DNA of 56,486 bases from Nodosilinea foveolarum. GTDB taxonomy: Bacteria > Cyanobacteriota > Cyanobacteriia > Phormidesmidales > Phormidesmidaceae. The position numbers and the translations under genes are program-made. The DNA lies in contig QBMC01000009.1 in assembly GCA_003242035.1 (NCBI GenBank), positions 1-56,486 on the forward strand, in the 5' to 3' direction. Within the stretch, counting starts at the first letter, position 1. Each line of letters opens with the position of its first letter. Below are positions 1 to 56,486 of this stretch, one piece after another. The notes below the pieces were generated by a model. The model saw nothing but the letters and a program-made list of their open reading frames with translations, ran no database searches and was not told the origin of the DNA.

Positions 1-99
1 CGGACGCGATATTGGCTCATCGGTTTAGCTTTTTTGTTTGGTTACTTAAAACTTACCGTGCCTTATCCCATCCGTAACCCCTATTTGTGCAACAACGCC
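1..99. mobile_element. possible terminal fragment of an insertion sequence
   Basis: The PIN-domain reading frame to the right stops abruptly where the sequence becomes GGCGTTGTTGCACAAATAG on the minus strand (about 81-99). A sequence starting GGC-GTTGTTG-CACAAA looks like the terminal inverted repeat of an IS. On the plus strand one frame is open from position 3 to a stop just before this repeat, as expected for the C-terminal end of a transposase. The rest of the element would lie left of the window, so neither the second repeat nor a target duplication can be seen. The assignment is an inference. Confidence 0.35.
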
Positions 100-284
100 A
101 TAGGTCTAACCAAAACCTCTGAAAGCGTTAGCTCACTCGTAATAATCGTCAACGAACCATTCTCAGCTAATTCAAACAGAGCAACGAGCAAGCTGCTGTA
201 TTCCGGGACGTTCTCCAGAGCGTAAATCCAAATATTACTGTCTAGGTAGATACGATTGCCCCTCAGAAGATTGGTCAATCCCAT
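81..284 (-). pseudogene. PIN-domain toxin (VapC-like), C-terminally truncated
   Basis: Residues 10-16 (NRIYLDS) and the following NIWIYALE are the first beta strand and helix of a PIN-domain ribonuclease, with the conserved first catalytic aspartate. The SELTLSEVLVRP segment is the conserved region carrying the next acidic residue. A PIN toxin is normally about 130-145 residues. This frame ends after 67, exactly at the putative IS terminus, so the later acidic residues are missing and the nuclease should be inactive. It overlaps the upstream antitoxin gene by 10 bp, the usual VapBC arrangement. The truncation is seen directly; its cause by an insertion is inferred. Confidence 0.7.
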
Positions 285-511
285 GAGTCGCGCTCTTGCC
301 GAATATAAGCATCAATCTCGGCAACATTTGCAAAACTTCCCTTAGCAGCACCAATAAAGTCAGTCAGCTTTTTTCGCGGCTTTTTCAATTCTTCGGGTTC
401 TTCCACCAGCACAATCACCTCTACAGTCGCTCCTTCAGGCAGTTCGTCTGAATGCACTTCAATAAATCCACCCGGCTTAACGGTCGTCTTAGCTTTGACA
501 GTTTGGATCAT
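275..511 (-). CDS. antitoxin of a VapBC-type pair
   Basis: This 78-residue protein has an N-terminal beta-rich part (TVKAKTTVKPGGFIEV) followed by a charged segment with PRKKLTDFIGAAKG. That is the layout of small cyanobacterial antitoxins of the DUF104/AbrB-like sort: an N-terminal DNA-binding and dimerising half, and a C-terminal half that would occlude the PIN toxin. It lies directly upstream of the truncated toxin with a 10-bp overlap, so the pair was translationally coupled. With the toxin broken, the antitoxin may be a relic, although its own frame is intact. The exact antitoxin family is uncertain. Confidence 0.65.
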   Translation of the reverse strand: MIQTVKAKTTVKPGGFIEVHSDELPEGATVEVIVLVEEPEELKKPRKKLTDFIGAAKGSFANVAEIDAYIRQERDSWD

Positions 512-626
512 GAGTCTCTAGTGAATGAGGGAACTAAGCGCCGTAATGACGAGCTGATATCTATTCTGGTACTTATTTATCCATTCGAGTCGTTCTGCGG
601 CTATTTCTTTAAGGACAGCCTGCGAA

Positions 627-715
627 CTGAGTGTAGTCGCAGGCGCTTTGCCTGCTCACAGAGTAGCCCTCGGGCTGAGCGTAGTCGTAGGCGTTCGCCT
701 TCTCGCAGAGTAGCC
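627..715. repeat. two tandem copies of a palindromic dispersed repeat
   Basis: Two imperfect copies of about 41 bp lie at 627-668 and 675-715. Both run CTGAG(T/C)GTAGTCG, then a small palindrome, then CAGAGTAGCC. The palindrome is GCAGGC...GCCTGC in the first copy and AGGCG-TT-CGCCT in the second. They sit in the 316-bp gap between the antitoxin gene and dnaK. The CTGAGCGTAGTCG core resembles palindromic elements scattered through many cyanobacterial genomes. Apart from these copies the gap holds the dnaK promoter region, with an AT-rich TATAGATATAA stretch near 761-773 that could contain the -10 element. Confidence 0.6.
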
Positions 716-827
716 GGGTTCGGTAACCCCCCCTTCAGCAAACCGCCCTCCATTAAGCACTATAGATATAACCTTTTCGAACCCCATCGAACAAAGAGTC
801 TTAAGTTATTCACCCCTGGAGATATAC

Positions 828-2744
<1,917 letters not shown>

Positions 2745-2846
2745 GTTAGGCATGGGTTGAGCATTCTTAATGGGTGCTCAACGGGTCTTTCATCTAGGCA
2801 CAGCCGCAAAAGCAGAGACAGCGATCGCAGCTAAACAATTCAAGAT

Positions 2847-2886
2847 AGGGCATTTGCAGCAATTAGGTTGTAGATGCCCTTTTTTA
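2847..2886 (+). terminator. intrinsic terminator of dnaK
   Basis: AGGGCAT (2847-2853) pairs with ATGCCCT (2874-2880), with five or six T directly after. The hairpin lies about 100 bp beyond the dnaK stop. Confidence 0.75.
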
Positions 2887-2891
2887 TGACT

Positions 2892-2931
2892 ACTTAACCG
2901 TCGAAAAGCGATTATTTCTCAACGGTTAAGT
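2892..2931 (-). terminator. inverted repeat, probable terminator of the hli gene
   Basis: ACTTAACCGT (2892-2901) and ACGGTTAAGT (2922-2931) are perfect inverted repeats around a 20-base loop. They lie 27 bp beyond the minus-strand hli stop. On the minus strand AGTCATAAAAA follows the stem, so the U-tract is poor and the terminator role is tentative. Confidence 0.45.
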
Positions 2932-2957
2932 CTTCTCTACGCAAATCAAAGTAGGTT

Positions 2958-3128
2958 CTATGCCAAACCCAGCAGGGTCAACAGCCCCTTCCCCGTCAGA
3001 AGCTCTACCAATATCAAGCCAACAATACCAATCATGGCCCCTCTGCCATTAAGCTGTTCCGCATACTGGTTAAATCCTTTTTTAGGACGCTCCATATTAG
3101 GTACTTTTTTAGGCTGAATGCTGACCAT
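2958..3128 (-). CDS. hli: high-light-inducible protein (HLIP/SCP family)
   Basis: A 56-residue reading frame with one chlorophyll a/b-binding-type transmembrane helix. FNQYAEQLNGRGAMIGIVG carries the HLIP pattern (E and N-G-R, then A-M-I-G), followed by LILVELLTGKGLLTLLGL to the C-terminus. Glu and Asn/Arg are the chlorophyll-coordinating residues of this family. HLIPs are thylakoid proteins that bind chlorophyll and carotenoid, dissipate excess light energy and protect chlorophyll during photosystem assembly. AAGGAT lies about 6 bases before the ATG. The gene stands alone between dnaK and a c-di-GMP enzyme gene and is divergent from the latter. Which Hli/Scp paralogue it is cannot be told. 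Confidence 0.92.
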   Translation of the reverse strand: MVSIQPKKVPNMERPKKGFNQYAEQLNGRGAMIGIVGLILVELLTGKGLLTLLGLA

Positions 3129-3357
3129 AGCTATCCTTATAAAAATTCATACCTGCCATTGTCGCCAGCAAGCGTATCTTCAGTCAATGGGACTGAGCAC
3201 TTTAAATCGCAATTAGCAGCCCTATTACAGTCCCTCAGAAAACAGCTACACACACCCAACTTCGACAATAGCTACGTCAGCACCTATCTCCTGAGCAGAT
3301 CGAGTCATCTGCTCACGGCACATCACATTAATTAACTCGCAAGCCCTTAGCACGATC

Positions 3358-3450
3358 AGCCCGCCGAAACTTGCCTCGGTGGGCTGGTTACGCTTACAAG
3401 CCAAAGGGCATCCTGACTGCAAAGGTAACTCGCTAACCTTTGTCAGGAGG
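3358..3450 (+). promoter_or_regulatory. structured 5' leader with Shine-Dalgarno-sequestering hairpin
   Basis: Two hairpins precede the GGDEF-EAL gene. The first pairs AGCCCGCCGA (3358-3367) with TCGGTGGGCT (3376-3385), a 10-bp GC-rich stem with no T-tract behind it. The second pairs CCTGA (3412-3416) with TCAGG (3443-3447) and CAAAGGT (3420-3426) with ACCTTTG (3436-3442), with a 3-base bulge and a 9-base loop. Its right arm includes the first three bases of the AGGAGG Shine-Dalgarno (3445-3450), four bases before a TTG start at 3455. The geometry fits translational control by masking the ribosome site. I cannot match it to a named riboswitch class. The structures are read by eye. Confidence 0.5.
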
Positions 3451-3454
3451 CCGC

Positions 3455-5992
3455 TTGTCTATCCCGAATGTCATCTACAAAAAGCTTAAGAGGGAACCCT
3501 ACTGGCTAGCCAGCATTGCCATTACAGGGCTGCTCCTAGCACTGCGGCAAGTAGGGGGACTACAGTCCTTAGAACTTTTTACTTTTGACGCGATAGTCAG
3601 GCTTCAGGCAGAACGCGACCCCGATCCTCGCCTGCTAATCGTCGAAATTACCGAAGCAGATATTCGTAACCAACAAGAATGGCCAATGTCCGATCAGACA
3701 ATGGCCACTATTTTATCCAAGCTACAATCGCAAAAGCCTAAAGCCATTGGTATAGACATCTATAGAGACATTCCCCAAGGCGAAGGACAAGCTGAACTTA
3801 AAAAGGAGCTAGCCGCTGCCAACATTATTGCCATCGAGAGCTTAGGAATTAGCGCAGATGACAGTATTCCTGCGCCCGCTAGCCTCTCGCCAGATCGAGT
3901 AGGGTTTAATGATTTGCCCATCGACTCAGACGGTATTTTGAGACGCAGCCTGATTTTTGCAGCCCTCGAAGATGAAGAACTTCGCTCTTTTGCTTTGCAG
4001 CTAAGCCTCAAGTACTTAGAAGATAAAGATACTCCATTCTCGGTAGATCGAGACTCAGTTTATATCGGCCAAGCTCAGTTCAAAAACCTTACGCCTGATG
4101 CTGGAGGCTACAACGGTATTGATACAGCAGGCTATCAGATGCTGATGAACTATCGATCTTCCAACTGGGTAGCGAGAAAAGTCACGCTGAGCGAATTACT
4201 TTCTGACCAGGTCAGCCCTAGCCGGATAGAAGACAAAGTTGTTCTAATTGGCGTAACCGCGCCTAGCCTTAAAGACTTTTTCTATACGCCTTATAGTGCC
4301 GAAAAAAGTGACGAACATGTCATGTCTGGCGTACTGATCCATGCGCAGATTGTTAGCCAGATTCTCAGCAGCGTCTTAGATGAGCAGCCGCTGTTTTGGT
4401 ATCTACCCAACTGGGCAGAGGTCATTTGGATTGGGGGATGGGCGATCGCAGGCGGCTTCTTAGTATGGAGAATGAGGCGTTCGTCCTTGCTAGGTATCGC
4501 TACTCTGGGGAGCTTTGGCGGGTTAGGCGGCGCTTGCTTGCTCGCTTTTGGACTAATGGGCTGGGTGCCCTTTGCCGCCCCTGCTCTGGCGTTTTTACTG
4601 ACGGGCAGTGCGCTTATGACCTATCAGGTCTTTTACCAGTCTTTTTACGATCCATTGACAGGTTTACCCAATCGCTCGCTGTTTGTCCGTCAGCTAAGGG
4701 GGACGATACAGCAGGCAGATAAAGGAGAAATACACGCTTCTTCAGCGGTGCTCCTGCTCGACTTAGATCATTTCAAGGCGATCAACGAAAGCTTCGGCCA
4801 CCATACGGGAGATTTGCTTTTGCTAAAAGCCGCCGATAGAATTAAACGCTGTTTGCCTGCGCAGGCTAAAGTCGCCAGAATTGGCGGCGACGAATTTGCA
4901 ATTTTGCTTCAGGATCTCAAGGAGGCTAGCGAATCTACTAAAATCGCCGATACCTTGTGTAACGAGCTGTCAGAACCCTTTGAAGTTGCCGAGCAGATGA
5001 TTAAAACGAGCTTTAGCATCGGGATTGCGCTAAATAATTCAGCGCAAAGTAACCAGGCCGAGACGCTGATGCAGGATGCCCATAGAGCCATGTCTAGGGC
5101 TAGAGCGTTAGGCAAAGAGCACTATGAGGTTTTTGATCCGAGGATGCGTTCGGAGGCCGTTGAGCGCTTCAAGCTAGAGGCCGAGCTGCGTCAGGCCATA
5201 GAAAATCGAGAATTTGTGCTTTATTACCAGCCAATTATTAACTTAGTGACTGGTAGGCTGTCTGGATTCGAGGCGCTGGTTCGCTGGCAGCATCCTCAGA
5301 AAGGATTTGTCTCTCCAGGGGCGTTTATTCCAGCAGCGGAAGAATCTGGCCTGATTGTGCCCATGGGTAGCTGGATTTTGGAAGAAGCCTGCGCTCAAAT
5401 GAATCAATGGCATCAGCAGTTCGCTCATGCCCAAGGTTTAATGATGAGCGTAAACCTCTCGACCAAGCAGTTTGACCAGGCAAATCTGACGCTGGAAGTA
5501 GATAATATTTTGCGAAAAACAGGCTTGAAGAGTCAGTCGCTGAAGTTAGAGCTAACCGAAAGTGCTGCGATGGAAGATGTTAACGGCACTATCGAGCAGC
5601 TTACGAAGCTCAAAGCGCTGAACTTGAAGCTCAGCCTAGACGACTTCGGTACAGGCTATTCTTCTTTAAGCTATTTGCACCAGTTACCGACTGACACGAT
5701 TAAGGTTGATCAGTCTTTTGTCGGTCGTATGGATGAGAAATCTGGCGAGGATGGCGAAATTGTTAAGACGATTATTTCGTTGGGTCACCAGTTGGGGATG
5801 GATGTGATTGCGGAAGGAATTGAAACGGCTGAACAGTTGGCCGGGTTGCGTAGACTGAACTGCAACTACGGGCAAGGTTACTTTTTTGCTAAGCCGCTGC
5901 CCAAAGAAGCGGCAGAGGTGTTGATCGCAGAAGATAAAAATTGGCTAGAAGCCAGCGGCGATAGAGAACGGCCTACAATGGAGTTTGTTTAG
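3455..5992 (+). CDS. CHASE2-GGDEF-EAL membrane c-di-GMP enzyme
   Basis: About 845 residues. An N-terminal membrane anchor precedes a periplasmic CHASE2 sensor domain (about 35-310). Further transmembrane segments follow (about 320-395), then a diguanylate cyclase GGDEF domain with the intact motif (near 477-481) and a C-terminal EAL phosphodiesterase domain with intact E-A-L near 606, DDFGTGYSS, KVDQSFV and AEGIET. Both halves keep their catalytic signatures, so the protein could make or break c-di-GMP. No RxxD inhibitory site is visible before GGDEF. The frame is open from a TTG at 3440, but AGGAGG at 3445-3450 favours the TTG at 3455. The CHASE2 ligand is unknown. The gene stands apart from its neighbours. 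Confidence 0.93.
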   Translation: MSIPNVIYKKLKREPYWLASIAITGLLLALRQVGGLQSLELFTFDAIVRLQAERDPDPRLLIVEITEADIRNQQEWPMSDQTMATILSKLQSQKPKAIGIDIYRDIPQGEGQAELKKELAAANIIAIESLGISADDSIPAPASLSPDRVGFNDLPIDSDGILRRSLIFAALEDEELRSFALQLSLKYLEDKDTPFSVDRDSVYIGQAQFKNLTPDAGGYNGIDTAGYQMLMNYRSSNWVARKVTLSELLSDQVSPSRIEDKVVLIGVTAPSLKDFFYTPYSAEKSDEHVMSGVLIHAQIVSQILSSVLDEQPLFWYLPNWAEVIWIGGWAIAGGFLVWRMRRSSLLGIATLGSFGGLGGACLLAFGLMGWVPFAAPALAFLLTGSALMTYQVFYQSFYDPLTGLPNRSLFVRQLRGTIQQADKGEIHASSAVLLLDLDHFKAINESFGHHTGDLLLLKAADRIKRCLPAQAKVARIGGDEFAILLQDLKEASESTKIADTLCNELSEPFEVAEQMIKTSFSIGIALNNSAQSNQAETLMQDAHRAMSRARALGKEHYEVFDPRMRSEAVERFKLEAELRQAIENREFVLYYQPIINLVTGRLSGFEALVRWQHPQKGFVSPGAFIPAAEESGLIVPMGSWILEEACAQMNQWHQQFAHAQGLMMSVNLSTKQFDQANLTLEVDNILRKTGLKSQSLKLELTESAAMEDVNGTIEQLTKLKALNLKLSLDDFGTGYSSLSYLHQLPTDTIKVDQSFVGRMDEKSGEDGEIVKTIISLGHQLGMDVIAEGIETAEQLAGLRRLNCNYGQGYFFAKPLPKEAAEVLIAEDKNWLEASGDRERPTMEFV

Positions 5993-6040
5993 TCGAGTGG
6001 CTTAGCCACGTTGTCGATCGCACCCAAGGAAAAAACGCCC

Positions 6041-6208
6041 ATGGCAAATTCAGTACAGTGGACAGCAGCAGCGGAGGCGCTTTTGAAGGAAATTCCTTTC
6101 TTTGTCAGACCGGCTGCCCGCAAAAAGATTGAGAAGTTCGCGAAGGAAAACGGGGCCGCTGAAATTACGCCGGAAGTCTATCAACAGGCCAAACAGCAGT
6201 TTGGTTAG
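6041..6208 (+). CDS. small PCP_red-domain protein
   Basis: A 55-residue protein starting at the ATG at 6041 (MANSVQW), with AAGGA upstream; a TTG 30 bases earlier is also open. W-T-A-A-A-E-A-L-L, then IPFFVRPAARKKIEKFA and a conserved ENG match the small domain at the C-terminus of the ChlB/BchB subunit of light-independent protochlorophyllide reductase (PCP_red). Here that domain stands alone, as in many cyanobacterial short proteins. It is unlikely to be a reductase itself, and its role is unknown. It lies 48 bp after the c-di-GMP gene on the same strand, so co-transcription is possible. Confidence 0.8.
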   Translation: MANSVQWTAAAEALLKEIPFFVRPAARKKIEKFAKENGAAEITPEVYQQAKQQFG

Positions 6209-6270
6209 CAGTGAGCAGACCAAAGCAATCAAAGTTCCTCTTTTACAGAAAAACTTGCCTAATAGTTATA

Positions 6271-6301
6271 AAAAAAGTCCCTCAGAGCAGAACTGTGAGG
6301 G
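6271..6301. terminator. bidirectional terminator between convergent genes
   Basis: CCCTCA (6279-6284) pairs with TGAGGG (6296-6301). AAAAAA at 6271-6276 gives a U-tract for minus-strand transcripts, and GCTTCTTCT gives a weak one on the plus strand. It lies between two convergent genes. Confidence 0.7.
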
Positions 6302-6327
6302 GCTTCTTCTATCTAGGCGCTAGAGGA

Positions 6328-6897
6328 CTAACGAATTACTTCGCTGTCTACTTCAATGGCAACAATTTCATCATCGCTATCGGCTGTATGGGGAGAAGTG
6401 GTTGACTGCGCGGGCGTGGCATACCAGCTACGAACGATTTCAAACTTGGCTCGAATGTTTTCGTAGCGATCGCCATGCCGATCTTTTAGCAGAACATCTA
6501 GCTTGCTAGTCTGATTTCTCACCTGAGGAAAGAGCCGAGTTTTAGCTGACTGGCTGGCAGTTTGGGCGATCGCGCTCAAAAAGCGAGAGATGCGATCGCT
6601 CAGATCTGGCGAATCAGCCTCTTTAACCCAAGCGTCATTAAGTACGTTAGCCGCCTTTTGGCTTCTCTCTTTAACAGTTGCAACCGTTTCAGAAGTGACT
6701 TCCTGCGCTAGCGGACTCAAGCTCTGGCGACCCTCTTTGAATTCAGCAGCGGTCTGAGAGAAAGCGGCCTTTAGGATTTGGGCGACGCGCACAGAGCGAG
6801 TAGACCCTTCCTGGTAAAGCACCTTGGCCTTATCGAAGGTAGAGGGAGTTTGCTCAGAGGTGAGGTTAGAGAGATCTTCGGGAGTGGTGTAAGTCAT
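6328..6897 (-). CDS. cyanobacterial protein of unknown function, helical
   Basis: 189 residues with no signal peptide or membrane segment. The middle (about 25-110) is rich in Ala, Gln, Glu and Lys and is probably helical. Residues 110-160 contain RLFPQVRNQTSKLDVLLKDR and a C-terminal RAKFEIVRSWYA. The last 25 residues are acidic and probably disordered. I do not recognise the family. The gene lies 68 bp downstream of a DUF1232 gene on the same strand and shares its terminator region, so the two may form an operon. Confidence 0.75.
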   Translation of the reverse strand: MTYTTPEDLSNLTSEQTPSTFDKAKVLYQEGSTRSVRVAQILKAAFSQTAAEFKEGRQSLSPLAQEVTSETVATVKERSQKAANVLNDAWVKEADSPDLSDRISRFLSAIAQTASQSAKTRLFPQVRNQTSKLDVLLKDRHGDRYENIRAKFEIVRSWYATPAQSTTSPHTADSDDEIVAIEVDSEVIR

Positions 6898-6965
6898 GGT
6901 TTTAGCGTCTCTATGAAGAGAAGGTTAAAAAGAAAGAACTAGATAAAAAGGCTGAGGCGAAAGGA

Positions 6966-7301
6966 CTATACCGAAACGGCATCTACCGTAATAGTTTGAA
7001 CATCTTCTAGGTCTGCATCGGTTTCAGCAGGCGTTGCAACAAAACCAGACCGCTTGCGAGTGAGTTGTTCTGACATTATTTGACCCATTTCTGTGACGAG
7101 TAGGCCAACAATGAGACCATCATCTATCCAACCCAGTACAGGAAGCACATCAGGAGAAAAATCTAGCGGATTTACCAGGTAGAACACTGTCCCTAAAATG
7201 ACTAACCAGCGGTATTTGCTATGCTTGAGCGCCTTACGGTAGAGATCGTAAAGTACGCCTGCAAAAGGCTGTTTTGAGTTTTTCTTCTGTTGTTTTTTCA
7301 T
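6966..7301 (-). CDS. DUF1232/YkvA-family membrane protein
   Basis: 111 residues. After a basic N-terminus (KKQQKKNSKQ), the core KYRWLVILGTVFYLVNPLD, then PDVLPVLGWIDDG and LLVTEM, is the DUF1232 (YkvA) signature: a membrane hairpin with the conserved SP-x-D/NP-x-D followed by a G-x-x-DD motif. The C-terminal tail (about 80-111) is charged and variable. The biochemical role of the family is unknown. A close paralogue lies at 22857-23153 on the other strand, sharing HPKYRW/SKYRW, LGT and LGWIDDG/IGWLDDG. The gene probably heads a two-gene unit with the unknown protein that follows. Confidence 0.88.
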   Translation of the reverse strand: MKKQQKKNSKQPFAGVLYDLYRKALKHSKYRWLVILGTVFYLVNPLDFSPDVLPVLGWIDDGLIVGLLVTEMGQIMSEQLTRKRSGFVATPAETDADLEDVQTITVDAVSV

Positions 7302-7532
7302 GGTGGGTTGTTCCTTTCGCCTACATAACTATCATCGCAGAGGCAATCGTTGCTGTCAGGTAGTGAAACCCCATCAAACGCTCTTATAGCAATGCTTTGA
7401 CCGTATACGGTTTGCCGAAGAAAGAGAGTTTTTGATCTCTAAATGAGATGTAGAACCGAACACATCCTATAAACGGGTGGCGGAGAACCGAAACTTTTGC
7501 ACGGGTAATACGAACAAAAAGCAAAGCCGAAC

Positions 7533-8051
7533 TCAAGTCTGCAATAAATTAGTGAGATGAACAAGCTCAGGGAGGATCAGGGCATTCATGGCCAAATCTA
7601 CCGCTTTGCTAGAGCCGGGTAGCGAGAATATTAGCGTTCTGGCATAGACGCCCGCTACGGCGCGTGAGGCGATCGCCCGCGAACCAATCTCTGCATAGCT
7701 AAGCTGTCTAAATATTTCGCCAAAGCCCGGAAGTTCTTTCTCCAGTAGCGCAGCAACGACGTCGTAGGTAATATCGCGGGGCGCAATGCCCGTGCCGCCG
7801 TTAAGCAATATCGCCTGAATATCTGGATGAGCTGCCAGATCCTGTAGCAAATTATTAATCTGAGTAGGCTCATCACTTACGAGCTGGTAGTGAGCAACCT
7901 GATGACCCGCTGAGGTCAGCAGAGACTGCATTAGCGCTCCGCTTTTATCAGTAGCGGGCGATCGCGTATCACTAACCGTGATGACCGCACAGGTAACCGC
8001 CGTCTGAACTATACCGTCAGGATGAGGAAGCGCCGCCATTTTAGCCGTCAC
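7533..8051 (-). CDS. moaB: molybdenum cofactor biosynthesis protein MoaB/MogA type
   Basis: 172 residues with the molybdopterin-binding fold. VITVSDTR near the N-terminus, SDEPTQIN, then NGGTGIAPRDITYDVV are the conserved MoaB/MogA motifs; the GGTG loop binds molybdopterin. MogA-type proteins adenylylate molybdopterin before molybdate insertion, and MoaB of many bacteria is the equivalent. Such a step serves nitrate reductase and other Mo-enzymes. No other moa genes are nearby. The gene starts 29 bp beyond the psb28 stop on the same strand, so the two may be co-transcribed. GSRAIASRAVAGV near the C-terminus is also typical. Confidence 0.92.
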   Translation of the reverse strand: MTAKMAALPHPDGIVQTAVTCAVITVSDTRSPATDKSGALMQSLLTSAGHQVAHYQLVSDEPTQINNLLQDLAAHPDIQAILLNGGTGIAPRDITYDVVAALLEKELPGFGEIFRQLSYAEIGSRAIASRAVAGVYARTLIFSLPGSSKAVDLAMNALILPELVHLTNLLQT

Positions 8052-8080
8052 CTAGTCGTTATATTAGGGTTGGCCTAGCA

Positions 8081-8413
8081 TCAGTTCTTTGTCAAACCCA
8101 AGCCGTTCTCTTCTGAGTAGCGCTCCATAAATCGCATAAAGCGATCCCATTCTTCTGGGCCTCTCATCACAAAAACCGCCTCAATTCCGGCAGGCTCCCC
8201 GTTTACGAACTTACCGTTCACATCTTTAGAGACGAGCTGGCCCTCTTCATCGACCATGTATAGCCCGGTTACCTCGCCGCCTTCTTCGGTCAGCGCTTTA
8301 GGTCGATCAAAGTAAAAAGTTGCGGTGGCATCAGAAAGGTCTTTGGCACGGGTGATCCGGATGTCTGGGATGACCTCTTCTTTGACGCCGGGGGAGAATT
8401 GGATTTCAGCCAT
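8081..8413 (-). CDS. psb28: photosystem II assembly protein Psb28
   Basis: 110 residues from the ATG at 8413 (MAEIQFSPGV). An ATG-equivalent five codons further up is open but lacks family support. MAEIQFSPG, then PDIRITRAKD, ATFYFDRPKAL, GLYMVDEEG and VNGKFVNGEPAGIEAVF are the Psb28 hallmarks. Psb28 is a soluble cytoplasmic-side factor that binds assembly intermediates of photosystem II near CP47 and is absent from the mature complex. Length and conserved blocks match Psb28-1. The C-terminal GLGLTKN is slightly variable. It lies upstream of moaB on the same strand. Confidence 0.95.
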   Translation of the reverse strand: MAEIQFSPGVKEEVIPDIRITRAKDLSDATATFYFDRPKALTEEGGEVTGLYMVDEEGQLVSKDVNGKFVNGEPAGIEAVFVMRGPEEWDRFMRFMERYSEENGLGLTKN

Positions 8414-8503
8414 GATGAATCGTTGCACAAGTCAATTGATGCCCTTAGTTTCCCATCTTATTGAACCTTTAGTCGAGAGCTAAGCCGCAAACATCGGGCG
8501 CAT

Positions 8504-10648
8504 TCACTCGATTGCCCGCGAGCGATCGCCCCATAGAACTTGATAAGGCGAGGCGACAGCAGGCACTTTGTCGGCAACCGTAAGCGCTTGGTAAACCATC
8601 GCACAGACCTCGGCGCGAGTGGCTACCCGGCTGGGTCTTAGCTCGGTGGGGATGGGATAGTTGAACACCAACCCTAGCTGAGTGGCTGAGGCGATCGCAC
8701 TCGCAGCGTAGTTGGGTATTGCCGATCTATCGCTATAGATATCGAGCGATCGCACATCCGGCACAGAAACTGCCTGCAAGCTTAGGCCGCTAACTAGCGC
8801 CAACAACGACTGTAGCTTGGTCAGCGGAAAGTTTGGATCAAAGGTCAAATCAGGGAAGCCAGAGATGAACTTGGCCCGATACGCTCGCTGAATCGCCGCT
8901 GCCCCCCAAAAGTCTTCAGCCACATCTCGAAACTGAATCGCCGCCCGCTTAGCCTCCGGATCAAAAACGTTTACTAGCACCGTTGCAAACTGAGCGCGGG
9001 TAATCGGCGCATCGGGTCTAAACGTGCCGTCGCGAAACCCACTGAGCCAGCCCGCTTTCACCATCGGATCGATATAGCCTCTGGCCCAGTGCTGGGTGGG
9101 CAGGTCGGTAAAGCTGGGCAAGGTGGCTTTAGCGGTCAAAATAAAAGGTGAGGCGATCGCCTGAGTAGTCCCTATCGCCACCATCGCCTGATGAACTAGC
9201 GCGGTCGTTTCGGCCCGACTAATCGGAGAGAGCGGCTTAAGCTGAGCCGGGTCGGGATAGCCCACAATCATTTCGCGGTTCGTGGCAGCGGCTACGGCGT
9301 TGATGGCATAGCTAGGAACTTGAGCGCGATCGCGATAAACCAGCAGCGCCTCCGAGCGGCCAGCCCCCAATTCCAATCCATTCACCAGCGACACAATCGC
9401 CTGCACCTTTGTTAGCGGCGCATTAGGCCGAAAGCTCCCGTCTGGAAACCCCGACAAAAATCCCTGAGCCTGAGCCTGACGAATCGCCCTAGCCCCCCAA
9501 AAATCTGCTGAGACATCTGGGAAGCGTAGCACCGACTGCGTTTTGGCAACCTGAGGAAAAGCTGCCGTTACCAGAGCCGCGAATTCAGCGCGAGTCACCT
9601 GATTATCCGGTTGAAACGTCCCGTTAAGAAAGCCCTTTACCAGATTTTTCTCAGCCAACGCCTCGACAAAAGGCGCAGACCAGTGGCCGACCAAATCGTT
9701 GAACCGACTGTCCAAGCTCGCGCTAGCCGATGGATCTGGCTTGTCTGGAAAAGGCTCGGGCGGCAAGGGCTGCGGCTCTACGTTTCCTAGCAATACAGCA
9801 GGCACCGCCACTTCATCTGGAATCTCGCTAGGCAGGTAAGCCACTGAGCCTTTAACGCGCACAGGATTGATTTGATTTCCTGCCGTAGACAGCGGTAAAG
9901 GCGTATCGTTACGAACATCATAGGTTTTGCCCTCGAACCAGTTGTCGCCCAAGTCCTGCGGCTGACCGATATCTGGCTGAGCGCGGTCTTGAATCCACAG
10001 GGCGCTTTCCTGGCTGCGAGTGGCCCTGTTTTTACGCAATACGGGCTTAGCGTCATTGGTAATCGAAAGGGCGCAGCGATTGTCAACAAGCTGATTATCA
10101 ATCACCAGCGGAGCTGCTTTATCGCTTAGCGTAATGCCATAACCCGTTCGCTCGAAGCGGTTTTGGCGAATTTCTCCTTTGGTTCCACCCGACATCGACA
10201 GCCCCGTAGCGCCATTGTCTATAAATTCGTTTTTAGAGACAAACGGATGCGCCGTGCCAGTGATGACAACCCCCGACTGCTGACAAGCGACCAGTCGATT
10301 GCCGATAATCAGCGCGGTGCCTTCTGAAGCTAAAATGCCGCTGCCTTGAGGGTTGGTTACCGTGACGCCGCGAATTTGTGCGCGATCGCCCAAAACAACC
10401 GCCACATTCATCGCGCCAACTAGCCCACCGCCTTTAATCACCGCCGTACGACTGTCATCGCTCGAGATCGTCACCCCATCGGGAATTTTCAGTGGAAACT
10501 GCTCGCCCGATTGGTAAGTACCGGCCGCTAGCTGAACGACCCCGCCTCGCCCGACTTGTCGTAGTGCCTGAGCAATTGTTTTAACTGGGAAGTTAGCAGA
10601 GCCTTCATTACTGTCCTGACCGATGGGACTGATATATAAAACAGACAT
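8504..10648 (-). CDS. DUF1565 beta-helix protein with six SLH motifs
   Basis: About 714 residues from the ATG at 10648 (MSVLYISPIG). The N-terminal third is a DUF1565 right-handed parallel beta-helix: YISPIGQDSNEG, PVKTIAQALRQ and LAAGTYQSGE are the usual opening, followed by repeated short strands. After a proline-rich linker (about 290-310) come six S-layer homology motifs in two triplets, with GFLNGTFQPDNQVTRAEF, SGFPDGSFRPNAPLTK, GYPDPAQLKPLSPISRAE and three homologous blocks. SLH motifs bind peptidoglycan-linked polysaccharide and are expected outside the cytoplasmic membrane. No signal peptide is visible at this or the upstream start. The substrate is unknown; a cell-envelope role is inferred. 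Confidence 0.9.
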   Translation of the reverse strand: MSVLYISPIGQDSNEGSANFPVKTIAQALRQVGRGGVVQLAAGTYQSGEQFPLKIPDGVTISSDDSRTAVIKGGGLVGAMNVAVVLGDRAQIRGVTVTNPQGSGILASEGTALIIGNRLVACQQSGVVITGTAHPFVSKNEFIDNGATGLSMSGGTKGEIRQNRFERTGYGITLSDKAAPLVIDNQLVDNRCALSITNDAKPVLRKNRATRSQESALWIQDRAQPDIGQPQDLGDNWFEGKTYDVRNDTPLPLSTAGNQINPVRVKGSVAYLPSEIPDEVAVPAVLLGNVEPQPLPPEPFPDKPDPSASASLDSRFNDLVGHWSAPFVEALAEKNLVKGFLNGTFQPDNQVTRAEFAALVTAAFPQVAKTQSVLRFPDVSADFWGARAIRQAQAQGFLSGFPDGSFRPNAPLTKVQAIVSLVNGLELGAGRSEALLVYRDRAQVPSYAINAVAAATNREMIVGYPDPAQLKPLSPISRAETTALVHQAMVAIGTTQAIASPFILTAKATLPSFTDLPTQHWARGYIDPMVKAGWLSGFRDGTFRPDAPITRAQFATVLVNVFDPEAKRAAIQFRDVAEDFWGAAAIQRAYRAKFISGFPDLTFDPNFPLTKLQSLLALVSGLSLQAVSVPDVRSLDIYSDRSAIPNYAASAIASATQLGLVFNYPIPTELRPSRVATRAEVCAMVYQALTVADKVPAVASPYQVLWGDRSRAIE

Positions 10649-10873
10649 AGCGCGCGTTGTGCCAAAAAAGGTAGAGACCGCTGATAGCAAGCTGAAGCAG
10701 ATCGAGCTGAAATCAAACTAACGGCAAAGCGCTAGCATCATATCAGCCCTCTAGCTGTAGAGTTTAGTGGATGGGCGATAAACAGTAGGCGATCGCCTGA
10801 TTAGAGACAGGCAGCGCTAAGATAATAGCTATCCAGAGTACGAGCTGCTCAAAACACTCCCACAACAGCACTT

Positions 10874-11332
10874 ATGGCAGATTGGCTAGAGCACAGCGTC
10901 CATGTTGATCAAGACGTTGCAATTGAAAACGTTTGGCAGCTCTGGTCTGACCTAGAGCAAATGCCCCAATGGATGAAGTGGATCAGCTCCGTAGAAATGT
11001 CGCCAGACGACCCTCAGCTATCGCTATGGAAGTTAGAAACAGGCGGGTTATCTTTCGCTTGGAAATCGCGCATTGTCAAGAAAGTTCCTCTGCAAATTAT
11101 TCAGTGGGAATCGGTCGATGGGCTACCCAACAAAGGAGCCATTCGGTTCTACGGACGCAAAGACGGCAGCAGCACCGTTAAAATGACCGTGGCTTACTCG
11201 CTACCGGCGATTTTGGCCCGACTAATGATGAGCAGTTCTTTTGTAGATCGAGTGGTGACCTCGACGCTACAGGCAGACCTGGATCGCTTTCGCGACTATG
11301 CATTGGCACGATATCCAAAGCAGAGCGAATAA
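10874..11332 (+). CDS. SRPBCC / cyclase-dehydrase family protein
   Basis: 152 residues from the ATG at 10874. It begins WLEHSVHVDQDVAIENVWQL with WSDLEQMPQWMKWISSVE, the strand-helix-helix opening of the START-like SRPBCC fold (polyketide cyclase/COQ10 type), and ends in the long C-terminal helix FRDYALARYPKQ. Proteins of this fold hold hydrophobic ligands in a deep cavity. Cyanobacterial members are often found near carotenoid or quinone genes, but no such gene is adjacent here. The methylase-like gene starts only 15 bp after its stop, so the two are probably co-transcribed. The ligand is unknown. Confidence 0.88.
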   Translation: MADWLEHSVHVDQDVAIENVWQLWSDLEQMPQWMKWISSVEMSPDDPQLSLWKLETGGLSFAWKSRIVKKVPLQIIQWESVDGLPNKGAIRFYGRKDGSSTVKMTVAYSLPAILARLMMSSSFVDRVVTSTLQADLDRFRDYALARYPKQSE

Positions 11333-11346
11333 CAGGGGTAAGACTC

Positions 11347-13815
11347 GTGACCCTATCGCCACATTCAAGCTCCCAGGCAGGGTCTAGAGCAAAACTCGAT
11401 CCGGCTGAAACTGCTTTGAGTCAGCATCATCTAACCACTCTTTTTACCCAGCATCTAGGATGGGAATCGCTGGCTCAAGATGACGTTAATCTAACGCCGC
11501 TGCTCAAGGCTCAAACGCAGTGCGTTCCGATTGCTCGCAAGGAAAATGTTACCGCCTGGAAAGTGCATCTAGCCGCAGACACTCGGCTAACGTCAGCGCT
11601 AAGAGAACAACTCTACAGCGAGATTGCAAGCAGCTCTCATACAGCATCTGCGCGTCCTTTAGTTATTGTTGTAGATGCCGAAAACAGCCGCAGTCTTTGG
11701 TGTCAGGCAACGCATCGACAAGACTCGATTGAAAGTGTACTATACGTTTCGGGCCAACCGATTAGCCTCTGGAAATTTCGACTTGAGCGGCTGCAAAGAG
11801 AGAACGCAAAGCCAGGACAAGAGAAAGTCTCCAATCTTTTTCGGTCGAGTAGCGTAGAAGCCTATTTACCGTTTAGAGCGTTGTTAGAAGGTTTGTGCGA
11901 AGGCATCACTGGCATTAGCAATATCACCGACTGCCAAAACTACGCAGTGCTCACTCTGCAAAGACTGATACTCATTCAGGCGATTCAGCAAAAAGGTTGG
12001 ACGGCTGAAGATACGTGGTATCTACAAACTCAGTTTGGAGAAGTCCTACAGTCGCAAAAAAACTTCTTTTCAAACTGTCTTCAACCGCTTTATCAATGCT
12101 TAGCACTCCCTAAAGTAGAGCGTCCCCTAGCGCTTGGCAAACAGGTAGGGGACGTTCCTTTTTTAGGGCACTTCTTCCATACTCACCGGCTGGAGCAGAA
12201 TTATACAAACATCAGCATCGCCAATCAGCCCTTTGAACAGATTTTGGGCTGGTTGAGCGAACAAACGAGCACAGATGGACTAAACCTTTGGAGCTGCGGA
12301 GATCTAAGTTACTGCTTAGAAATGTATTTAGCGAGTCAATATCTCTCTGATGAGACAGAAGAGGCGCTGTGGAGTCCGCCAAGTTTAGCGAGTTGGATCA
12401 GCGATCGCACCCTCAGCCAACTCCTGATCGACCGAACAAAAGCCGTCAGCGCTCCCACTAATCCAACCGATATCAACGATCTCCTATTTAACGCAGATGC
12501 TAAAACTTGCCGGTATTTAATCCAGGACGTATTACCCAAATTGCGTATTCTCGATCCAGCCTGCGGCAGCGGCGGGTTGCTCGTGGGCTTCTACCAACAG
12601 CTCACAGAAATATTTAGCAATCTACTCGGATACAGTCAGCAAAATCAGGATGTACAGCTTCAGATCTGGCAAGCTGAGCTAGTAGAAAATAGTGACGATA
12701 GTCAGAATCGACCCTATCGGGCAAACCTGCTACAAACTATTCAAAAGCGCATCCTCAAAAACATTCTCTACGGCGTGGATGTTTCTATGCAGGCGGTAGA
12801 ATCTACAACATTCCAACTATCGATGCATACCGTAGCAACCGCTCAGCAGCCACAGGATATTGAACCTCTAGTCGATTTGGCTTTTAATGTACTGGTTGGT
12901 AATAGTCTGATTGGACTGATTGACGTTGACCCAGAGCGATTTGAAAAGGTTTCTCAGGTGGGCGATCGCGAAGTACTTCAAGGTAGTCTGCTACAGCCTT
13001 TATTGGCCAATAGCTACCAGACTATTTTGGCCGAGAAGAATCTAGCCGTAGAACATTACAAATCTCGTAATCAGATGCTGGCAGAAGCCAACAACATTCC
13101 TAACTACGCGAGAGCCGCTTTACTCAAAGAAGATATTTTAAGACTGGATATAAACGCTCAGCAAAAATTAGATCAGCTATTGCTCGACCAAATGAGCCAG
13201 CAATTAGGGATTCAGTACAAGGCGGCGCAGCTTACTGAAAAACCGCAGCGTCGCCCGCTAACGCTAGAAGATATCGACATTTTGCAGCCTTTTCACTGGG
13301 GCTATCACTTTAATCCAATTCTCGAAAGAGGCGGATTTGATAGCGTTGTTTGCCGACCGCCTCAAGGAGATTTTAAGCCAACGGCAACAGAATTTTTACA
13401 AAAGTTTCGAGATTTGGCAGAAGTAAAAGGGGTGAGTGTGCGATCGCTCAAAACCTCAAAGCAAGCGCTAGCCAAAGGCGATCCAGAAATTGCCGGAGCG
13501 TGGCTATTTTACCAAGATCAGTACGCCTACGTTGCCGACTACTTTTATCGCAGCGAACAATACACGCACCAGAATCCGACGGTAGAAGGAAAGACAGTCA
13601 GAAACCGGCTAGCCAGAGAAAGACTGTTTGTAGAACAATGTTTTAACCTGCTGGCACCTGGCGGAATTGGCGCAGTCGTCTCCACCCAAAAATTTTCCCA
13701 ACAGCATAAAGCACAGGCCGTCTACGATTTTTTAAGCAAACAAGCGACGGTTAAAGAATTCGTGCCCCATGCTTCAGCCGAAACAGCCGTCGTTACGGTG
13801 TGGCAGAAAAGCTGA
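11347..13815 (+). CDS. N6-adenine methylase-like protein with degenerate catalytic motif
   Basis: 822 residues from a GTG. The N-terminal 350 residues have no recognisable motif. RILDPACGSGGLLVGFYQQ (about 400-418) is the AdoMet-binding motif I of Eco57I/type I-type N6-adenine methylases, and GVDVSMQAVESTTFQLSM is the next strand (motif II/III region). The catalytic motif IV, normally N-P-P-Y/F after FDxxxG, reads FDSVVCRPPQGDF (about 664-676), so the key Asn is replaced by Arg. LAPGGIGAVVSTQKF is the motif VI region. The protein ends soon after, with little room for a target-recognition domain. No endonuclease or specificity gene adjoins. It may be an inactive methylase or have another role. 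Confidence 0.8.
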   Translation: MTLSPHSSSQAGSRAKLDPAETALSQHHLTTLFTQHLGWESLAQDDVNLTPLLKAQTQCVPIARKENVTAWKVHLAADTRLTSALREQLYSEIASSSHTASARPLVIVVDAENSRSLWCQATHRQDSIESVLYVSGQPISLWKFRLERLQRENAKPGQEKVSNLFRSSSVEAYLPFRALLEGLCEGITGISNITDCQNYAVLTLQRLILIQAIQQKGWTAEDTWYLQTQFGEVLQSQKNFFSNCLQPLYQCLALPKVERPLALGKQVGDVPFLGHFFHTHRLEQNYTNISIANQPFEQILGWLSEQTSTDGLNLWSCGDLSYCLEMYLASQYLSDETEEALWSPPSLASWISDRTLSQLLIDRTKAVSAPTNPTDINDLLFNADAKTCRYLIQDVLPKLRILDPACGSGGLLVGFYQQLTEIFSNLLGYSQQNQDVQLQIWQAELVENSDDSQNRPYRANLLQTIQKRILKNILYGVDVSMQAVESTTFQLSMHTVATAQQPQDIEPLVDLAFNVLVGNSLIGLIDVDPERFEKVSQVGDREVLQGSLLQPLLANSYQTILAEKNLAVEHYKSRNQMLAEANNIPNYARAALLKEDILRLDINAQQKLDQLLLDQMSQQLGIQYKAAQLTEKPQRRPLTLEDIDILQPFHWGYHFNPILERGGFDSVVCRPPQGDFKPTATEFLQKFRDLAEVKGVSVRSLKTSKQALAKGDPEIAGAWLFYQDQYAYVADYFYRSEQYTHQNPTVEGKTVRNRLARERLFVEQCFNLLAPGGIGAVVSTQKFSQQHKAQAVYDFLSKQATVKEFVPHASAETAVVTVWQKS

Positions 13816-13835
13816 ACTATTAAAAGACAATAATG

Positions 13836-14453
13836 TTAGAAGACCGCTATGAGCTGATCTACTTGCGAGAACAGCACTGCTTTACTCTGAGCATTATCCA
13901 GCACATAGTCTGCTCTTTTACATTTCTCTTCTAAGCTCATCTGCGCATCTATTCGGATCTGGGCCTCACTTGCCGTCAGTTGATTGCGACGCATCAACCT
14001 TTCTATCTGCTGTTCTAAGCCACAAGCAACCACCCAAGTTTCGCTGACTAGATGAGTTAAGTTTGCCTCAAAGAGCAGTGGAATGGAATATACCAAAGTC
14101 TGATCGAGGGGAAGCGCGTTCGTTTCTACGCTGAATCTAGCGCGAACGTAGGGGTGGATTTGTTGTTCTACCCATTGCCGTTCGTCTGGGTTGTTGAAGA
14201 TGATTTTACTGAGATAAGCTCGGTTGAGGTTACCGTCTGGTAGTAAGCTGTCGGGGCCGTAGCGATCGCCCACCTGCCCCAAAATCGCACTCCCTTTAGC
14301 CACCGCCTCCCTCGAAAACACATCGGCATCCAGCACTGGCAACCCGTATCGACTAGCCAAATAATCCGAGACCGTACTCTTCCCCGTCGCAATCCCACCC
14401 GTCAGACCAATAATTCGTCTACAAATTGCCTGATCTTCTACGACTTCGCCCAT
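13836..14453 (-). CDS. coaE: dephospho-CoA kinase
   Basis: 205 residues. GLTGGIATGKSTVSDYL (about 17-33) is the P-loop. DADVFSREAV is the acceptor-binding segment. LDQTLVYSIPLLFEANL is the conserved L-F-E region, followed by QIERLMRRNQLTASEA (lid helix) and ADYVLDNAQSK. CoaE phosphorylates the 3'-hydroxyl of dephospho-CoA in the last step of coenzyme A synthesis, in the cytosol. Its first 16 bp overlap the end of cobA-hemD on the same strand, so it is probably translationally coupled to that gene. It ends convergently with the methylase-like gene about 20 bp away. Confidence 0.96.
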   Translation of the reverse strand: MGEVVEDQAICRRIIGLTGGIATGKSTVSDYLASRYGLPVLDADVFSREAVAKGSAILGQVGDRYGPDSLLPDGNLNRAYLSKIIFNNPDERQWVEQQIHPYVRARFSVETNALPLDQTLVYSIPLLFEANLTHLVSETWVVACGLEQQIERLMRRNQLTASEAQIRIDAQMSLEEKCKRADYVLDNAQSKAVLFSQVDQLIAVF

Positions 14454-15964
14454 GCTTCTAACCCTGCTATTAACCCAGGCAGCGTATATTCTTCTGCCTC
14501 AAAAGTCACCTTTCCCAGCAGCTCGTGGCAGTCTCGCGAAGTCTGCGGCCCAATAGAAGCTACGGCCACAGTCTCCAGCTTGTCTAGCCATTCGGGGCCA
14601 AACGTTTTCTCCATGAGCTGAGCAAAATGCCGTACCGTTTTAGAGCTACCAAAGGTAACCACATCCACAGCGCCGCTTTCTATCGCGGCTTTCGCAGCAA
14701 TCGGAATACTCTTGGGGCAGGCAGAGTCATAGGCAGCAACTTCTGTCACCACTGCGCCTCTTGCCATCATCTCTTTAACTAAAATCTCTCGACCACCCTG
14801 TTCGACCCGAGGAAACAACAGCTTTAGGCCGTTGGGATCTTCTGGAAAATGCTCGACTAGAGAATCTGCAATAAAGGTAGGCGGCGTAAAATCTGCCGTG
14901 AGTCCGCGCTGAATCAGAAAGCTGTTGGTTTTTCGGCCTACCACCGCAATTTTAAGCGAGGCCAGTGCGCGAAAGTCTTTTCCCTGTTGCAACAGCCGAT
15001 CTAGAAAGAAATTGACGGCGTTGGCCGATGTCAAAATTAGCCAGTCAAATTGATCGATTTGAGCGATCGCGCTATCCACCCCATCCCAGTTCATCGGTTC
15101 GCGAATTTCTAATGCAGGTAAATCAATCGCACTTGCGCCTTTAGCTTGCAGCATCTGGCTAAACTCACTGGCCTGACTCATCGCCCGAGTCACTAGAACA
15201 GTCTTTCCGGCTAAAGGCAACGGCGTAGCCGGTGGCGCAGATAAGTACGTCCTTAGGCCAACAACTTCGCCAATCATGATAATGCAGGGAGAAAGCTTCT
15301 GACCGCTGACGACCTGAGAAATGCTAAGCAAAGTTCCTTGCCAGATTTGCTGATGGGGCTGGCCCGCCCAGCGGATGATGGCAACGGGCGTTTCGGGGCG
15401 TTTGTGGTGAGTGATGAGGAGATCGCACAGCTCCCTAAGCTGTCGTCCACCCATCAGGAAGACGAGAGTTTGTAGGCGGGCGATCGCCTCCCAATCCAAG
15501 GCCGTCAAATCGTGCGCGGTAAACACCCCGAACCCGCTGCTCAAAACCGGATCGGTTAACGGAATCCCGGCCATCAAAGGCGCAACCAACGCAGAAGAGA
15601 GACCCGGCACCACGCCAAAATCGCAACCCGCCGCCTTCAGCGCCTGAATCTCTGCGGCGGCTCGACCAAACACAAAGGGATCGCCGCTCTTCAGTCGCAC
15701 CACCTGCTTACCAGCCTGACAAAGCCTTACTAAGAGCTGATTAATCTCTGCTTGTGGCGTACTAGGCGCACCACCGCGCTTCCCCACCTGCCACAGCTCG
15801 CAGCTTGGAGAAATCTGCTGTAACAGCGCGTCATCCACCAGCGCATCATAAACTAAGACATCTGTCCGATTAAGCAGGTCTTTACCCTGCACCGTCAGAT
15901 ACTCGACAGCACCCGGCCCCGCGCCCAGTAAGTAGACCTTGCCAGCCGATGACGTTGTGCTCAT
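14438..15964 (-). CDS. cobA-hemD: uroporphyrinogen-III C-methyltransferase / uroporphyrinogen-III synthase fusion
   Basis: 508 residues from the ATG at 15964, which has GGGAG upstream; an open ATG at 16018 adds 18 residues without support. Residues about 8-250 are a SUMT/CobA methylase: VYLLGAGPGAVEYLTV, LKSGDPFVFGRAAAEI, PGLSSALVAPLMAGIPLT. Residues about 255-500 are a HemD domain: GKTVLVTRAMSQASEF, DWLILTSANAVNFF, VDVVTFGSSKTVRHF, ASIGPQTS. The fused enzyme would close the tetrapyrrole ring to uroporphyrinogen III and methylate it to precorrin-2, the branch toward sirohaem and cobalamin. Separate chlorophyll and haem needs share the HemD activity. coaE follows with a 16-bp overlap. Confidence 0.95.
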   Translation of the reverse strand: MSTTSSAGKVYLLGAGPGAVEYLTVQGKDLLNRTDVLVYDALVDDALLQQISPSCELWQVGKRGGAPSTPQAEINQLLVRLCQAGKQVVRLKSGDPFVFGRAAAEIQALKAAGCDFGVVPGLSSALVAPLMAGIPLTDPVLSSGFGVFTAHDLTALDWEAIARLQTLVFLMGGRQLRELCDLLITHHKRPETPVAIIRWAGQPHQQIWQGTLLSISQVVSGQKLSPCIIMIGEVVGLRTYLSAPPATPLPLAGKTVLVTRAMSQASEFSQMLQAKGASAIDLPALEIREPMNWDGVDSAIAQIDQFDWLILTSANAVNFFLDRLLQQGKDFRALASLKIAVVGRKTNSFLIQRGLTADFTPPTFIADSLVEHFPEDPNGLKLLFPRVEQGGREILVKEMMARGAVVTEVAAYDSACPKSIPIAAKAAIESGAVDVVTFGSSKTVRHFAQLMEKTFGPEWLDKLETVAVASIGPQTSRDCHELLGKVTFEAEEYTLPGLIAGLEAWAKS

Positions 15965-16079
15965 ATCGCTCCCAAAACTCACGCCTTCATTTTGAAGCAA
16001 AACGGCAGTCTGTAGCAAAGCGACGAAGATTCAGCTAGTCGAATACACAGATAGCCAAACACCCCGTCTTTGAATGATT

Positions 16080-16112
16080 AAAGGCCCGCTAGATAAGTTC
16101 TAGTGGGCCTTT
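16080..16112. terminator. strong bidirectional terminator-like hairpin
   Basis: AAAGGCCCGCTAGA (16080-16093) pairs with TCTAGTGGGCCTTT (16099-16112), with a 5-base loop. It lies 42 bp beyond the minus-strand stop of the beta-helix gene and separates it from cobA-hemD. Confidence 0.8.
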
Positions 16113-16153
16113 GCCGCTGCGCTTCAGGCGCTCATTTTGCCGTTAAACAACCG

Positions 16154-17620
16154 TTAAACAATGCTGTTGCCCATACCGTTATTTACAACGGCAATATCCA
16201 ACCCGCCCAAGTTGAGCGTATTGTTGTCACCGTCGAGAACGATTGCGCCACTGCCGTTGCCTTCGAAGACAACGCCGCTGCCTAGCATGATTTGATTGTT
16301 ATCTCCAGCTACCTGGATTCCCCATTCGCCGTTGTTGGCGATGAGCGCATCGGCTATGTCGAACATATTGCCGTTACCGAGAATTTCGATGCCGTCTTCG
16401 TTATTGAGCAAAAAGTCGGTGCCAGTAGCAGTAATAGTATTGTCCTCACCGGTCAGATCAATAGATAGACCGCTAGACCCGTTTGCGAGAAGGAAGCTGT
16501 CCGTTAGGGTTACGGTATTCTCATCTCCATCGATTTCAAAGCCCTGCTCCGTATTGTCGAAGGACTCCACTGAGTTCCAAGTGATGGTGTTATTGCGGCC
16601 AAAAACATCAAAGCCGTCGTCGCCGTTACCACGAAAGGCGCTGTCTGAAACGTCAATTGTGTTATCGGTGCCCCTAAAGTCGATATCAAAGCCATCGTCG
16701 CCGTTGTCGCCAAAAACGCTTCTGTCTTTGATGGTAACTTGGTTGCCCGTGCCGTCAATTTCAAAGCCTTCTTCAGCGTTGTCATCGGAGGAGACGTTGC
16801 TGAGGGTAATGACGTTGTTTGTGCCTTCTATGTCGAAGCCGTCGTCGCCATTGCCTCGAAATGAGCTACCCGTAAGCGAGTAGCTGTTGCCAACGGCGGT
16901 GATGTCATCGCCGAAGCCGTCGCCGCCGTTGTCTGCGAAGAGGCTGGAGGTTGCTTCGAGCGTGTTTTGGCTGCCGTCGAACTCTATACCGTCTTCTGCA
17001 TTGCCGGTAGAAGATGCGCTACTGAGTGTGAAGGTATTTTCGTTGCCAAAAACGTCGATGCCGTCGTCGGTGTTGTTGAAGAAGGCTGAGTCTTGGATGT
17101 CGAAAGTATTGTTTAGGCCGGTGCGTGGGATGTTTAGGCCGTCTTGATTGTTTTCAAATTCGCTGAGTGTAATGTTAATTAGATTGCCCGTGCCATCAAC
17201 TTCAAGGCCAGATTCTGCGTTGAAGGCGACTTCTGCGCGAAATAGGGATAGGGTATTGTCGTCACCAAACAAGTCGATGCCGTCGTTAGCATTTTCGTTG
17301 AATTCGGATTTTTCTACGGATACGCTAGCGCCGCTGACTTCTCCACCAATATCAAGGCCGTCATCGCCATTGCCGTTAGCGGTGACTTCAAAAAGCTCGC
17401 TGCTTTCAGTTAGCGAGAGACCGTCTGCATCTGTATCGCTGAAGGATTCACCACTGATGCTGGTAGCCGCAGTCATGTCATCTGTGGTGTCTGTTTCGCT
17501 TGTAGTAGTCTCTTCAGTGGCAGTCTCTTCAGTGGTAGTCTCTTCAGTGGTAGTCTCTTCAGTCATTGTTGGCATTTCTGCTACCGCTGTGTTTTCTTGA
17601 GCAGTCATATTCTCTTCCAT
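16154..17620 (-). CDS. acidic parallel beta-helix repeat protein
   Basis: About 488 residues from the ATG at 17620, with AGGGAG upstream. Residues 1-50 are almost only Thr, Glu and Ala, with a five-residue T-T-E-E-T repeat encoded by a 15-bp tandem repeat. From about 70 to the end, short units of roughly 22 residues recur, with cores such as GNGDDGFDI and GTNNVITL, typical of right-handed parallel beta-helix stacks. The protein is very rich in Asp, Asn, Gly and Glu and has almost no Lys, Arg or Cys. There is no signal peptide, no SLH motif and no catalytic motif I can name. A surface or secreted role, perhaps with divalent cations, is only a guess. The repetitive sequence creates long open frames on the other strand, which are artefacts. 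Confidence 0.85.
   Translation of the reverse strand: MEENMTAQENTAVAEMPTMTEETTTEETTTEETATEETTTSETDTTDDMTAATSISGESFSDTDADGLSLTESSELFEVTANGNGDDGLDIGGEVSGASVSVEKSEFNENANDGIDLFGDDNTLSLFRAEVAFNAESGLEVDGTGNLINITLSEFENNQDGLNIPRTGLNNTFDIQDSAFFNNTDDGIDVFGNENTFTLSSASSTGNAEDGIEFDGSQNTLEATSSLFADNGGDGFGDDITAVGNSYSLTGSSFRGNGDDGFDIEGTNNVITLSNVSSDDNAEEGFEIDGTGNQVTIKDRSVFGDNGDDGFDIDFRGTDNTIDVSDSAFRGNGDDGFDVFGRNNTITWNSVESFDNTEQGFEIDGDENTVTLTDSFLLANGSSGLSIDLTGEDNTITATGTDFLLNNEDGIEILGNGNMFDIADALIANNGEWGIQVAGDNNQIMLGSGVVFEGNGSGAIVLDGDNNTLNLGGLDIAVVNNGMGNSIV
17505..17564. repeat. four tandem 15-bp repeats encoding T-T-E-E-T units
   Basis: Four copies of GTAGTCTCTTCAGTG (copy 2 and the end of copy 4 each differ by one base) lie head to tail inside the beta-helix gene. 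The period is a multiple of three, so changes in copy number would keep the frame. Confidence 0.9.
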
Positions 17621-17991
17621 GGTTAAGGCTCCCTGCAATTATTTAAGGTTGAATGGTAGAATCTGTTGATCGAATCTGCTTTGAAGAATTGTTATTTTTA
17701 ATTGCCTTCAGGGTAAGCGTGGCGAGCGAAAGTTAAAGGAACGTTATGTATCGATTAAGCATGAAAAAACTGTCCAAATCTGAAAAATAGTTCATTCCAA
17801 AAATGGCTGCATCTGTTGTAGTGCAAAGATATTTGCTTTTAGCTTTTGATAATTATTTCTGTTTTCTGTCTTTTTACTTTTGCAAAAGTGGTAGAGAAGA
17901 AAACAGCGTTAATACTTGAAGGCGCTGGTGAGAGCGGCGATCGCATAAACAGTTGTGACCATCGATAAGCTCTGCATAAACAAACCTTGGC

Positions 17992-18290
17992 AGTCCCAAA
18001 TAGATAAGGATGCATTGTAGTAGTGAATGAAGTACCCAATAGCGCCAATATGATTCTCTAACTTCTTGGAAAACGAGAGCGTTTTACACACCAATCTCGA
18101 TACTCTTTGACGAAGGGTGCAGTTAAATTGTTCAATGCGATTGGTCTTTCCTGTTTCTTTTCCTACCGCTTGATGTCGTCTACTAGGAATCACTTGCTCG
18201 TAAGCTTCTCAAAAATCTGTATACGCGACGGCACACTGACGATAGACGAGCGGCAAAGTGCACCATAGTCGTTTAGGACTACCTGTACAA
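17992..18290 (-). pseudogene. decayed IS1-family transposase, C-terminal part
   Basis: On the minus strand from about 18288 the frame reads IACTGSPKRLWCTLPLVYRQ, CAVAYTDF, a TGA stop (18209-18211), then EAYEQVIPSRRHQAVGKETG, IEQFNCTLRQRVSRLV and KTLSFSKKLENHIGAIGYFI. This is the conserved C-terminal half of an IS1-family transposase with its D-x-W-E-A-Y, VGKETGKTN and NTLRQR blocks. The TGA replaces the Trp codon of the usual TDFWEAY. The N-terminal half is missing, and no convincing terminal repeats were found. The element is therefore inactive. The flanking 17621-17990 and 18291-18733 contain no gene I can support. Confidence 0.85.
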
Positions 18291-18733
18291 GCTATCAATC
18301 TGTAGTTGCATGAGATCTTGTTAAGATTCTTTCTTGCTAAGACGCCCTATCTGAGCGATCGCGCTATCATTTGAGGCATACACAGCCAATGCTTTCATCT
18401 AGCTCAGACCGCATCTAGTCGCAGCTAACTACAGCCTTGACTTCAAGTCGTCAGCACTTCTGACGCAATTCGCTGAAATCCGGCCATACAAGCCGTTCTC
18501 TAGAGCGAGATTCCTCTAGAAGCCGCTTTTTATGTCCCCTGGCTTCATCCCCCTACAGAATTGATTTTGCAGGCTACTGCATCGGCAGTACGTCCCTTTA
18601 ACAAGCCTCTCTATTTTCAGCAACTGTACATCATAAAAGACTCTTTCTAGATAACAAGCGCTAAACAACAAAGCAGCGCTAGCCGGGTTATTCGTCTTTA
18701 CATTAATCCCTACGCAACCAGGAGATGCAGGTT
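18291..18733. other. non-coding stretch upstream of a small gene
   Basis: About 440 bp without a supportable gene. It may include the upstream remains of the IS1 copy and must hold the promoter of the 51-residue gene that follows. AGGAG at about 18720-18724 is the ribosome site of that gene. Confidence 0.5.
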
Positions 18734-18889
18734 ATGACACTCTTGCAAAAAATCAACATTGCTTTCGTCTACATTGCCGAAGCAGCCTATCGAATCTTTA
18801 GCCCACATGACGACGCATACCCGGCAACAGGCGTTCAGCCTTACAGTGGGATGCCCTACAACAAACGAATGCACCGTTGGAACGAGTAA
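18734..18889 (+). CDS. 51-residue conserved-looking small protein
   Basis: Begins MTLLQKINIAFVYIAEAAYR and continues with IFSPHDDAYPATGVQPYSG, ending PYNKRMHRWNE. The first 22 residues could form an amphipathic or membrane-associated helix. The I-F-x-P-x-D-D-x-Y-P-x-T-G-V-Q-P block looks like a motif under selection; I have an unverified impression of similar short cyanobacterial proteins. AGGAG lies nine bases before the ATG, and a very strong hairpin follows, which supports a real transcription unit. The function is unknown. Confidence 0.7.
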   Translation: MTLLQKINIAFVYIAEAAYRIFSPHDDAYPATGVQPYSGMPYNKRMHRWNE

Positions 18890-19000
18890 GCACCTATCAA
18901 AGAAGGCGGCTAAAGCTGTTCAACAAAAAGATGTCTAAAAAAGGTTTACGTAAGGAGAAGGTTGAAAAACTCACGTACTCCAAACGCTCTTTTATGAAAT

Positions 19001-19053
19001 AGATAACCGAAAGGTCAGATGCAGTCTGTTTGCGTCTGGCCTTTCGGTTATCT
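19001..19053. terminator. long bidirectional terminator-type hairpin
   Basis: AGATAACCGAAAGG continues to TCAGATGCA (19001-19023). It pairs with TGCGTCTGG and CCTTTCGGTTATCT (19031-19053), giving a 23-bp stem with a few wobbles and a 7-base loop. It lies between convergent genes. Neither strand has a long U-tract. Confidence 0.7.
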
Positions 19054-19090
19054 ATATTCAGCCGAGTAGACAAGATTGAACTAGCAGCGA

Positions 19091-20500
19091 CTAGACTTTT
19101 GCCATCTCTGCATTCTCGGTCGTCGAGAGGTTCTGCGCACTCATTTCCTTCAGTACCAAGTCAGACAGCGCCGGAATCGAATCATCTCCGGTAATCAGTC
19201 GTGCGCCGCGCTGACTGGTGAAGTAATGCCAGCCCCACTGGAGCATTACCAGCAGCTTGCTATCAAACTCAATGAGGTAATAAATATGGATGAAGATCCA
19301 AACCATCCAGGCTGGAAATCCAGAGAATCTGGCAAAGCCCAAGTCGGCTACGGCTTCGTTACGACCAATCACCGCTAAGCTGCCATTGTCCTTATAGTCG
19401 AAGGGTTTGACCGCTTTATGTGCCATCCGACGCTTGATAGATTTCGCTAAGTAGCTACCTTGCTGCATCGCCGTTGCGGCAGTTCCCGGCAGAGGCCCGT
19501 TACCCTGATGAGCATAATGGGCTAGGTCGCCCGCAATGAAAATGTTAGGGCAGCCCGGAACACTTAAATCCGGTTCTACGATGACGCGGCCAATGCGATC
19601 TAGCTCTGCGCCTGTTTGATCGGCGATCGCCTTCCCCAAAGGAGACGCCTTAATCCCAGCCGCCCACAGCACCGTAAACGCCTGAGCCTGCTCTTCCTTG
19701 CCGTCGCACTTCAGCGTCACCGTATCGCCTTCAATATTCGTCACCAGGGTATTCGTACGCACCTCAACGCCCAGCTTTTCCAAAGACTTCTTCGCCGCCG
19801 CCGACAAATCGCCGGGATAAGGCGGCAGTACGCGATCCATGCCCTCTAACAGCACTACCCGCGTCTCACCAGGGTTGACGCTGCGAAAGTCTTCCCGCAG
19901 CGTCTCGTAAGCCAGCTCAGCCAGCGCGCCCGATAGCTCAACCCCCGTTGGCCCACCGCCCACGATAAAGAAGGTCAATAGCGCTTTCCGACGAGCCGGA
20001 TCGGTTTCCTTCTCCGCTGCTTCAAACGCCAGAAAAATGCGCCGACGAACTTCCAGCGCGTCCTCAATCGTCTTCATACCAGGCGCAATACTCGACCACT
20101 CATCTTTACCAAAGTAGTGGTGGCTAGAGCCAGTCGCCATAATCAAGCTGTCGTAAGCTACGGTTTCACCCGTCTTTAGCAACACTTGCTGAGCCTCAGG
20201 CTCAATGCCCGTCACCTCGCCCATCAAAACCTGAACGTTCTTTTGCTTACTCAAGATGGCTCGCAGCGGTGAAGAGATATCGCCTGCCGATAGGCCACCT
20301 GTTGCCACCTGATAGAGCAGCGGCTGAAACAGGTGAAAGTTTCGTTTATCAATTAGCGTCACCTTCACATCAGCGACATTGCCCAGTGCTTTGGCGGCAT
20401 ATAGCCCCCCAAAGCCGCCCCCTACAATAACCACATGATGTCTCTGATGACTTGCGGTGGCAGTAACGTTAGCGGGTTTGTTCTTAAGAACTGCTGTCAT
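19091..20500 (-). CDS. ndh: type II NAD(P)H dehydrogenase (NDH-2)
   Basis: 469 residues. VVIVGGGFGGLYAAKAL (about 24-40) is the FAD-binding dinucleotide fold. LLYQVATGGLS is the conserved quinone-site region. FFIVGGGPTGVELSGALAEL (about 178-197) is the NAD(P)H-binding fold, and IFIAGDLAHYAHQG is the second FAD motif. The C-terminal part has the aromatic WMVWIFIHIYYLIEF membrane-association helix. NDH-2 oxidises NAD(P)H and reduces plastoquinone without pumping protons, and in cyanobacteria it is thought to sense redox state. Which of NdbA, NdbB or NdbC it matches is not decided. It is divergent from lysC across a 279-bp gap that must hold both promoters. Confidence 0.93.
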   Translation of the reverse strand: MTAVLKNKPANVTATASHQRHHVVIVGGGFGGLYAAKALGNVADVKVTLIDKRNFHLFQPLLYQVATGGLSAGDISSPLRAILSKQKNVQVLMGEVTGIEPEAQQVLLKTGETVAYDSLIMATGSSHHYFGKDEWSSIAPGMKTIEDALEVRRRIFLAFEAAEKETDPARRKALLTFFIVGGGPTGVELSGALAELAYETLREDFRSVNPGETRVVLLEGMDRVLPPYPGDLSAAAKKSLEKLGVEVRTNTLVTNIEGDTVTLKCDGKEEQAQAFTVLWAAGIKASPLGKAIADQTGAELDRIGRVIVEPDLSVPGCPNIFIAGDLAHYAHQGNGPLPGTAATAMQQGSYLAKSIKRRMAHKAVKPFDYKDNGSLAVIGRNEAVADLGFARFSGFPAWMVWIFIHIYYLIEFDSKLLVMLQWGWHYFTSQRGARLITGDDSIPALSDLVLKEMSAQNLSTTENAEMAKV

Positions 20501-20779
20501 GAGTTTGGCAACCGTGGGTTATGTAAGTTGATGGTTAGGTAAGTTGACTAAAGTTTATAACTTTACAGACAAGTTTCGCCCAGTATATGCACGACGCTTC
20601 ATGAAAAATTGTTCAGTCAAAACAATCTCGCTCGGCATTTCCCACTATTAAAGTTTCGGGAGGCTAAAGTTTCAGTGGCACGATGGAACAGACATAGTAA
20701 TTAATGCGACAATTGCCAGCATATTTATCATTTTGGCGCGAGCGGCTACAGTGAGTAGCTGACATGAGGGGAGAAAAAC

Positions 20780-22603
20780 GTGGGGCTAATTGTTCAAAAG
20801 TATGGCGGTACGTCGGTCGGGAGTGTAGAACGCATTCAGGCGGTGGCCGCGCGTATTCAGGCGACTGTGCAGGAGGGTCATTCCGTAATTGTGGTCGTTT
20901 CCGCGATGGGAAAGAGTACCGACGGATTGGTGCAGTTGGCTAACGAGATTTCGAGCAACCCAAGCCGCCGAGAAATGGACATGCTGCTCTCAACCGGCGA
21001 GCAGGTAACGATCGCACTACTCAGCATGGCCCTACACGAAAGAGGCCAAGCCGCGATTTCGCTGACGGGCGCACAGGTCGGTATCGTCACCGAAGCAGAC
21101 CACACCAGAGCGCGAATTTTAGATATCAAAACCAACCGGCTGAAGCGCCATCTAGAAGAAGGCAAAGTAATTGTCGTCGCAGGTTTTCAGGGCACTAGTC
21201 GCAGCTTAGAGCAAACCGATCATATCGAAATTACAACGCTAGGAAGAGGGGGATCGGACACGTCGGCAGTCGCCTTAGCCGCCGCGATGCAGGCGGAAAA
21301 ATGCGAGATTTATACAGACGTACCCGGCATTTTAACCTCTGATCCTAGAGTGGTGCCCGATGCCCGACTGATGGACGAAATCACCTGCGATGAGATGCTA
21401 GAGCTAGCGAGCTTAGGGGCCAGCGTACTTCATCCTAGAGCCGTAGAAATTGCCCGCAACTACGGCATTACTTTGGTCGTACGATCTAGCTGGACAAATC
21501 AGCCGGGAACTAAAGTGATCGCACCGATCCCGCAGCCGCGTCCCCTAGAAGGACTAGAAATTGCGAATCCGGTTGACGCTATTGAATTTGACACCAACCA
21601 GGCGAAAGTAGCGTTGCTGCGAGTACCCGACCGTCCTGGCGTGGCGGCTCAAGTCTTCGGTGAGCTAGCAACCCAGCAGCTAAATGTAGATTTAATTATT
21701 CAGTCTATTCATGAGGGCAACTCTAACGACGTGGCCTTTACGGTGAATTCTGGCATTTTGAAGCAGGCGGAAAGCGTGACTGCCCACATTGCCCCGATGT
21801 TGCGGAGTACGCCAGCGGCTCAGGACGAAGCGGAAGTGCAAACGTCCGATAATATTGCCAAAATCAGCATTGCTGGAGCAGGTATGATTGGCCGTCCGGG
21901 TGTCGCTGCGGGGATGTTTTCGGCGTTGGCTGAGGCCCGCGTGAATATTCAAATGATTTCGACTTCGGAGGTAAAGGTGAGCTGCACGGTGGCGGCAACG
22001 GAGTGCGATCGCGCCATCCAAACCCTCTGCCGCCACTTCAACGTCACCACCTCGCCCGCCCGCCTAGATCAAGACTCCATCAAAACCCAAAATCTACCGC
22101 CCGTCCGGGGTGCCGCACTAGACCTAGAACAGGCCCAGCTAGCCATTCGCCACGTACCCGATAAACCAGGACTGGCCGCTCGCATCTTTCAAATACTGGC
22201 TGATCGGGGAATCAGCGTAGACATGATTATTCAGTCGCAGCGCAGCCGCGTTCATCAAGGGCAAATGACGAGAGATATTGCCTGCACCGTGGCCCAGGAT
22301 AATGCAGCGATCGCCCGCGATGTCTTGCAAGCCGCCGCGCTAGAACTAGGGTATAGCGAAGTGACGATTGATAGCGCGATTGCCAAAGTCAGCGTTGTTG
22401 GCATTGGCATGATTCACCGGCCCGGTATCGCGGCCATTATGTTTCAGGCACTCTCCGCTGCCAATATCAACATTCAAATGATTGCCACCTCCGAAATAAA
22501 AATTAGCTGCGTTGTCCGACAAGAACAGGGAGTAGAAGCGCTAAAAGTTGTTCATTCTGCCTTCAAACTCGCCGGAACAGAAGTTGTAGTGGTGCCTGTA
22601 TGA
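20780..22603 (+). CDS. lysC: aspartate kinase with four ACT domains
   Basis: 607 residues from a GTG with GAGGGGAG about 6 bases upstream. VQKYGGTSVGSVERI opens the kinase domain (about 1-250), which also has LSTGEQVTIALL, GFQGTS and TTLGRGGSDTSAVALAAA. The rest consists of two tandem ACT pairs: VALLRVPDRPGVAAQVFGEL, ISIAGAGMIGRPGVAAGMF, then AIRHVPDKPGLAARIFQIL and VSVVGIGMIHRPGIAAIMF. Cyanobacterial aspartate kinases carry this doubled regulatory region, which binds Lys and/or Thr for feedback inhibition. The enzyme phosphorylates aspartate at the entry to Lys, Thr, Met and Ile synthesis. Its TGA stop overlaps the ATG of a 35-residue ORF. Confidence 0.97.
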   Translation: MGLIVQKYGGTSVGSVERIQAVAARIQATVQEGHSVIVVVSAMGKSTDGLVQLANEISSNPSRREMDMLLSTGEQVTIALLSMALHERGQAAISLTGAQVGIVTEADHTRARILDIKTNRLKRHLEEGKVIVVAGFQGTSRSLEQTDHIEITTLGRGGSDTSAVALAAAMQAEKCEIYTDVPGILTSDPRVVPDARLMDEITCDEMLELASLGASVLHPRAVEIARNYGITLVVRSSWTNQPGTKVIAPIPQPRPLEGLEIANPVDAIEFDTNQAKVALLRVPDRPGVAAQVFGELATQQLNVDLIIQSIHEGNSNDVAFTVNSGILKQAESVTAHIAPMLRSTPAAQDEAEVQTSDNIAKISIAGAGMIGRPGVAAGMFSALAEARVNIQMISTSEVKVSCTVAATECDRAIQTLCRHFNVTTSPARLDQDSIKTQNLPPVRGAALDLEQAQLAIRHVPDKPGLAARIFQILADRGISVDMIIQSQRSRVHQGQMTRDIACTVAQDNAAIARDVLQAAALELGYSEVTIDSAIAKVSVVGIGMIHRPGIAAIMFQALSAANINIQMIATSEIKISCVVRQEQGVEALKVVHSAFKLAGTEVVVVPV

Positions 22604-22707
22604 GCCAGGACACCGCCTTATTTTTAGGGAGCGTCGCGCTGCTGATTGGCTACCTTTTTTTTTCAGCAAAAACAGAAATGGGAACTAAGTGGCCTTGGAA
22701 GAAGTAG
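22600..22707 (+). CDS. 35-residue single-span membrane micro-protein coupled to lysC
   Basis: The ATG overlaps the lysC stop as ATGA, the signature of translational coupling. The peptide has a short polar start (MSQDT), one hydrophobic span (ALFLGSVALLIGYLFFSA, about residues 6-23) and a polar, positively charged end (KTEMGTKWPWKK). The shape is that of small thylakoid or respiratory-complex subunits, but I cannot assign it to a known one. A run of nine T lies inside the gene. No terminator is seen directly after it. The frame is short, so protein-level evidence would be needed for certainty. Confidence 0.55.
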   Translation: MSQDTALFLGSVALLIGYLFFSAKTEMGTKWPWKK

Positions 22708-22856
22708 GGCTAAAACTTGTGAATCTCTACCATGGAGGGATATCTACACTCGCAGAGAATTGGTAGGCTTGCGATATTGAATAGGCGCAGTGATGGTTCG
22801 AGGTTTGTTCGAGGTGAGCTGCGATCGCCCCCTCTCTTTATCCCGGAAAATATCTC

Positions 22857-23153
22857 ATGAACAAGAACCTAATCGAGTCCTTCTATAGCTGGTATCGCGG
22901 CGCTTTGCGTCATCCTAAGTACCGCTGGCTGATCATCCTTGGCACCGCAACCTATCTCATTAGCCCCATTGATATTGCACCTGATTTCTTGCCGATTATT
23001 GGCTGGCTAGATGATGGCCTTTTAGCGACGTTACTGGTAACTGAACTCTCTTCTTTAGCAATGGGCTATCTCAAGAAAGGACAGGGTGCTGAAACCGAAA
23101 GCGAGCCAGTGGCAACAGAAGAAGGCACTGTGATTGATGTCGAAGTTTCCTAA
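22857..23153 (+). CDS. DUF1232/YkvA-family membrane protein (second copy)
   Basis: 98 residues from the ATG at 22857. HPKYRWLIILGTATYLISPI, then DIAPDFLPIIGWLDDGL and LLVTELSSLA, is the complete DUF1232 signature, with the conserved SPID and DD residues. The C-terminal 25 residues are acidic. It is the paralogue of the protein at 6966-7301. The function of the family is unknown. The gene appears to be a single transcription unit, with a good terminator 60 bp downstream. Confidence 0.9.
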   Translation: MNKNLIESFYSWYRGALRHPKYRWLIILGTATYLISPIDIAPDFLPIIGWLDDGLLATLLVTELSSLAMGYLKKGQGAETESEPVATEEGTVIDVEVS

Positions 23154-23210
23154 GCTTAGAGCAACCTCAAACCGCCATTGAGATCTCGATCTGGTGACCA
23201 TAAGTTAAAC

Positions 23211-23246
23211 AAAAAGTAGCAAAGTCCTCGCGACCTTGCTGCTTTT
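23211..23246. terminator. intrinsic terminator, bidirectional
   Basis: AAAAAGTAGCAAAGTC (23211-23226) pairs with GACCTTGCTGCTTTTT across a 5-base loop. The stem itself supplies the U-tract in either direction. It ends the DUF1232 unit. Confidence 0.8.
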
Positions 23247-23351
23247 TGTTTGGGACAGTTCAATCTCATCCACCCCAACTGGAACCTTCGACCGTAGGGA
23301 TAGCGCCGTCTGCCCTGTATCATTGCCTTCTGAAAGCCTCGCTCAGACGCT

Positions 23352-23948
23352 ATGCCTTCCTTGCGCTCCCAGAGTCCTCCACCGCCTCACAATAGCAGTC
23401 CCGTATCGGATGCCTTGCTTTGCGCTGCGCTAAAGCAAGGTAGCGCTGATGCCTTAGGCATACTCTACGACCGTCATGCTGGGCTAGTGTACGGCGTGGC
23501 TCTCAAGGTTTTGAAAAACGCTCAGGCAGCGGAAGATCTCACCCAAGATATTTTTCTGTCTTTAACAAAAAATAATACCTACAATCCAAGCCGAGGGGCG
23601 CTGCGTACTTATTTAACAGTGCTCACTCGCTCTAGAGCCATTGACCGACTGCGGGCAGAAGGCACCCGCACCAGAGCTGTCACCCAACTAAAGCGATCGC
23701 ACCCCCTTAGCTCAAACAACTCCACCGCCAACCAACCTTTAGAGCGAGCCAGCCAAAAAGAAACCAGCCTCACGGTAGAAACTGCCCTATCTCAGATATC
23801 CGTCGAGGAGCGCCAAATCCTACAGATGATGTACTTCGAAGGGCAGACTCAGGCCGCGATCGCCGAACAAATGCAGATTCCATTAGGCACTGTTAAAACC
23901 CGATCGCGCCGAGGGCTGCTAAAACTGCGGAAAATACTGAGCAGCTAA
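23352..23948 (+). CDS. ECF-type RNA polymerase sigma factor
   Basis: 198 residues. After a proline-rich, low-complexity N-terminus, LYDRHAGLVYGVALKVLKN and AEDLTQDIFLSL form sigma region 2, and LTRSRAIDRLRAEGTR its DNA-contacting end. Region 4 is TALSQISVEERQILQMMYF with GQTQAAIAEQMQIPLGTVKT, a helix-turn-helix ending in RSRRGLLKLRKIL. The large 1.1 region and region 3 are absent, so this is a group 4 (ECF) factor. The anti-sigma gene follows 83 bp downstream on the same strand, the usual regulator pair. The promoter it reads and the inducing stress are unknown. Confidence 0.93.
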   Translation: MPSLRSQSPPPPHNSSPVSDALLCAALKQGSADALGILYDRHAGLVYGVALKVLKNAQAAEDLTQDIFLSLTKNNTYNPSRGALRTYLTVLTRSRAIDRLRAEGTRTRAVTQLKRSHPLSSNNSTANQPLERASQKETSLTVETALSQISVEERQILQMMYFEGQTQAAIAEQMQIPLGTVKTRSRRGLLKLRKILSS

Positions 23949-24031
23949 CTTATGTATAAACGTTTTTATACTTTACTGTCTGATTTTCGTTTTACTCAGA
24001 CCTCACCGCTAAACTCTTTCCACGTCCAGCC

Positions 24032-24814
24032 ATGAGCCGATCAATCCCTTCTGATAAAAGATCGAGCCTAGTCGCTGGATTCGTTCTCAATACGCTAGAC
24101 GAGCTTGAGGCAAAGGAATTTGGGCAGCTTGTGGCCAGCGATCCCACGCTGCTAGAAGACGTTGCTCAACTACAGCAGTCATTAGAAACTAGCTACGGGA
24201 TTGAGGAAGTCGCACCGCCGCCGATGCTGCGCGATCGCCTGCTCACCTCATTCTCAAATCAGCCGCCTGAATTAGCGGCCTCCAGCGATCTGCCCCGCTC
24301 ACAAACGCAACCCAAGCGCCTTCGTAGCCGACTGACAGCCGCTGTAGCAACGCTGGCGATCGCTCTCACTCTAAGCAACTATTTATGGTGGCAGTCATCC
24401 CGTCAGCAAATGGCTCAAGCGCCAGATTCTGCTGTTAGCGATCGCCAAACCCAAACCTACAAGCTAGACGCCACAGAAGCGGGAGAAGGCGGAACCGTTT
24501 TAGTTGAGATAGATCCAGCCACCTTAACCGGCACCCTGATCGCTAGTGACCTACCCCCTATCTCCGCCGATCAGGTATACGTCCTATGGACGGTGCTAGC
24601 CCCTAACGCACCTTATACCACCGATTCGCAGTCAGCTATTCTCACCACCACATTCACCGTAGACAGTCAGGGTGAGGGGCAAAAAACCTTATCACTACCC
24701 TCTGCTTTCGAGCAGCCTAGCTCGGTTGCGGCGCTCGGCATCACGATTGAATCGGCAAACGCACCCCAGGCACATCAAGGCGTTCCCGTACTGATGAACC
24801 TTTTGCAGAGCTAG
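24032..24814 (+). CDS. membrane anti-sigma factor, RskA-like
   Basis: 260 residues. Residues 12-70 (LVAGFVLNTLDELEAKEF with VASDPTLLEDVAQLQQSLE) form the cytoplasmic anti-sigma helix bundle. The zinc-type HxxxCxxC motif is absent. A single membrane span lies near 102-120 (LTAAVATLAIALTLSNYLWW). The C-terminal 120 residues are an RskA-type domain with LVEIDPATLTGTLIASDLP and VYVLWTVLAPNAP. Such proteins hold the cognate ECF factor at the membrane until proteolysis frees it. The stop codon shares the palindrome CTAG (24811-24814) with the stop of the convergent transporter gene. Confidence 0.9.
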   Translation: MSRSIPSDKRSSLVAGFVLNTLDELEAKEFGQLVASDPTLLEDVAQLQQSLETSYGIEEVAPPPMLRDRLLTSFSNQPPELAASSDLPRSQTQPKRLRSRLTAAVATLAIALTLSNYLWWQSSRQQMAQAPDSAVSDRQTQTYKLDATEAGEGGTVLVEIDPATLTGTLIASDLPPISADQVYVLWTVLAPNAPYTTDSQSAILTTTFTVDSQGEGQKTLSLPSAFEQPSSVAALGITIESANAPQAHQGVPVLMNLLQS

Positions 24815-26610
24815 TTCGAGTTCTTGCCTTCAGTGGTCTCGTCTTCGGCACCTGGCGCACCCACGAGTCGCCAGGTGCCAATGTCCCAGGTGCTCGCATC
24901 CCAGGGAGTCACATCTACGCCTTCTAAGCGATCGCTCACCGCATTCACAACCGCTCGTCTCACCAGCGGAATAACGACCACATTTTGCATCAGCAGCGTA
25001 TTCATCTGAGCAAAAAGATTTGCGCGCTTCTCGGGATTTAGCTCCCGGCTCGCCTGCTGCCAAAGCTTATCGTATTCAGGATTACAGTAGCGGGCGTTGT
25101 TGGGCTTTTGCCACTGGTTTTTGATTGAGGCCACCTGATCGCAGAGCCACCAGCTCATATAAATGGACGGATCGGGCGTATCGCTGCCCGCATTGTATTC
25201 CTGCATATCGGCATAAAAGTGATTGAGGCTTCGAGTCTGCGCCGGATCTGCCGAAAAGAAATCTTCTGGAATGACGCGTCGAATAGTAACGTCGATACCG
25301 ACCTTGGCCAAATCTTCTTTAATTAAAGTTTGTGTCCTTTGGCGCACCGGGTTGATCGGCGTTTGAAACGCCATGCGCATCTCTACGCCGTCTTTGTCGC
25401 GAATGCCGTTGTTGTTGCTATCTACCCAGCCCGCTTTATCTAATAATTTGTTGGCCTGCTCTGGAGAATAAACGTAGTAGAGCGCAGGGTTGGTATACTT
25501 CTGTGGAAAAGGCAGCAGTTGGTTAGTCCGCTGACCCGCATTCCCGTACACTTCATCAACAATAGTGTCTCGATTGATCGCATAGTCAATCGCCTTGCGC
25601 ACTTGCACATCGCTCAAAAACGGATGAGGGTTTTTCACCGCCGAGCGTTCTCCATCTTTTGTCACCTTATCTGGATCGCTCAAGTTGAGCATCACCCGCT
25701 CTACATAAGAGCCAAAAGTTGCTGATACTGTGCCCTGACCAGCCCCTGCTAAGTCGATGCGATCGCGCCGATTAAGCTGAATATTATGCGCAAAGTCCGC
25801 ATCCCCATCGCGCAGCACTCGCCGAGCGGCCACATAAGGCGTTAGCCCACCTTCTAACTCAACAATTTTAAAGTACGGCAGTCCTTCTCGATATTGCTCG
25901 TTCGCCCCAAACGTCCAAACGCCATCGGCCACCGTCAAAAACCGATAAGGCCCCGTTCCAATCGGCGCTAGGTTAGCCGGTGCAACCCGCACATTGCCTC
26001 CTAACACCTGAGAAAACACATGCTTCGGCAAAATCATCCCGTTTTGCCCCGTAAACGGCAGCGCCCAAGAAGGGTTAGGGGCTTTGAAGGTAATTTTTAC
26101 CGTTAGCGGATCGACTGCTTCGACCTTGGCGATCGCCTCGTAATAAGTTTCTGTCACCGCTGCCACCTGCGGGTCGGTTACAAACTGGTAGGTAAACACC
26201 ACATCTTCAGCCGTAAAAGGCTGACCGTCCGACCAGCGCACATCCGGCTTCAGTTTCCAGGTAACCGTTCTGCCATCTTTAGAAAGCCCCCCGTTTTCGG
26301 GTGTTGGGATGACCGCCGCTAACACCGGCACCATGTCGCCATTTTCCTCATAGGTAGCTAGCGGCTCGTACACAATCCGCGCCGCCTCAAAGTCTTGAAA
26401 ACCATTCGCCAAATGCGGGTTTAGCGTCGTCGGAATGCGGCTATACAGCAGCCTTAGTGTAGACTCATCGGCCTCCTTATTAGCCTGCTCCTCGACGGTA
26501 TCTATTTTCTCAGGCTGCCGAGTACAGCTCCCCAACCACAGCAACCCAACCAACGGAATACCCACCAAAGAAGCGCTAAGCAGCCTACGAACTAACCAAA
26601 AAGATTTCAT
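24811..26610 (-). CDS. ABC transporter family 5 solute-binding lipoprotein
   Basis: About 599 residues from the ATG at 26610; an open upstream start adds 19 residues and is less likely. The N-terminus has basic residues, a hydrophobic stretch and the lipobox LGSC, so it should be a lipoprotein. Residues 60-590 show the family 5 (DppA/OppA) pattern: IPTTLNPHLANGFQDFEAAR, WKLKPDVRWSDGQPFTAEDV, DVQVRKAIDYAINRDTIVDE and a C-terminal NTLLMQNVVVIPLVRR. These proteins deliver peptides, nickel or other solutes to an ABC importer. No permease or ATPase gene is adjacent, so the ligand is open. The gene converges on the anti-sigma gene with a 4-bp overlap. Confidence 0.93.
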   Translation of the reverse strand: MKSFWLVRRLLSASLVGIPLVGLLWLGSCTRQPEKIDTVEEQANKEADESTLRLLYSRIPTTLNPHLANGFQDFEAARIVYEPLATYEENGDMVPVLAAVIPTPENGGLSKDGRTVTWKLKPDVRWSDGQPFTAEDVVFTYQFVTDPQVAAVTETYYEAIAKVEAVDPLTVKITFKAPNPSWALPFTGQNGMILPKHVFSQVLGGNVRVAPANLAPIGTGPYRFLTVADGVWTFGANEQYREGLPYFKIVELEGGLTPYVAARRVLRDGDADFAHNIQLNRRDRIDLAGAGQGTVSATFGSYVERVMLNLSDPDKVTKDGERSAVKNPHPFLSDVQVRKAIDYAINRDTIVDEVYGNAGQRTNQLLPFPQKYTNPALYYVYSPEQANKLLDKAGWVDSNNNGIRDKDGVEMRMAFQTPINPVRQRTQTLIKEDLAKVGIDVTIRRVIPEDFFSADPAQTRSLNHFYADMQEYNAGSDTPDPSIYMSWWLCDQVASIKNQWQKPNNARYCNPEYDKLWQQASRELNPEKRANLFAQMNTLLMQNVVVIPLVRRAVVNAVSDRLEGVDVTPWDASTWDIGTWRLVGAPGAEDETTEGKNSN

Positions 26611-26667
26611 GAAAAACCGCGCAAAAAAGCAAATACTAAACAGAACATTTAAGCGTGAGACTGACAA

Positions 26668-27041
26668 TAACGATTAACGCACAGTCGGTCTCAAAATTGA
26701 CGTAAGACTGACGCTAGCGGCTAGCCGTTTCCAGATCAAAATGGCAGGCATTCGGCCACCGGATCAATTGAGTCGAGACTAGGCACTGCAATTCATCAAG
26801 ATACCAGAGGCGGTTGCCATCCCTAGGCTACATCCAACCGATTAATTTCTTGGTACAGCCGAAACTGCACGATACAAATCCGAACCATACCGATTAGAAA
26901 ACGGGAGGGAGAGAACAAAAGTTCTCGTAATACTAGCGCGAGTTCTAGTCTTTCTAGGTCAGATAGCGTCCGTCAGGTTGATTAAGGCGAAGACATCTAG
27001 CGCTGGCTGCTCAGAAGCGTCCTGATGCTAGCGAGCAAAGC
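26668..27041. other. non-coding region upstream of sRNA-like units
   Basis: About 370 bp without a supportable reading frame. It must hold the promoter of the minus-strand solute-binding gene and, on the plus strand, a promoter for the sRNA-like units that follow. I see no further repeat. Confidence 0.4.
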
Positions 27042-27103
27042 GGTACATCTAACTGGTAGATGCACCTTGATGTTCCTCGGCCTTCGGGTCGGGGATTTTT
27101 TTT
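27042..27103 (+). ncRNA. candidate small RNA A with intrinsic terminator
   Basis: GGTACATCTA (27042-27051) pairs with TAGATGCACC (27057-27066) around the loop ACTGG, with one mismatch. Then comes the hairpin CCTCGGCC-TTCG-GGTCGGGG (27075-27094) and eight T (27096-27103), a textbook terminator. No gene ends just upstream on the plus strand: the nearest plus-strand stop is at 24814. The terminated transcript is therefore probably a small RNA. Its 5' end is unknown and probably lies upstream of 27042. The motif AACTGGTAGATGCACC recurs in unit B. Confidence 0.55.
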
Positions 27104-27143
27104 GCTGATTTATCCTGAGCGGCCTCACTGTGCCGGAATAGTT

Positions 27144-27204
27144 AACTGGTAGATGCACCCTGACAGTTCCCTGGCTACTCTTCGGAGTACTAGGGAATTT
27201 TTTT
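27144..27204 (+). ncRNA. candidate small RNA B with intrinsic terminator
   Basis: AACTGGTAGATGCACC (27144-27159) repeats the motif of unit A. TTCCCTGGCTACTC (27167-27180) pairs with GAGTACTAGGGAA (27185-27197) over a TTCG loop, followed by a run of seven T ending at 27204. The stem sequences differ from unit A while the upstream motif is the same, as expected of two diverged copies of one RNA. The 5' end is unknown. Confidence 0.55.
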
Positions 27205-27230
27205 GGCTGTTGTTAGCGCTAAGTCGGGCG

Positions 27231-27264
27231 TAAAAAAAAGGGGCACCTAATGGCAACCCCTTTC
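27231..27264 (-). terminator. intrinsic terminator of the RG-rich protein gene
   Basis: AAAGGGG (27237-27243) pairs with CCCCTTT (27257-27263). The A-run at 27232-27239 forms the U-tract on the minus strand. It lies about 70 bp beyond the gene's stop. Confidence 0.7.
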
Positions 27265-27331
27265 TCTAAATTTAGACTTTTTAAGGTAAGGCGATTCTCA
27301 TCAGGAGAGGCTACATCAACGCCCGCTCTAC

Positions 27332-27856
27332 CTAAGCTCCTTCGCCGTCACTGGCCTCGGTCGCGCCTTCAGTATTAGACTCAGCCGGTGTTTCAGCCGC
27401 TGTATCCGTCGTCTCAGCCATGGCCGTATCAGTCGCTTCGGCCTCAGCCTCAGCAATCCCTTCAGCCGCTTCAGCGTTAGCTTCCACTTCAGAAATCTCA
27501 GGCACCTCTGGCTTAGGAGACGGTTTTGGCCCCCGCACTAGCGCTGGATTAACCGGCCCTCTAGGTGCTTCGTCATCTCGCCCGCGACCCTTACCACGGC
27601 CTTTGCCACCGCCTTTGCCACCTCGACCACCATCGCGGCTGTCGTTACCGTCGCGACTATAGGTAGCCTGACCTTCACTAGCACTATCGCCTTCCTTGCG
27701 ATCGCCCTTCTTAACCGGCTTGGGCGTATCTCGCTTGGGCGCATCCGAGGGAGTGCCTTCTGCCTGATTGCTTTCTACCTGGGTTCCTTCGGCCTGCGCC
27801 CCTTCTGCTTGCTTCGCAGCGTCGCGATCGCTTTTCTTAATAGGACGCTCTGCCAT
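27332..27856 (-). CDS. low-complexity Ala/Glu/Gly-Arg-rich protein
   Basis: About 174 residues from the ATG at 27856 (MAERPIKKSDRD); an upstream open start adds 15 residues. The N-terminal half is charged (Lys, Asp, Glu, Gln). The middle has a glycine-arginine-lysine tract of the GGRGGKGGGKGRGKGRGRDD sort near 75-95. The short block PRGPVNPALVRGPKPSPKPE follows, and the C-terminal third is Ala/Glu-rich. It has no folded domain I know. RG/KG tracts often bind RNA, so a role with nucleic acid is conceivable but unsupported. The PVNPALVRGPKP block looks the most constrained. It heads no obvious operon. Confidence 0.75.
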   Translation of the reverse strand: MAERPIKKSDRDAAKQAEGAQAEGTQVESNQAEGTPSDAPKRDTPKPVKKGDRKEGDSASEGQATYSRDGNDSRDGGRGGKGGGKGRGKGRGRDDEAPRGPVNPALVRGPKPSPKPEVPEISEVEANAEAAEGIAEAEAEATDTAMAETTDTAAETPAESNTEGATEASDGEGA

Positions 27857-27924
27857 GATCTGTCGTGCTCTGTAAACTAAATTGCCAGACAATCGTATCA
27901 CGCAAGATTGAGCGACAGGCAGAA

Positions 27925-28515
27925 TTAACCGGCTAAGACATCGCTAGCCGTTAACAATAGCGTCGGAAACACGCCGGAGCAGATCGGGAGATCGCCTGCA
28001 TAAACTATCTCCTGGTATTTACCCTCAACCAAAATCAGCACGGTTACCTTTTGCCGATGAGGATCAACAATCCAGTATTCAAGAATGCCGAGCTGTTGGT
28101 ACTGCGATCGCTTCCAAACATAATCGCGCTGATAGTTATCACTAGACTCAGGCCCCGGACTCACTAGCTCTGCAACAAACTGAGGCGGCAGTTGATCTAG
28201 TGTGATAGCTTTCCTAGCAGTTATCAGATGTTCAGGCTGCATGACTAATACATCAGGCTTACGATTGACCCATCGGTCGCCCACAGGATTCACTTGCAGC
28301 TCTTTGACGTTAGTGCGAATCAAATTCTTAAGCTGCGGAACTTGAGTCAGAAGGGCGAACGCTAGCTGTATCGCTATTCGCAAATTGATATCGTCTTCGG
28401 ACGCCACTTCAATCAATTCTCCCGTACTGAGCAAGCGGTAGTTAGTCTCTAGATCAAGCTGCTCGTCATCCAGATATTCCTGATAGCTGCGGTAGCGAAC
28501 GGGAGTGTAGGTCAT
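27925..28515 (-). CDS. Uma2 family (DUF820) PD-(D/E)XK nuclease-like protein
   Basis: 196 residues. MTYTPVRYRSYQEYLDDEQ, then YRLLSTGELIEVASEDDIN, with WVNRKPDVLVMQPEHL, FVAELVSPGPESSDNYQRDY and GILEYWIVDPHRQKVTVL, gives the Uma2 pattern. PDVLV and VAELVSPG carry the Asp and Glu of the PD-(D/E)XK core, and the following WxxYxxxGxxEYWIVDP block is complete. These proteins are very abundant in cyanobacteria. A nuclease fold is established by comparison; the biological role is not known. It shares the strand with the DUF5331 gene upstream (26 bp away). Confidence 0.92.
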   Translation of the reverse strand: MTYTPVRYRSYQEYLDDEQLDLETNYRLLSTGELIEVASEDDINLRIAIQLAFALLTQVPQLKNLIRTNVKELQVNPVGDRWVNRKPDVLVMQPEHLITARKAITLDQLPPQFVAELVSPGPESSDNYQRDYVWKRSQYQQLGILEYWIVDPHRQKVTVLILVEGKYQEIVYAGDLPICSGVFPTLLLTASDVLAG

Positions 28516-28541
28516 GAACTTACCTAGTGATTTTTTAGACG

Positions 28542-28931
28542 CTAGTCATCCATTTCGGGAGGCCAGCCGCCTTGAGTCGCCGGAGCTTCACTTTCTAGCA
28601 AAGGCGTCGTCTCGCCTTCCGAGGAAGCTTCAATCGTCTTACCGACTTCGCCATTGTCCAAAACGGCTTCAGGATCGAAGTTTAGCCCCAACACATCAAT
28701 CAGCGCGTCCTCATCTGAGTTTAGCTGATAAAAAGGCACCATCAGGTTAGACAACTTAGGCTCTAGTGCGTTCACCACGCCCAAAATCAAAAAGGAAGAC
28801 GGTCTTCGGCCTCCCTCGGGCGTACGCACAGAAGTCGTAGCCATCTGCACCTCTAGCCAGGTGCGATTAGCCCGGAAATAATCTAGCCACTTATCGCGGA
28901 TAACCGACGTAAAATTCTCAAAGAATGCCAT
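28542..28931 (-). CDS. DUF5331-type cyanobacterial protein
   Basis: 129 residues. The N-terminal half MAFFENFTSVIRDKWLDYFR, with NRTWLEVQM, GGRRPSSFLILGVVNALEP and LMVPFYQLN, is the conserved core of a cyanobacteria-specific family I recall as DUF5331. The remaining 60 residues are acidic and variable, ending GGWPPEMDD. No membrane span or enzyme motif is visible, and the role is unknown. It lies 26 bp upstream of the Uma2 gene on the same strand. Confidence 0.75.
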   Translation of the reverse strand: MAFFENFTSVIRDKWLDYFRANRTWLEVQMATTSVRTPEGGRRPSSFLILGVVNALEPKLSNLMVPFYQLNSDEDALIDVLGLNFDPEAVLDNGEVGKTIEASSEGETTPLLESEAPATQGGWPPEMDD

Positions 28932-29081
28932 TTTTCAACCTGCAAGGGATCAGCCAACTTCGCAGCAATCTAGCACCCTTCAGTCGCGATGACTAGACCA
29001 TGAGCAAATTATCTTGGTTTACGTTCACTCCCCCGGCGTTGACTATAATCGACAAATTCAATACGCCCCCGTCCCTCACAA

Positions 29082-29846
29082 ATGATTGCGGCCCTAGAAC
29101 TTCACAACCTCAGCAAGCAGTTTGGCTCGCACCAAGCGGTCAATCGGCTAAGTTTGTCAGTGCCCGCCGGTACGCTCTACGCTTTCTTAGGCGCAAACGG
29201 TGCAGGTAAAACAACGACGCTGCGAATGATTGCGGGACTACTACAGCCGGACGAAGGCGATGCGTTTATCTTTGGCAGCAGCATTTTGCGATCGCCCCGC
29301 CAAGCAAAACAAAGGCTAGCCTACCTCCCCGAAGACGCCCTGCTCTACAGCAAGCTGCGACCCATGGAGTATCTAGAATTTGTCGCCGGACTGTGGAATA
29401 TCCCAGCGTCCAGGGCGCAGCCTCACGCCCAGCAGTTGTTGAAACAGCTCAACCTGTGGACAGTTCGCGCCGACTATATCGAAACCTTTTCTCGGGGAAT
29501 GCGGCAAAAGTTAGCCCTAGCAGGCGCATTTATCCACGAGCCACAGCTCATTATTTTAGACGAACCGCTTGGTGGACTCGATGCAGCGGCGGCTCGACTG
29601 GTCAAAACCATGCTGCTAGAGTACGCCGAGCAGGGCAATACCGTCATCCTGACGACTCACGTTTTAGACGTAGCCGAGCGGATGGCCCAGCAAATCGGCA
29701 TTCTCAATCGCGGCCAGCTCATTGCCGCTGGCACACTAGACGAGCTAAGAGTCCGCAGCGACCAGTCCGGGGGCACTTTGGAAAGCGTTTTTCTAGAACT
29801 AATTGACCAATCTGATCGCGATCAACCCATCTCCGATACTTTATGA
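29082..29846 (+). CDS. ABC transporter ATP-binding protein (ABC-2 type)
   Basis: 254 residues. FLGANGAGKTTTLRMIAGLL (about 36-55) is the Walker A region. FSRGMRQKLALAGAF is the signature, with S-R-G-M-R-Q-K in place of LSGGQ, as in ABC-2 exporters. LIILDEPLGGLDA is Walker B and the D-loop, and VILTTHVLD is the H-loop. The protein powers the permease encoded next, which starts 4 bp before this stop. This family exports drugs, polysaccharides or other molecules, or acts in membrane processes. The substrate is unknown. Confidence 0.94.
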   Translation: MIAALELHNLSKQFGSHQAVNRLSLSVPAGTLYAFLGANGAGKTTTLRMIAGLLQPDEGDAFIFGSSILRSPRQAKQRLAYLPEDALLYSKLRPMEYLEFVAGLWNIPASRAQPHAQQLLKQLNLWTVRADYIETFSRGMRQKLALAGAFIHEPQLIILDEPLGGLDAAAARLVKTMLLEYAEQGNTVILTTHVLDVAERMAQQIGILNRGQLIAAGTLDELRVRSDQSGGTLESVFLELIDQSDRDQPISDTL

Positions 29847-31420
29847 ATATTCGCTCGACGGCTCGCTCATTTTGGTGGCTGCTCGACCACGAATTTCGTC
29901 TATGGTGGCGCAAAACAACCGAATCCAAGCAGTTTTGGGCCTGGATCATCGTGATTGGCCTAGTCGTCGGCGGCAGCCTCACGTTGCTATGGCTAGCTCT
30001 GAGTACTCTACGAGCAGAGATGTCTTCAGCGGCGCTAACCGGGTTACCCGATACCGCTATTTGGATTGCGATCGCCCTCTCTTTCACCACTTTTCTATTC
30101 GCCTTCAACCAGTCCGTCAGCGAAAGCGTCATCGTCCTATTCGAGCGCGGCGATCTAGACTTGCTGCTGTCTTCACCAATTTCTAGTCGCGTTATCTTTG
30201 CCGTCCGGTTGCTAAGCGTGGCCTTGACCGTGTTTGCCGGATTTTGTCTGTTTGCAGTCCCGGCTAGTCTGTTAGCCATTCTCATTGGGCTACCTCAGCT
30301 ACTGGGCATTTATCCAGCGCTAATGGGCATTTGCCTAATCGCGACCAGTCTTGGCATGTTGTTGACCCTGGGACTGGTAAGACTCATCGGCGCAAGGCGA
30401 GCGCGAACCTGGGTGCAAATTCTAAATTTGGTCACCACCGTTATCGTCATTTTGGGCTTTCAGCTTCCCAACTTTCTTCAGACTAGCCGCTTCGATCTGA
30501 GCGGACTTCAGCAGCGCGCGCAAGGCTGGGTAGCGCCTAGTAGCCCGCTCGAAAATATTCTGGGCGTAGAGAGTGAGCTTTGGTTTCTAGCGCGAACAAT
30601 CTGGCTCGATCCGACCGCTGTGCTGCTGACGGTTGTGGTGAGTAGCGCGATCGCCCTTTTCACCATTTACATCCTCGCCCAATCCTTTATCCAGGGAACG
30701 CAGCAGTCCATCACTCGCAAACATCGCGCCCACGCTGACGAAGGCACTGCTCTACAAGACGGATTTAACCGAGTCGTGCTAACCAAAGAATGGCGGATGA
30801 TGCGCCGCAGTCCATACCTCATTTCGCAGGCAGCGCTCCAAATTCTGCTGGTACTACCGCTCACCTGGGTCATTTTGCAAGGCGGCAGCACCAGCGGCAG
30901 CTTCAACATCGACCAAGCCGCTAGTTTTGCCATGCCCTTCTTGGGCGGACAGCTCACCTACGCCTTTACCTACGTTTGCCTGTCGGGAGAAGAAGCCGCC
31001 GACCTGCTGAAATCGGCACCCGTCGCGGTTGGCTCGCTCCGTTGGCGCAAACAGCTCGCAGCGCTCATTCCCGTCTGGGCGCTGTTGTTTCCGGTATTTA
31101 CGCTGCTGATTTGGCAAGGGTACACTTGGCTACCGGGCCTGCTCGCCACTCTGGGCGCCTCAGCGAGCGCCTCATTTCTACGACTGTGGAATTCGCACCC
31201 GGTCGCTCGCAAAGAAATGTTCCGGCAGCGGCAGCTCGGTAAAACAGATTTGCTGCTAGGGCTGCTGGAGCCTAGCTCTACCTGGGCATGGGCCGGACTC
31301 GGCGCAGCGCTATATGCCGGTTTGATCAGTCTCAGCCTGGGCTTAGTCTGCCTTCTAAGCGTTTTGCTGTCGTCGGGCTATTGGCGCGGGCGTCAGCTTG
31401 GCTCTTTTTTGCATTATTAA
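29843..31420 (+). CDS. ABC-2 type transporter permease
   Basis: 525 residues, strongly hydrophobic with about 10-12 membrane segments. The N-terminus RSTARSFWWLLDHEFRLWWR precedes a first span (AWIIVIGLVVGGSLTLLWLA). FERGDLDLLLSSPISSRVIF, with the FErgdLdlLLssPis element, is the usual cytoplasmic motif after the second span of ABC-2 permeases. A second similar element, LSGEEAADLLKSAPVAVGSL, lies near residue 385, showing that the protein is an internal duplication or fused pair. It overlaps the ATPase gene by 4 bp, so the two are coupled and form one exporter. The substrate is unknown. Confidence 0.9.
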   Translation: MNIRSTARSFWWLLDHEFRLWWRKTTESKQFWAWIIVIGLVVGGSLTLLWLALSTLRAEMSSAALTGLPDTAIWIAIALSFTTFLFAFNQSVSESVIVLFERGDLDLLLSSPISSRVIFAVRLLSVALTVFAGFCLFAVPASLLAILIGLPQLLGIYPALMGICLIATSLGMLLTLGLVRLIGARRARTWVQILNLVTTVIVILGFQLPNFLQTSRFDLSGLQQRAQGWVAPSSPLENILGVESELWFLARTIWLDPTAVLLTVVVSSAIALFTIYILAQSFIQGTQQSITRKHRAHADEGTALQDGFNRVVLTKEWRMMRRSPYLISQAALQILLVLPLTWVILQGGSTSGSFNIDQAASFAMPFLGGQLTYAFTYVCLSGEEAADLLKSAPVAVGSLRWRKQLAALIPVWALLFPVFTLLIWQGYTWLPGLLATLGASASASFLRLWNSHPVARKEMFRQRQLGKTDLLLGLLEPSSTWAWAGLGAALYAGLISLSLGLVCLLSVLLSSGYWRGRQLGSFLHY

Positions 31421-31430
31421 CCGCTCCACC

Positions 31431-32486
31431 CTAACGTCGCCGCCTGCGATTAAACGGACTGCTAATTTCTAAATCGCCGGTTTTAATACCCTTCGTCACA
31501 TCCAATCCTGGTGGCTGCTGCGCTTGATGTCGAGAAATTTCTTTATGTACATCATTGGCGATCGCCCGATGAGATTTCGTCACCACCGGATCAGCCTCTA
31601 ATAGCTGAAACTTGTAGTAAAGCATCCGCGAAAAATCGCTTAGATTTCCGCTAAAAAACTCTGTCGGCGACACAGTCACGGTGCTTTCCGCCATAATCTG
31701 CTCAATTAGTTGCGGACTCAAAATTGCCTGAAACTGCTGTATGTAAGCCCAGGCAATCGAGCGCAACTCCATCTGCAAATCGCCTTTTTCGGCATAGCTG
31801 GCCACCCGCTGTGCCAGCGCAATCCACTCAGGCGCAACCCACCGGCTCAGCGCTTTCTCCAAGTCAAAAGCAGCCATCACGCGATCAATCAGAACTCGCC
31901 CACCCGAACGGCTCAATGATCCGTCGTTCAAAGTCGCCACTACGGTTTGGGCCAAGTTGAGCACAGCCTCCGTTGTCCAATCCATATTGTCGGGCGCAAA
32001 CTGCTGTAAGTAAGCGCTAATCACGTTGGTCACCGTGGCTTCCTGCTCGCGTCGCCACACCGCCACCTGTTCGGCCAAAAGCTGCGATCCCACATCGACT
32101 AGCGCCGGGTCTACGCCTAAGCTCTCAAAAGCTGCGATCGCCTCATCCGTAAACCCCTCAAGCTGAGCATTCTCAACCGTCACCGTAGACACATTTGCCA
32201 CCACCGCACCCACAACGGCTCGCAGCTCCATCGCCGACTCGGGCCGACCAAAGGTCACCACGTAAGCCCGCAGCACATTCAGCACCGGCTTCAAATCGTC
32301 TAAGACAGATCTTTTCTTTTCAGGGTTTTTCCTGGGCGGATGAACAACAGGCGTTTTACTTTTAGATCCAGTCTTTTCAGGCAGGTTTTTGTCAGGCACA
32401 GCAGCCTCCGAGGAAGAACGAGAACCCGTGATATTAGTATCAGGTTTAGGCGACCTTCTAAACAACCGACGCAGCCAACGAAACAT
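31431..32486 (-). CDS. cyanobacterial protein of unknown function
   Basis: 351 residues. The start is strongly basic (FRWLRRLFRRSPKP), and the first 75 residues are disordered and rich in Lys, Ser and Pro. The rest, from about 80, is a helical domain without membrane spans, with VTVENAQLEGFTDEAIAAFE, QQFAPDNMDWTTEAVLNLAQ, FDLEKALSRWVAPEWIALAQ and the C-terminal MLYYKFQLLEADPVVTKSHR near 300. The short end EISSPFNRRRRR is basic. I recognise no family. It converges on the ABC permease gene with only 10 bp between stops. Confidence 0.8.
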   Translation of the reverse strand: MFRWLRRLFRRSPKPDTNITGSRSSSEAAVPDKNLPEKTGSKSKTPVVHPPRKNPEKKRSVLDDLKPVLNVLRAYVVTFGRPESAMELRAVVGAVVANVSTVTVENAQLEGFTDEAIAAFESLGVDPALVDVGSQLLAEQVAVWRREQEATVTNVISAYLQQFAPDNMDWTTEAVLNLAQTVVATLNDGSLSRSGGRVLIDRVMAAFDLEKALSRWVAPEWIALAQRVASYAEKGDLQMELRSIAWAYIQQFQAILSPQLIEQIMAESTVTVSPTEFFSGNLSDFSRMLYYKFQLLEADPVVTKSHRAIANDVHKEISRHQAQQPPGLDVTKGIKTGDLEISSPFNRRRRR

Positions 32487-32620
32487 CCTACCGCTCCCAA
32501 ATACAACCCGACCCTGAACAAAAACTCAGCCAACCACGGAATTCAGCTTAATAGACCTCAACTTAACAGAATTGTTCGCCGCCCTCTAATTCACTCATCC
32601 GCTTTACCTGTCTACTCTCA

Positions 32621-33643
32621 TCAGCTCTTATCCATCGCCTCTATCGCCACACGAATCGTCGCGGCCACCGACTCAGCCAGCGCCGTAAAATCATATCCGC
32701 CTTCCAACCCAAACAAAACCGCTGGCGTCAATTTCATGCACTGCTGCGTAAACCATCCATAGTCCTCCGGATGCAGCGACACACCCGCCAGCGGATCGGC
32801 CTGATTCGCATCGTAGCCAGCACTGACGATCAGCAGGCTAGATTTAGCGCTAGCCAAAAAGTCAGAGAAAAAAGCCTGCGCCTGTTCCTCCCACAGCATT
32901 TGATAGTCAGCCAAAACGCTACCCGGCGGCACGGGCAAGTTCAAAACATTCTGATAGCGCCCCCTTTCCGTCGCGGCTCCCGTACCCGGATAGGCCGGAC
33001 TCTGATGAAAAGAGCAGTAAGCAAGGTTAGGATTCTCTTCAATCAGGGCCTGAGTGCCATTGCCATGATGTACGTCCCAATCGAGTATGGCTACGCGCTC
33101 AACGCCTGAAGCTAAGGCATAGTGAGCCGCGATCGCCGCATTCGACAGCAGGCAAAATCCCATCGGGCGATCGCGCTCCGCATGATGACCCGGTGGCCGC
33201 ACCAGCGCAAACGCAGGCGACTGTTGCTCAATCACCACATCCACGCCGTCTAACCAGGCCGCCACCGCCAGCAGCGCCACCTCATAGCTTTGGGGCGAGG
33301 CCAAAGTATCCGCATCCAAGTAGCCGCCCCCTTTCTTAGCAAACGCCTTGAGCGCGGCCACATACCCCGAATCATGAACGCGATGCACGTCCGGCAGCAC
33401 CGAGCGACTAGACGGCTCGCGCCAGACAATACGACTGGCCCAATCGTCCTTTTGTTTCGCCAGATCGTCGTTTCGAGAACCGCTCGCCATCGGCAAATTC
33501 AACTCACTTTCACGATGCTTACGCTGGCTTGCTTTCAAATAGTCCACGACCGCTACCAAACGAGTTGCGTTTTCTGGGTGCCCCGCCCCCGTATCGTGAG
33601 TCAAAAAGAGATCGCTATAAAAAACAGGAAACTCATAAGCCAT
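32621..33643 (-). CDS. histone deacetylase family protein (acetylpolyamine amidohydrolase-like)
   Basis: About 340 residues from the ATG at 33643 ([11 protein letters not shown]); 21 further residues upstream are open. [14 protein letters not shown] is the conserved N-terminal block. [20 protein letters not shown] carries the catalytic His pair, and [19 protein letters not shown] the zinc ligands Asp and His. [18 protein letters not shown] carries the third ligand, and LEGGYD closes the active site. All catalytic positions are present. Bacterial members remove acetyl groups from polyamines, acetoin-related compounds or proteins; the true substrate is unknown. The gene is divergent from gyrA. 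Confidence 0.94.
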
Positions 33644-33813
33644 AGTATCTTCAGAGAATTGAACAAACCTCGACGGCGGCTCTTTTGGGTTGGGTGCGAT
33701 CGTCACTCAAAAAGCCCTCAATATGATAGAATTTTAAGCGTACTAATCGCTAACTTGAAGTCCATCTGCGCCCTTTTAAAACAAGCTATTCCACTTAAAA
33801 AAATTGCTGAAAA

Positions 33814-33885
33814 ATTGTTGTTTTCTGTAACAACAATCGGGTGCCAACAACTCGATTAAACAAACAGTCTTTCACAGACTGTTTT
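33814..33885 (+). promoter_or_regulatory. two leader hairpins upstream of gyrA, the second terminator-like
   Basis: ATTGTTGTT (33814-33822) pairs perfectly with AACAACAAT (33829-33837), with a 6-base loop. Then AAACAGTCT (33862-33870) pairs perfectly with AGACTGTTT (33876-33884) around TTCAC and is followed by TTGTAGTTGTTTT. The second hairpin has the shape of an intrinsic terminator and lies about 130 bases before the gyrA start. It could attenuate gyrA transcription or end a short upstream RNA. The structures are read directly; the function is inferred. Confidence 0.45.
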
Positions 33886-34011
33886 GTAGTTGTTTTGAAA
33901 CCTATTTTTCTAACTAGTCTACTGCTTAGAAAACACTTACTAAAAAAACGTCAAGCCCCCGTCTGCGCAGACCAAACTGTCAATTTTCGCGAAAATCCTG
34001 GAGCTTTCTAC

Positions 34012-36729
34012 ATGAGTAGTCCTCAAGAGCGCATCGTCCCCGCAGATCTGCGTAACGAGATGTCTCGGTCTTACCTCGAATACGCCATGAGCGTAATTGT
34101 AGGCCGCGCATTGCCAGATGCTAGGGACGGCCTCAAGCCTGTGCACAGACGCATCTTATACGCCATGCATGAGCTAGGACTCACTGCCGACCGTCCCTTT
34201 AGAAAATGCGCTCGCGTCGTCGGTGAAGTACTGGGTAAATACCACCCGCACGGCGACACCGCCGTATACGACGCCCTCGTGCGGATGGCCCAAAGCTTCT
34301 CCATGCGCCATCCGCTGATCAACGGCCACGGCAACTTTGGCTCTATCGACAACGATCCGCCAGCCGCTATGCGTTACACCGAGTCGCGCCTGCAAGCCCT
34401 AACCGGCGACTCTCTGCTACAAGACATCGAAGCTGAAACTGTCGATTTTGCCGACAACTTCGACGGCTCCCAGCAAGAACCCGTGGTCATGCCCGCGCGG
34501 ATTCCGCAGCTACTGGTTAACGGCTCTTCGGGTATTGCTGTCGGCATGGCCACCAACATTCCGCCGCACAACTTGGGCGAAATTATCGACGGCCTCGTTG
34601 CCCTCATCGACAACCCCGAACTCACCAGCACCGATCTGATGGCGTTCATTCCAGGGCCAGACTTCCCCACTGGCGCACAGATCATTGGCTCTCAGGGCAT
34701 TCTAGACGCCTACACCACCGGGCGCGGCTCGGTCATTATGCGCGGCGTGGCCACCATCGAAACGCAGGCCAACAGAGGCCGCCCCGACCGTGAAACCATC
34801 ATCATCACCGAGCTGCCTTACCAGACTAATAAGGCGGCGCTGATCGAAAAGATTGCTGATCTAGTCAACGATCTTAAGCTAGGTGGCATTTCTGATATTC
34901 GAGACGAGAGCGATCGCGACGGGATGCGCATCGTCATCGAACTCAAGCGCGACGCCTATCCCAAAGTTGTGCTCAACAACCTCTACAAGCAGACGCCGCT
35001 GCAAAACAACTTTGGCGTCAACATGCTAGCCATCGTCAACGGCGAGCCACAGTTGTTAACGCTGCGCGAATTCCTCCAGGTTTTCCTCGACTTCCGCATC
35101 GAAACCATTGAGCGCCGCACCCGCTACCAGTTGCGCAAAGCCCAAGAGCGCGATCACCTGTTGCAGGGCTACCTGATTGCGCTAGATAATCTAGATGCCG
35201 TGATTGCCTTAATTCGCGGGTCGGCTGACGCAGCTACAGCCAAAACCGAACTAATTGAATCGTACGGGTTTTCTTCTGTGCAGGCAGACGCCATTTTGCA
35301 AATGCAGCTCCGTCGCCTCACCGCCCTAGAATCTGGAAAGATTCAGATGGAACACGAAGAATTAACGGCGAGGATTACTGACTTAGAAGACATTTTGGCT
35401 AACCGCAGCCGCATCCTAACCATCATTAAAGAAGAAGTGCTGCAAATTCGCAGTGCCCACGCCGACGAGCGTCGCACCGTCATTGGTCAAGATGACAACA
35501 ACCTCTCCGACATCTCTTTAATCGCCAACGAGCAGGTAGCCATCCTGGTCACCGAAAACGGCTACATTAAGCGGATGCGAGTAGACACCTTCGAGGCGCA
35601 AAACCGAGCCACCCGAGGAAAGTCCGGCACCAAAATGAAAGATGACGATGGCATTGAGCATTTTGTCACTTGCTGCACCCACGACCACATTATTTTCTTC
35701 ACGGACAGAGGCGTTTCCTACTCCTTGCGGGCCTACCAAATTCCTGAAAGCTCCCGTACCGCCAAGGGCTACCCGCTGGTGCAAATGCTGCCGATTCCCA
35801 AAGAAGAAAAAGTCACCTCTGTGATTGGCGTCAGCGAGTTCAGCGACGACGAGTATCTGGTCATGCTCACGCAGGGCGGCTTCATCAAAAAGACCGCGCT
35901 TTCTGCCTTTAGCCGCATTCGTACCAATGGCCTGATTGCCATCTCGCTCGAAGAGGGCGACGAGCTGCGGTGGGTACGCGGGGCTAGATCTGCAGATAGC
36001 GTCCTGATTGGCTCTCAAAAAGGCATGACGATTCACTTTAAGACCGACCACAAGCAGCTCCGCCCGCTGGGTAGACCGACTAAGGGCGTCCGCGCCATGT
36101 CGCTAAGAGACGGCGATAAAATCATCAGCATGGACATTCTTTCCTCGCAGGTGGTTGAAGCCATTGAAAATGCCGCTGAGGGAGCAGAAGACATCACGGC
36201 AGACATGGGGCCTTGGGCGTTGGTCGTCGCTGCCGGGGGCTTGGGCAAACGTGTTCCGGTCTCAAATTTCCGCCTACAGAACCGGGCAGGTATGGGCCTA
36301 GTGGCGATTAAGTTCCGCAGTGACGACGATGAGTTAGTCGCGCTGCGGATTGCTGAACCAGACGATGAACTGATGATTGTCAGCGCTCGGGGCGTGATTA
36401 TGCGTCAGTCAGTGAATGCAATTTCGATTCAGTCGCGGATGGCAACCGGGGTGCAGTTGCAAAGGCTAGATAGTGACGATGCGATCGCTGCTGTTGCCCT
36501 CGTCCCTCATCTAGACGAAGACGAAAATGCCCTGCCTTCAGAGGAAGTCGCTGAGGCGATCGCCGAAACCATCGCCGAAGCCGAAATCATCGAAGAGCTA
36601 GACGAAAGCGACGTAGAAGTTCCGACCATTGTCAGCGAAGCGGTTGAGGATGCCGTCGCTGAGACAGAGGCGATCATAACGGCTCAGGAAAACACGGGAG
36701 ACGGAACCGATTTAGAAGCTACCGACTAA
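34012..36729 (+). CDS. gyrA: DNA gyrase subunit A
   Basis: 905 residues from the ATG at 34012 ([13 protein letters not shown]), with CCTGGAG upstream. The frame is open further up to 33841 but that part has no family support. Residues 10-500 are the breakage-reunion domain with [18 protein letters not shown] (quinolone region) and [10 protein letters not shown], whose Tyr attacks DNA. The C-terminal six-bladed domain follows, with the gyrase box in the cyanobacterial form [10 protein letters not shown] and five related blades (for example [12 protein letters not shown]). The last 80 residues form an acidic tail rich in Glu and Ala. GyrA forms gyrase with GyrB, which is not encoded in this window. 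The gyrA assignment over parC rests on the QNRATRG box and my memory of the Synechocystis protein. Confidence 0.94.
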
Positions 36730-36817
36730 CTAGCAGATTAAGTCAAATTAGCCTCAAGTTTAGCCTCAGTCGAATGCGTTTCAGTTGAGTGTAGCGTTCG
36801 GCCCGATAGCACAGCCC

Positions 36818-36860
36818 AAAGACTGTGAGGATCACATTTGTTGACCTCACAGTCTTTTTT
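36818..36860 (+). terminator. intrinsic terminator of gyrA
   Basis: AAAGACTGTGAGG (36818-36830) pairs with CCTCACAGTCTTT, and six T in total close the hairpin (to 36860). It begins 89 bp beyond the gyrA stop. Confidence 0.9.
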
Positions 36861-37074
36861 GTTAAAAGGTCATAGAGTTGCGGATCAACTGCCTATCGGT
36901 AGATGTGCATTGACACTCTTTCGTAGTTTTGTTAACACAATTCATTAATCCGGACAGTTTTTCCGTGAAAATCACACGAACGCTGTACCCTTGTTTCTTA
37001 ATCAGCAAATGTCTATGAAATTTCGTTGATTTAACTGATACTAGCTACGCTCAACAACTTTACTACTCTCGAAT
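36861..37074. other. intergenic region with a third copy of the sRNA motif
   Basis: AACT, seven other bases, then GGTAGATGTGCATTGACA (36887-36915) resemble AACTGGTAGATGCACC(T/C)TGA(T/C) in the tandem sRNA-like units near 27.1 kb. No terminator hairpin follows here. Downstream comes the promoter region of the next plus-strand gene. The match could be chance. Confidence 0.3.
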
Positions 37075-38886
37075 ATGACACCTCTAATACCTTCCTTAGA
37101 AACGGGTATCAGCTTATTTAGGCCAGGTTCTTCGCAGATCCTTGCCCAAGCGACTACCACCGTTACTACCGCTCCAACCACTTCATTTGGTTCGTTTATT
37201 CAGAACATCACCGCCTCTTTACCAACGATAGTTGGGGCGCTTGTCGTTCTTATCGGCGGTCTGATTCTCGCTTGGCTAGCCGCTTGGATTGTCAAGAGTC
37301 TGCTGCGTAAAACAACTATTGATGACCGCATCGCGGCTTCTATCACAGGCCGCCCCGCTGGTGATATGCCAGTGGAGAAATGGGTTAGCACCGCTGTTTT
37401 TTGGATCATTGCGATACTCGCGCTCGCAGGTTTTTTAGAGGCGCTCAATCTAACGGCAGTCTCTAGACCGATTAACGATGCGATCGCTACTGTCCTGTCG
37501 TACATTCCTCGCATTTTCAGCGCAGCCGCTCTAATTGCTGTCGCTTGGGCGATCGCCACGCTAGTCAAGAGTATCGTCACCAAAGGCTTAGAAAGCTTTC
37601 ATCTTGACGACAGATTGGCAGAAAATACAGGCGTCGATCCTAGAGAGAATTCAGTTCAAATCAACGAGACGCTAGGCAATGCGGCCTACTGGTTCGTTTT
37701 CCTACTGTTTCTACCCCTTATTCTCAACTCATTAGACCTAACCGGACTGCTAGAACCCGTCAACGGCCTAATCAATCAATTTCTAGCAGCCATTCCTCAG
37801 ATTCTAAAGGCCGCGCTCATCTTCGGGGCCGGTTGGCTCATTGCCAAGATTGTCAGAGGCATCGTTACCAGTCTGTTAGCGGCCACTGGCATAGATGGCA
37901 TAGGTCACAGAGTAGGACTCTCTAGAAGCCTCTCTGGTCCTGGAATGTCCTTATCTGGGCTACTAGGCACGGTTGCCTATGCCCTGATTTTGCTAGCCGC
38001 CGGTATCTCTGCCCTAGAAGCCCTAAACATCGCTGCAATCTCCCGACCTGCTGTAGCTATGCTGCAACAGATTCTTAACTTCATTCCGCTACTGCTAGCA
38101 GCGGGTCTGGTACTAGCCCTGTTCTACTTCATTGGTCAGTTCGTTAAGGATCTGGTCTCTAGTCTGCTCTCTAGCGTCGGGTTTGATGGCATTCTAGAGT
38201 CACTAGGACTGCCAGACATCGGCGGCGGTTCAACCAATTCTCCAGCTTCTACAACCACATCTTCCCCAACCCCCTACCGCCCGTCGTCAACCACCACCAT
38301 TCAGCCGACAATGGGAGAGACGACCCTTCAGTCTCCGACTGGCAGCACTTATTCCTCCACTGGCACGAGTGGCGCTGCTTACGACCCCAATGCCACCAGC
38401 AGCTCTAGCAGCACATCTGGGATGGATCCCTCTAGTGCGATCGCGAGTTCTCAGTCTCCTTCCGAGGTAGCGGGTGTCGTTGCGCTAGTCGGCGTCATGC
38501 TATTTGGCGCGGTCACCGCAACCGAAATTCTTCAGCTCACGCAGCTCACGCTAATTGTGCGCGCCGTCATGGAGATTGCCGGTCAAGTCCTCATCGCTAT
38601 GGTCATCCTAGCGATCGGGCTGTATGTTGCTAACCTAGCTTACCGTTTGATCCAGAGCAGCGGCACTAGCTCGTCTGGGCTACTCGCTCAAATTGCTAGA
38701 GCAGCCATTTTGTTCTTGGTAGGTGCGATGGCACTTGGCCAGGTCAATATCGCCCCAGGTATTGTAAATCTTGCCTTTGGACTGCTGTTGGGTGCTGTTG
38801 CCGTCGCGATCGCTATTGCCTTTGGTTTGGGCGGTCGAGAAGTTGCCAACGAGCAGCTCAAAAAGTGGGTCAATAAAGTAAAGTAA
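37075..38886 (+). CDS. conserved-TM-helix repeat protein, mechanosensitive-channel-like
   Basis: 603 residues. Many membrane helices are arranged in repeats: IVGALVVLIGGLILAWLAAW, then IPRIFSAAALIAVAWAIATL, then IPQILKAALIFGAGWLIAKI and IPLLLAAGLVLALFYFIGQF. Each repeat ends in the pattern (I/V)-(R/K/V)-x-(I/L)-(V/L)-(T/S)-x-(L/G). These are the 'conserved TM helix' units of cyanobacterial mechanosensitive-type proteins. Residues about 385-460 are a Ser/Thr/Pro-rich linker. A last membrane block (460-595) ends AFGLGGREVANEQLKKWV, the GGRE-type motif that precedes the beta domain of MscS proteins, but the beta domain is absent. It is probably a membrane channel-like protein; gating is unknown. 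Confidence 0.85.
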   Translation: MTPLIPSLETGISLFRPGSSQILAQATTTVTTAPTTSFGSFIQNITASLPTIVGALVVLIGGLILAWLAAWIVKSLLRKTTIDDRIAASITGRPAGDMPVEKWVSTAVFWIIAILALAGFLEALNLTAVSRPINDAIATVLSYIPRIFSAAALIAVAWAIATLVKSIVTKGLESFHLDDRLAENTGVDPRENSVQINETLGNAAYWFVFLLFLPLILNSLDLTGLLEPVNGLINQFLAAIPQILKAALIFGAGWLIAKIVRGIVTSLLAATGIDGIGHRVGLSRSLSGPGMSLSGLLGTVAYALILLAAGISALEALNIAAISRPAVAMLQQILNFIPLLLAAGLVLALFYFIGQFVKDLVSSLLSSVGFDGILESLGLPDIGGGSTNSPASTTTSSPTPYRPSSTTTIQPTMGETTLQSPTGSTYSSTGTSGAAYDPNATSSSSSTSGMDPSSAIASSQSPSEVAGVVALVGVMLFGAVTATEILQLTQLTLIVRAVMEIAGQVLIAMVILAIGLYVANLAYRLIQSSGTSSSGLLAQIARAAILFLVGAMALGQVNIAPGIVNLAFGLLLGAVAVAIAIAFGLGGREVANEQLKKWVNKVK

Positions 38887-38917
38887 CCGCTCAACGCTAA
38901 GTCTCAGAATCTAACTC

Positions 38918-38960
38918 AAAGCGGCCCGCAGTTCAGAACTTTCTGACTGCGGGCCGCTTT
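38918..38960 (+). terminator. very strong intrinsic terminator
   Basis: AAAGCGGCCCGCAGT (38918-38932) pairs with ACTGCGGGCCGCTTT (38946-38960), extended by TCAGA/TCTGA inside. It follows the membrane protein gene by 31 bp. Confidence 0.85.
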
Positions 38961-39086
38961 ATCAGCTCTCAGCGCGCTTGTACTGTCTAGATTCCTTCCG
39001 CTTCGATACAATATCAGCAACCGGACCGCAATCTAGACCAAGCGCTAGCCGGTGAGACATCCTTTTACTAACGGCTAATTCACATC

Positions 39087-39293
39087 ATGAAAAGCGAAGA
39101 TCTCGCGAAATATATAGAAGATACCGACGGCATGGGAAAGCCTTGGCTACTGCTCCAGCTACGGCTAGCTAAACTCAAAGAACGACGAAACGAACTCAGC
39201 ACTGAAGAGTTCAACGAACAGCTCGCTGAACTGCACGAAGCGCTGATGAAATTAGGTGAATGGTGGGTTGGACAAGAGCAAGACGTCTTTTAA
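39087..39293 (+). CDS. small conserved protein of unknown function
   Basis: 68 residues: MKSEDLAKYIEDTDGMGKPW, then LLLQLRLAKLKERRNELST, then EEFNEQLAELHEALMKLGEW. It is entirely helical and strongly amphipathic, with a probable coiled coil (20-60) and an aromatic end (GEWWVGQEQDVF). No membrane span. The composition suggests a regulatory or scaffold peptide, but I cannot name the family. It lies 45 bp before ppk on the same strand, so the two may be co-transcribed. Confidence 0.75.
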   Translation: MKSEDLAKYIEDTDGMGKPWLLLQLRLAKLKERRNELSTEEFNEQLAELHEALMKLGEWWVGQEQDVF

Positions 39294-39338
39294 GTATTTT
39301 TCTAAGTATCCGATTTCTGGACATAGATTTTCAAACCC

Positions 39339-41624
39339 ATGAGTAAAGCTTCCAACGACTCCAAAAGCAACCGTCAGCTAGAAACCAAATCAGACGCCAA
39401 AGAAAAAGAAAAAAAGGACGGCAAGGCGGACAGTCAAAGTAGTCGAAAAAACGACAGCGAGCCAGAAGACGACTCAACGCAAGCTGCCGCCACTCGCGCG
39501 AGCGAAAAAATTCAGATCAACAATCCCAGATGGTATCTCAGCCGAGAACTAAGCTGGTTAGAGTTTAACCGTCGGGTCCTTCACGAAGCGCTAGATAACC
39601 GCACGCCCCTTATAGAGCGACTAAAATTTCTCGCTATCTTCAGCTCAAACCTGGACGAATACTTTATGGTGCGCGTGGCCGTCATCAAACAGCAAATCGA
39701 AGCCGAAGTCGATAAGCGGACGCCTGATGGCCGCACCCCAACAGAACAGCTTCGAGATATCGGTAAACGACTGCGCCCCATGATTGGGCAAGCTCACCAG
39801 TTCTTTCAGAACGACTTGCGACCTCAGCTACCAGACCACGGCATCTACCTGCTAGACTATGCCGATCTCAATACAGAACAACAGGGCTACCTCAACCGAT
39901 ACTTCAAAGAGCAGGTGTTTCCTGTCCTCACGCCCCTCGCTGTGGATTCGGGGCATCCTTTTCCCTACATTTCTAATCTTAGTCTTAACCTCGCCGTCGA
40001 AATTCAGGAAACAGACGCCACTGAATCTCACTTCGCCCGCGTAAAAGTTCCTAAAGTGCTGCCCAGGTTCGTTCAGCTTCCGTCTAAGTTATGCCCTAAA
40101 ATGCCAGCCGAAGCAGGCGCTAAGCCAGCCGCCGCTCATTGGGCCGGGGTTCCTATGGAACAAGTCATCTCGCACAATATTGCGGCCCTTTTCTCTGGCA
40201 TGGAAGTTAAAGACTGCTACCCCTTCCGCATCACCCGCAATGCGGATCTCTCTGTAGAAGAAGACGACGCCGATGACTTAATGCTAGCTATCGAGCAGGA
40301 GCTACGCAAGCGCAGAATTGGCGGCTCGGTTGTCCGACTAGAGATAGAAGCTGGGATGGATGCTGGGATGCGGACGACCCTGATGAACGAGCTTAAAATT
40401 CAGGAAAAAGACGTTTACGAAATTGAAAGCCCCCTGGGTCTAGCTGATTTGATTAGCTTCATGAGCCTGCCCTTGCCTGATCTGAAGGACAAGCATTGGA
40501 CCGCCGTCACCTCTCCCTCATGGAAAGCAGCCATTAATGAAGAAGGCAGTAACGTATTTTCGATGATTCGACGGCGCGATCGCCTAGTTCATCATCCCTA
40601 CGACTCTTTCACTAACTCTGTCCAGGCATTCATCACCCAAGCGGCTAGCGACCCGAGCGTCCTCGCGATCAAGATAACGCTATACCGCACTTCTGGCGAT
40701 TCCCCTATCGTCAACGCGCTGGTAAAAGCTGCTGAAAATGGCAAGCAGGTAGTCGCCCTTGTAGAACTAAAGGCTCGCTTCGACGAGGAAAATAATATCA
40801 ACTGGGCCAGAACCCTAGAGCGGGCGGGCGTCCACGTTGTCTACGGACTGCTAAATCTCAAAACCCATACCAAAGTATCTTTAGTCGTCCGTCGCGAAGA
40901 GGAAAAGATTCGTCGCTATGTCCATATTGGCACCGGCAACTACAATCCCAAAACGGCTCGTCTATATACCGATTTAGGACTAATGAGCTGCCGCGAAGAA
41001 CTCGGCACCGATTTAACCGATCTGTTCAATTATCTCACTGGCTATTCTAAACAGCAGGACTATCAAAAGCTGTTGATTGCACCGGCTAGCTTGCGATCGC
41101 AGATGACCGAATTTATTCGAGAAGAAGCGGCGATCGCCGAAAGTGGCCAACCTGGACGCATCATCGTCAAAATGAACGCCTTGGTCGATCCTAAAATCAT
41201 TGCCGAACTCTATAAAGCCTCTCAAGCGGGCGTAGAAATAGATTTGATCATTCGGGGGATTTGCTGTCTGCGTCCTGGCATTATAGGCATCAGCGAAAAC
41301 ATCCGAGTTACCAGCGTAATTGGCCGCTTTCTCGAACATTCCCGCATCTTTTATTTCCACAACGATGGCGACGAACGCTACTACATTGGTTCTGCCGACT
41401 GGATGCCTCGAAACTTAGATCGCCGAGTGGAGGCCCTAGTTCCCATTGAGGAGCCTTCTCTTAGAACCCGGCTTTCAGAGCTAATGCAAATTTGCATGGA
41501 CGACAACCGTCAAGCCTGGGAAATGAGGTCAGACGGCACTTACGAACAGCGGCAGCCAAAAAAGGGTGAACCCAATCGTAGCACTCACAAAATCATGATG
41601 AAAAAGGCGCTGGCCCGAAGATAA
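39339..41624 (+). CDS. ppk1: polyphosphate kinase 1
   Basis: 761 residues. The first 60 are charged and disordered (Lys, Asp, Ser). NPRWYLSRELSWLEFNRRVL starts the N-terminal ATP-binding domain. YRTSGDSPIVNALVKAAENG and LKTHTKVSLVVRREEEKIRR hold one catalytic His region (the H in KTHTK). The conserved VHIGTGNYNPKTARLYTDLG follows, and FYFHNDGDERYYIGSADWMP carries the C-terminal active-site block. The enzyme makes polyphosphate from ATP, stored as granules. Length and motifs are normal. The last 40 residues are basic (HKIMMKKALARR). Confidence 0.97.
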   Translation: MSKASNDSKSNRQLETKSDAKEKEKKDGKADSQSSRKNDSEPEDDSTQAAATRASEKIQINNPRWYLSRELSWLEFNRRVLHEALDNRTPLIERLKFLAIFSSNLDEYFMVRVAVIKQQIEAEVDKRTPDGRTPTEQLRDIGKRLRPMIGQAHQFFQNDLRPQLPDHGIYLLDYADLNTEQQGYLNRYFKEQVFPVLTPLAVDSGHPFPYISNLSLNLAVEIQETDATESHFARVKVPKVLPRFVQLPSKLCPKMPAEAGAKPAAAHWAGVPMEQVISHNIAALFSGMEVKDCYPFRITRNADLSVEEDDADDLMLAIEQELRKRRIGGSVVRLEIEAGMDAGMRTTLMNELKIQEKDVYEIESPLGLADLISFMSLPLPDLKDKHWTAVTSPSWKAAINEEGSNVFSMIRRRDRLVHHPYDSFTNSVQAFITQAASDPSVLAIKITLYRTSGDSPIVNALVKAAENGKQVVALVELKARFDEENNINWARTLERAGVHVVYGLLNLKTHTKVSLVVRREEEKIRRYVHIGTGNYNPKTARLYTDLGLMSCREELGTDLTDLFNYLTGYSKQQDYQKLLIAPASLRSQMTEFIREEAAIAESGQPGRIIVKMNALVDPKIIAELYKASQAGVEIDLIIRGICCLRPGIIGISENIRVTSVIGRFLEHSRIFYFHNDGDERYYIGSADWMPRNLDRRVEALVPIEEPSLRTRLSELMQICMDDNRQAWEMRSDGTYEQRQPKKGEPNRSTHKIMMKKALARR

Positions 41625-41638
41625 TCTACAGAGATAAT

Positions 41639-41854
41639 CTACTCAAACTTTTCTAACTGATCTAACTTCAACCAGGCGTTAGGCGTGGGCACCCGGCCAA
41701 ACTTCACCAGCGCATAGTCATCGCGAGTGTCTAAGATTTCGCCCTTCGTATCGAACACATACTTAGAAAGACGGCGATCGCTCGCTTGGGCTTCTAGGCT
41801 GTTCTCAAACTTGTCCTTCACCAGCCGGACAAAATCGCCTTTCTTTACGGGCAT
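41639..41854 (-). CDS. ndhO: NAD(P)H-quinone oxidoreductase subunit O
   Basis: 71 residues: [20 protein letters not shown], then [20 protein letters not shown], then [20 protein letters not shown]. This is the complete NdhO pattern (VKKGD, the ENSLEA box, ALVKFG, PTPN-x-WL). NdhO is a small cytoplasmic-side subunit of the cyanobacterial NDH-1 complex that regulates its activity in cyclic electron flow and CO2 uptake. It converges with ppk with 14 bp between stops. No other ndh subunit gene is adjacent, which is usual for ndhO. Confidence 0.95.
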
Positions 41855-41915
41855 AGCTCAACTGCGCTCCACTCAACGTTTGCTACGGCTTATTGTATCG
41901 CCTCTCAATTACGAT

Positions 41916-42824
41916 TTACCGCTGACATTTTGGGCAATAATGCGCTGAGCGTCCGGCCAGCTTTAATCGTACAATTTCGCTACCGCAGATTCGGCAAGGC
42001 TCGCCCTCACGGTTATACACCCAGGCAACGCCGCCATAGTTGCCATTAGTTCCATGCACATCTCTAAAATCGCTAAACGTGGTGCCGCCTGCTTCTATGC
42101 TGGTTTTTAGCACCTGCTGAATGGCCTCATGCAGCCGGGTAATTCTTTTTTGACCCAGGCGATCACACATCACCTTCGGACGAATGCCGCTCAAAAACAG
42201 CGCTTCATCCGCATAAATATTACCTATCCCCGCCACCAGCTTCTGATCGAGCAGCGCATTCTTAATCGGTCGCTTTCGACCCTTGAGCGCCCCAGCCAAA
42301 TACTTCGCCGAAAAATCCTTAGAAAAAGGCTCCGGCCCTAGCCGCGTCAGCCCGGTCATCACAGACTCTATCGCTCGCTCAGGCGGCACCCACCACAGCC
42401 GACCAAACGTCCGCTGATCAACATAACGCAGCTCCCGATTACCGTCAAAAAACAGCCTTACCCGGCAGTGCGACCGCACCGGTTCGGCTCTATCAACCCA
42501 CAGTAGCTGCCCGGTCATCCTAAGATGCACACCCAACCAGCCAGCAGCTTTATTATCTTCACTGTCCTGATTGGCCGAACTGTCTACAGGAGCATTCACG
42601 CCAGCACCCGCAGAGCCTGCTCGCCGCAGCTCAGCCATCAAATATTTACCGCGTCGGTGCCAGCCATCAATCCAGACACCCGTTACACCCGCCAAAAAAT
42701 CATCAGCCAGCTCAGGAAACTCAACAGTACGCGCTAAACATACTTCGCCTCCTCGAACTGGCTGATTAAGCGAGACTCGGTTAAGTCCCAAACGGACGGT
42801 TTCTACCTCAGGTAATTCAGGCAT
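41916..42824 (-). CDS. mutM: formamidopyrimidine-DNA glycosylase (Fpg/MutM)
   Basis: 302 residues. MPELPEVETVRLGL is the catalytic N-terminus (Pro at position 2, Glu at 3). YLMAELRRAGSAGAG is followed by an insertion. GVHLRMTGQLLW carries the conserved Met and Gly, NALLDQKLVAGIGNIYADEA is the helix-two-turn-helix, and a zinc finger with CRICG and HYCPKCQR ends the protein. It removes 8-oxoguanine and formamidopyrimidine from DNA. An insertion near residues 70-95, rich in Ala, Gly, Ser and Asn, makes it about 20-30 residues longer than bacterial MutM of usual size. Confidence 0.96.
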   Translation of the reverse strand: MPELPEVETVRLGLNRVSLNQPVRGGEVCLARTVEFPELADDFLAGVTGVWIDGWHRRGKYLMAELRRAGSAGAGVNAPVDSSANQDSEDNKAAGWLGVHLRMTGQLLWVDRAEPVRSHCRVRLFFDGNRELRYVDQRTFGRLWWVPPERAIESVMTGLTRLGPEPFSKDFSAKYLAGALKGRKRPIKNALLDQKLVAGIGNIYADEALFLSGIRPKVMCDRLGQKRITRLHEAIQQVLKTSIEAGGTTFSDFRDVHGTNGNYGGVAWVYNREGEPCRICGSEIVRLKLAGRSAHYCPKCQR

Positions 42825-42869
42825 TATTCAACCTGCAATCCTTTAGTTAGATTCCTACCGCATTGCCTA

Positions 42870-43175
42870 CTACTTTGTATTGTCACCTTCGCCAGGAATC
42901 TTACCCTCAGCTACGTTCGTCACTTTACTAGTGCCCTTCTTATTCTTAGAAGAAAGCGCACCCGCCGCTGCCGACTTCTTAGGCGGCGCTTCGACTTCTA
43001 CCAGCTCCGACTCTGCAAAGTTGTTGGTATTCACGCCTGCATAATTCACCAAACCAAAGCGCACTACCACAGGGTATTTAATCCCACTTTGATCAACTGA
43101 AGCTACCGAGCCAACTTGGCGGAACCAGTAGGACTCAGGACGAAGAATTCTAACCTTAGAACCACGCTGAACCAT
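42870..43175 (-). CDS. psaE: photosystem I reaction centre subunit IV (PsaE) with a long C-terminal tail
   Basis: 101 residues from the ATG at 43175 ([10 protein letters not shown]); six further upstream codons are open. [20 protein letters not shown], then SVASVDQ, then [20 protein letters not shown] and [11 protein letters not shown] form the complete SH3-like PsaE fold (first ~66 residues). After APPKK comes about 35 residues rich in Lys, Ala, Gly and Ser ([16 protein letters not shown] and onward) not present in typical 66-76-residue PsaE. PsaE binds the cytoplasmic face of photosystem I and helps ferredoxin docking and cyclic flow. Its role there is established; the function of the tail is unknown. 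Confidence 0.95.
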
Positions 43176-43424
43176 GAATACTAACCCTCTCAAAAATGTT
43201 AGACAAAAGACGCTTGCCTCAGCTCGCCTTTAGCGTCACTAAATAGGCTAACCAAAGAGCTACTTGCTATCAAGATTACTACTCCGAGCGGCTTTGAACT
43301 CATTTTTACGGTTTAAGTTTTATTGCTGACAAACGATAACTTTTACTAAGCCAACCCAGTTATTCCTCTCGCCATTCCTCAAAACCTCAAGGTGCCGCCA
43401 AAACTCAAACACCCTCTAAACAAA

Positions 43425-43456
43425 AGAAAGCTGCTAGGCAGTCCTAACAGCTTTCT
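43425..43456. terminator. hairpin terminator downstream of the PilP-like gene
   Basis: AGAAAGCTGCTAGG (43425-43438) pairs with CCTAACAGCTTTCT (43443-43456), a 14-bp stem with a 4-base loop. TTTTG follows on the minus strand. It lies 55 bp beyond the gene's stop and separates it from psaE. Confidence 0.75.
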
Positions 43457-43510
43457 ATCTAAAGAATTATTCTTAAAGTACGTCTATCAAGATGATCTCC
43501 AAAAGAATCA

Positions 43511-44548
43511 CTAGGTGCTAGAAATAGCGACTACTGGTAAACCTGGCACCACCGCCTGAGGCCAAGGCTCAAGCGCTGACAGAATGAGCGAGCTAGGAAT
43601 AGCACCCAGCGCTGGCTGTAGGGTTGTGGAAGCCGTAGGAATAGGGATAACGGGGACATTGGGCAACAGAGCTTGATTGCCAGGTGCAGGTATCGACGGC
43701 ACGGGGACAGGCGGGAGCGAAACAGGTAGATTAGGCGCAGGGCTTTCGGCTGGCGCACTGGCTGTAATCGGTTTAGAAACTTCAATGCCGTTCTCTTCTA
43801 AAATCACCCTTGGCTCAAAGGCTAGGGTTTCAATTCGCTTGACGCGAACGCTACCGCCTGCAATGCGATCGCCCACCTTTACATACCGCTCTGGCTCACT
43901 ACCCAAACGCAAAATAGCGTAGGGTTCGTTACTCAACTGAATCACACCCGAGACCGAAACCGCTTGAGCAATCACCGGCAGAGGAACCGGAGGCAACTTC
44001 GCAATAGGAGAAGGGTTAACCAGCGGTCGATTGGCCGGTTGCACTCTAACCGGAGGAGGCGTGGGCGCACGTCTAGCCGTCGTCGCTGCGGCCCTCCCCC
44101 CGTTACCAGCCGCACCGGTTCTAGCAATAGCACCCCGACTAGCGCCAGAACCACTTGCGCTAGCGCCTCGGGTCGCGCCAGAACCCCCCGCAGCAATGCC
44201 AGTACCTGCCGCGCCCACCGGCAGTTCAGCTAGCTCAGGAGGCGGTGGAATAGGCAGCGTTGCAAACGGGTCGCTGCGGCTGCGCTGAACCGCTAGCGTC
44301 CGTGAACTCGCATCAGTCGATTTAATCAGGTCAGCAGATGTAGAGGCTCCTGCCGACTTAACCGTAGGATCGGCAAAGGCTTCAGCATCTGCATCCGTAG
44401 CCTCGCCGCCATTGGGTGAGCTAGAAATTGCCTCGCTAGAGCTAGCTGGATCGAGCGGATCGATTACGGCGACATCTGGGCCTTTATTAAAGAACTGGCA
44501 TCCCGTTAGTGGAATAGTGGCAAGTGAAATAAGCAGCAAACGCCGCAT
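43511..44548 (-). CDS. lipoprotein with a PilP/GspC-like domain
   Basis: 345 residues. RRLLLISLATIPLTGC is a lipoprotein signal with lipobox L-T-G-C. Residues 18-195 are low-complexity and rich in Ala, Ser, Gly, Pro and Arg. A compact block of about 60 residues follows, with ISGVIQL-type VSGVIQLSNEPYAILRL, SEPERYVKVGDRIAGGSVRV and RIETLAFEPRVILEENGIEV. It resembles the folded domain of PilP and GspC, which links inner-membrane pilus or secretion parts to the secretin. The C-terminal 80 residues are proline-rich. It lies 140 bp downstream of sigF on the same strand. The pilus role is an inference from similarity by eye and from context. Confidence 0.6.
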   Translation of the reverse strand: MRRLLLISLATIPLTGCQFFNKGPDVAVIDPLDPASSSEAISSSPNGGEATDADAEAFADPTVKSAGASTSADLIKSTDASSRTLAVQRSRSDPFATLPIPPPPELAELPVGAAGTGIAAGGSGATRGASASGSGASRGAIARTGAAGNGGRAAATTARRAPTPPPVRVQPANRPLVNPSPIAKLPPVPLPVIAQAVSVSGVIQLSNEPYAILRLGSEPERYVKVGDRIAGGSVRVKRIETLAFEPRVILEENGIEVSKPITASAPAESPAPNLPVSLPPVPVPSIPAPGNQALLPNVPVIPIPTASTTLQPALGAIPSSLILSALEPWPQAVVPGLPVVAISST

Positions 44549-44688
44549 GTTCTAATCCCTCCCAGGACTGGCTGAATGATGAGCTAGGCTATCCTAAGCG
44601 CATATGCCCGCTTAGGATAGACAAAAAGCAGACAAAAACTAACTCGCCCATTAAGAAGCTAGCAATATTAATTGAAATATCAACAAAT

Positions 44689-45465
44689 CTAAGGTTCCCC
44701 AGCAGGCTGCATGATGACCTGCAAATGCTTAAGCCCTTTTTTTACCCGGCGTGAAACCGTCACAGAGCTAATACCCAACCGCTCAGCCGTTTCCTTCTGA
44801 GTCAGATCGTGTAAAAACACAAATTCAACGACTTCGCGCGTTCGCTTTTCTAGCTGCGAAAGCGCCTGCTGCAAGCGAATCTTATCTTCCTGCGCTAGCT
44901 GAAAACTGCGATAGCGAGCGTCTGGCAGCAAATCGCCTAGAGAAGACGCACCGCCGTCATTTTCTTTAACTGGCGCATCCAGGCTCAGCAGATTTCGATT
45001 ACTGCTGGCAATGCGCACTTGCTGCCATTCTTCTACCGTAATCTCCAGCCTGTCAGCCACTTCCTGATCACTGGGTCGCCGATTCAGCTCCTCTTGCAGA
45101 TGGCGAATCGCCCTAGCCGATTGATTTTGCAGCGATTGCCATCGGCGAGGAATTCTGACTACCGTACCGCGATCGCGCAAATAATGTTGAATTTCGCCCC
45201 GGATATAAGGAATGGCAAACGAGCTAAACGCATACCCCTTTTGCAAGTCAAACCGCTCAGTCGCGCGAATGAGTCCAATACTACCCACTTGCATTAAGTC
45301 GTCAAACGTCTCACCAGAGCTATGCAACCACCGATGGGCTTCACGCCTGACTAGGCCAATATTCATTTGCACTAGCTGATTTCTTAGGCGAGGAGAGGGA
45401 TTTTTTTGATAGTTAGTTAGTATTTCGAGCGACTGACTTTTAAGCGCTTGATTAGAAGAAGGCAT
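44689..45465 (-). CDS. sigF: RNA polymerase sigma factor SigF (group 3)
   Basis: 258 residues. RNQLVQMNIGLVRREAHRWL, then FDDLMQVGSIGLIRATERFD and YAFSSFAIPYIRGEIQHYLR, are region 2. RGTVVRIPRRW and QNQSARAIRHLQEELNRRPS form region 3. RTREVVEFVFLHDLTQKETA, ERLGISSVTVSRRVKKGLKH form region 4. The absence of region 1 and the RDRGTVVRIPRRWQSLQ block are typical of the cyanobacterial SigF group. In Synechocystis SigF is needed for type IV pilus formation and phototaxis. A PilP-like lipoprotein gene follows downstream, which agrees with that role. Confidence 0.93.
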   Translation of the reverse strand: MPSSNQALKSQSLEILTNYQKNPSPRLRNQLVQMNIGLVRREAHRWLHSSGETFDDLMQVGSIGLIRATERFDLQKGYAFSSFAIPYIRGEIQHYLRDRGTVVRIPRRWQSLQNQSARAIRHLQEELNRRPSDQEVADRLEITVEEWQQVRIASSNRNLLSLDAPVKENDGGASSLGDLLPDARYRSFQLAQEDKIRLQQALSQLEKRTREVVEFVFLHDLTQKETAERLGISSVTVSRRVKKGLKHLQVIMQPAGEP

Positions 45466-45881
45466 AGATTAAGAGGGCCTGCAAAGAATAGCAATAGCCT
45501 CTTGGCAGGATGCGCACCTAAGGAAATAAAGCCACAGGCGGCCAATGAAAATCTCAGCAGAGATGACGTACAAAAGATGTACTGAAAAAGGAAGATGCCA
45601 AGTTGACCTTTCCAGCCTAGTTAAGGTTTTTTGCGTAAGCAATCGCGTTTCTACGGAACTGGACGCCCTTCAATGTGACAAAGATTGCTTAGCCAGTAAC
45701 CGGTCTTTCAACTGATACGAAATCCATTTCTGGCGCTCTCGACACTGTTAATAAACGTCGAATATATGTACCACTCGCACGTTAGTTGCAGATTTTTTAT
45801 AAAGTATCCAAGGATCTTCAAAATGCTTGGAGCCAAGCAACAGAGGCTATAAGCAGGTAGAAAAAGTAGATAAAAAACCAA

Positions 45882-45915
45882 TAAAAAAGGAGACTATCTA
45901 ACAAGATAATCTCCT
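45882..45915 (-). terminator. intrinsic terminator of psbO
   Basis: AGGAGACTATCT (45888-45899) pairs with AGATAATCTCCT (45904-45915), with one mismatch. The A-run at 45882-45887 provides the minus-strand U-tract. It lies 95 bp beyond the psbO stop. The rest of 45466-45881 is non-coding and holds the sigF promoter region. Confidence 0.85.
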
Positions 45916-46009
45916 AAATATTCGAGCGTTTAAGCATTTAGACGCTTATTGTTTGCTATTTAGATTTGAGTTAAACCCTTAGCAAAACAAATCGGATAGC
46001 TATGGAAAA

Positions 46010-46846
46010 CTACGCATCGTAACCAGTTGCAATTCGACCGTAGAATATGCCCTGCAAGCGAACATCATCGGCAGCAACAGTACCCATATCCGTGTCAGAA
46101 GGCTGCTCCGAAATAAAGGTTCCACCAATTTCGCCAGTTGCACTGTCCACTTTAGAAACCTGCAGGGAGATAGTGCCTTCACCGACGTCAAACGCTTTCA
46201 CATTCTCACGGGAAAGATCGATTGAATCTGCACGACCTGGGAGAGCAACTGCATTATCGTAACCAGTGGTTAAACCCCGTGCCTTCGGATCTAAGAAATT
46301 AGAAGTTCGGTAAGAAGGCACTCTAAAGCCGCCCTCAAAGTCGGTAGAAGTCGTCACCGCGTTCAATCCCGCCTGGGACTGCGCTTTGAGACCTTTGATA
46401 GTGAATAGAAAGGGAATCTGTTCGCCGCCAGGTAAAAGGACAGTAATTGGCTGGAAGTCCATACCTAGCTTTTCGTCAAAGAGAAGACTGCCGTCGGATT
46501 GGAGCGTCACGTCGCCGCTGACCTGCTCAATAGAAGTGGTGTAGCGCGTTAAAGATTTACCAGGCACAAATTCAGCTTCTTTGCGCTTGTTAGACGACTC
46601 TTGCTTAACGAAGAAGCTAGTCGGTTCCAAGCAAAGATCTACCAGCTTGTAAGTAGTGCCATCTTCAATGGGAATTTGGCCACGACGAGTTTCGTCTACC
46701 TGAGGGCAGCTATTAGCCAGCCCGGTATTACGAATTTGGTCGTAGGTGAGTGGAATGTCGCCCGTTGCAGTGGGTGCTTCGCTACAGGCGGTTAGGACAC
46801 CTAAACAAAGAGCAAAAAATGCAGCGAGCAGAGCGCGATACCTCAT
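46010..46846 (-). CDS. psbO: photosystem II manganese-stabilising protein PsbO
   Basis: 278 residues from the ATG at 46846 with GAGG upstream; an open start 54 bases further up lacks support. LLAAFFALCLGVLTACSEAP is the signal peptide, with a Cys near the cleavage site as in other cyanobacterial PsbO. LTYDQIRNTGLANSCPQVD, YKLVDLCLEPTSFFVKQE (the two Cys form the conserved disulphide) and the GEQIPFLFTIKGL and GGFRVPSYRTSNFLDPKARG blocks are diagnostic. PsbO shields the Mn4CaO5 oxygen-evolving cluster on the lumen side of photosystem II. It lies next to, but is not in an operon with, sigF. Confidence 0.97.
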   Translation of the reverse strand: MRYRALLAAFFALCLGVLTACSEAPTATGDIPLTYDQIRNTGLANSCPQVDETRRGQIPIEDGTTYKLVDLCLEPTSFFVKQESSNKRKEAEFVPGKSLTRYTTSIEQVSGDVTLQSDGSLLFDEKLGMDFQPITVLLPGGEQIPFLFTIKGLKAQSQAGLNAVTTSTDFEGGFRVPSYRTSNFLDPKARGLTTGYDNAVALPGRADSIDLSRENVKAFDVGEGTISLQVSKVDSATGEIGGTFISEQPSDTDMGTVAADDVRLQGIFYGRIATGYDA

Positions 46847-47103
46847 GGTCAACCTCAAGACGTTTTGGTTATTAAAAAATAAGGGGAATAAGTACATCAT
46901 TTTACACCCAGGCCGCCCGGTTTGAGACGACTAGGCAATCTCTGTAAAGGCTTGCACCGCTGACGACTAATCGCGTAGGCTCTGACAGGTTGCTTAGGAT
47001 TAAGTTTAGAAAAGTTCACATAAACTGGCCAGGCGCTCATTTAGACCAAGGCGCTGTCTTGCAACCCAACCATACGAATCATCCAAAAAGGGCAAAAAAT
47101 ACG

Positions 47104-47421
47104 GTGAGCATTTCTGTCTTTTCTTCCGATTTACCCGAAGATCTCCAGCAGCTAACGCAGAGAGTACGAGCTACCGCTGAGGTTCGAGAGGGTGACTGTA
47201 TTGCGCTACTGGAGCTGCTGCGGTTACTAGAGAGCCTGCATTTTGAAATTCGCGACACGCTGTTTCGCGATGCGCTGCCGGACAATCGCCAGCGCCTGTA
47301 CCGACTGCTAAGAGACATTGAGCAAGAGGGTGGCTGGCCGTACATTAAGCGAATGCAGCTACTAGCGTTGCTAGAGCACTTAGATGAAGAAGGCAACGAA
47401 GTTGTTAAAGAGGACGTTTGA
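47104..47421 (+). CDS. small acidic protein of unknown function
   Basis: 105 residues from a GTG at 47104 (SISVFSSDLPEDLQQ); the frame is open upstream to 46990 but that part looks non-coding. The core SDLPEDLQQLTQRVRATAEV and DCIALLELLRLLESLHFEIR is helical. FRDALPDNRQRLYRLLRDIE and GGWPYIKRMQLLALLEHLDE complete it. No membrane span and no catalytic motif are visible. The pattern looks like a cyanobacterial family, but I cannot name it. Confidence 0.65.
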   Translation: MSISVFSSDLPEDLQQLTQRVRATAEVREGDCIALLELLRLLESLHFEIRDTLFRDALPDNRQRLYRLLRDIEQEGGWPYIKRMQLLALLEHLDEEGNEVVKEDV

Positions 47422-47652
47422 AGCTAACGACAATTGATCCGCGTACTTACCCAAAGCCTCTGTAAAGCCTCTGTAATGCTGTCGAGTTTTCAAATCTATT
47501 CTGTTAGCGACCTTCTAAGGTTGTAAACAATCAATACTTCTAGGTGTCACAGCCGGTAGGTAGATTTTCTAGCAGTCCGCATAGGATAGCGGAGATTCTA
47601 CAGATGTCTGTGGCGATCTCAAAAACAGCGATTTAGTTTAAGTCAGGCAAAT

Positions 47653-49377
47653 ATGGTCTTCGGAACAGGTTTTAGTGGTGAAAAAAGCGGGGCGCGCATT
47701 CGGCTAAAAGGCAGGCCCCAGCTTGGTCAAGCCGCCCCTAAGGAGCATCGCATATCTCAAATCTGGCGATCGCGCCAGCAAAGTACTCGTTTGTCTAGCG
47801 CCCGTTGCATTAATAGACTAGCCGCCAGCTTATTGGCTGGAACCCTAGCTATCGTTGCACAAGGAGTCATTTCAGCCCCTGCACAGGCGGCCCAGCTCAA
47901 CCGATATTGTCAGGTTCCTCAATCAGACGCCGATCAAAAAGCAGCGCTTCGCGAAGCGGGCGCTCAGGGCGATGCCACCGCACAGAGCCAGTATGAGGCG
48001 ATGTCGCAACAGCACGCTCAAGAAGTACAGAACTGTCGCCAGTCGCAATGGCCAAAAAATCAGGCCGTTTGGCTGCGGCTGTATCCCTGCGACTTGCAGC
48101 CAGGTAGACTGGATGAGGTGATGGATCGCATCGTGAACTTGGGCTATAACCAGGTCTACATTGAGGCATTTTCTAACGGGCAGGTACTGCTGCCGAAAAA
48201 TAATAATCCAACGGTTTGGCCAAGCGTTGTTCAAGCTAGCGAATATGCTGATCGGGATTTGTTGGCAGAGGCGATCGCCGAAGCCAAAGAGCGTAACATC
48301 AGCCCACAAGCCTGGCTATTTACGCTGAACTTTGGCTATTCCTACGGCCAAAAACCAGAGAACAGACAGGTCCTCGGTCGTAACGGCGAGGGGAAAGACA
48401 CGCTGGAGGTTTATGATTCTGGCAATAGCGGCACTTCTGAAGCTGCCTTTATCGATCCGTACAACCGTCAGGCGCAAGACGATTATCTGCGGATGGTGCA
48501 GGCTGTAATTGCGCGAGAGCCAGACGGTGTTCTGTACGACTACGTGCGCTATCCTCGCTTGGTCGGCCCTGATTCAGTAGCCGATAACGTTAAAGATCTG
48601 TGGATTTATGGCCCCGCCTCACAGCAGGCTCTGCTTCAGCGTGGCGGCAATGGCAAAGGCACCGAACTCATTCGTCGCTTTTTGCAGCGCGGCTATCTTA
48701 TAGACAGCGACATCGCTCAGACCGATAGCCTTTACCCCACCGAAGGCGAACCTCTGTGGCAGAGCCGCAATCCACCTACGGTTGCCCCCAAAGATTTGAA
48801 GTCGCCAGCGGATAGAAGACCCGGACTGCAAGAAGAACTCTGGCGGCTGAGCGTTGCCCATGCCATTCAAGGCGTTGTTGATTTCTTGCAGATAGCAGCC
48901 ACGCCCACTAGACAGGCCGGATTATCCGCAGGCGCAGTCTTTTTCCCTGGTGGAAATCGTGCGATTAACAGCGGCTATGATTCTAGATTGCAGCATTGGA
49001 ATCGGTTTCCTAGCTGGATAGACGCCTACCCTATGTCCTACGCCATCTGCGGCAACAACAACACGAGCTGCATTATTGAGGAAGTACAGAAGGTGCTGAG
49101 AGTGCGCAGCAATGCGGCCACTGTAAAACCAGTGATCGCGGGCATTTGGGGATCGAACCTTGATCGCCCCTCGCTAGAAGCTCAAATGGATGCGCTACAG
49201 AGCGCCGCTCCCCAGATTAATACGGTGAGCCACTGGGCCTTTGGCTGGCAGGACGCAGAATTTGATCGCCAGCGAAAATTCTGTAGTGCGCCGCAAAGCG
49301 TCAATCGAGATTCGATTTTGAAGACTAGAACCAGTGAGGAGCAGATGAGTAATCAGCAGCTTGGCGAGTCTGAGTAG
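47653..49377 (+). CDS. secreted GH10-like family hydrolase
   Basis: 574 residues. A basic, probably unneeded 50-residue start precedes a hydrophobic stretch (LAASLLAGTLAIVAQGVISA, about 57-77) and APAQAAQ, a signal peptide end. The mature part has QAVWLRLYPCDLQPGRLDEV with VNLGYNQVYIEAFSNGQVLL, the beta strand and the opening of a TIM-barrel glycosidase. IDPYNRQAQDDYLRMVQAVI and DGVLYDYVRYPR carry acidic residues in GH10-like positions, as in the DUF187/GHL10 family. SHWAFGWQDAEFDRQRKFC closes the barrel. A start nearer the hydrophobic stretch is plausible. The substrate is unknown, perhaps a cell-wall or exopolysaccharide glycan. Confidence 0.8.
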   Translation: MVFGTGFSGEKSGARIRLKGRPQLGQAAPKEHRISQIWRSRQQSTRLSSARCINRLAASLLAGTLAIVAQGVISAPAQAAQLNRYCQVPQSDADQKAALREAGAQGDATAQSQYEAMSQQHAQEVQNCRQSQWPKNQAVWLRLYPCDLQPGRLDEVMDRIVNLGYNQVYIEAFSNGQVLLPKNNNPTVWPSVVQASEYADRDLLAEAIAEAKERNISPQAWLFTLNFGYSYGQKPENRQVLGRNGEGKDTLEVYDSGNSGTSEAAFIDPYNRQAQDDYLRMVQAVIAREPDGVLYDYVRYPRLVGPDSVADNVKDLWIYGPASQQALLQRGGNGKGTELIRRFLQRGYLIDSDIAQTDSLYPTEGEPLWQSRNPPTVAPKDLKSPADRRPGLQEELWRLSVAHAIQGVVDFLQIAATPTRQAGLSAGAVFFPGGNRAINSGYDSRLQHWNRFPSWIDAYPMSYAICGNNNTSCIIEEVQKVLRVRSNAATVKPVIAGIWGSNLDRPSLEAQMDALQSAAPQINTVSHWAFGWQDAEFDRQRKFCSAPQSVNRDSILKTRTSEEQMSNQQLGESE

Positions 49378-49386
49378 GTTGCACAG

Positions 49387-51297
49387 TCAATTTGAAACCA
49401 GATCGCCTAGATAACCTCTGGGCGTGATGAACCAGCCGGCATAGCTGCGGCTGCTGCGGTTGCCAATGATGACCGTGGTGAGCATGTCGATGGGGCTATC
49501 TAACATGTCGCCTAGCGTAGTGATCGTGATTTTTTCGTCTGGGCGGTAGAGCGATCGCGCCAAAGCCACAGGCGTATCTGCTCCGCGATGCTGCAAAAAA
49601 GTATCGCGGGCAAACTCAATTTGCTTAGTCCGTGTTTTGGACTTGGGGTTGTACAGCGCTACGATAAAGTCCGCACTCGCCGCCGCTTTCAGCCGCTTTT
49701 CAATCACTTCCCAGGGCGTCAGTAAATTGCTGAGGCTAATGGCACAAAAGTCGTGCATCAAAGGCGCACCCACCCGAGAAGCTGCTGATTGCAAAGCACT
49801 GACGCCCGGAAAAACCTGAACTGCGGGCGTTTTACCGTTCCAATTCTGGGCGCGGAGTTCTTCGAGCACCAGACCGGCCATGCCGTAAATACCGCAGTCT
49901 CCAGAGGAGATGACCGCGACGGTCAAACCCCATTTTGCCAGCGCAATCGCTCTTTCGGCCCGCTGGCGTTCCTGCGTAATCGGCAGCGCTTCTACAATTT
50001 GTCCAGGTCGCAGCAGAGACTTAATTAAATCGACATACAGCTCGTAGCCAATCACTACATCGGCATCCGTGATGGCTGCTTTTGCGGCGGGCGTAATCTG
50101 GTCGAGGCTACCGGGGCCAGTGCCCACCAAATGAAGTTTGCCGGTGCGCCCTGTATAGCCAATTTCGGCCTGGGCGATCGCCACCGTCACCGCGCCTTTA
50201 TAGTCAGGATGCTTCACCACCTGCTTTTTCACGCGCAAGTCGCTCGCTCGGGTCTCTTCAAGATCGTCACTGACCGAATCCAGCCGATTCCAATCATCTG
50301 CCACTGCGATTGCGGCTGCTTCAGAAACACTAGGCGTCCTCACGGCATCTTGCACCACCTGAGAAGGGTTAGGCACCGCAATTTTTTTCAGTACGCTGGC
50401 GCTAAAGCATCGCAGCGGCCAGTTTTTCTCCTTCACTAGCTCAAGCAGGCCGACTTCATCTGCTTTCAAGTCCAGCGTAGCCACGCCTGCGATCGCCTCC
50501 ATCGCCAAATGATACTCGTGGCAAACCTTTTCAATGGCATATTCAATCAGCGCCTTATCCGTATCTCGCTCGCAGCCAATACCCAACCACAGGACGCGCG
50601 GATACCACTGCACCTTCGGCAAGCTAGAGGTCTCATCAAACTTGCGCCGAATCGGACTAATCCACACCCTAGCCTGCGGTTTCCCTTGATTTTCGCGGTC
50701 TGCAAACTCTGGAAAACCAAATTGAAAAGGATGGCCTGCTGGCAAGTGAGCCTGCCACAAATCTGACCCAGCCTCTTGCAGCACTTGAACCGGTTGTTCG
50801 GCAGCGATCGCCGCACTTACCCCCGTCCAATCCCCTGGCCCACGAACCCAACCAAAGGGAACGCCCAAGGTATCTATGCCTGATAATCCTAGCGGACTAG
50901 AAGCACCTGTTAGGACAGGTTGAGCGCCGAGAAGTTGACTGATTTTTTGAGTGAGGCGATCGCCCCCACCCTGATGCCCGCCACAGAGACTGATCGCAAA
51001 TTTTCCAGCCGAATCGACGACTACCACCGCCGGATCGCTCGCTTTGTCTGTTAGCAAAGGCGAAATTAGCCGCACGACTGCGCCACTTGCTAAGCAAAAT
51101 ATAAAGCCGTCATATTGCTGCCAGTTGAGTTTTAGAAAGTCGGCGAGCGAAGTATCGTACACGCAATGGTCGAGTTTCAAAGCAGAAGCTTCGCGCTGTA
51201 ATTTTGGTGAGACCCATAGCTGCGCGATCTTTTGACAAAGCGGAGCTAAGCATCGAAGACCGGAAGGTGTCGTCGTAATCGCGGCAATAGAGGACAT
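49387..51297 (-). CDS. cobJ: fused CbiG / precorrin-3B C17-methyltransferase (CobJ)
   Basis: 636 residues. Residues 1-320 are a CbiG domain: IAQLWVSPKLQ, WQQYDGFIFCLASGAVVRLI, VVVVDSAGKFAISLCGGHQG, then the later VLWLGIGCERDTDKALIEYA and LKADEVGLLELVKEKNWPL blocks. From about residue 385, GKLHLVGTGPGSLDQITPAA begins the CobJ/CbiH methylase, with VIGYELYVDLIKSLL, VISSGDCGIYGMAGLVLEEL and PLMHDFCAISLSNLLTPWEV. CobJ contracts the corrin ring by methylating C17; CbiG opens the lactone formed there. Joining the two places successive steps in one chain. Other cob genes are not seen here apart from cobA-hemD at 14.4-16 kb. Confidence 0.94.
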   Translation of the reverse strand: MSSIAAITTTPSGLRCLAPLCQKIAQLWVSPKLQREASALKLDHCVYDTSLADFLKLNWQQYDGFIFCLASGAVVRLISPLLTDKASDPAVVVVDSAGKFAISLCGGHQGGGDRLTQKISQLLGAQPVLTGASSPLGLSGIDTLGVPFGWVRGPGDWTGVSAAIAAEQPVQVLQEAGSDLWQAHLPAGHPFQFGFPEFADRENQGKPQARVWISPIRRKFDETSSLPKVQWYPRVLWLGIGCERDTDKALIEYAIEKVCHEYHLAMEAIAGVATLDLKADEVGLLELVKEKNWPLRCFSASVLKKIAVPNPSQVVQDAVRTPSVSEAAAIAVADDWNRLDSVSDDLEETRASDLRVKKQVVKHPDYKGAVTVAIAQAEIGYTGRTGKLHLVGTGPGSLDQITPAAKAAITDADVVIGYELYVDLIKSLLRPGQIVEALPITQERQRAERAIALAKWGLTVAVISSGDCGIYGMAGLVLEELRAQNWNGKTPAVQVFPGVSALQSAASRVGAPLMHDFCAISLSNLLTPWEVIEKRLKAAASADFIVALYNPKSKTRTKQIEFARDTFLQHRGADTPVALARSLYRPDEKITITTLGDMLDSPIDMLTTVIIGNRSSRSYAGWFITPRGYLGDLVSN

Positions 51298-51309
51298 AGA
51301 TTTTTTGAG

Positions 51310-51502
51310 CTAACCGGCTTGTGCTGACTGGCGCGGCTGAATAGACGCCAAGGCTTCTGATTCTACCTTTTGGGCGCGATACAAATCCCACCGAAGCTGT
51401 AAGCTCATCCAAAAAACGGCGGAGTTCCCAAAATACTTAGCTAGACGTAATGATGCGCTAGGCGTGATATCGGCCTTACCTTTAACGATGTCACTGAAAG
51501 TA
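51310..51502 (-). pseudogene. HigA-family antitoxin remnant
   Basis: On the minus strand the frame reads FRNTFSDIVKGKADITPSA, then SLRLAKYFGNSAVFWMSLQ, then LRWDLYRAQKVESEALASI up to a stop at 51310. ISDIVxGK-x-x-ITPxxALRLxxYFGNSxxFW is the C-terminal part of the HigA (Xre-type) antitoxin. The N-terminal half that holds the first helices of the DNA-binding domain is missing: upstream the sequence runs into the secA stop region. No higB toxin is seen. The remnant is squeezed between cobJ and secA. Confidence 0.75.
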
Positions 51503-51520
51503 TTCCTAAAGGCAAAAATC

Positions 51521-54310
51521 CTAAACTCTTTCGGACTGCTTAACGGCAGGCTGCGGCTGCGGTTGGAACTGGAACAAGGTGTAAACCACGTTACGACGAA
51601 TGCCCGTCATCATATCTAGGAATACTTCGTAGCCTTCGCTTTTATATTCAATCAGCGGATCTTTTTGGCCGTAGCCACGCAAACCCACCGTCTCGCGTAG
51701 GGCGTCCATTTGCTGAAGATGTTCGCGCCACAGCGTATCAATTTGCTGAAGGATAAAGAATCGCTCCGCCTCGCGCATCAGACCCGGCTTGATGAGATCA
51801 ACTTGGGCCTCTTTGAGGTCGTAAGCAATTCGCACCTGCTCGGATAAGAACGTTTTAATCTCACCCATAGAAAGGTTTTCTAACTGGTCGGGCGTAAGGT
51901 CTGCTAGTAAGTAAACAAACTCTTGAACCTTGCTAACTACACTGGCTAAGTCCCATTCTTCCGAAGGCAGCTCCGGATTTACGTAGGCTTCTACAATGTC
52001 GTTCATCGTCTGCACGGCGTAGCCCAACACCAGTTCTTTGAGGGCTTCACCTTCTAGTACGCGGCGGCGCTCGGCGTAAATAGCGCGGCGCTGATTGTTC
52101 ATCACTTCGTCGTACTCAAATACCTGTTTGCGGATGTCGTAGTAGTAGGTTTCTACTTTTTTCTGTGCGCCTTCGAGCGATCGCGTCAACATTCCCGACT
52201 CAATCGGCATGTCTTCTTCTACGCGGAAGGCATTCATCAGTCCGGCTACGCGATCGCCGCCAAAAATCCGCAGTAAATTATCTTCCAAACTCAAGAAGAA
52301 CTTGGTAGAACCAGGGTCACCCTGGCGTCCAGCGCGGCCTCGTAGCTGGTTATCAACCCGGCGCGACTCGTGGCGCTCTGTCCCAATTACATGCAGTCCG
52401 CCCAGCTCAATCACAGAATCGTGAGCTGTTGAAGTAAAGGCTTCGTAGCAGCCGAGCACTTGGTTGTAAACATCTCGCAGCTTTTGCACTACCGGATCGT
52501 CCGTCGGCGCTTTTTCGGCAGCGATCGCCACTTTATCCTCAGCCGCCAATTCTGACAAGCTCTGCTCGCCGTAGGTCTTGACTGCAAAAGAAACCGCTTC
52601 TTTGAGAGAATTTTTAATCTCAGGTGGCAGCTCGGTCGGAAAAATCTGCGGGGCAACTCTCCAAGTTTTCTTTTTCTTACCGTCAGCAAATCCCTGTGCG
52701 CCGTTCCGATCTTTCGCACCAGCAGCCTGAGCCACGCCAAACTTTTCGTCGTCTTCGGGCTTCACTAGCCGAGGCATAAAGTACTCGCGCACCTTCAGTC
52801 TGGCCATGTAATCAGCGTTACCACCCAGGATAATGTCTGTGCCTCGACCCGCCATGTTAGTGGCAATGGTCACTGAGCCACTGCGTCCGGCCTGAGCCAC
52901 AATCTCTGACTCACGCTCTACGTTTTCTGGCTTGGCGTTTAACAGGTTATGCGGCACCTTAAGATCGCTGAGCAATAGGGAAAGCACTTCTGATTTCTCT
53001 ACGCTAGTGGTGCCGACTAAGACCGGGCGACCGGTTTTGTTCATATCAGCGCATTCTTGAGCGATCGCATTCCACTTAGCGTTCTCAGTTTTATAAACCA
53101 CATCCGCCAAATCTCGCCGCGCCGAAGGCCGGTTCGTCGGAATAATCGTTACTTCAAGCTTGTAGATCTTTTCGAACTCAGCCTCTTCCGTCTTCGCCGT
53201 CCCCGTCATTCCAGACAGCTTCGGATACAGCAAGAAAAAGTTCTGGTAAGTAATAGAGGCCAGCGTTTGCGTCTCGGGCTGAATCTCCACATGTTCTTTA
53301 GCCTCAATCGCCTGGTGTAGTCCATCGCTCCAGCGCCGACCGGCCATTACGCGCCCGGTAAACTCGTCAACGATGACAATTTCGCCATCTCGCGCGATGT
53401 AGTTAACGTCTTTGGTAAACAGTTCTTTCGCCTTAATCGCATTAAAAATGTAGTGCGCCCAAGGATCATTAGGATCGAATAAATCGCTTACGCCCAGCAA
53501 ATTTTCGGCCTTCTCAAAGCCCTCATCAGTCAGCAGAACATTCCGAGCTTTCTCGTCCACTTCGTAGTCAACTTCATCGCTCTCTAACTGAGTCGCCACC
53601 TCTGCGGCCTGTGTATACTTCTCTCCAGGTCGCTCTATCTGACCGGAAATAATTAGCGGCGTCCGCGCTTCGTCCACCAAAATCGAATCGACTTCGTCAA
53701 TCACGCAGTAGTTAAACGGACGCTGCACTACGTCTTCCATTTGCGTAGACATATTATCCCGCAAGTAGTCGAAGCCAAACTCGCTGTTGGTGCCGTAAGT
53801 CACGTCGCAGGCATAATTTTTCTTTCGATCCATTGGACTCATGCCCTGCTGAATTAAGCCTACGGTAAGGCCCAAAAAGCGGTGTACCTGGCCCATCCAC
53901 TCAGCGTCGCGTCTAGCCAGGTAGTCGTTAACGGTCACCACGTGAACGCCCTTACCTGATACCGCATTCAAATAAGCGGGCAGTGTAGACACAAGCGTCT
54001 TACCCTCGCCCGTCTTCATCTCTGCGATTTGGCCATCGTGTAGCACCATGCCGCCCAGTAGCTGCACGTCGTAATGGCGCATTCCCAACACTCGCTTGGC
54101 CGCTTCGCGAACCACTGCAAAGGCTTCCGTCAAAATATCGTCAGTGTCTTCGCCATTTTCTAGCCGCTGCCGAAACTCAGCCGTCTTACCCGTCAGCGCT
54201 TCATCCGAGAGCGCCTGCATCTCTTCCTCCAGCAGGTTCACCTCTTTAATATCGGGCTGATACCGCTTAAGCTTGCGAGTATTAGGGTCGCCTAAAAGTT
54301 TTTTTAGCAT
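51521..54310 (-). CDS. secA: preprotein translocase ATPase SecA
   Basis: 929 residues. [19 protein letters not shown] (Walker A, about 98-116), YVTYGT-like [40 protein letters not shown] (Walker B) and [20 protein letters not shown] precede the second helicase half, with [19 protein letters not shown] and the [20 protein letters not shown] region. [20 protein letters not shown] is in the helical wing. SecA drives Sec export across both plasma and thylakoid membranes. The C-terminus ends in Gln/Pro-rich sequence without the Cys zinc-binding motif, as is usual in cyanobacteria. An insertion in the second ATPase half (about 520-610) also resembles cyanobacterial SecA. Confidence 0.97.
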
Positions 54311-54751
54311 GTCAGGGCAGTAGAGGATGAAAGAAGGACGAGACGAGAAGAAGCCATAAGAGCGCCTACGGTTAATTCTATCTAATGTTAGGGACTAAAA
54401 TTGTCCTTATGGAAGGCGGTTTACCCCCCTGTAGCAATGGTATCACCTGAGACTGACCTCGCTGAAAGAGTCGGTCGTATCCTGCCTGTAGAACGCCCTT
54501 TTCGACTTAGTATTTTCGCTAGCCTAAGTCCAGGTATTCGCTGGCAGTTCATTGGTTTCATATCCTTAGACGGCTGGGTCGATTCTGCGGAATGCGCTTT
54601 ATTGACTTCATACTCGTACCTAAACTGTCAATATGGCTACAAACAGAGCACAGTGATTTCTATTATCAAGGAAATAGGAAAACACATCCCAAGGGAGTCG
54701 GTCTAGAAAGATCGCGCTAACGGGCCAAAACTTTAACGTGGGTAGTTGTCT
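54311..54751. other. intergenic region upstream of secA and the GNAT gene
   Basis: About 440 bp that must hold the secA promoter (minus strand) and the promoter of the acetyltransferase gene (plus strand). A 101-codon open frame from a TTG at 54401 has no motif, an odd composition and no ribosome site, and I do not count it as a gene. No hairpin stands out. Confidence 0.4.
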
Positions 54752-55324
54752 ATGGACGGTCGGCATATTCAGTTTCGCTATGCAAAGTCACTCGATTCAG
54801 ACCAGCTAGGCCAGCTTTGTGCACTGTTTCGGAAGGCGGCTTTTTGGGCGAAAGACCGCAGCAATGAGGATATGGAGCGGGCGATCGCTCACAGTCATCC
54901 CGTCGTCATTGCCTGGGACGCAGCGCGGCTAGTAGGGTTTGCTCGCGCCACCTCTGACGGGGTTTTTCGGGCCACAATTTGGGACGTGATGATCGACCCG
55001 GACTATCAGGGCGCTGGACTAGGGCGCAGACTCGTAGAAACGTTGATCGCACATCCGCATATGAATAGAGTGGAGTGCATCTACTTGATGACGACTCATC
55101 ATCAGCGCTTTTATGAGCGCATCGGCTTTGAGCGAAATAATACGACAACAATGATGCTGCGCAATCAGTCTTTGGCGGAATGCCTGATAGAAGTGACGAG
55201 ACTAGAAGATGACGACGTTCGCCATCCTCACCACAGTCCCGATAGCGACGGAGCAGATGTTTATGCTCCGGCTGCTTCTGTGGCGTCCTCGGCTTCTATT
55301 TTCTCGCGAGAGTCGCCCCAGTAG
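54752..55324 (+). CDS. ycf52: Ycf52-type GNAT acetyltransferase
   Basis: 190 residues from the ATG at 54752; a TTG two codons earlier is also open. IQFRYAKSLDSDQLGQL, RKAAFWAKDRSNEDMERAI and SHPVVIAWDAARLVGFARAT precede TIWDVMIDPDYQGAGLGRRL, the acetyl-CoA-binding Q-x-x-G-x-G motif. YLMTTHHQRFYERIGFERN closes the fold. This pattern matches the Ycf52 family of red-algal plastids and the plant plastid NSI/SNAT enzymes, which acetylate proteins or arylalkylamines. The last 40 residues are acidic and variable. The final 64 bp overlap the convergent small gene. Confidence 0.88.
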   Translation: MDGRHIQFRYAKSLDSDQLGQLCALFRKAAFWAKDRSNEDMERAIAHSHPVVIAWDAARLVGFARATSDGVFRATIWDVMIDPDYQGAGLGRRLVETLIAHPHMNRVECIYLMTTHHQRFYERIGFERNNTTTMMLRNQSLAECLIEVTRLEDDDVRHPHHSPDSDGADVYAPAASVASSASIFSRESPQ

Positions 55325-55524
55325 GCGCTATAAGTCCATTCTTCTCGGCTTCCTTTGTCTACCGTTTTCCAGCGGTAGATCACGCCTTTGTTGGGGTTTA
55401 CGCCGACTTCTAGCAGCTTTGCGCCCATGTAGTATTCGGTTTGTTTGAGGGTGCGATCGCGAAAAAACGGACTCTCGCCTTTAGAAATCGTCTTAGAAAT
55501 ATGAGCCTGGGTAGGTCGTGCCAT
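55261..55524 (-). CDS. small protein of unknown function
   Basis: 87 residues. MARPTQAHISKTISKGESPF, then RDRTLKQTEYYMGAKLLEVG, then KGVIYRWKTVDKGSREEWTY and SAYWGDSREKIEA. It is aromatic and charged, without membrane spans, and I cannot assign it. The last 21 codons overlap the end of the acetyltransferase gene on the opposite strand (55261-55324), so the C-terminal Ala/Glu-rich part is constrained by both frames. A shorter version is possible but no internal start is clearly better. Confidence 0.65.
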   Translation of the reverse strand: MARPTQAHISKTISKGESPFFRDRTLKQTEYYMGAKLLEVGVNPNKGVIYRWKTVDKGSREEWTYSAYWGDSREKIEAEDATEAAGA

Positions 55525-55625
55525 GATTCAAAAAATACTCGCCTTTAGCCATAATTTTATTACGCCGCCCGGTCGATCCGTCTAATGAATTCAGCAGTCC
55601 TATCGCGATACCCACAGAGACAACC

Positions 55626-56384
55626 TTAATAAAACCACTCCACATTCACCCCAACGCGACTGTCTCCTTCATCGGCTGTGCTGTGCCATTCCAAATCGGT
55701 AGAGAGCCGAAAATTCTGCGTGAGCGCATAGCCAACGTTAAGCTTCGTAATGCTCAGTCCTTCGCGATCGCCCACAATCCAGGACTGATCGAGCGTCAGA
55801 TCTGCCGCGCCCGTACGAGAGGGCACCAGGCGTAGCCGGACGCCAACGTTTGCGCCGCTAACGCTGTAGTCATCAGCGGCTTTTGCATAGCGATAGCCCA
55901 CGATGGGGGAGGCGTTGAAGTAGCCGCCTAGTGGAAAAACATAGTAGTGCAGGTCTGCGCCGTAGGCTTGGCGATCGCCCCGAAAATTCTGCTGATAATC
56001 CGCACTCACCGTCAGCGGCGTCTCACCGATAAAAACATCCTCGACGCCGACGATAAATCCGCTGGTGCCCTCTGAAGACGGAAAGTAGCTGTAGCCAACC
56101 TGTACTCTGGTGACAAAGCTAGGGTCGTTGCGGATGTCTTCGCTGAGGTTGGGGATAGACTTTAGCCAGCGCTGAAGCACCGGACTTTGCTCTATCACCT
56201 CAGGCGAAAGGTTGAGTTCAGACTTTGATTCCGGTTTTGTGGTGCTTTCTGCGTTCTCTTCTACTGCATGGGTAGGCAGAGCGATCGCTAGCAACCCAAA
56301 ACAACCAGCCAGCAAAGGCAGGCAGTAAAACGCGCCCCAAAGAAGCGGCAACCGTGCTATCAATCTCTGATCTTTCATAGCCAT
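55626..56384 (-). CDS. outer-membrane beta-barrel-like protein of unknown function
   Basis: 252 residues. LLWGAFYCLPLLAGCFGLLA followed by IALPTHAVEEN is a signal peptide with a likely cleavage after THA. A short helical region (about 50-95) precedes alternating strands such as VTRVQVGYSYFPSSEG, GFIVGVEDVFIGETPLTVSA, QAYGADLHYYVFPLGGYFNA and ITKLNVGYALTQNFRLSTDL, with an aromatic C-terminus (VGVNVEWFY) typical of outer-membrane barrels. The protein is probably in the outer membrane, but the role is unknown. The C-terminal Phe-Tyr is the barrel-assembly signal. Confidence 0.75.
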   Translation of the reverse strand: MAMKDQRLIARLPLLWGAFYCLPLLAGCFGLLAIALPTHAVEENAESTTKPESKSELNLSPEVIEQSPVLQRWLKSIPNLSEDIRNDPSFVTRVQVGYSYFPSSEGTSGFIVGVEDVFIGETPLTVSADYQQNFRGDRQAYGADLHYYVFPLGGYFNASPIVGYRYAKAADDYSVSGANVGVRLRLVPSRTGAADLTLDQSWIVGDREGLSITKLNVGYALTQNFRLSTDLEWHSTADEGDSRVGVNVEWFY

Positions 56385-56486
56385 AGACTAGCCGCCTATT
56401 GCTCAAAAGTCAGCACATTCCGTAAAACGCTCAGGGCAAACGCATACTCAATCGAGTAGCACTTGAATGAGGAAATTGTTGTTCCA

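Follow-up and report, generated by a model that had tools for sequence, protein, structure and literature searches.

A tandem pair of NsiR1 genes in Nodosilinea foveolarum and the distribution of NsiR1 relative to HetR and HetZ in cyanobacteria

Background

Two intrinsic terminators that follow each other closely on one strand, each preceded by the same short motif and neither by a gene, raise the question of what it is that ends there. Such an arrangement occurs at positions 27042-27204 of the window, i.e. the whole stretch of 56,486 nucleotides of Nodosilinea foveolarum (contig QBMC01000009.1) that was analysed. A first-pass annotation, made from the letters of the DNA, had taken the two units for duplicated small RNAs of a kind that it did not recognise, and the shared motif for their target-binding segment.

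The RNA that proved relevant is NsiR1, which in Nostoc sp. PCC 7120 is described as a HetR-dependent small RNA with an array of 12 tandem genes next to hetF, every one of which has its own DIF1 promoter, and as a nitrogen-stress RNA that marks the cells becoming nitrogen-fixing heterocysts. It is reported to block the translation of hetF and alr3234, and the copy NsiR1.1 is described as antisense to the hetF leader. The DIF1 motif is given as TCCGGA at about -35 with one mismatch allowed (PMC6133370), and the dependence of the Anabaena DIF1 promoters on HetZ is reported to be more direct than that on HetR (PMC7377430). At a higher level, HetR and PatX are regarded as older than heterocysts (PMC7761841), hetR, hetZ and patU3 have already been counted among the core genes of filament-forming species (PMC2821919), and hetR and patX are reported from almost all filamentous cyanobacteria, their role in the absence of heterocysts being called a mystery (PMC11298460). 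NsiR1 homologues in 88 other genomes are mapped in PMC4734099.

Results

The two units are tandem copies of NsiR1

An exact motif scan located AACTGGTAGATGCACC without mismatch at 27051-27066 and 27144-27159 of the forward strand, i.e. with a spacing of 93 bp, and no third site was found in the whole window when up to three mismatches were tolerated (0.24 such matches are expected in shuffled sequence). The full common segment comprises 21 bases with one difference, TAACTGGTAGATGCACC(T/C)TGA. It is followed in unit 1 by a hairpin and eight T and in unit 2 by a hairpin and seven T; the terminator scan listed only the former, and the latter, which has a longer and bulged stem, was seen on folding (z-scores of the two units -2.1 and -3.1). 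The earlier observation of one 16-base motif in front of two unlike terminators was thereby confirmed, as was the absence of a gene in front of them: the nearest convincing forward-strand reading frame ends at 24814 and the neighbours lie on the reverse strand.

The Rfam model of NsiR1 (RF02399, gathering cut-off 39 bits) matched 27147-27204 with 50.7 bits and 27054-27102 with 44.9 bits, and both alignments span the entire model of 60 positions. An E. coli control stayed below the cut-off; a match to anti-hemB was rejected, as it fell below its own cut-off. The units are thus two tandem copies of NsiR1, i.e. new members of a known family, so that the proposal of duplicated small RNAs that keep a common 5' segment was right, but the RNA is not an unrecognised one. 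The features of the locus are listed in Table 1.

Table 1. Features of the NsiR1 locus in the window, with the evidence for each.
Feature	Position	Strand	Evidence
Extracellular solute-binding protein family 5 gene (peptide/nickel-type ABC transporter), likely start ATG 26610	24811..26667	-	PF00496, E 9.8e-68
DIF1-like -35 motif TCCTGA of copy 1, 36 nt before GTAG	27020..27025	+	sequence; family-wide DIF1 position
NsiR1 copy 1: invariant 5' segment ACTGGTAGATGCACC, TTGATGTT linker, terminator 27074-27095, T-run	27052..27103	+	RF02399 44.9 bits, fold; 5' end predicted
DIF1-like -35 motif TCCTGA of copy 2, 36 nt before GTAG	27113..27118	+	sequence; aligned in 7/7 genus genomes
GGAATAGTTA, predicted -10 region of copy 2	27135..27144	+	aligned block, identical in 4/7 genus genomes; promoter role inferred
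NsiR1 copy 2: ACTGGTAGATGCACCCTGA, terminator stem 27167-27197, T-run	27145..27204	+	RF02399 50.7 bits; genus-wide aligned counterpart with compensatory pairs
Glycine/arginine-rich low-complexity ORF, likely start ATG 27857	27332..27901	-	ORF and family search

Conservation and genomic neighbourhood

Conservation in relatives had been put forward as a test of the small RNA reading, and it bore the reading out: NsiR1 was found above the cut-off in all seven genomes of the genus and in all 57 sampled genomes of the family, only 24 of which have nifH above its cut-off. An aligned counterpart of copy 2 lies beside the solute-binding protein gene in 7/7 genus genomes, and in two of these (G134 and G217) it is the single unit at that locus. 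The terminator stem of copy 2 is 95.5% paired over the seven sequences, and in three of its 13 pairs both bases differ in one genome or more. With only seven sequences the support is modest: the covariation score was reached in none of 500 shuffles, the number of such double changes in 74. Both the intrinsic terminator and its conserved pairing, as expected for NsiR1, are therefore present, the pairing as judged from these seven copy 2 sequences.

The solute-binding protein gene is oriented head-to-head with the NsiR1 pair. It keeps this place across the genus and also beyond it, in further genera of the family; the intervening spacer is poorly conserved among the genus genomes. In a survey of the neighbours of 50 NsiR1 loci (a genome being usually represented by one of its several copies) this arrangement recurred at eight loci of the host's family, the window not counted. 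A hetF homologue stands head-to-head with NsiR1 in 12 genomes carrying eight family labels, weakly so in G006 (34% identity), and at none of the 23 surveyed loci of the host's family, which has the other neighbour; the hetF neighbourhood is thus not confined to one family.

On the other side of the pair, the Gly/Arg/Glu/Ala-rich ORF had no matches in Pfam or NCBIfam; a homologue of about 40% identity adjoins NsiR1 in the other six genus genomes. It is itself adjoined by a DUF5331 gene. Just past copy 2, at 27232-27261 of the reverse strand, a GGGG...CCCC hairpin followed by eight T was seen by eye (it is absent from the terminator scan), which is likely the convergent terminator of this ORF.

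Promoter boxes

In the surroundings of GTAGATGCACC(C/T), collected from 138 loci without a terminator screen, DIF1 with at most one mismatch lies 34-40 nt before GTAG in 234 of the 247 distinct cases, nearly always at 36-37, where about 2% per promoter would be expected by chance; since many of the cases share an array or a genome, they are not independent. Each window copy carries what appears from its sequence to be a DIF1-type box of its own, as the copies in Nostoc do. It counts against this assignment that the tandem copies have TCCTGA instead of TCCGGA, a variant found in 49 of the 247 cases. A promoter scan listed no sigma-70-type site before the units.

The 13 cases without DIF1 comprise L101, L121 and L122, which group with the host copy L004, furthermore L086-L089, and six single odd copies. 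L004, L101, L121 and L122 have no DIF1 in register and share a different front part (GTGAATAAAGG-like and CATCTTGGTAT-like), so that a third promoter class may exist. In L004 (G000:C222:43458-43530), which lacks DIF1 in register with its group, a chance-like TCGGGA is seen at 35.

The host genome

The host genome (4.75 Mb, completeness 99.85%) holds two further, dispersed NsiR1 copies below the cut-off (35.9 and 35.2 bits). It encodes a single HetR as an open frame of 315 aa that scores above the cut-offs of PF03574 and PF18460 and below that of the NCBIfam HetR equivalog (456 of 489 bits), a strong HetZ (E 2.3e-177) and a homologue of HetF, with 57% identity in the N-terminal part. The host hetF lies on contig C11 with no NsiR1 array beside it and no NsiR1 motif within the 400 nt upstream, and no hetP-like target gene of the alr3234 type was found. 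The 357 nt before hetR contain only two one-mismatch DIF1 hexamers, at -247 and -188, and a search for an RG(S/T/N)GR peptide around hetR turned up none.

No nifH was found above the cut-off of 394 bits, the best match having 223 bits and presumably being ChlL. Neither was there a HetP-family match (NF037966), which is present in two of the seven genus genomes. Given these two absences the host should not form working heterocysts, and we consider it very unlikely from its gene content that it does.

NsiR1 coincides with HetZ across the cyanobacteria

In a sample of 388 genomes drawn from the cyanobacterial class, NsiR1 was found above the cut-off in 201, with 23 family labels (labels counted by hand). 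HetR is present in 196 and HetZ in 210, 190 of the latter above the NCBI cut-off and 200 being strong (E below 1e-100, a line that was set after viewing the list, in the gap between 1e-24 and 1e-115). NsiR1 and strong HetZ occur together in 200 genomes, NsiR1 alone in one, HetZ alone in none and neither in 187, and the sole exception, G330, is only 69% complete. HetR coincides slightly less well with NsiR1 (194 genomes with both, seven with NsiR1 only, two with HetR only and 185 with neither). The strict table leaves out ten weak HetZ matches, the E-values of which lie at about 1e-17 to 1e-24 as against 1.9e-115 for the least significant of the strong ones; with the ten kept the counts become 200/1/10/177, and since all genomes with a strong HetZ have NsiR1, the NCBI cut-off for HetZ gives 190/11/0/187. 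Since presence and absence follow phylogeny, the 388 genomes are by no means independent observations; much of the coincidence is due to common descent, and the exceptions are the informative part.

Five of the seven genomes with NsiR1 and without HetR are fragmented, incomplete or contaminated. The other two (G006 and G021) are 99% complete, lack any HetR match, have kept HetZ (in G021 with E 1.7e-146, below the NCBI cut-off) and carry TCCGGA or TCCTGA before NsiR1, which fits the more direct HetZ-dependence of DIF1 promoters reported in PMC7377430. One genome (G092, 62% complete) has 17 NsiR1 matches, several of them in arrays (L083 and contigs C48, C60 and C119).

The weak Rfam matches, present in 11 of the 388 genomes, were read individually. 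Those of six genomes of genus g93 and of G278 were dropped as chance because the motif is absent at the match; the real motif is there in G164, G238, G266 and G271.

A second NsiR1 class carries a HetR-type site

G164 and G238 belong to one genus, hence represent one lineage, and have HetR without a HetZ match. Their sole RF02399 match is below the cut-off and lacks DIF1, the position of which is taken by GAGGGGATTGTCCCC. HetR is reported to bind GAGGGGTCTAACCCCTC and to require GGGN5CCC (PMC4192349), and L212-L215, L086 and L087 constitute a class of NsiR1 with such a HetR-type site, GAGGGGN5CCCC, in the -35 region. Among six genomes of this genus, three (G390, G391 and G393) have both DIF1 copies and the HetR-site class, two have the HetR-site class only and one (G392) has no match; in the two relatives shown to lack HetZ, the HetR-site class thus stands alone. 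Over 2958 bases, in two pieces, the sequence of locus L201 of G393 is that of Limnothrix sp. RL_2_0 without a difference. The six copies of the class, from the genus that includes Limnothrix sp. RL_2_0, share the GTAGATGCACCCTGA start with the window copies and likewise have a terminator, but they all score below the RF02399 cut-off and have the HetR-type site where the window copies have DIF1; by eye, none of the four NsiR1 copies of the host genome has a GAGGGGN5CCCC site. In G266 and G271, which have no HetR and only a weak HetZ match, a similar RNA is preceded by neither box, so that an NsiR1-like RNA can occur without the HetR-HetZ system.

Pairing with candidate targets

The shared 5' segment is likely the target-binding part of the RNA, given its invariance and the work in Nostoc. 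Target prediction with this segment, which had been suggested as a check, gave negative or inconsistent pairing tests. Against 32 start regions in the window, the 5' segments paired best with those of the DUF5331 gene and of genes that we take to encode PsbO-like and GGDEF proteins (z about -1.9 to -2.6), which is not convincing among 32 tests. Pairing with the start region of the neighbouring solute-binding protein gene was no better than with shuffled sequence (z +0.5 and +0.6), and with the hetF leaders of the genus z fell below -2 in 3/7 genomes only. As a control, the hetF of G191, which has NsiR1 in cis, paired strongly with it, as was to be expected (-27.1 kcal/mol).

Discussion

The window copies resemble Nostoc NsiR1 in the invariant 5' segment (UGGUAGAUGCACC(C/U)UGA), the size of about 50-60 nt, the terminator of each copy, the tandem arrangement and the DIF1-type -35 box. 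They differ in number (a pair plus two dispersed copies, against 12 in a single array), in neighbour (a solute-binding protein gene instead of hetF), in the box (TCCTGA instead of TCCGGA) and in the host, which lacks nifH above the cut-off and a HetP-family match. A parallel in this last respect is RNA162 of Limnospira indica PCC 8005, an NsiR1-like RNA in a non-heterocystous host with hetR, described as one RNA of 57 nt for which expression data exist (PMC8400943); the available portions of that source contain no promoter, hetZ or distribution analysis. The occurrence of NsiR1 in a non-heterocystous strain is hence already in print, at least for Limnospira, and the RNA family itself is known; what stands out is the host and the distribution. 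No link between NsiR1 and HetZ and no comparable distribution was found in the portions of the NsiR1 literature available (PMC9045159, PMC4734099, PMC8400943, PMC8406250, PMC6133370, PMC4365693, PMC7761841, PMC9679502, PMC9170634); earlier work may report a part of these findings.

With good confidence we read the locus as tandem NsiR1 genes with their own HetZ-dependent DIF1-type promoters, which would yield target-pairing RNAs of 50-60 nt that probably serve an older, pre-heterocyst role. What is observed is the family membership, the conservation, a DIF1-like box at the usual spacing and the terminators, together with the presence of hetR, hetZ and hetF in the host. In the mechanism that we envisage, HetR would turn on hetZ and HetZ-dependent DIF1 promoters would produce NsiR1, each window copy being transcribed from its own promoter once HetR and HetZ are active (a state triggered in Nostoc by nitrogen starvation). 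Each transcript would end at its terminator, and its invariant 5' segment may pair with mRNA start regions and block translation, as for hetF and alr3234 in Nostoc. As the host has no nifH above the cut-off, no HetP match and no NsiR1 beside hetF, its targets must at least partly differ from those in Nostoc.

The genomic context could also be taken to mean that the pair regulate the divergent solute-binding protein gene in cis as antisense RNAs, in the way described for NsiR1.1 and hetF, given that this gene faces NsiR1 throughout the genus and also in further genera of the family, much like hetF does in other families. This is unlikely, as the spacer is poorly conserved within the genus, the pairing with the start region of that gene does not exceed chance, and a hypothetical leader of over 440 nt, running through the units, is required. 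Far less probable still is that the copies are decaying and now functionless leftovers of a heterocyst-forming ancestor. The gene content of the host (neither nifH above the cut-off nor a HetP-family match) and the divergence of terminator stems and spacers would agree with decay, but the 5' segment, the TCCTGA box and the terminator pairing are kept across the genus, NsiR1 is above its cut-off in all 57 sampled family members and nifH in only 24 of them, and HetR and PatX are themselves held to be older than heterocysts (PMC7761841). The idea that the terminators are ordinary ones next to a chance repeat, or mark where an operon that escaped notice ends, deserves practically no credence: hairpins with T-runs are common and no sigma-70-type site was listed in front, yet it is refuted by the Rfam match of both copies, by NsiR1 in 7/7 genus genomes and by the lack of a coding gene in front.

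Conclusion

In a host with no nifH above the cut-off, no HetP match and no NsiR1 beside hetF, this RNA probably fulfils an older function of the HetR-HetZ system, one that it had in filaments before heterocysts. By its distribution NsiR1 looks like a core RNA of that system in filamentous cyanobacteria. We are somewhat inclined to go further and to regard NsiR1 as not a heterocyst RNA by origin but as the RNA of the core HetR-HetZ set, of which the DIF1 copies were kept or lost with hetZ, the HetR-site class persists without hetZ, and the ancestral target may lie outside heterocyst development, e.g. in filament breakage or cell division. The presence of NsiR1 in a host that is seemingly unable to make heterocysts suggests an older original job of this RNA, which would be an RNA member of the core set of filament formers (hetR, hetZ, patU3). 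As it tracks hetZ and carries the HetZ-dependent type of box, NsiR1 would provide both a read-out and a candidate effector for the role of hetR and patX without heterocysts, a question that might, if NsiR1 occurs there, be approached in the genetically tractable strain Leptolyngbya BL0902.
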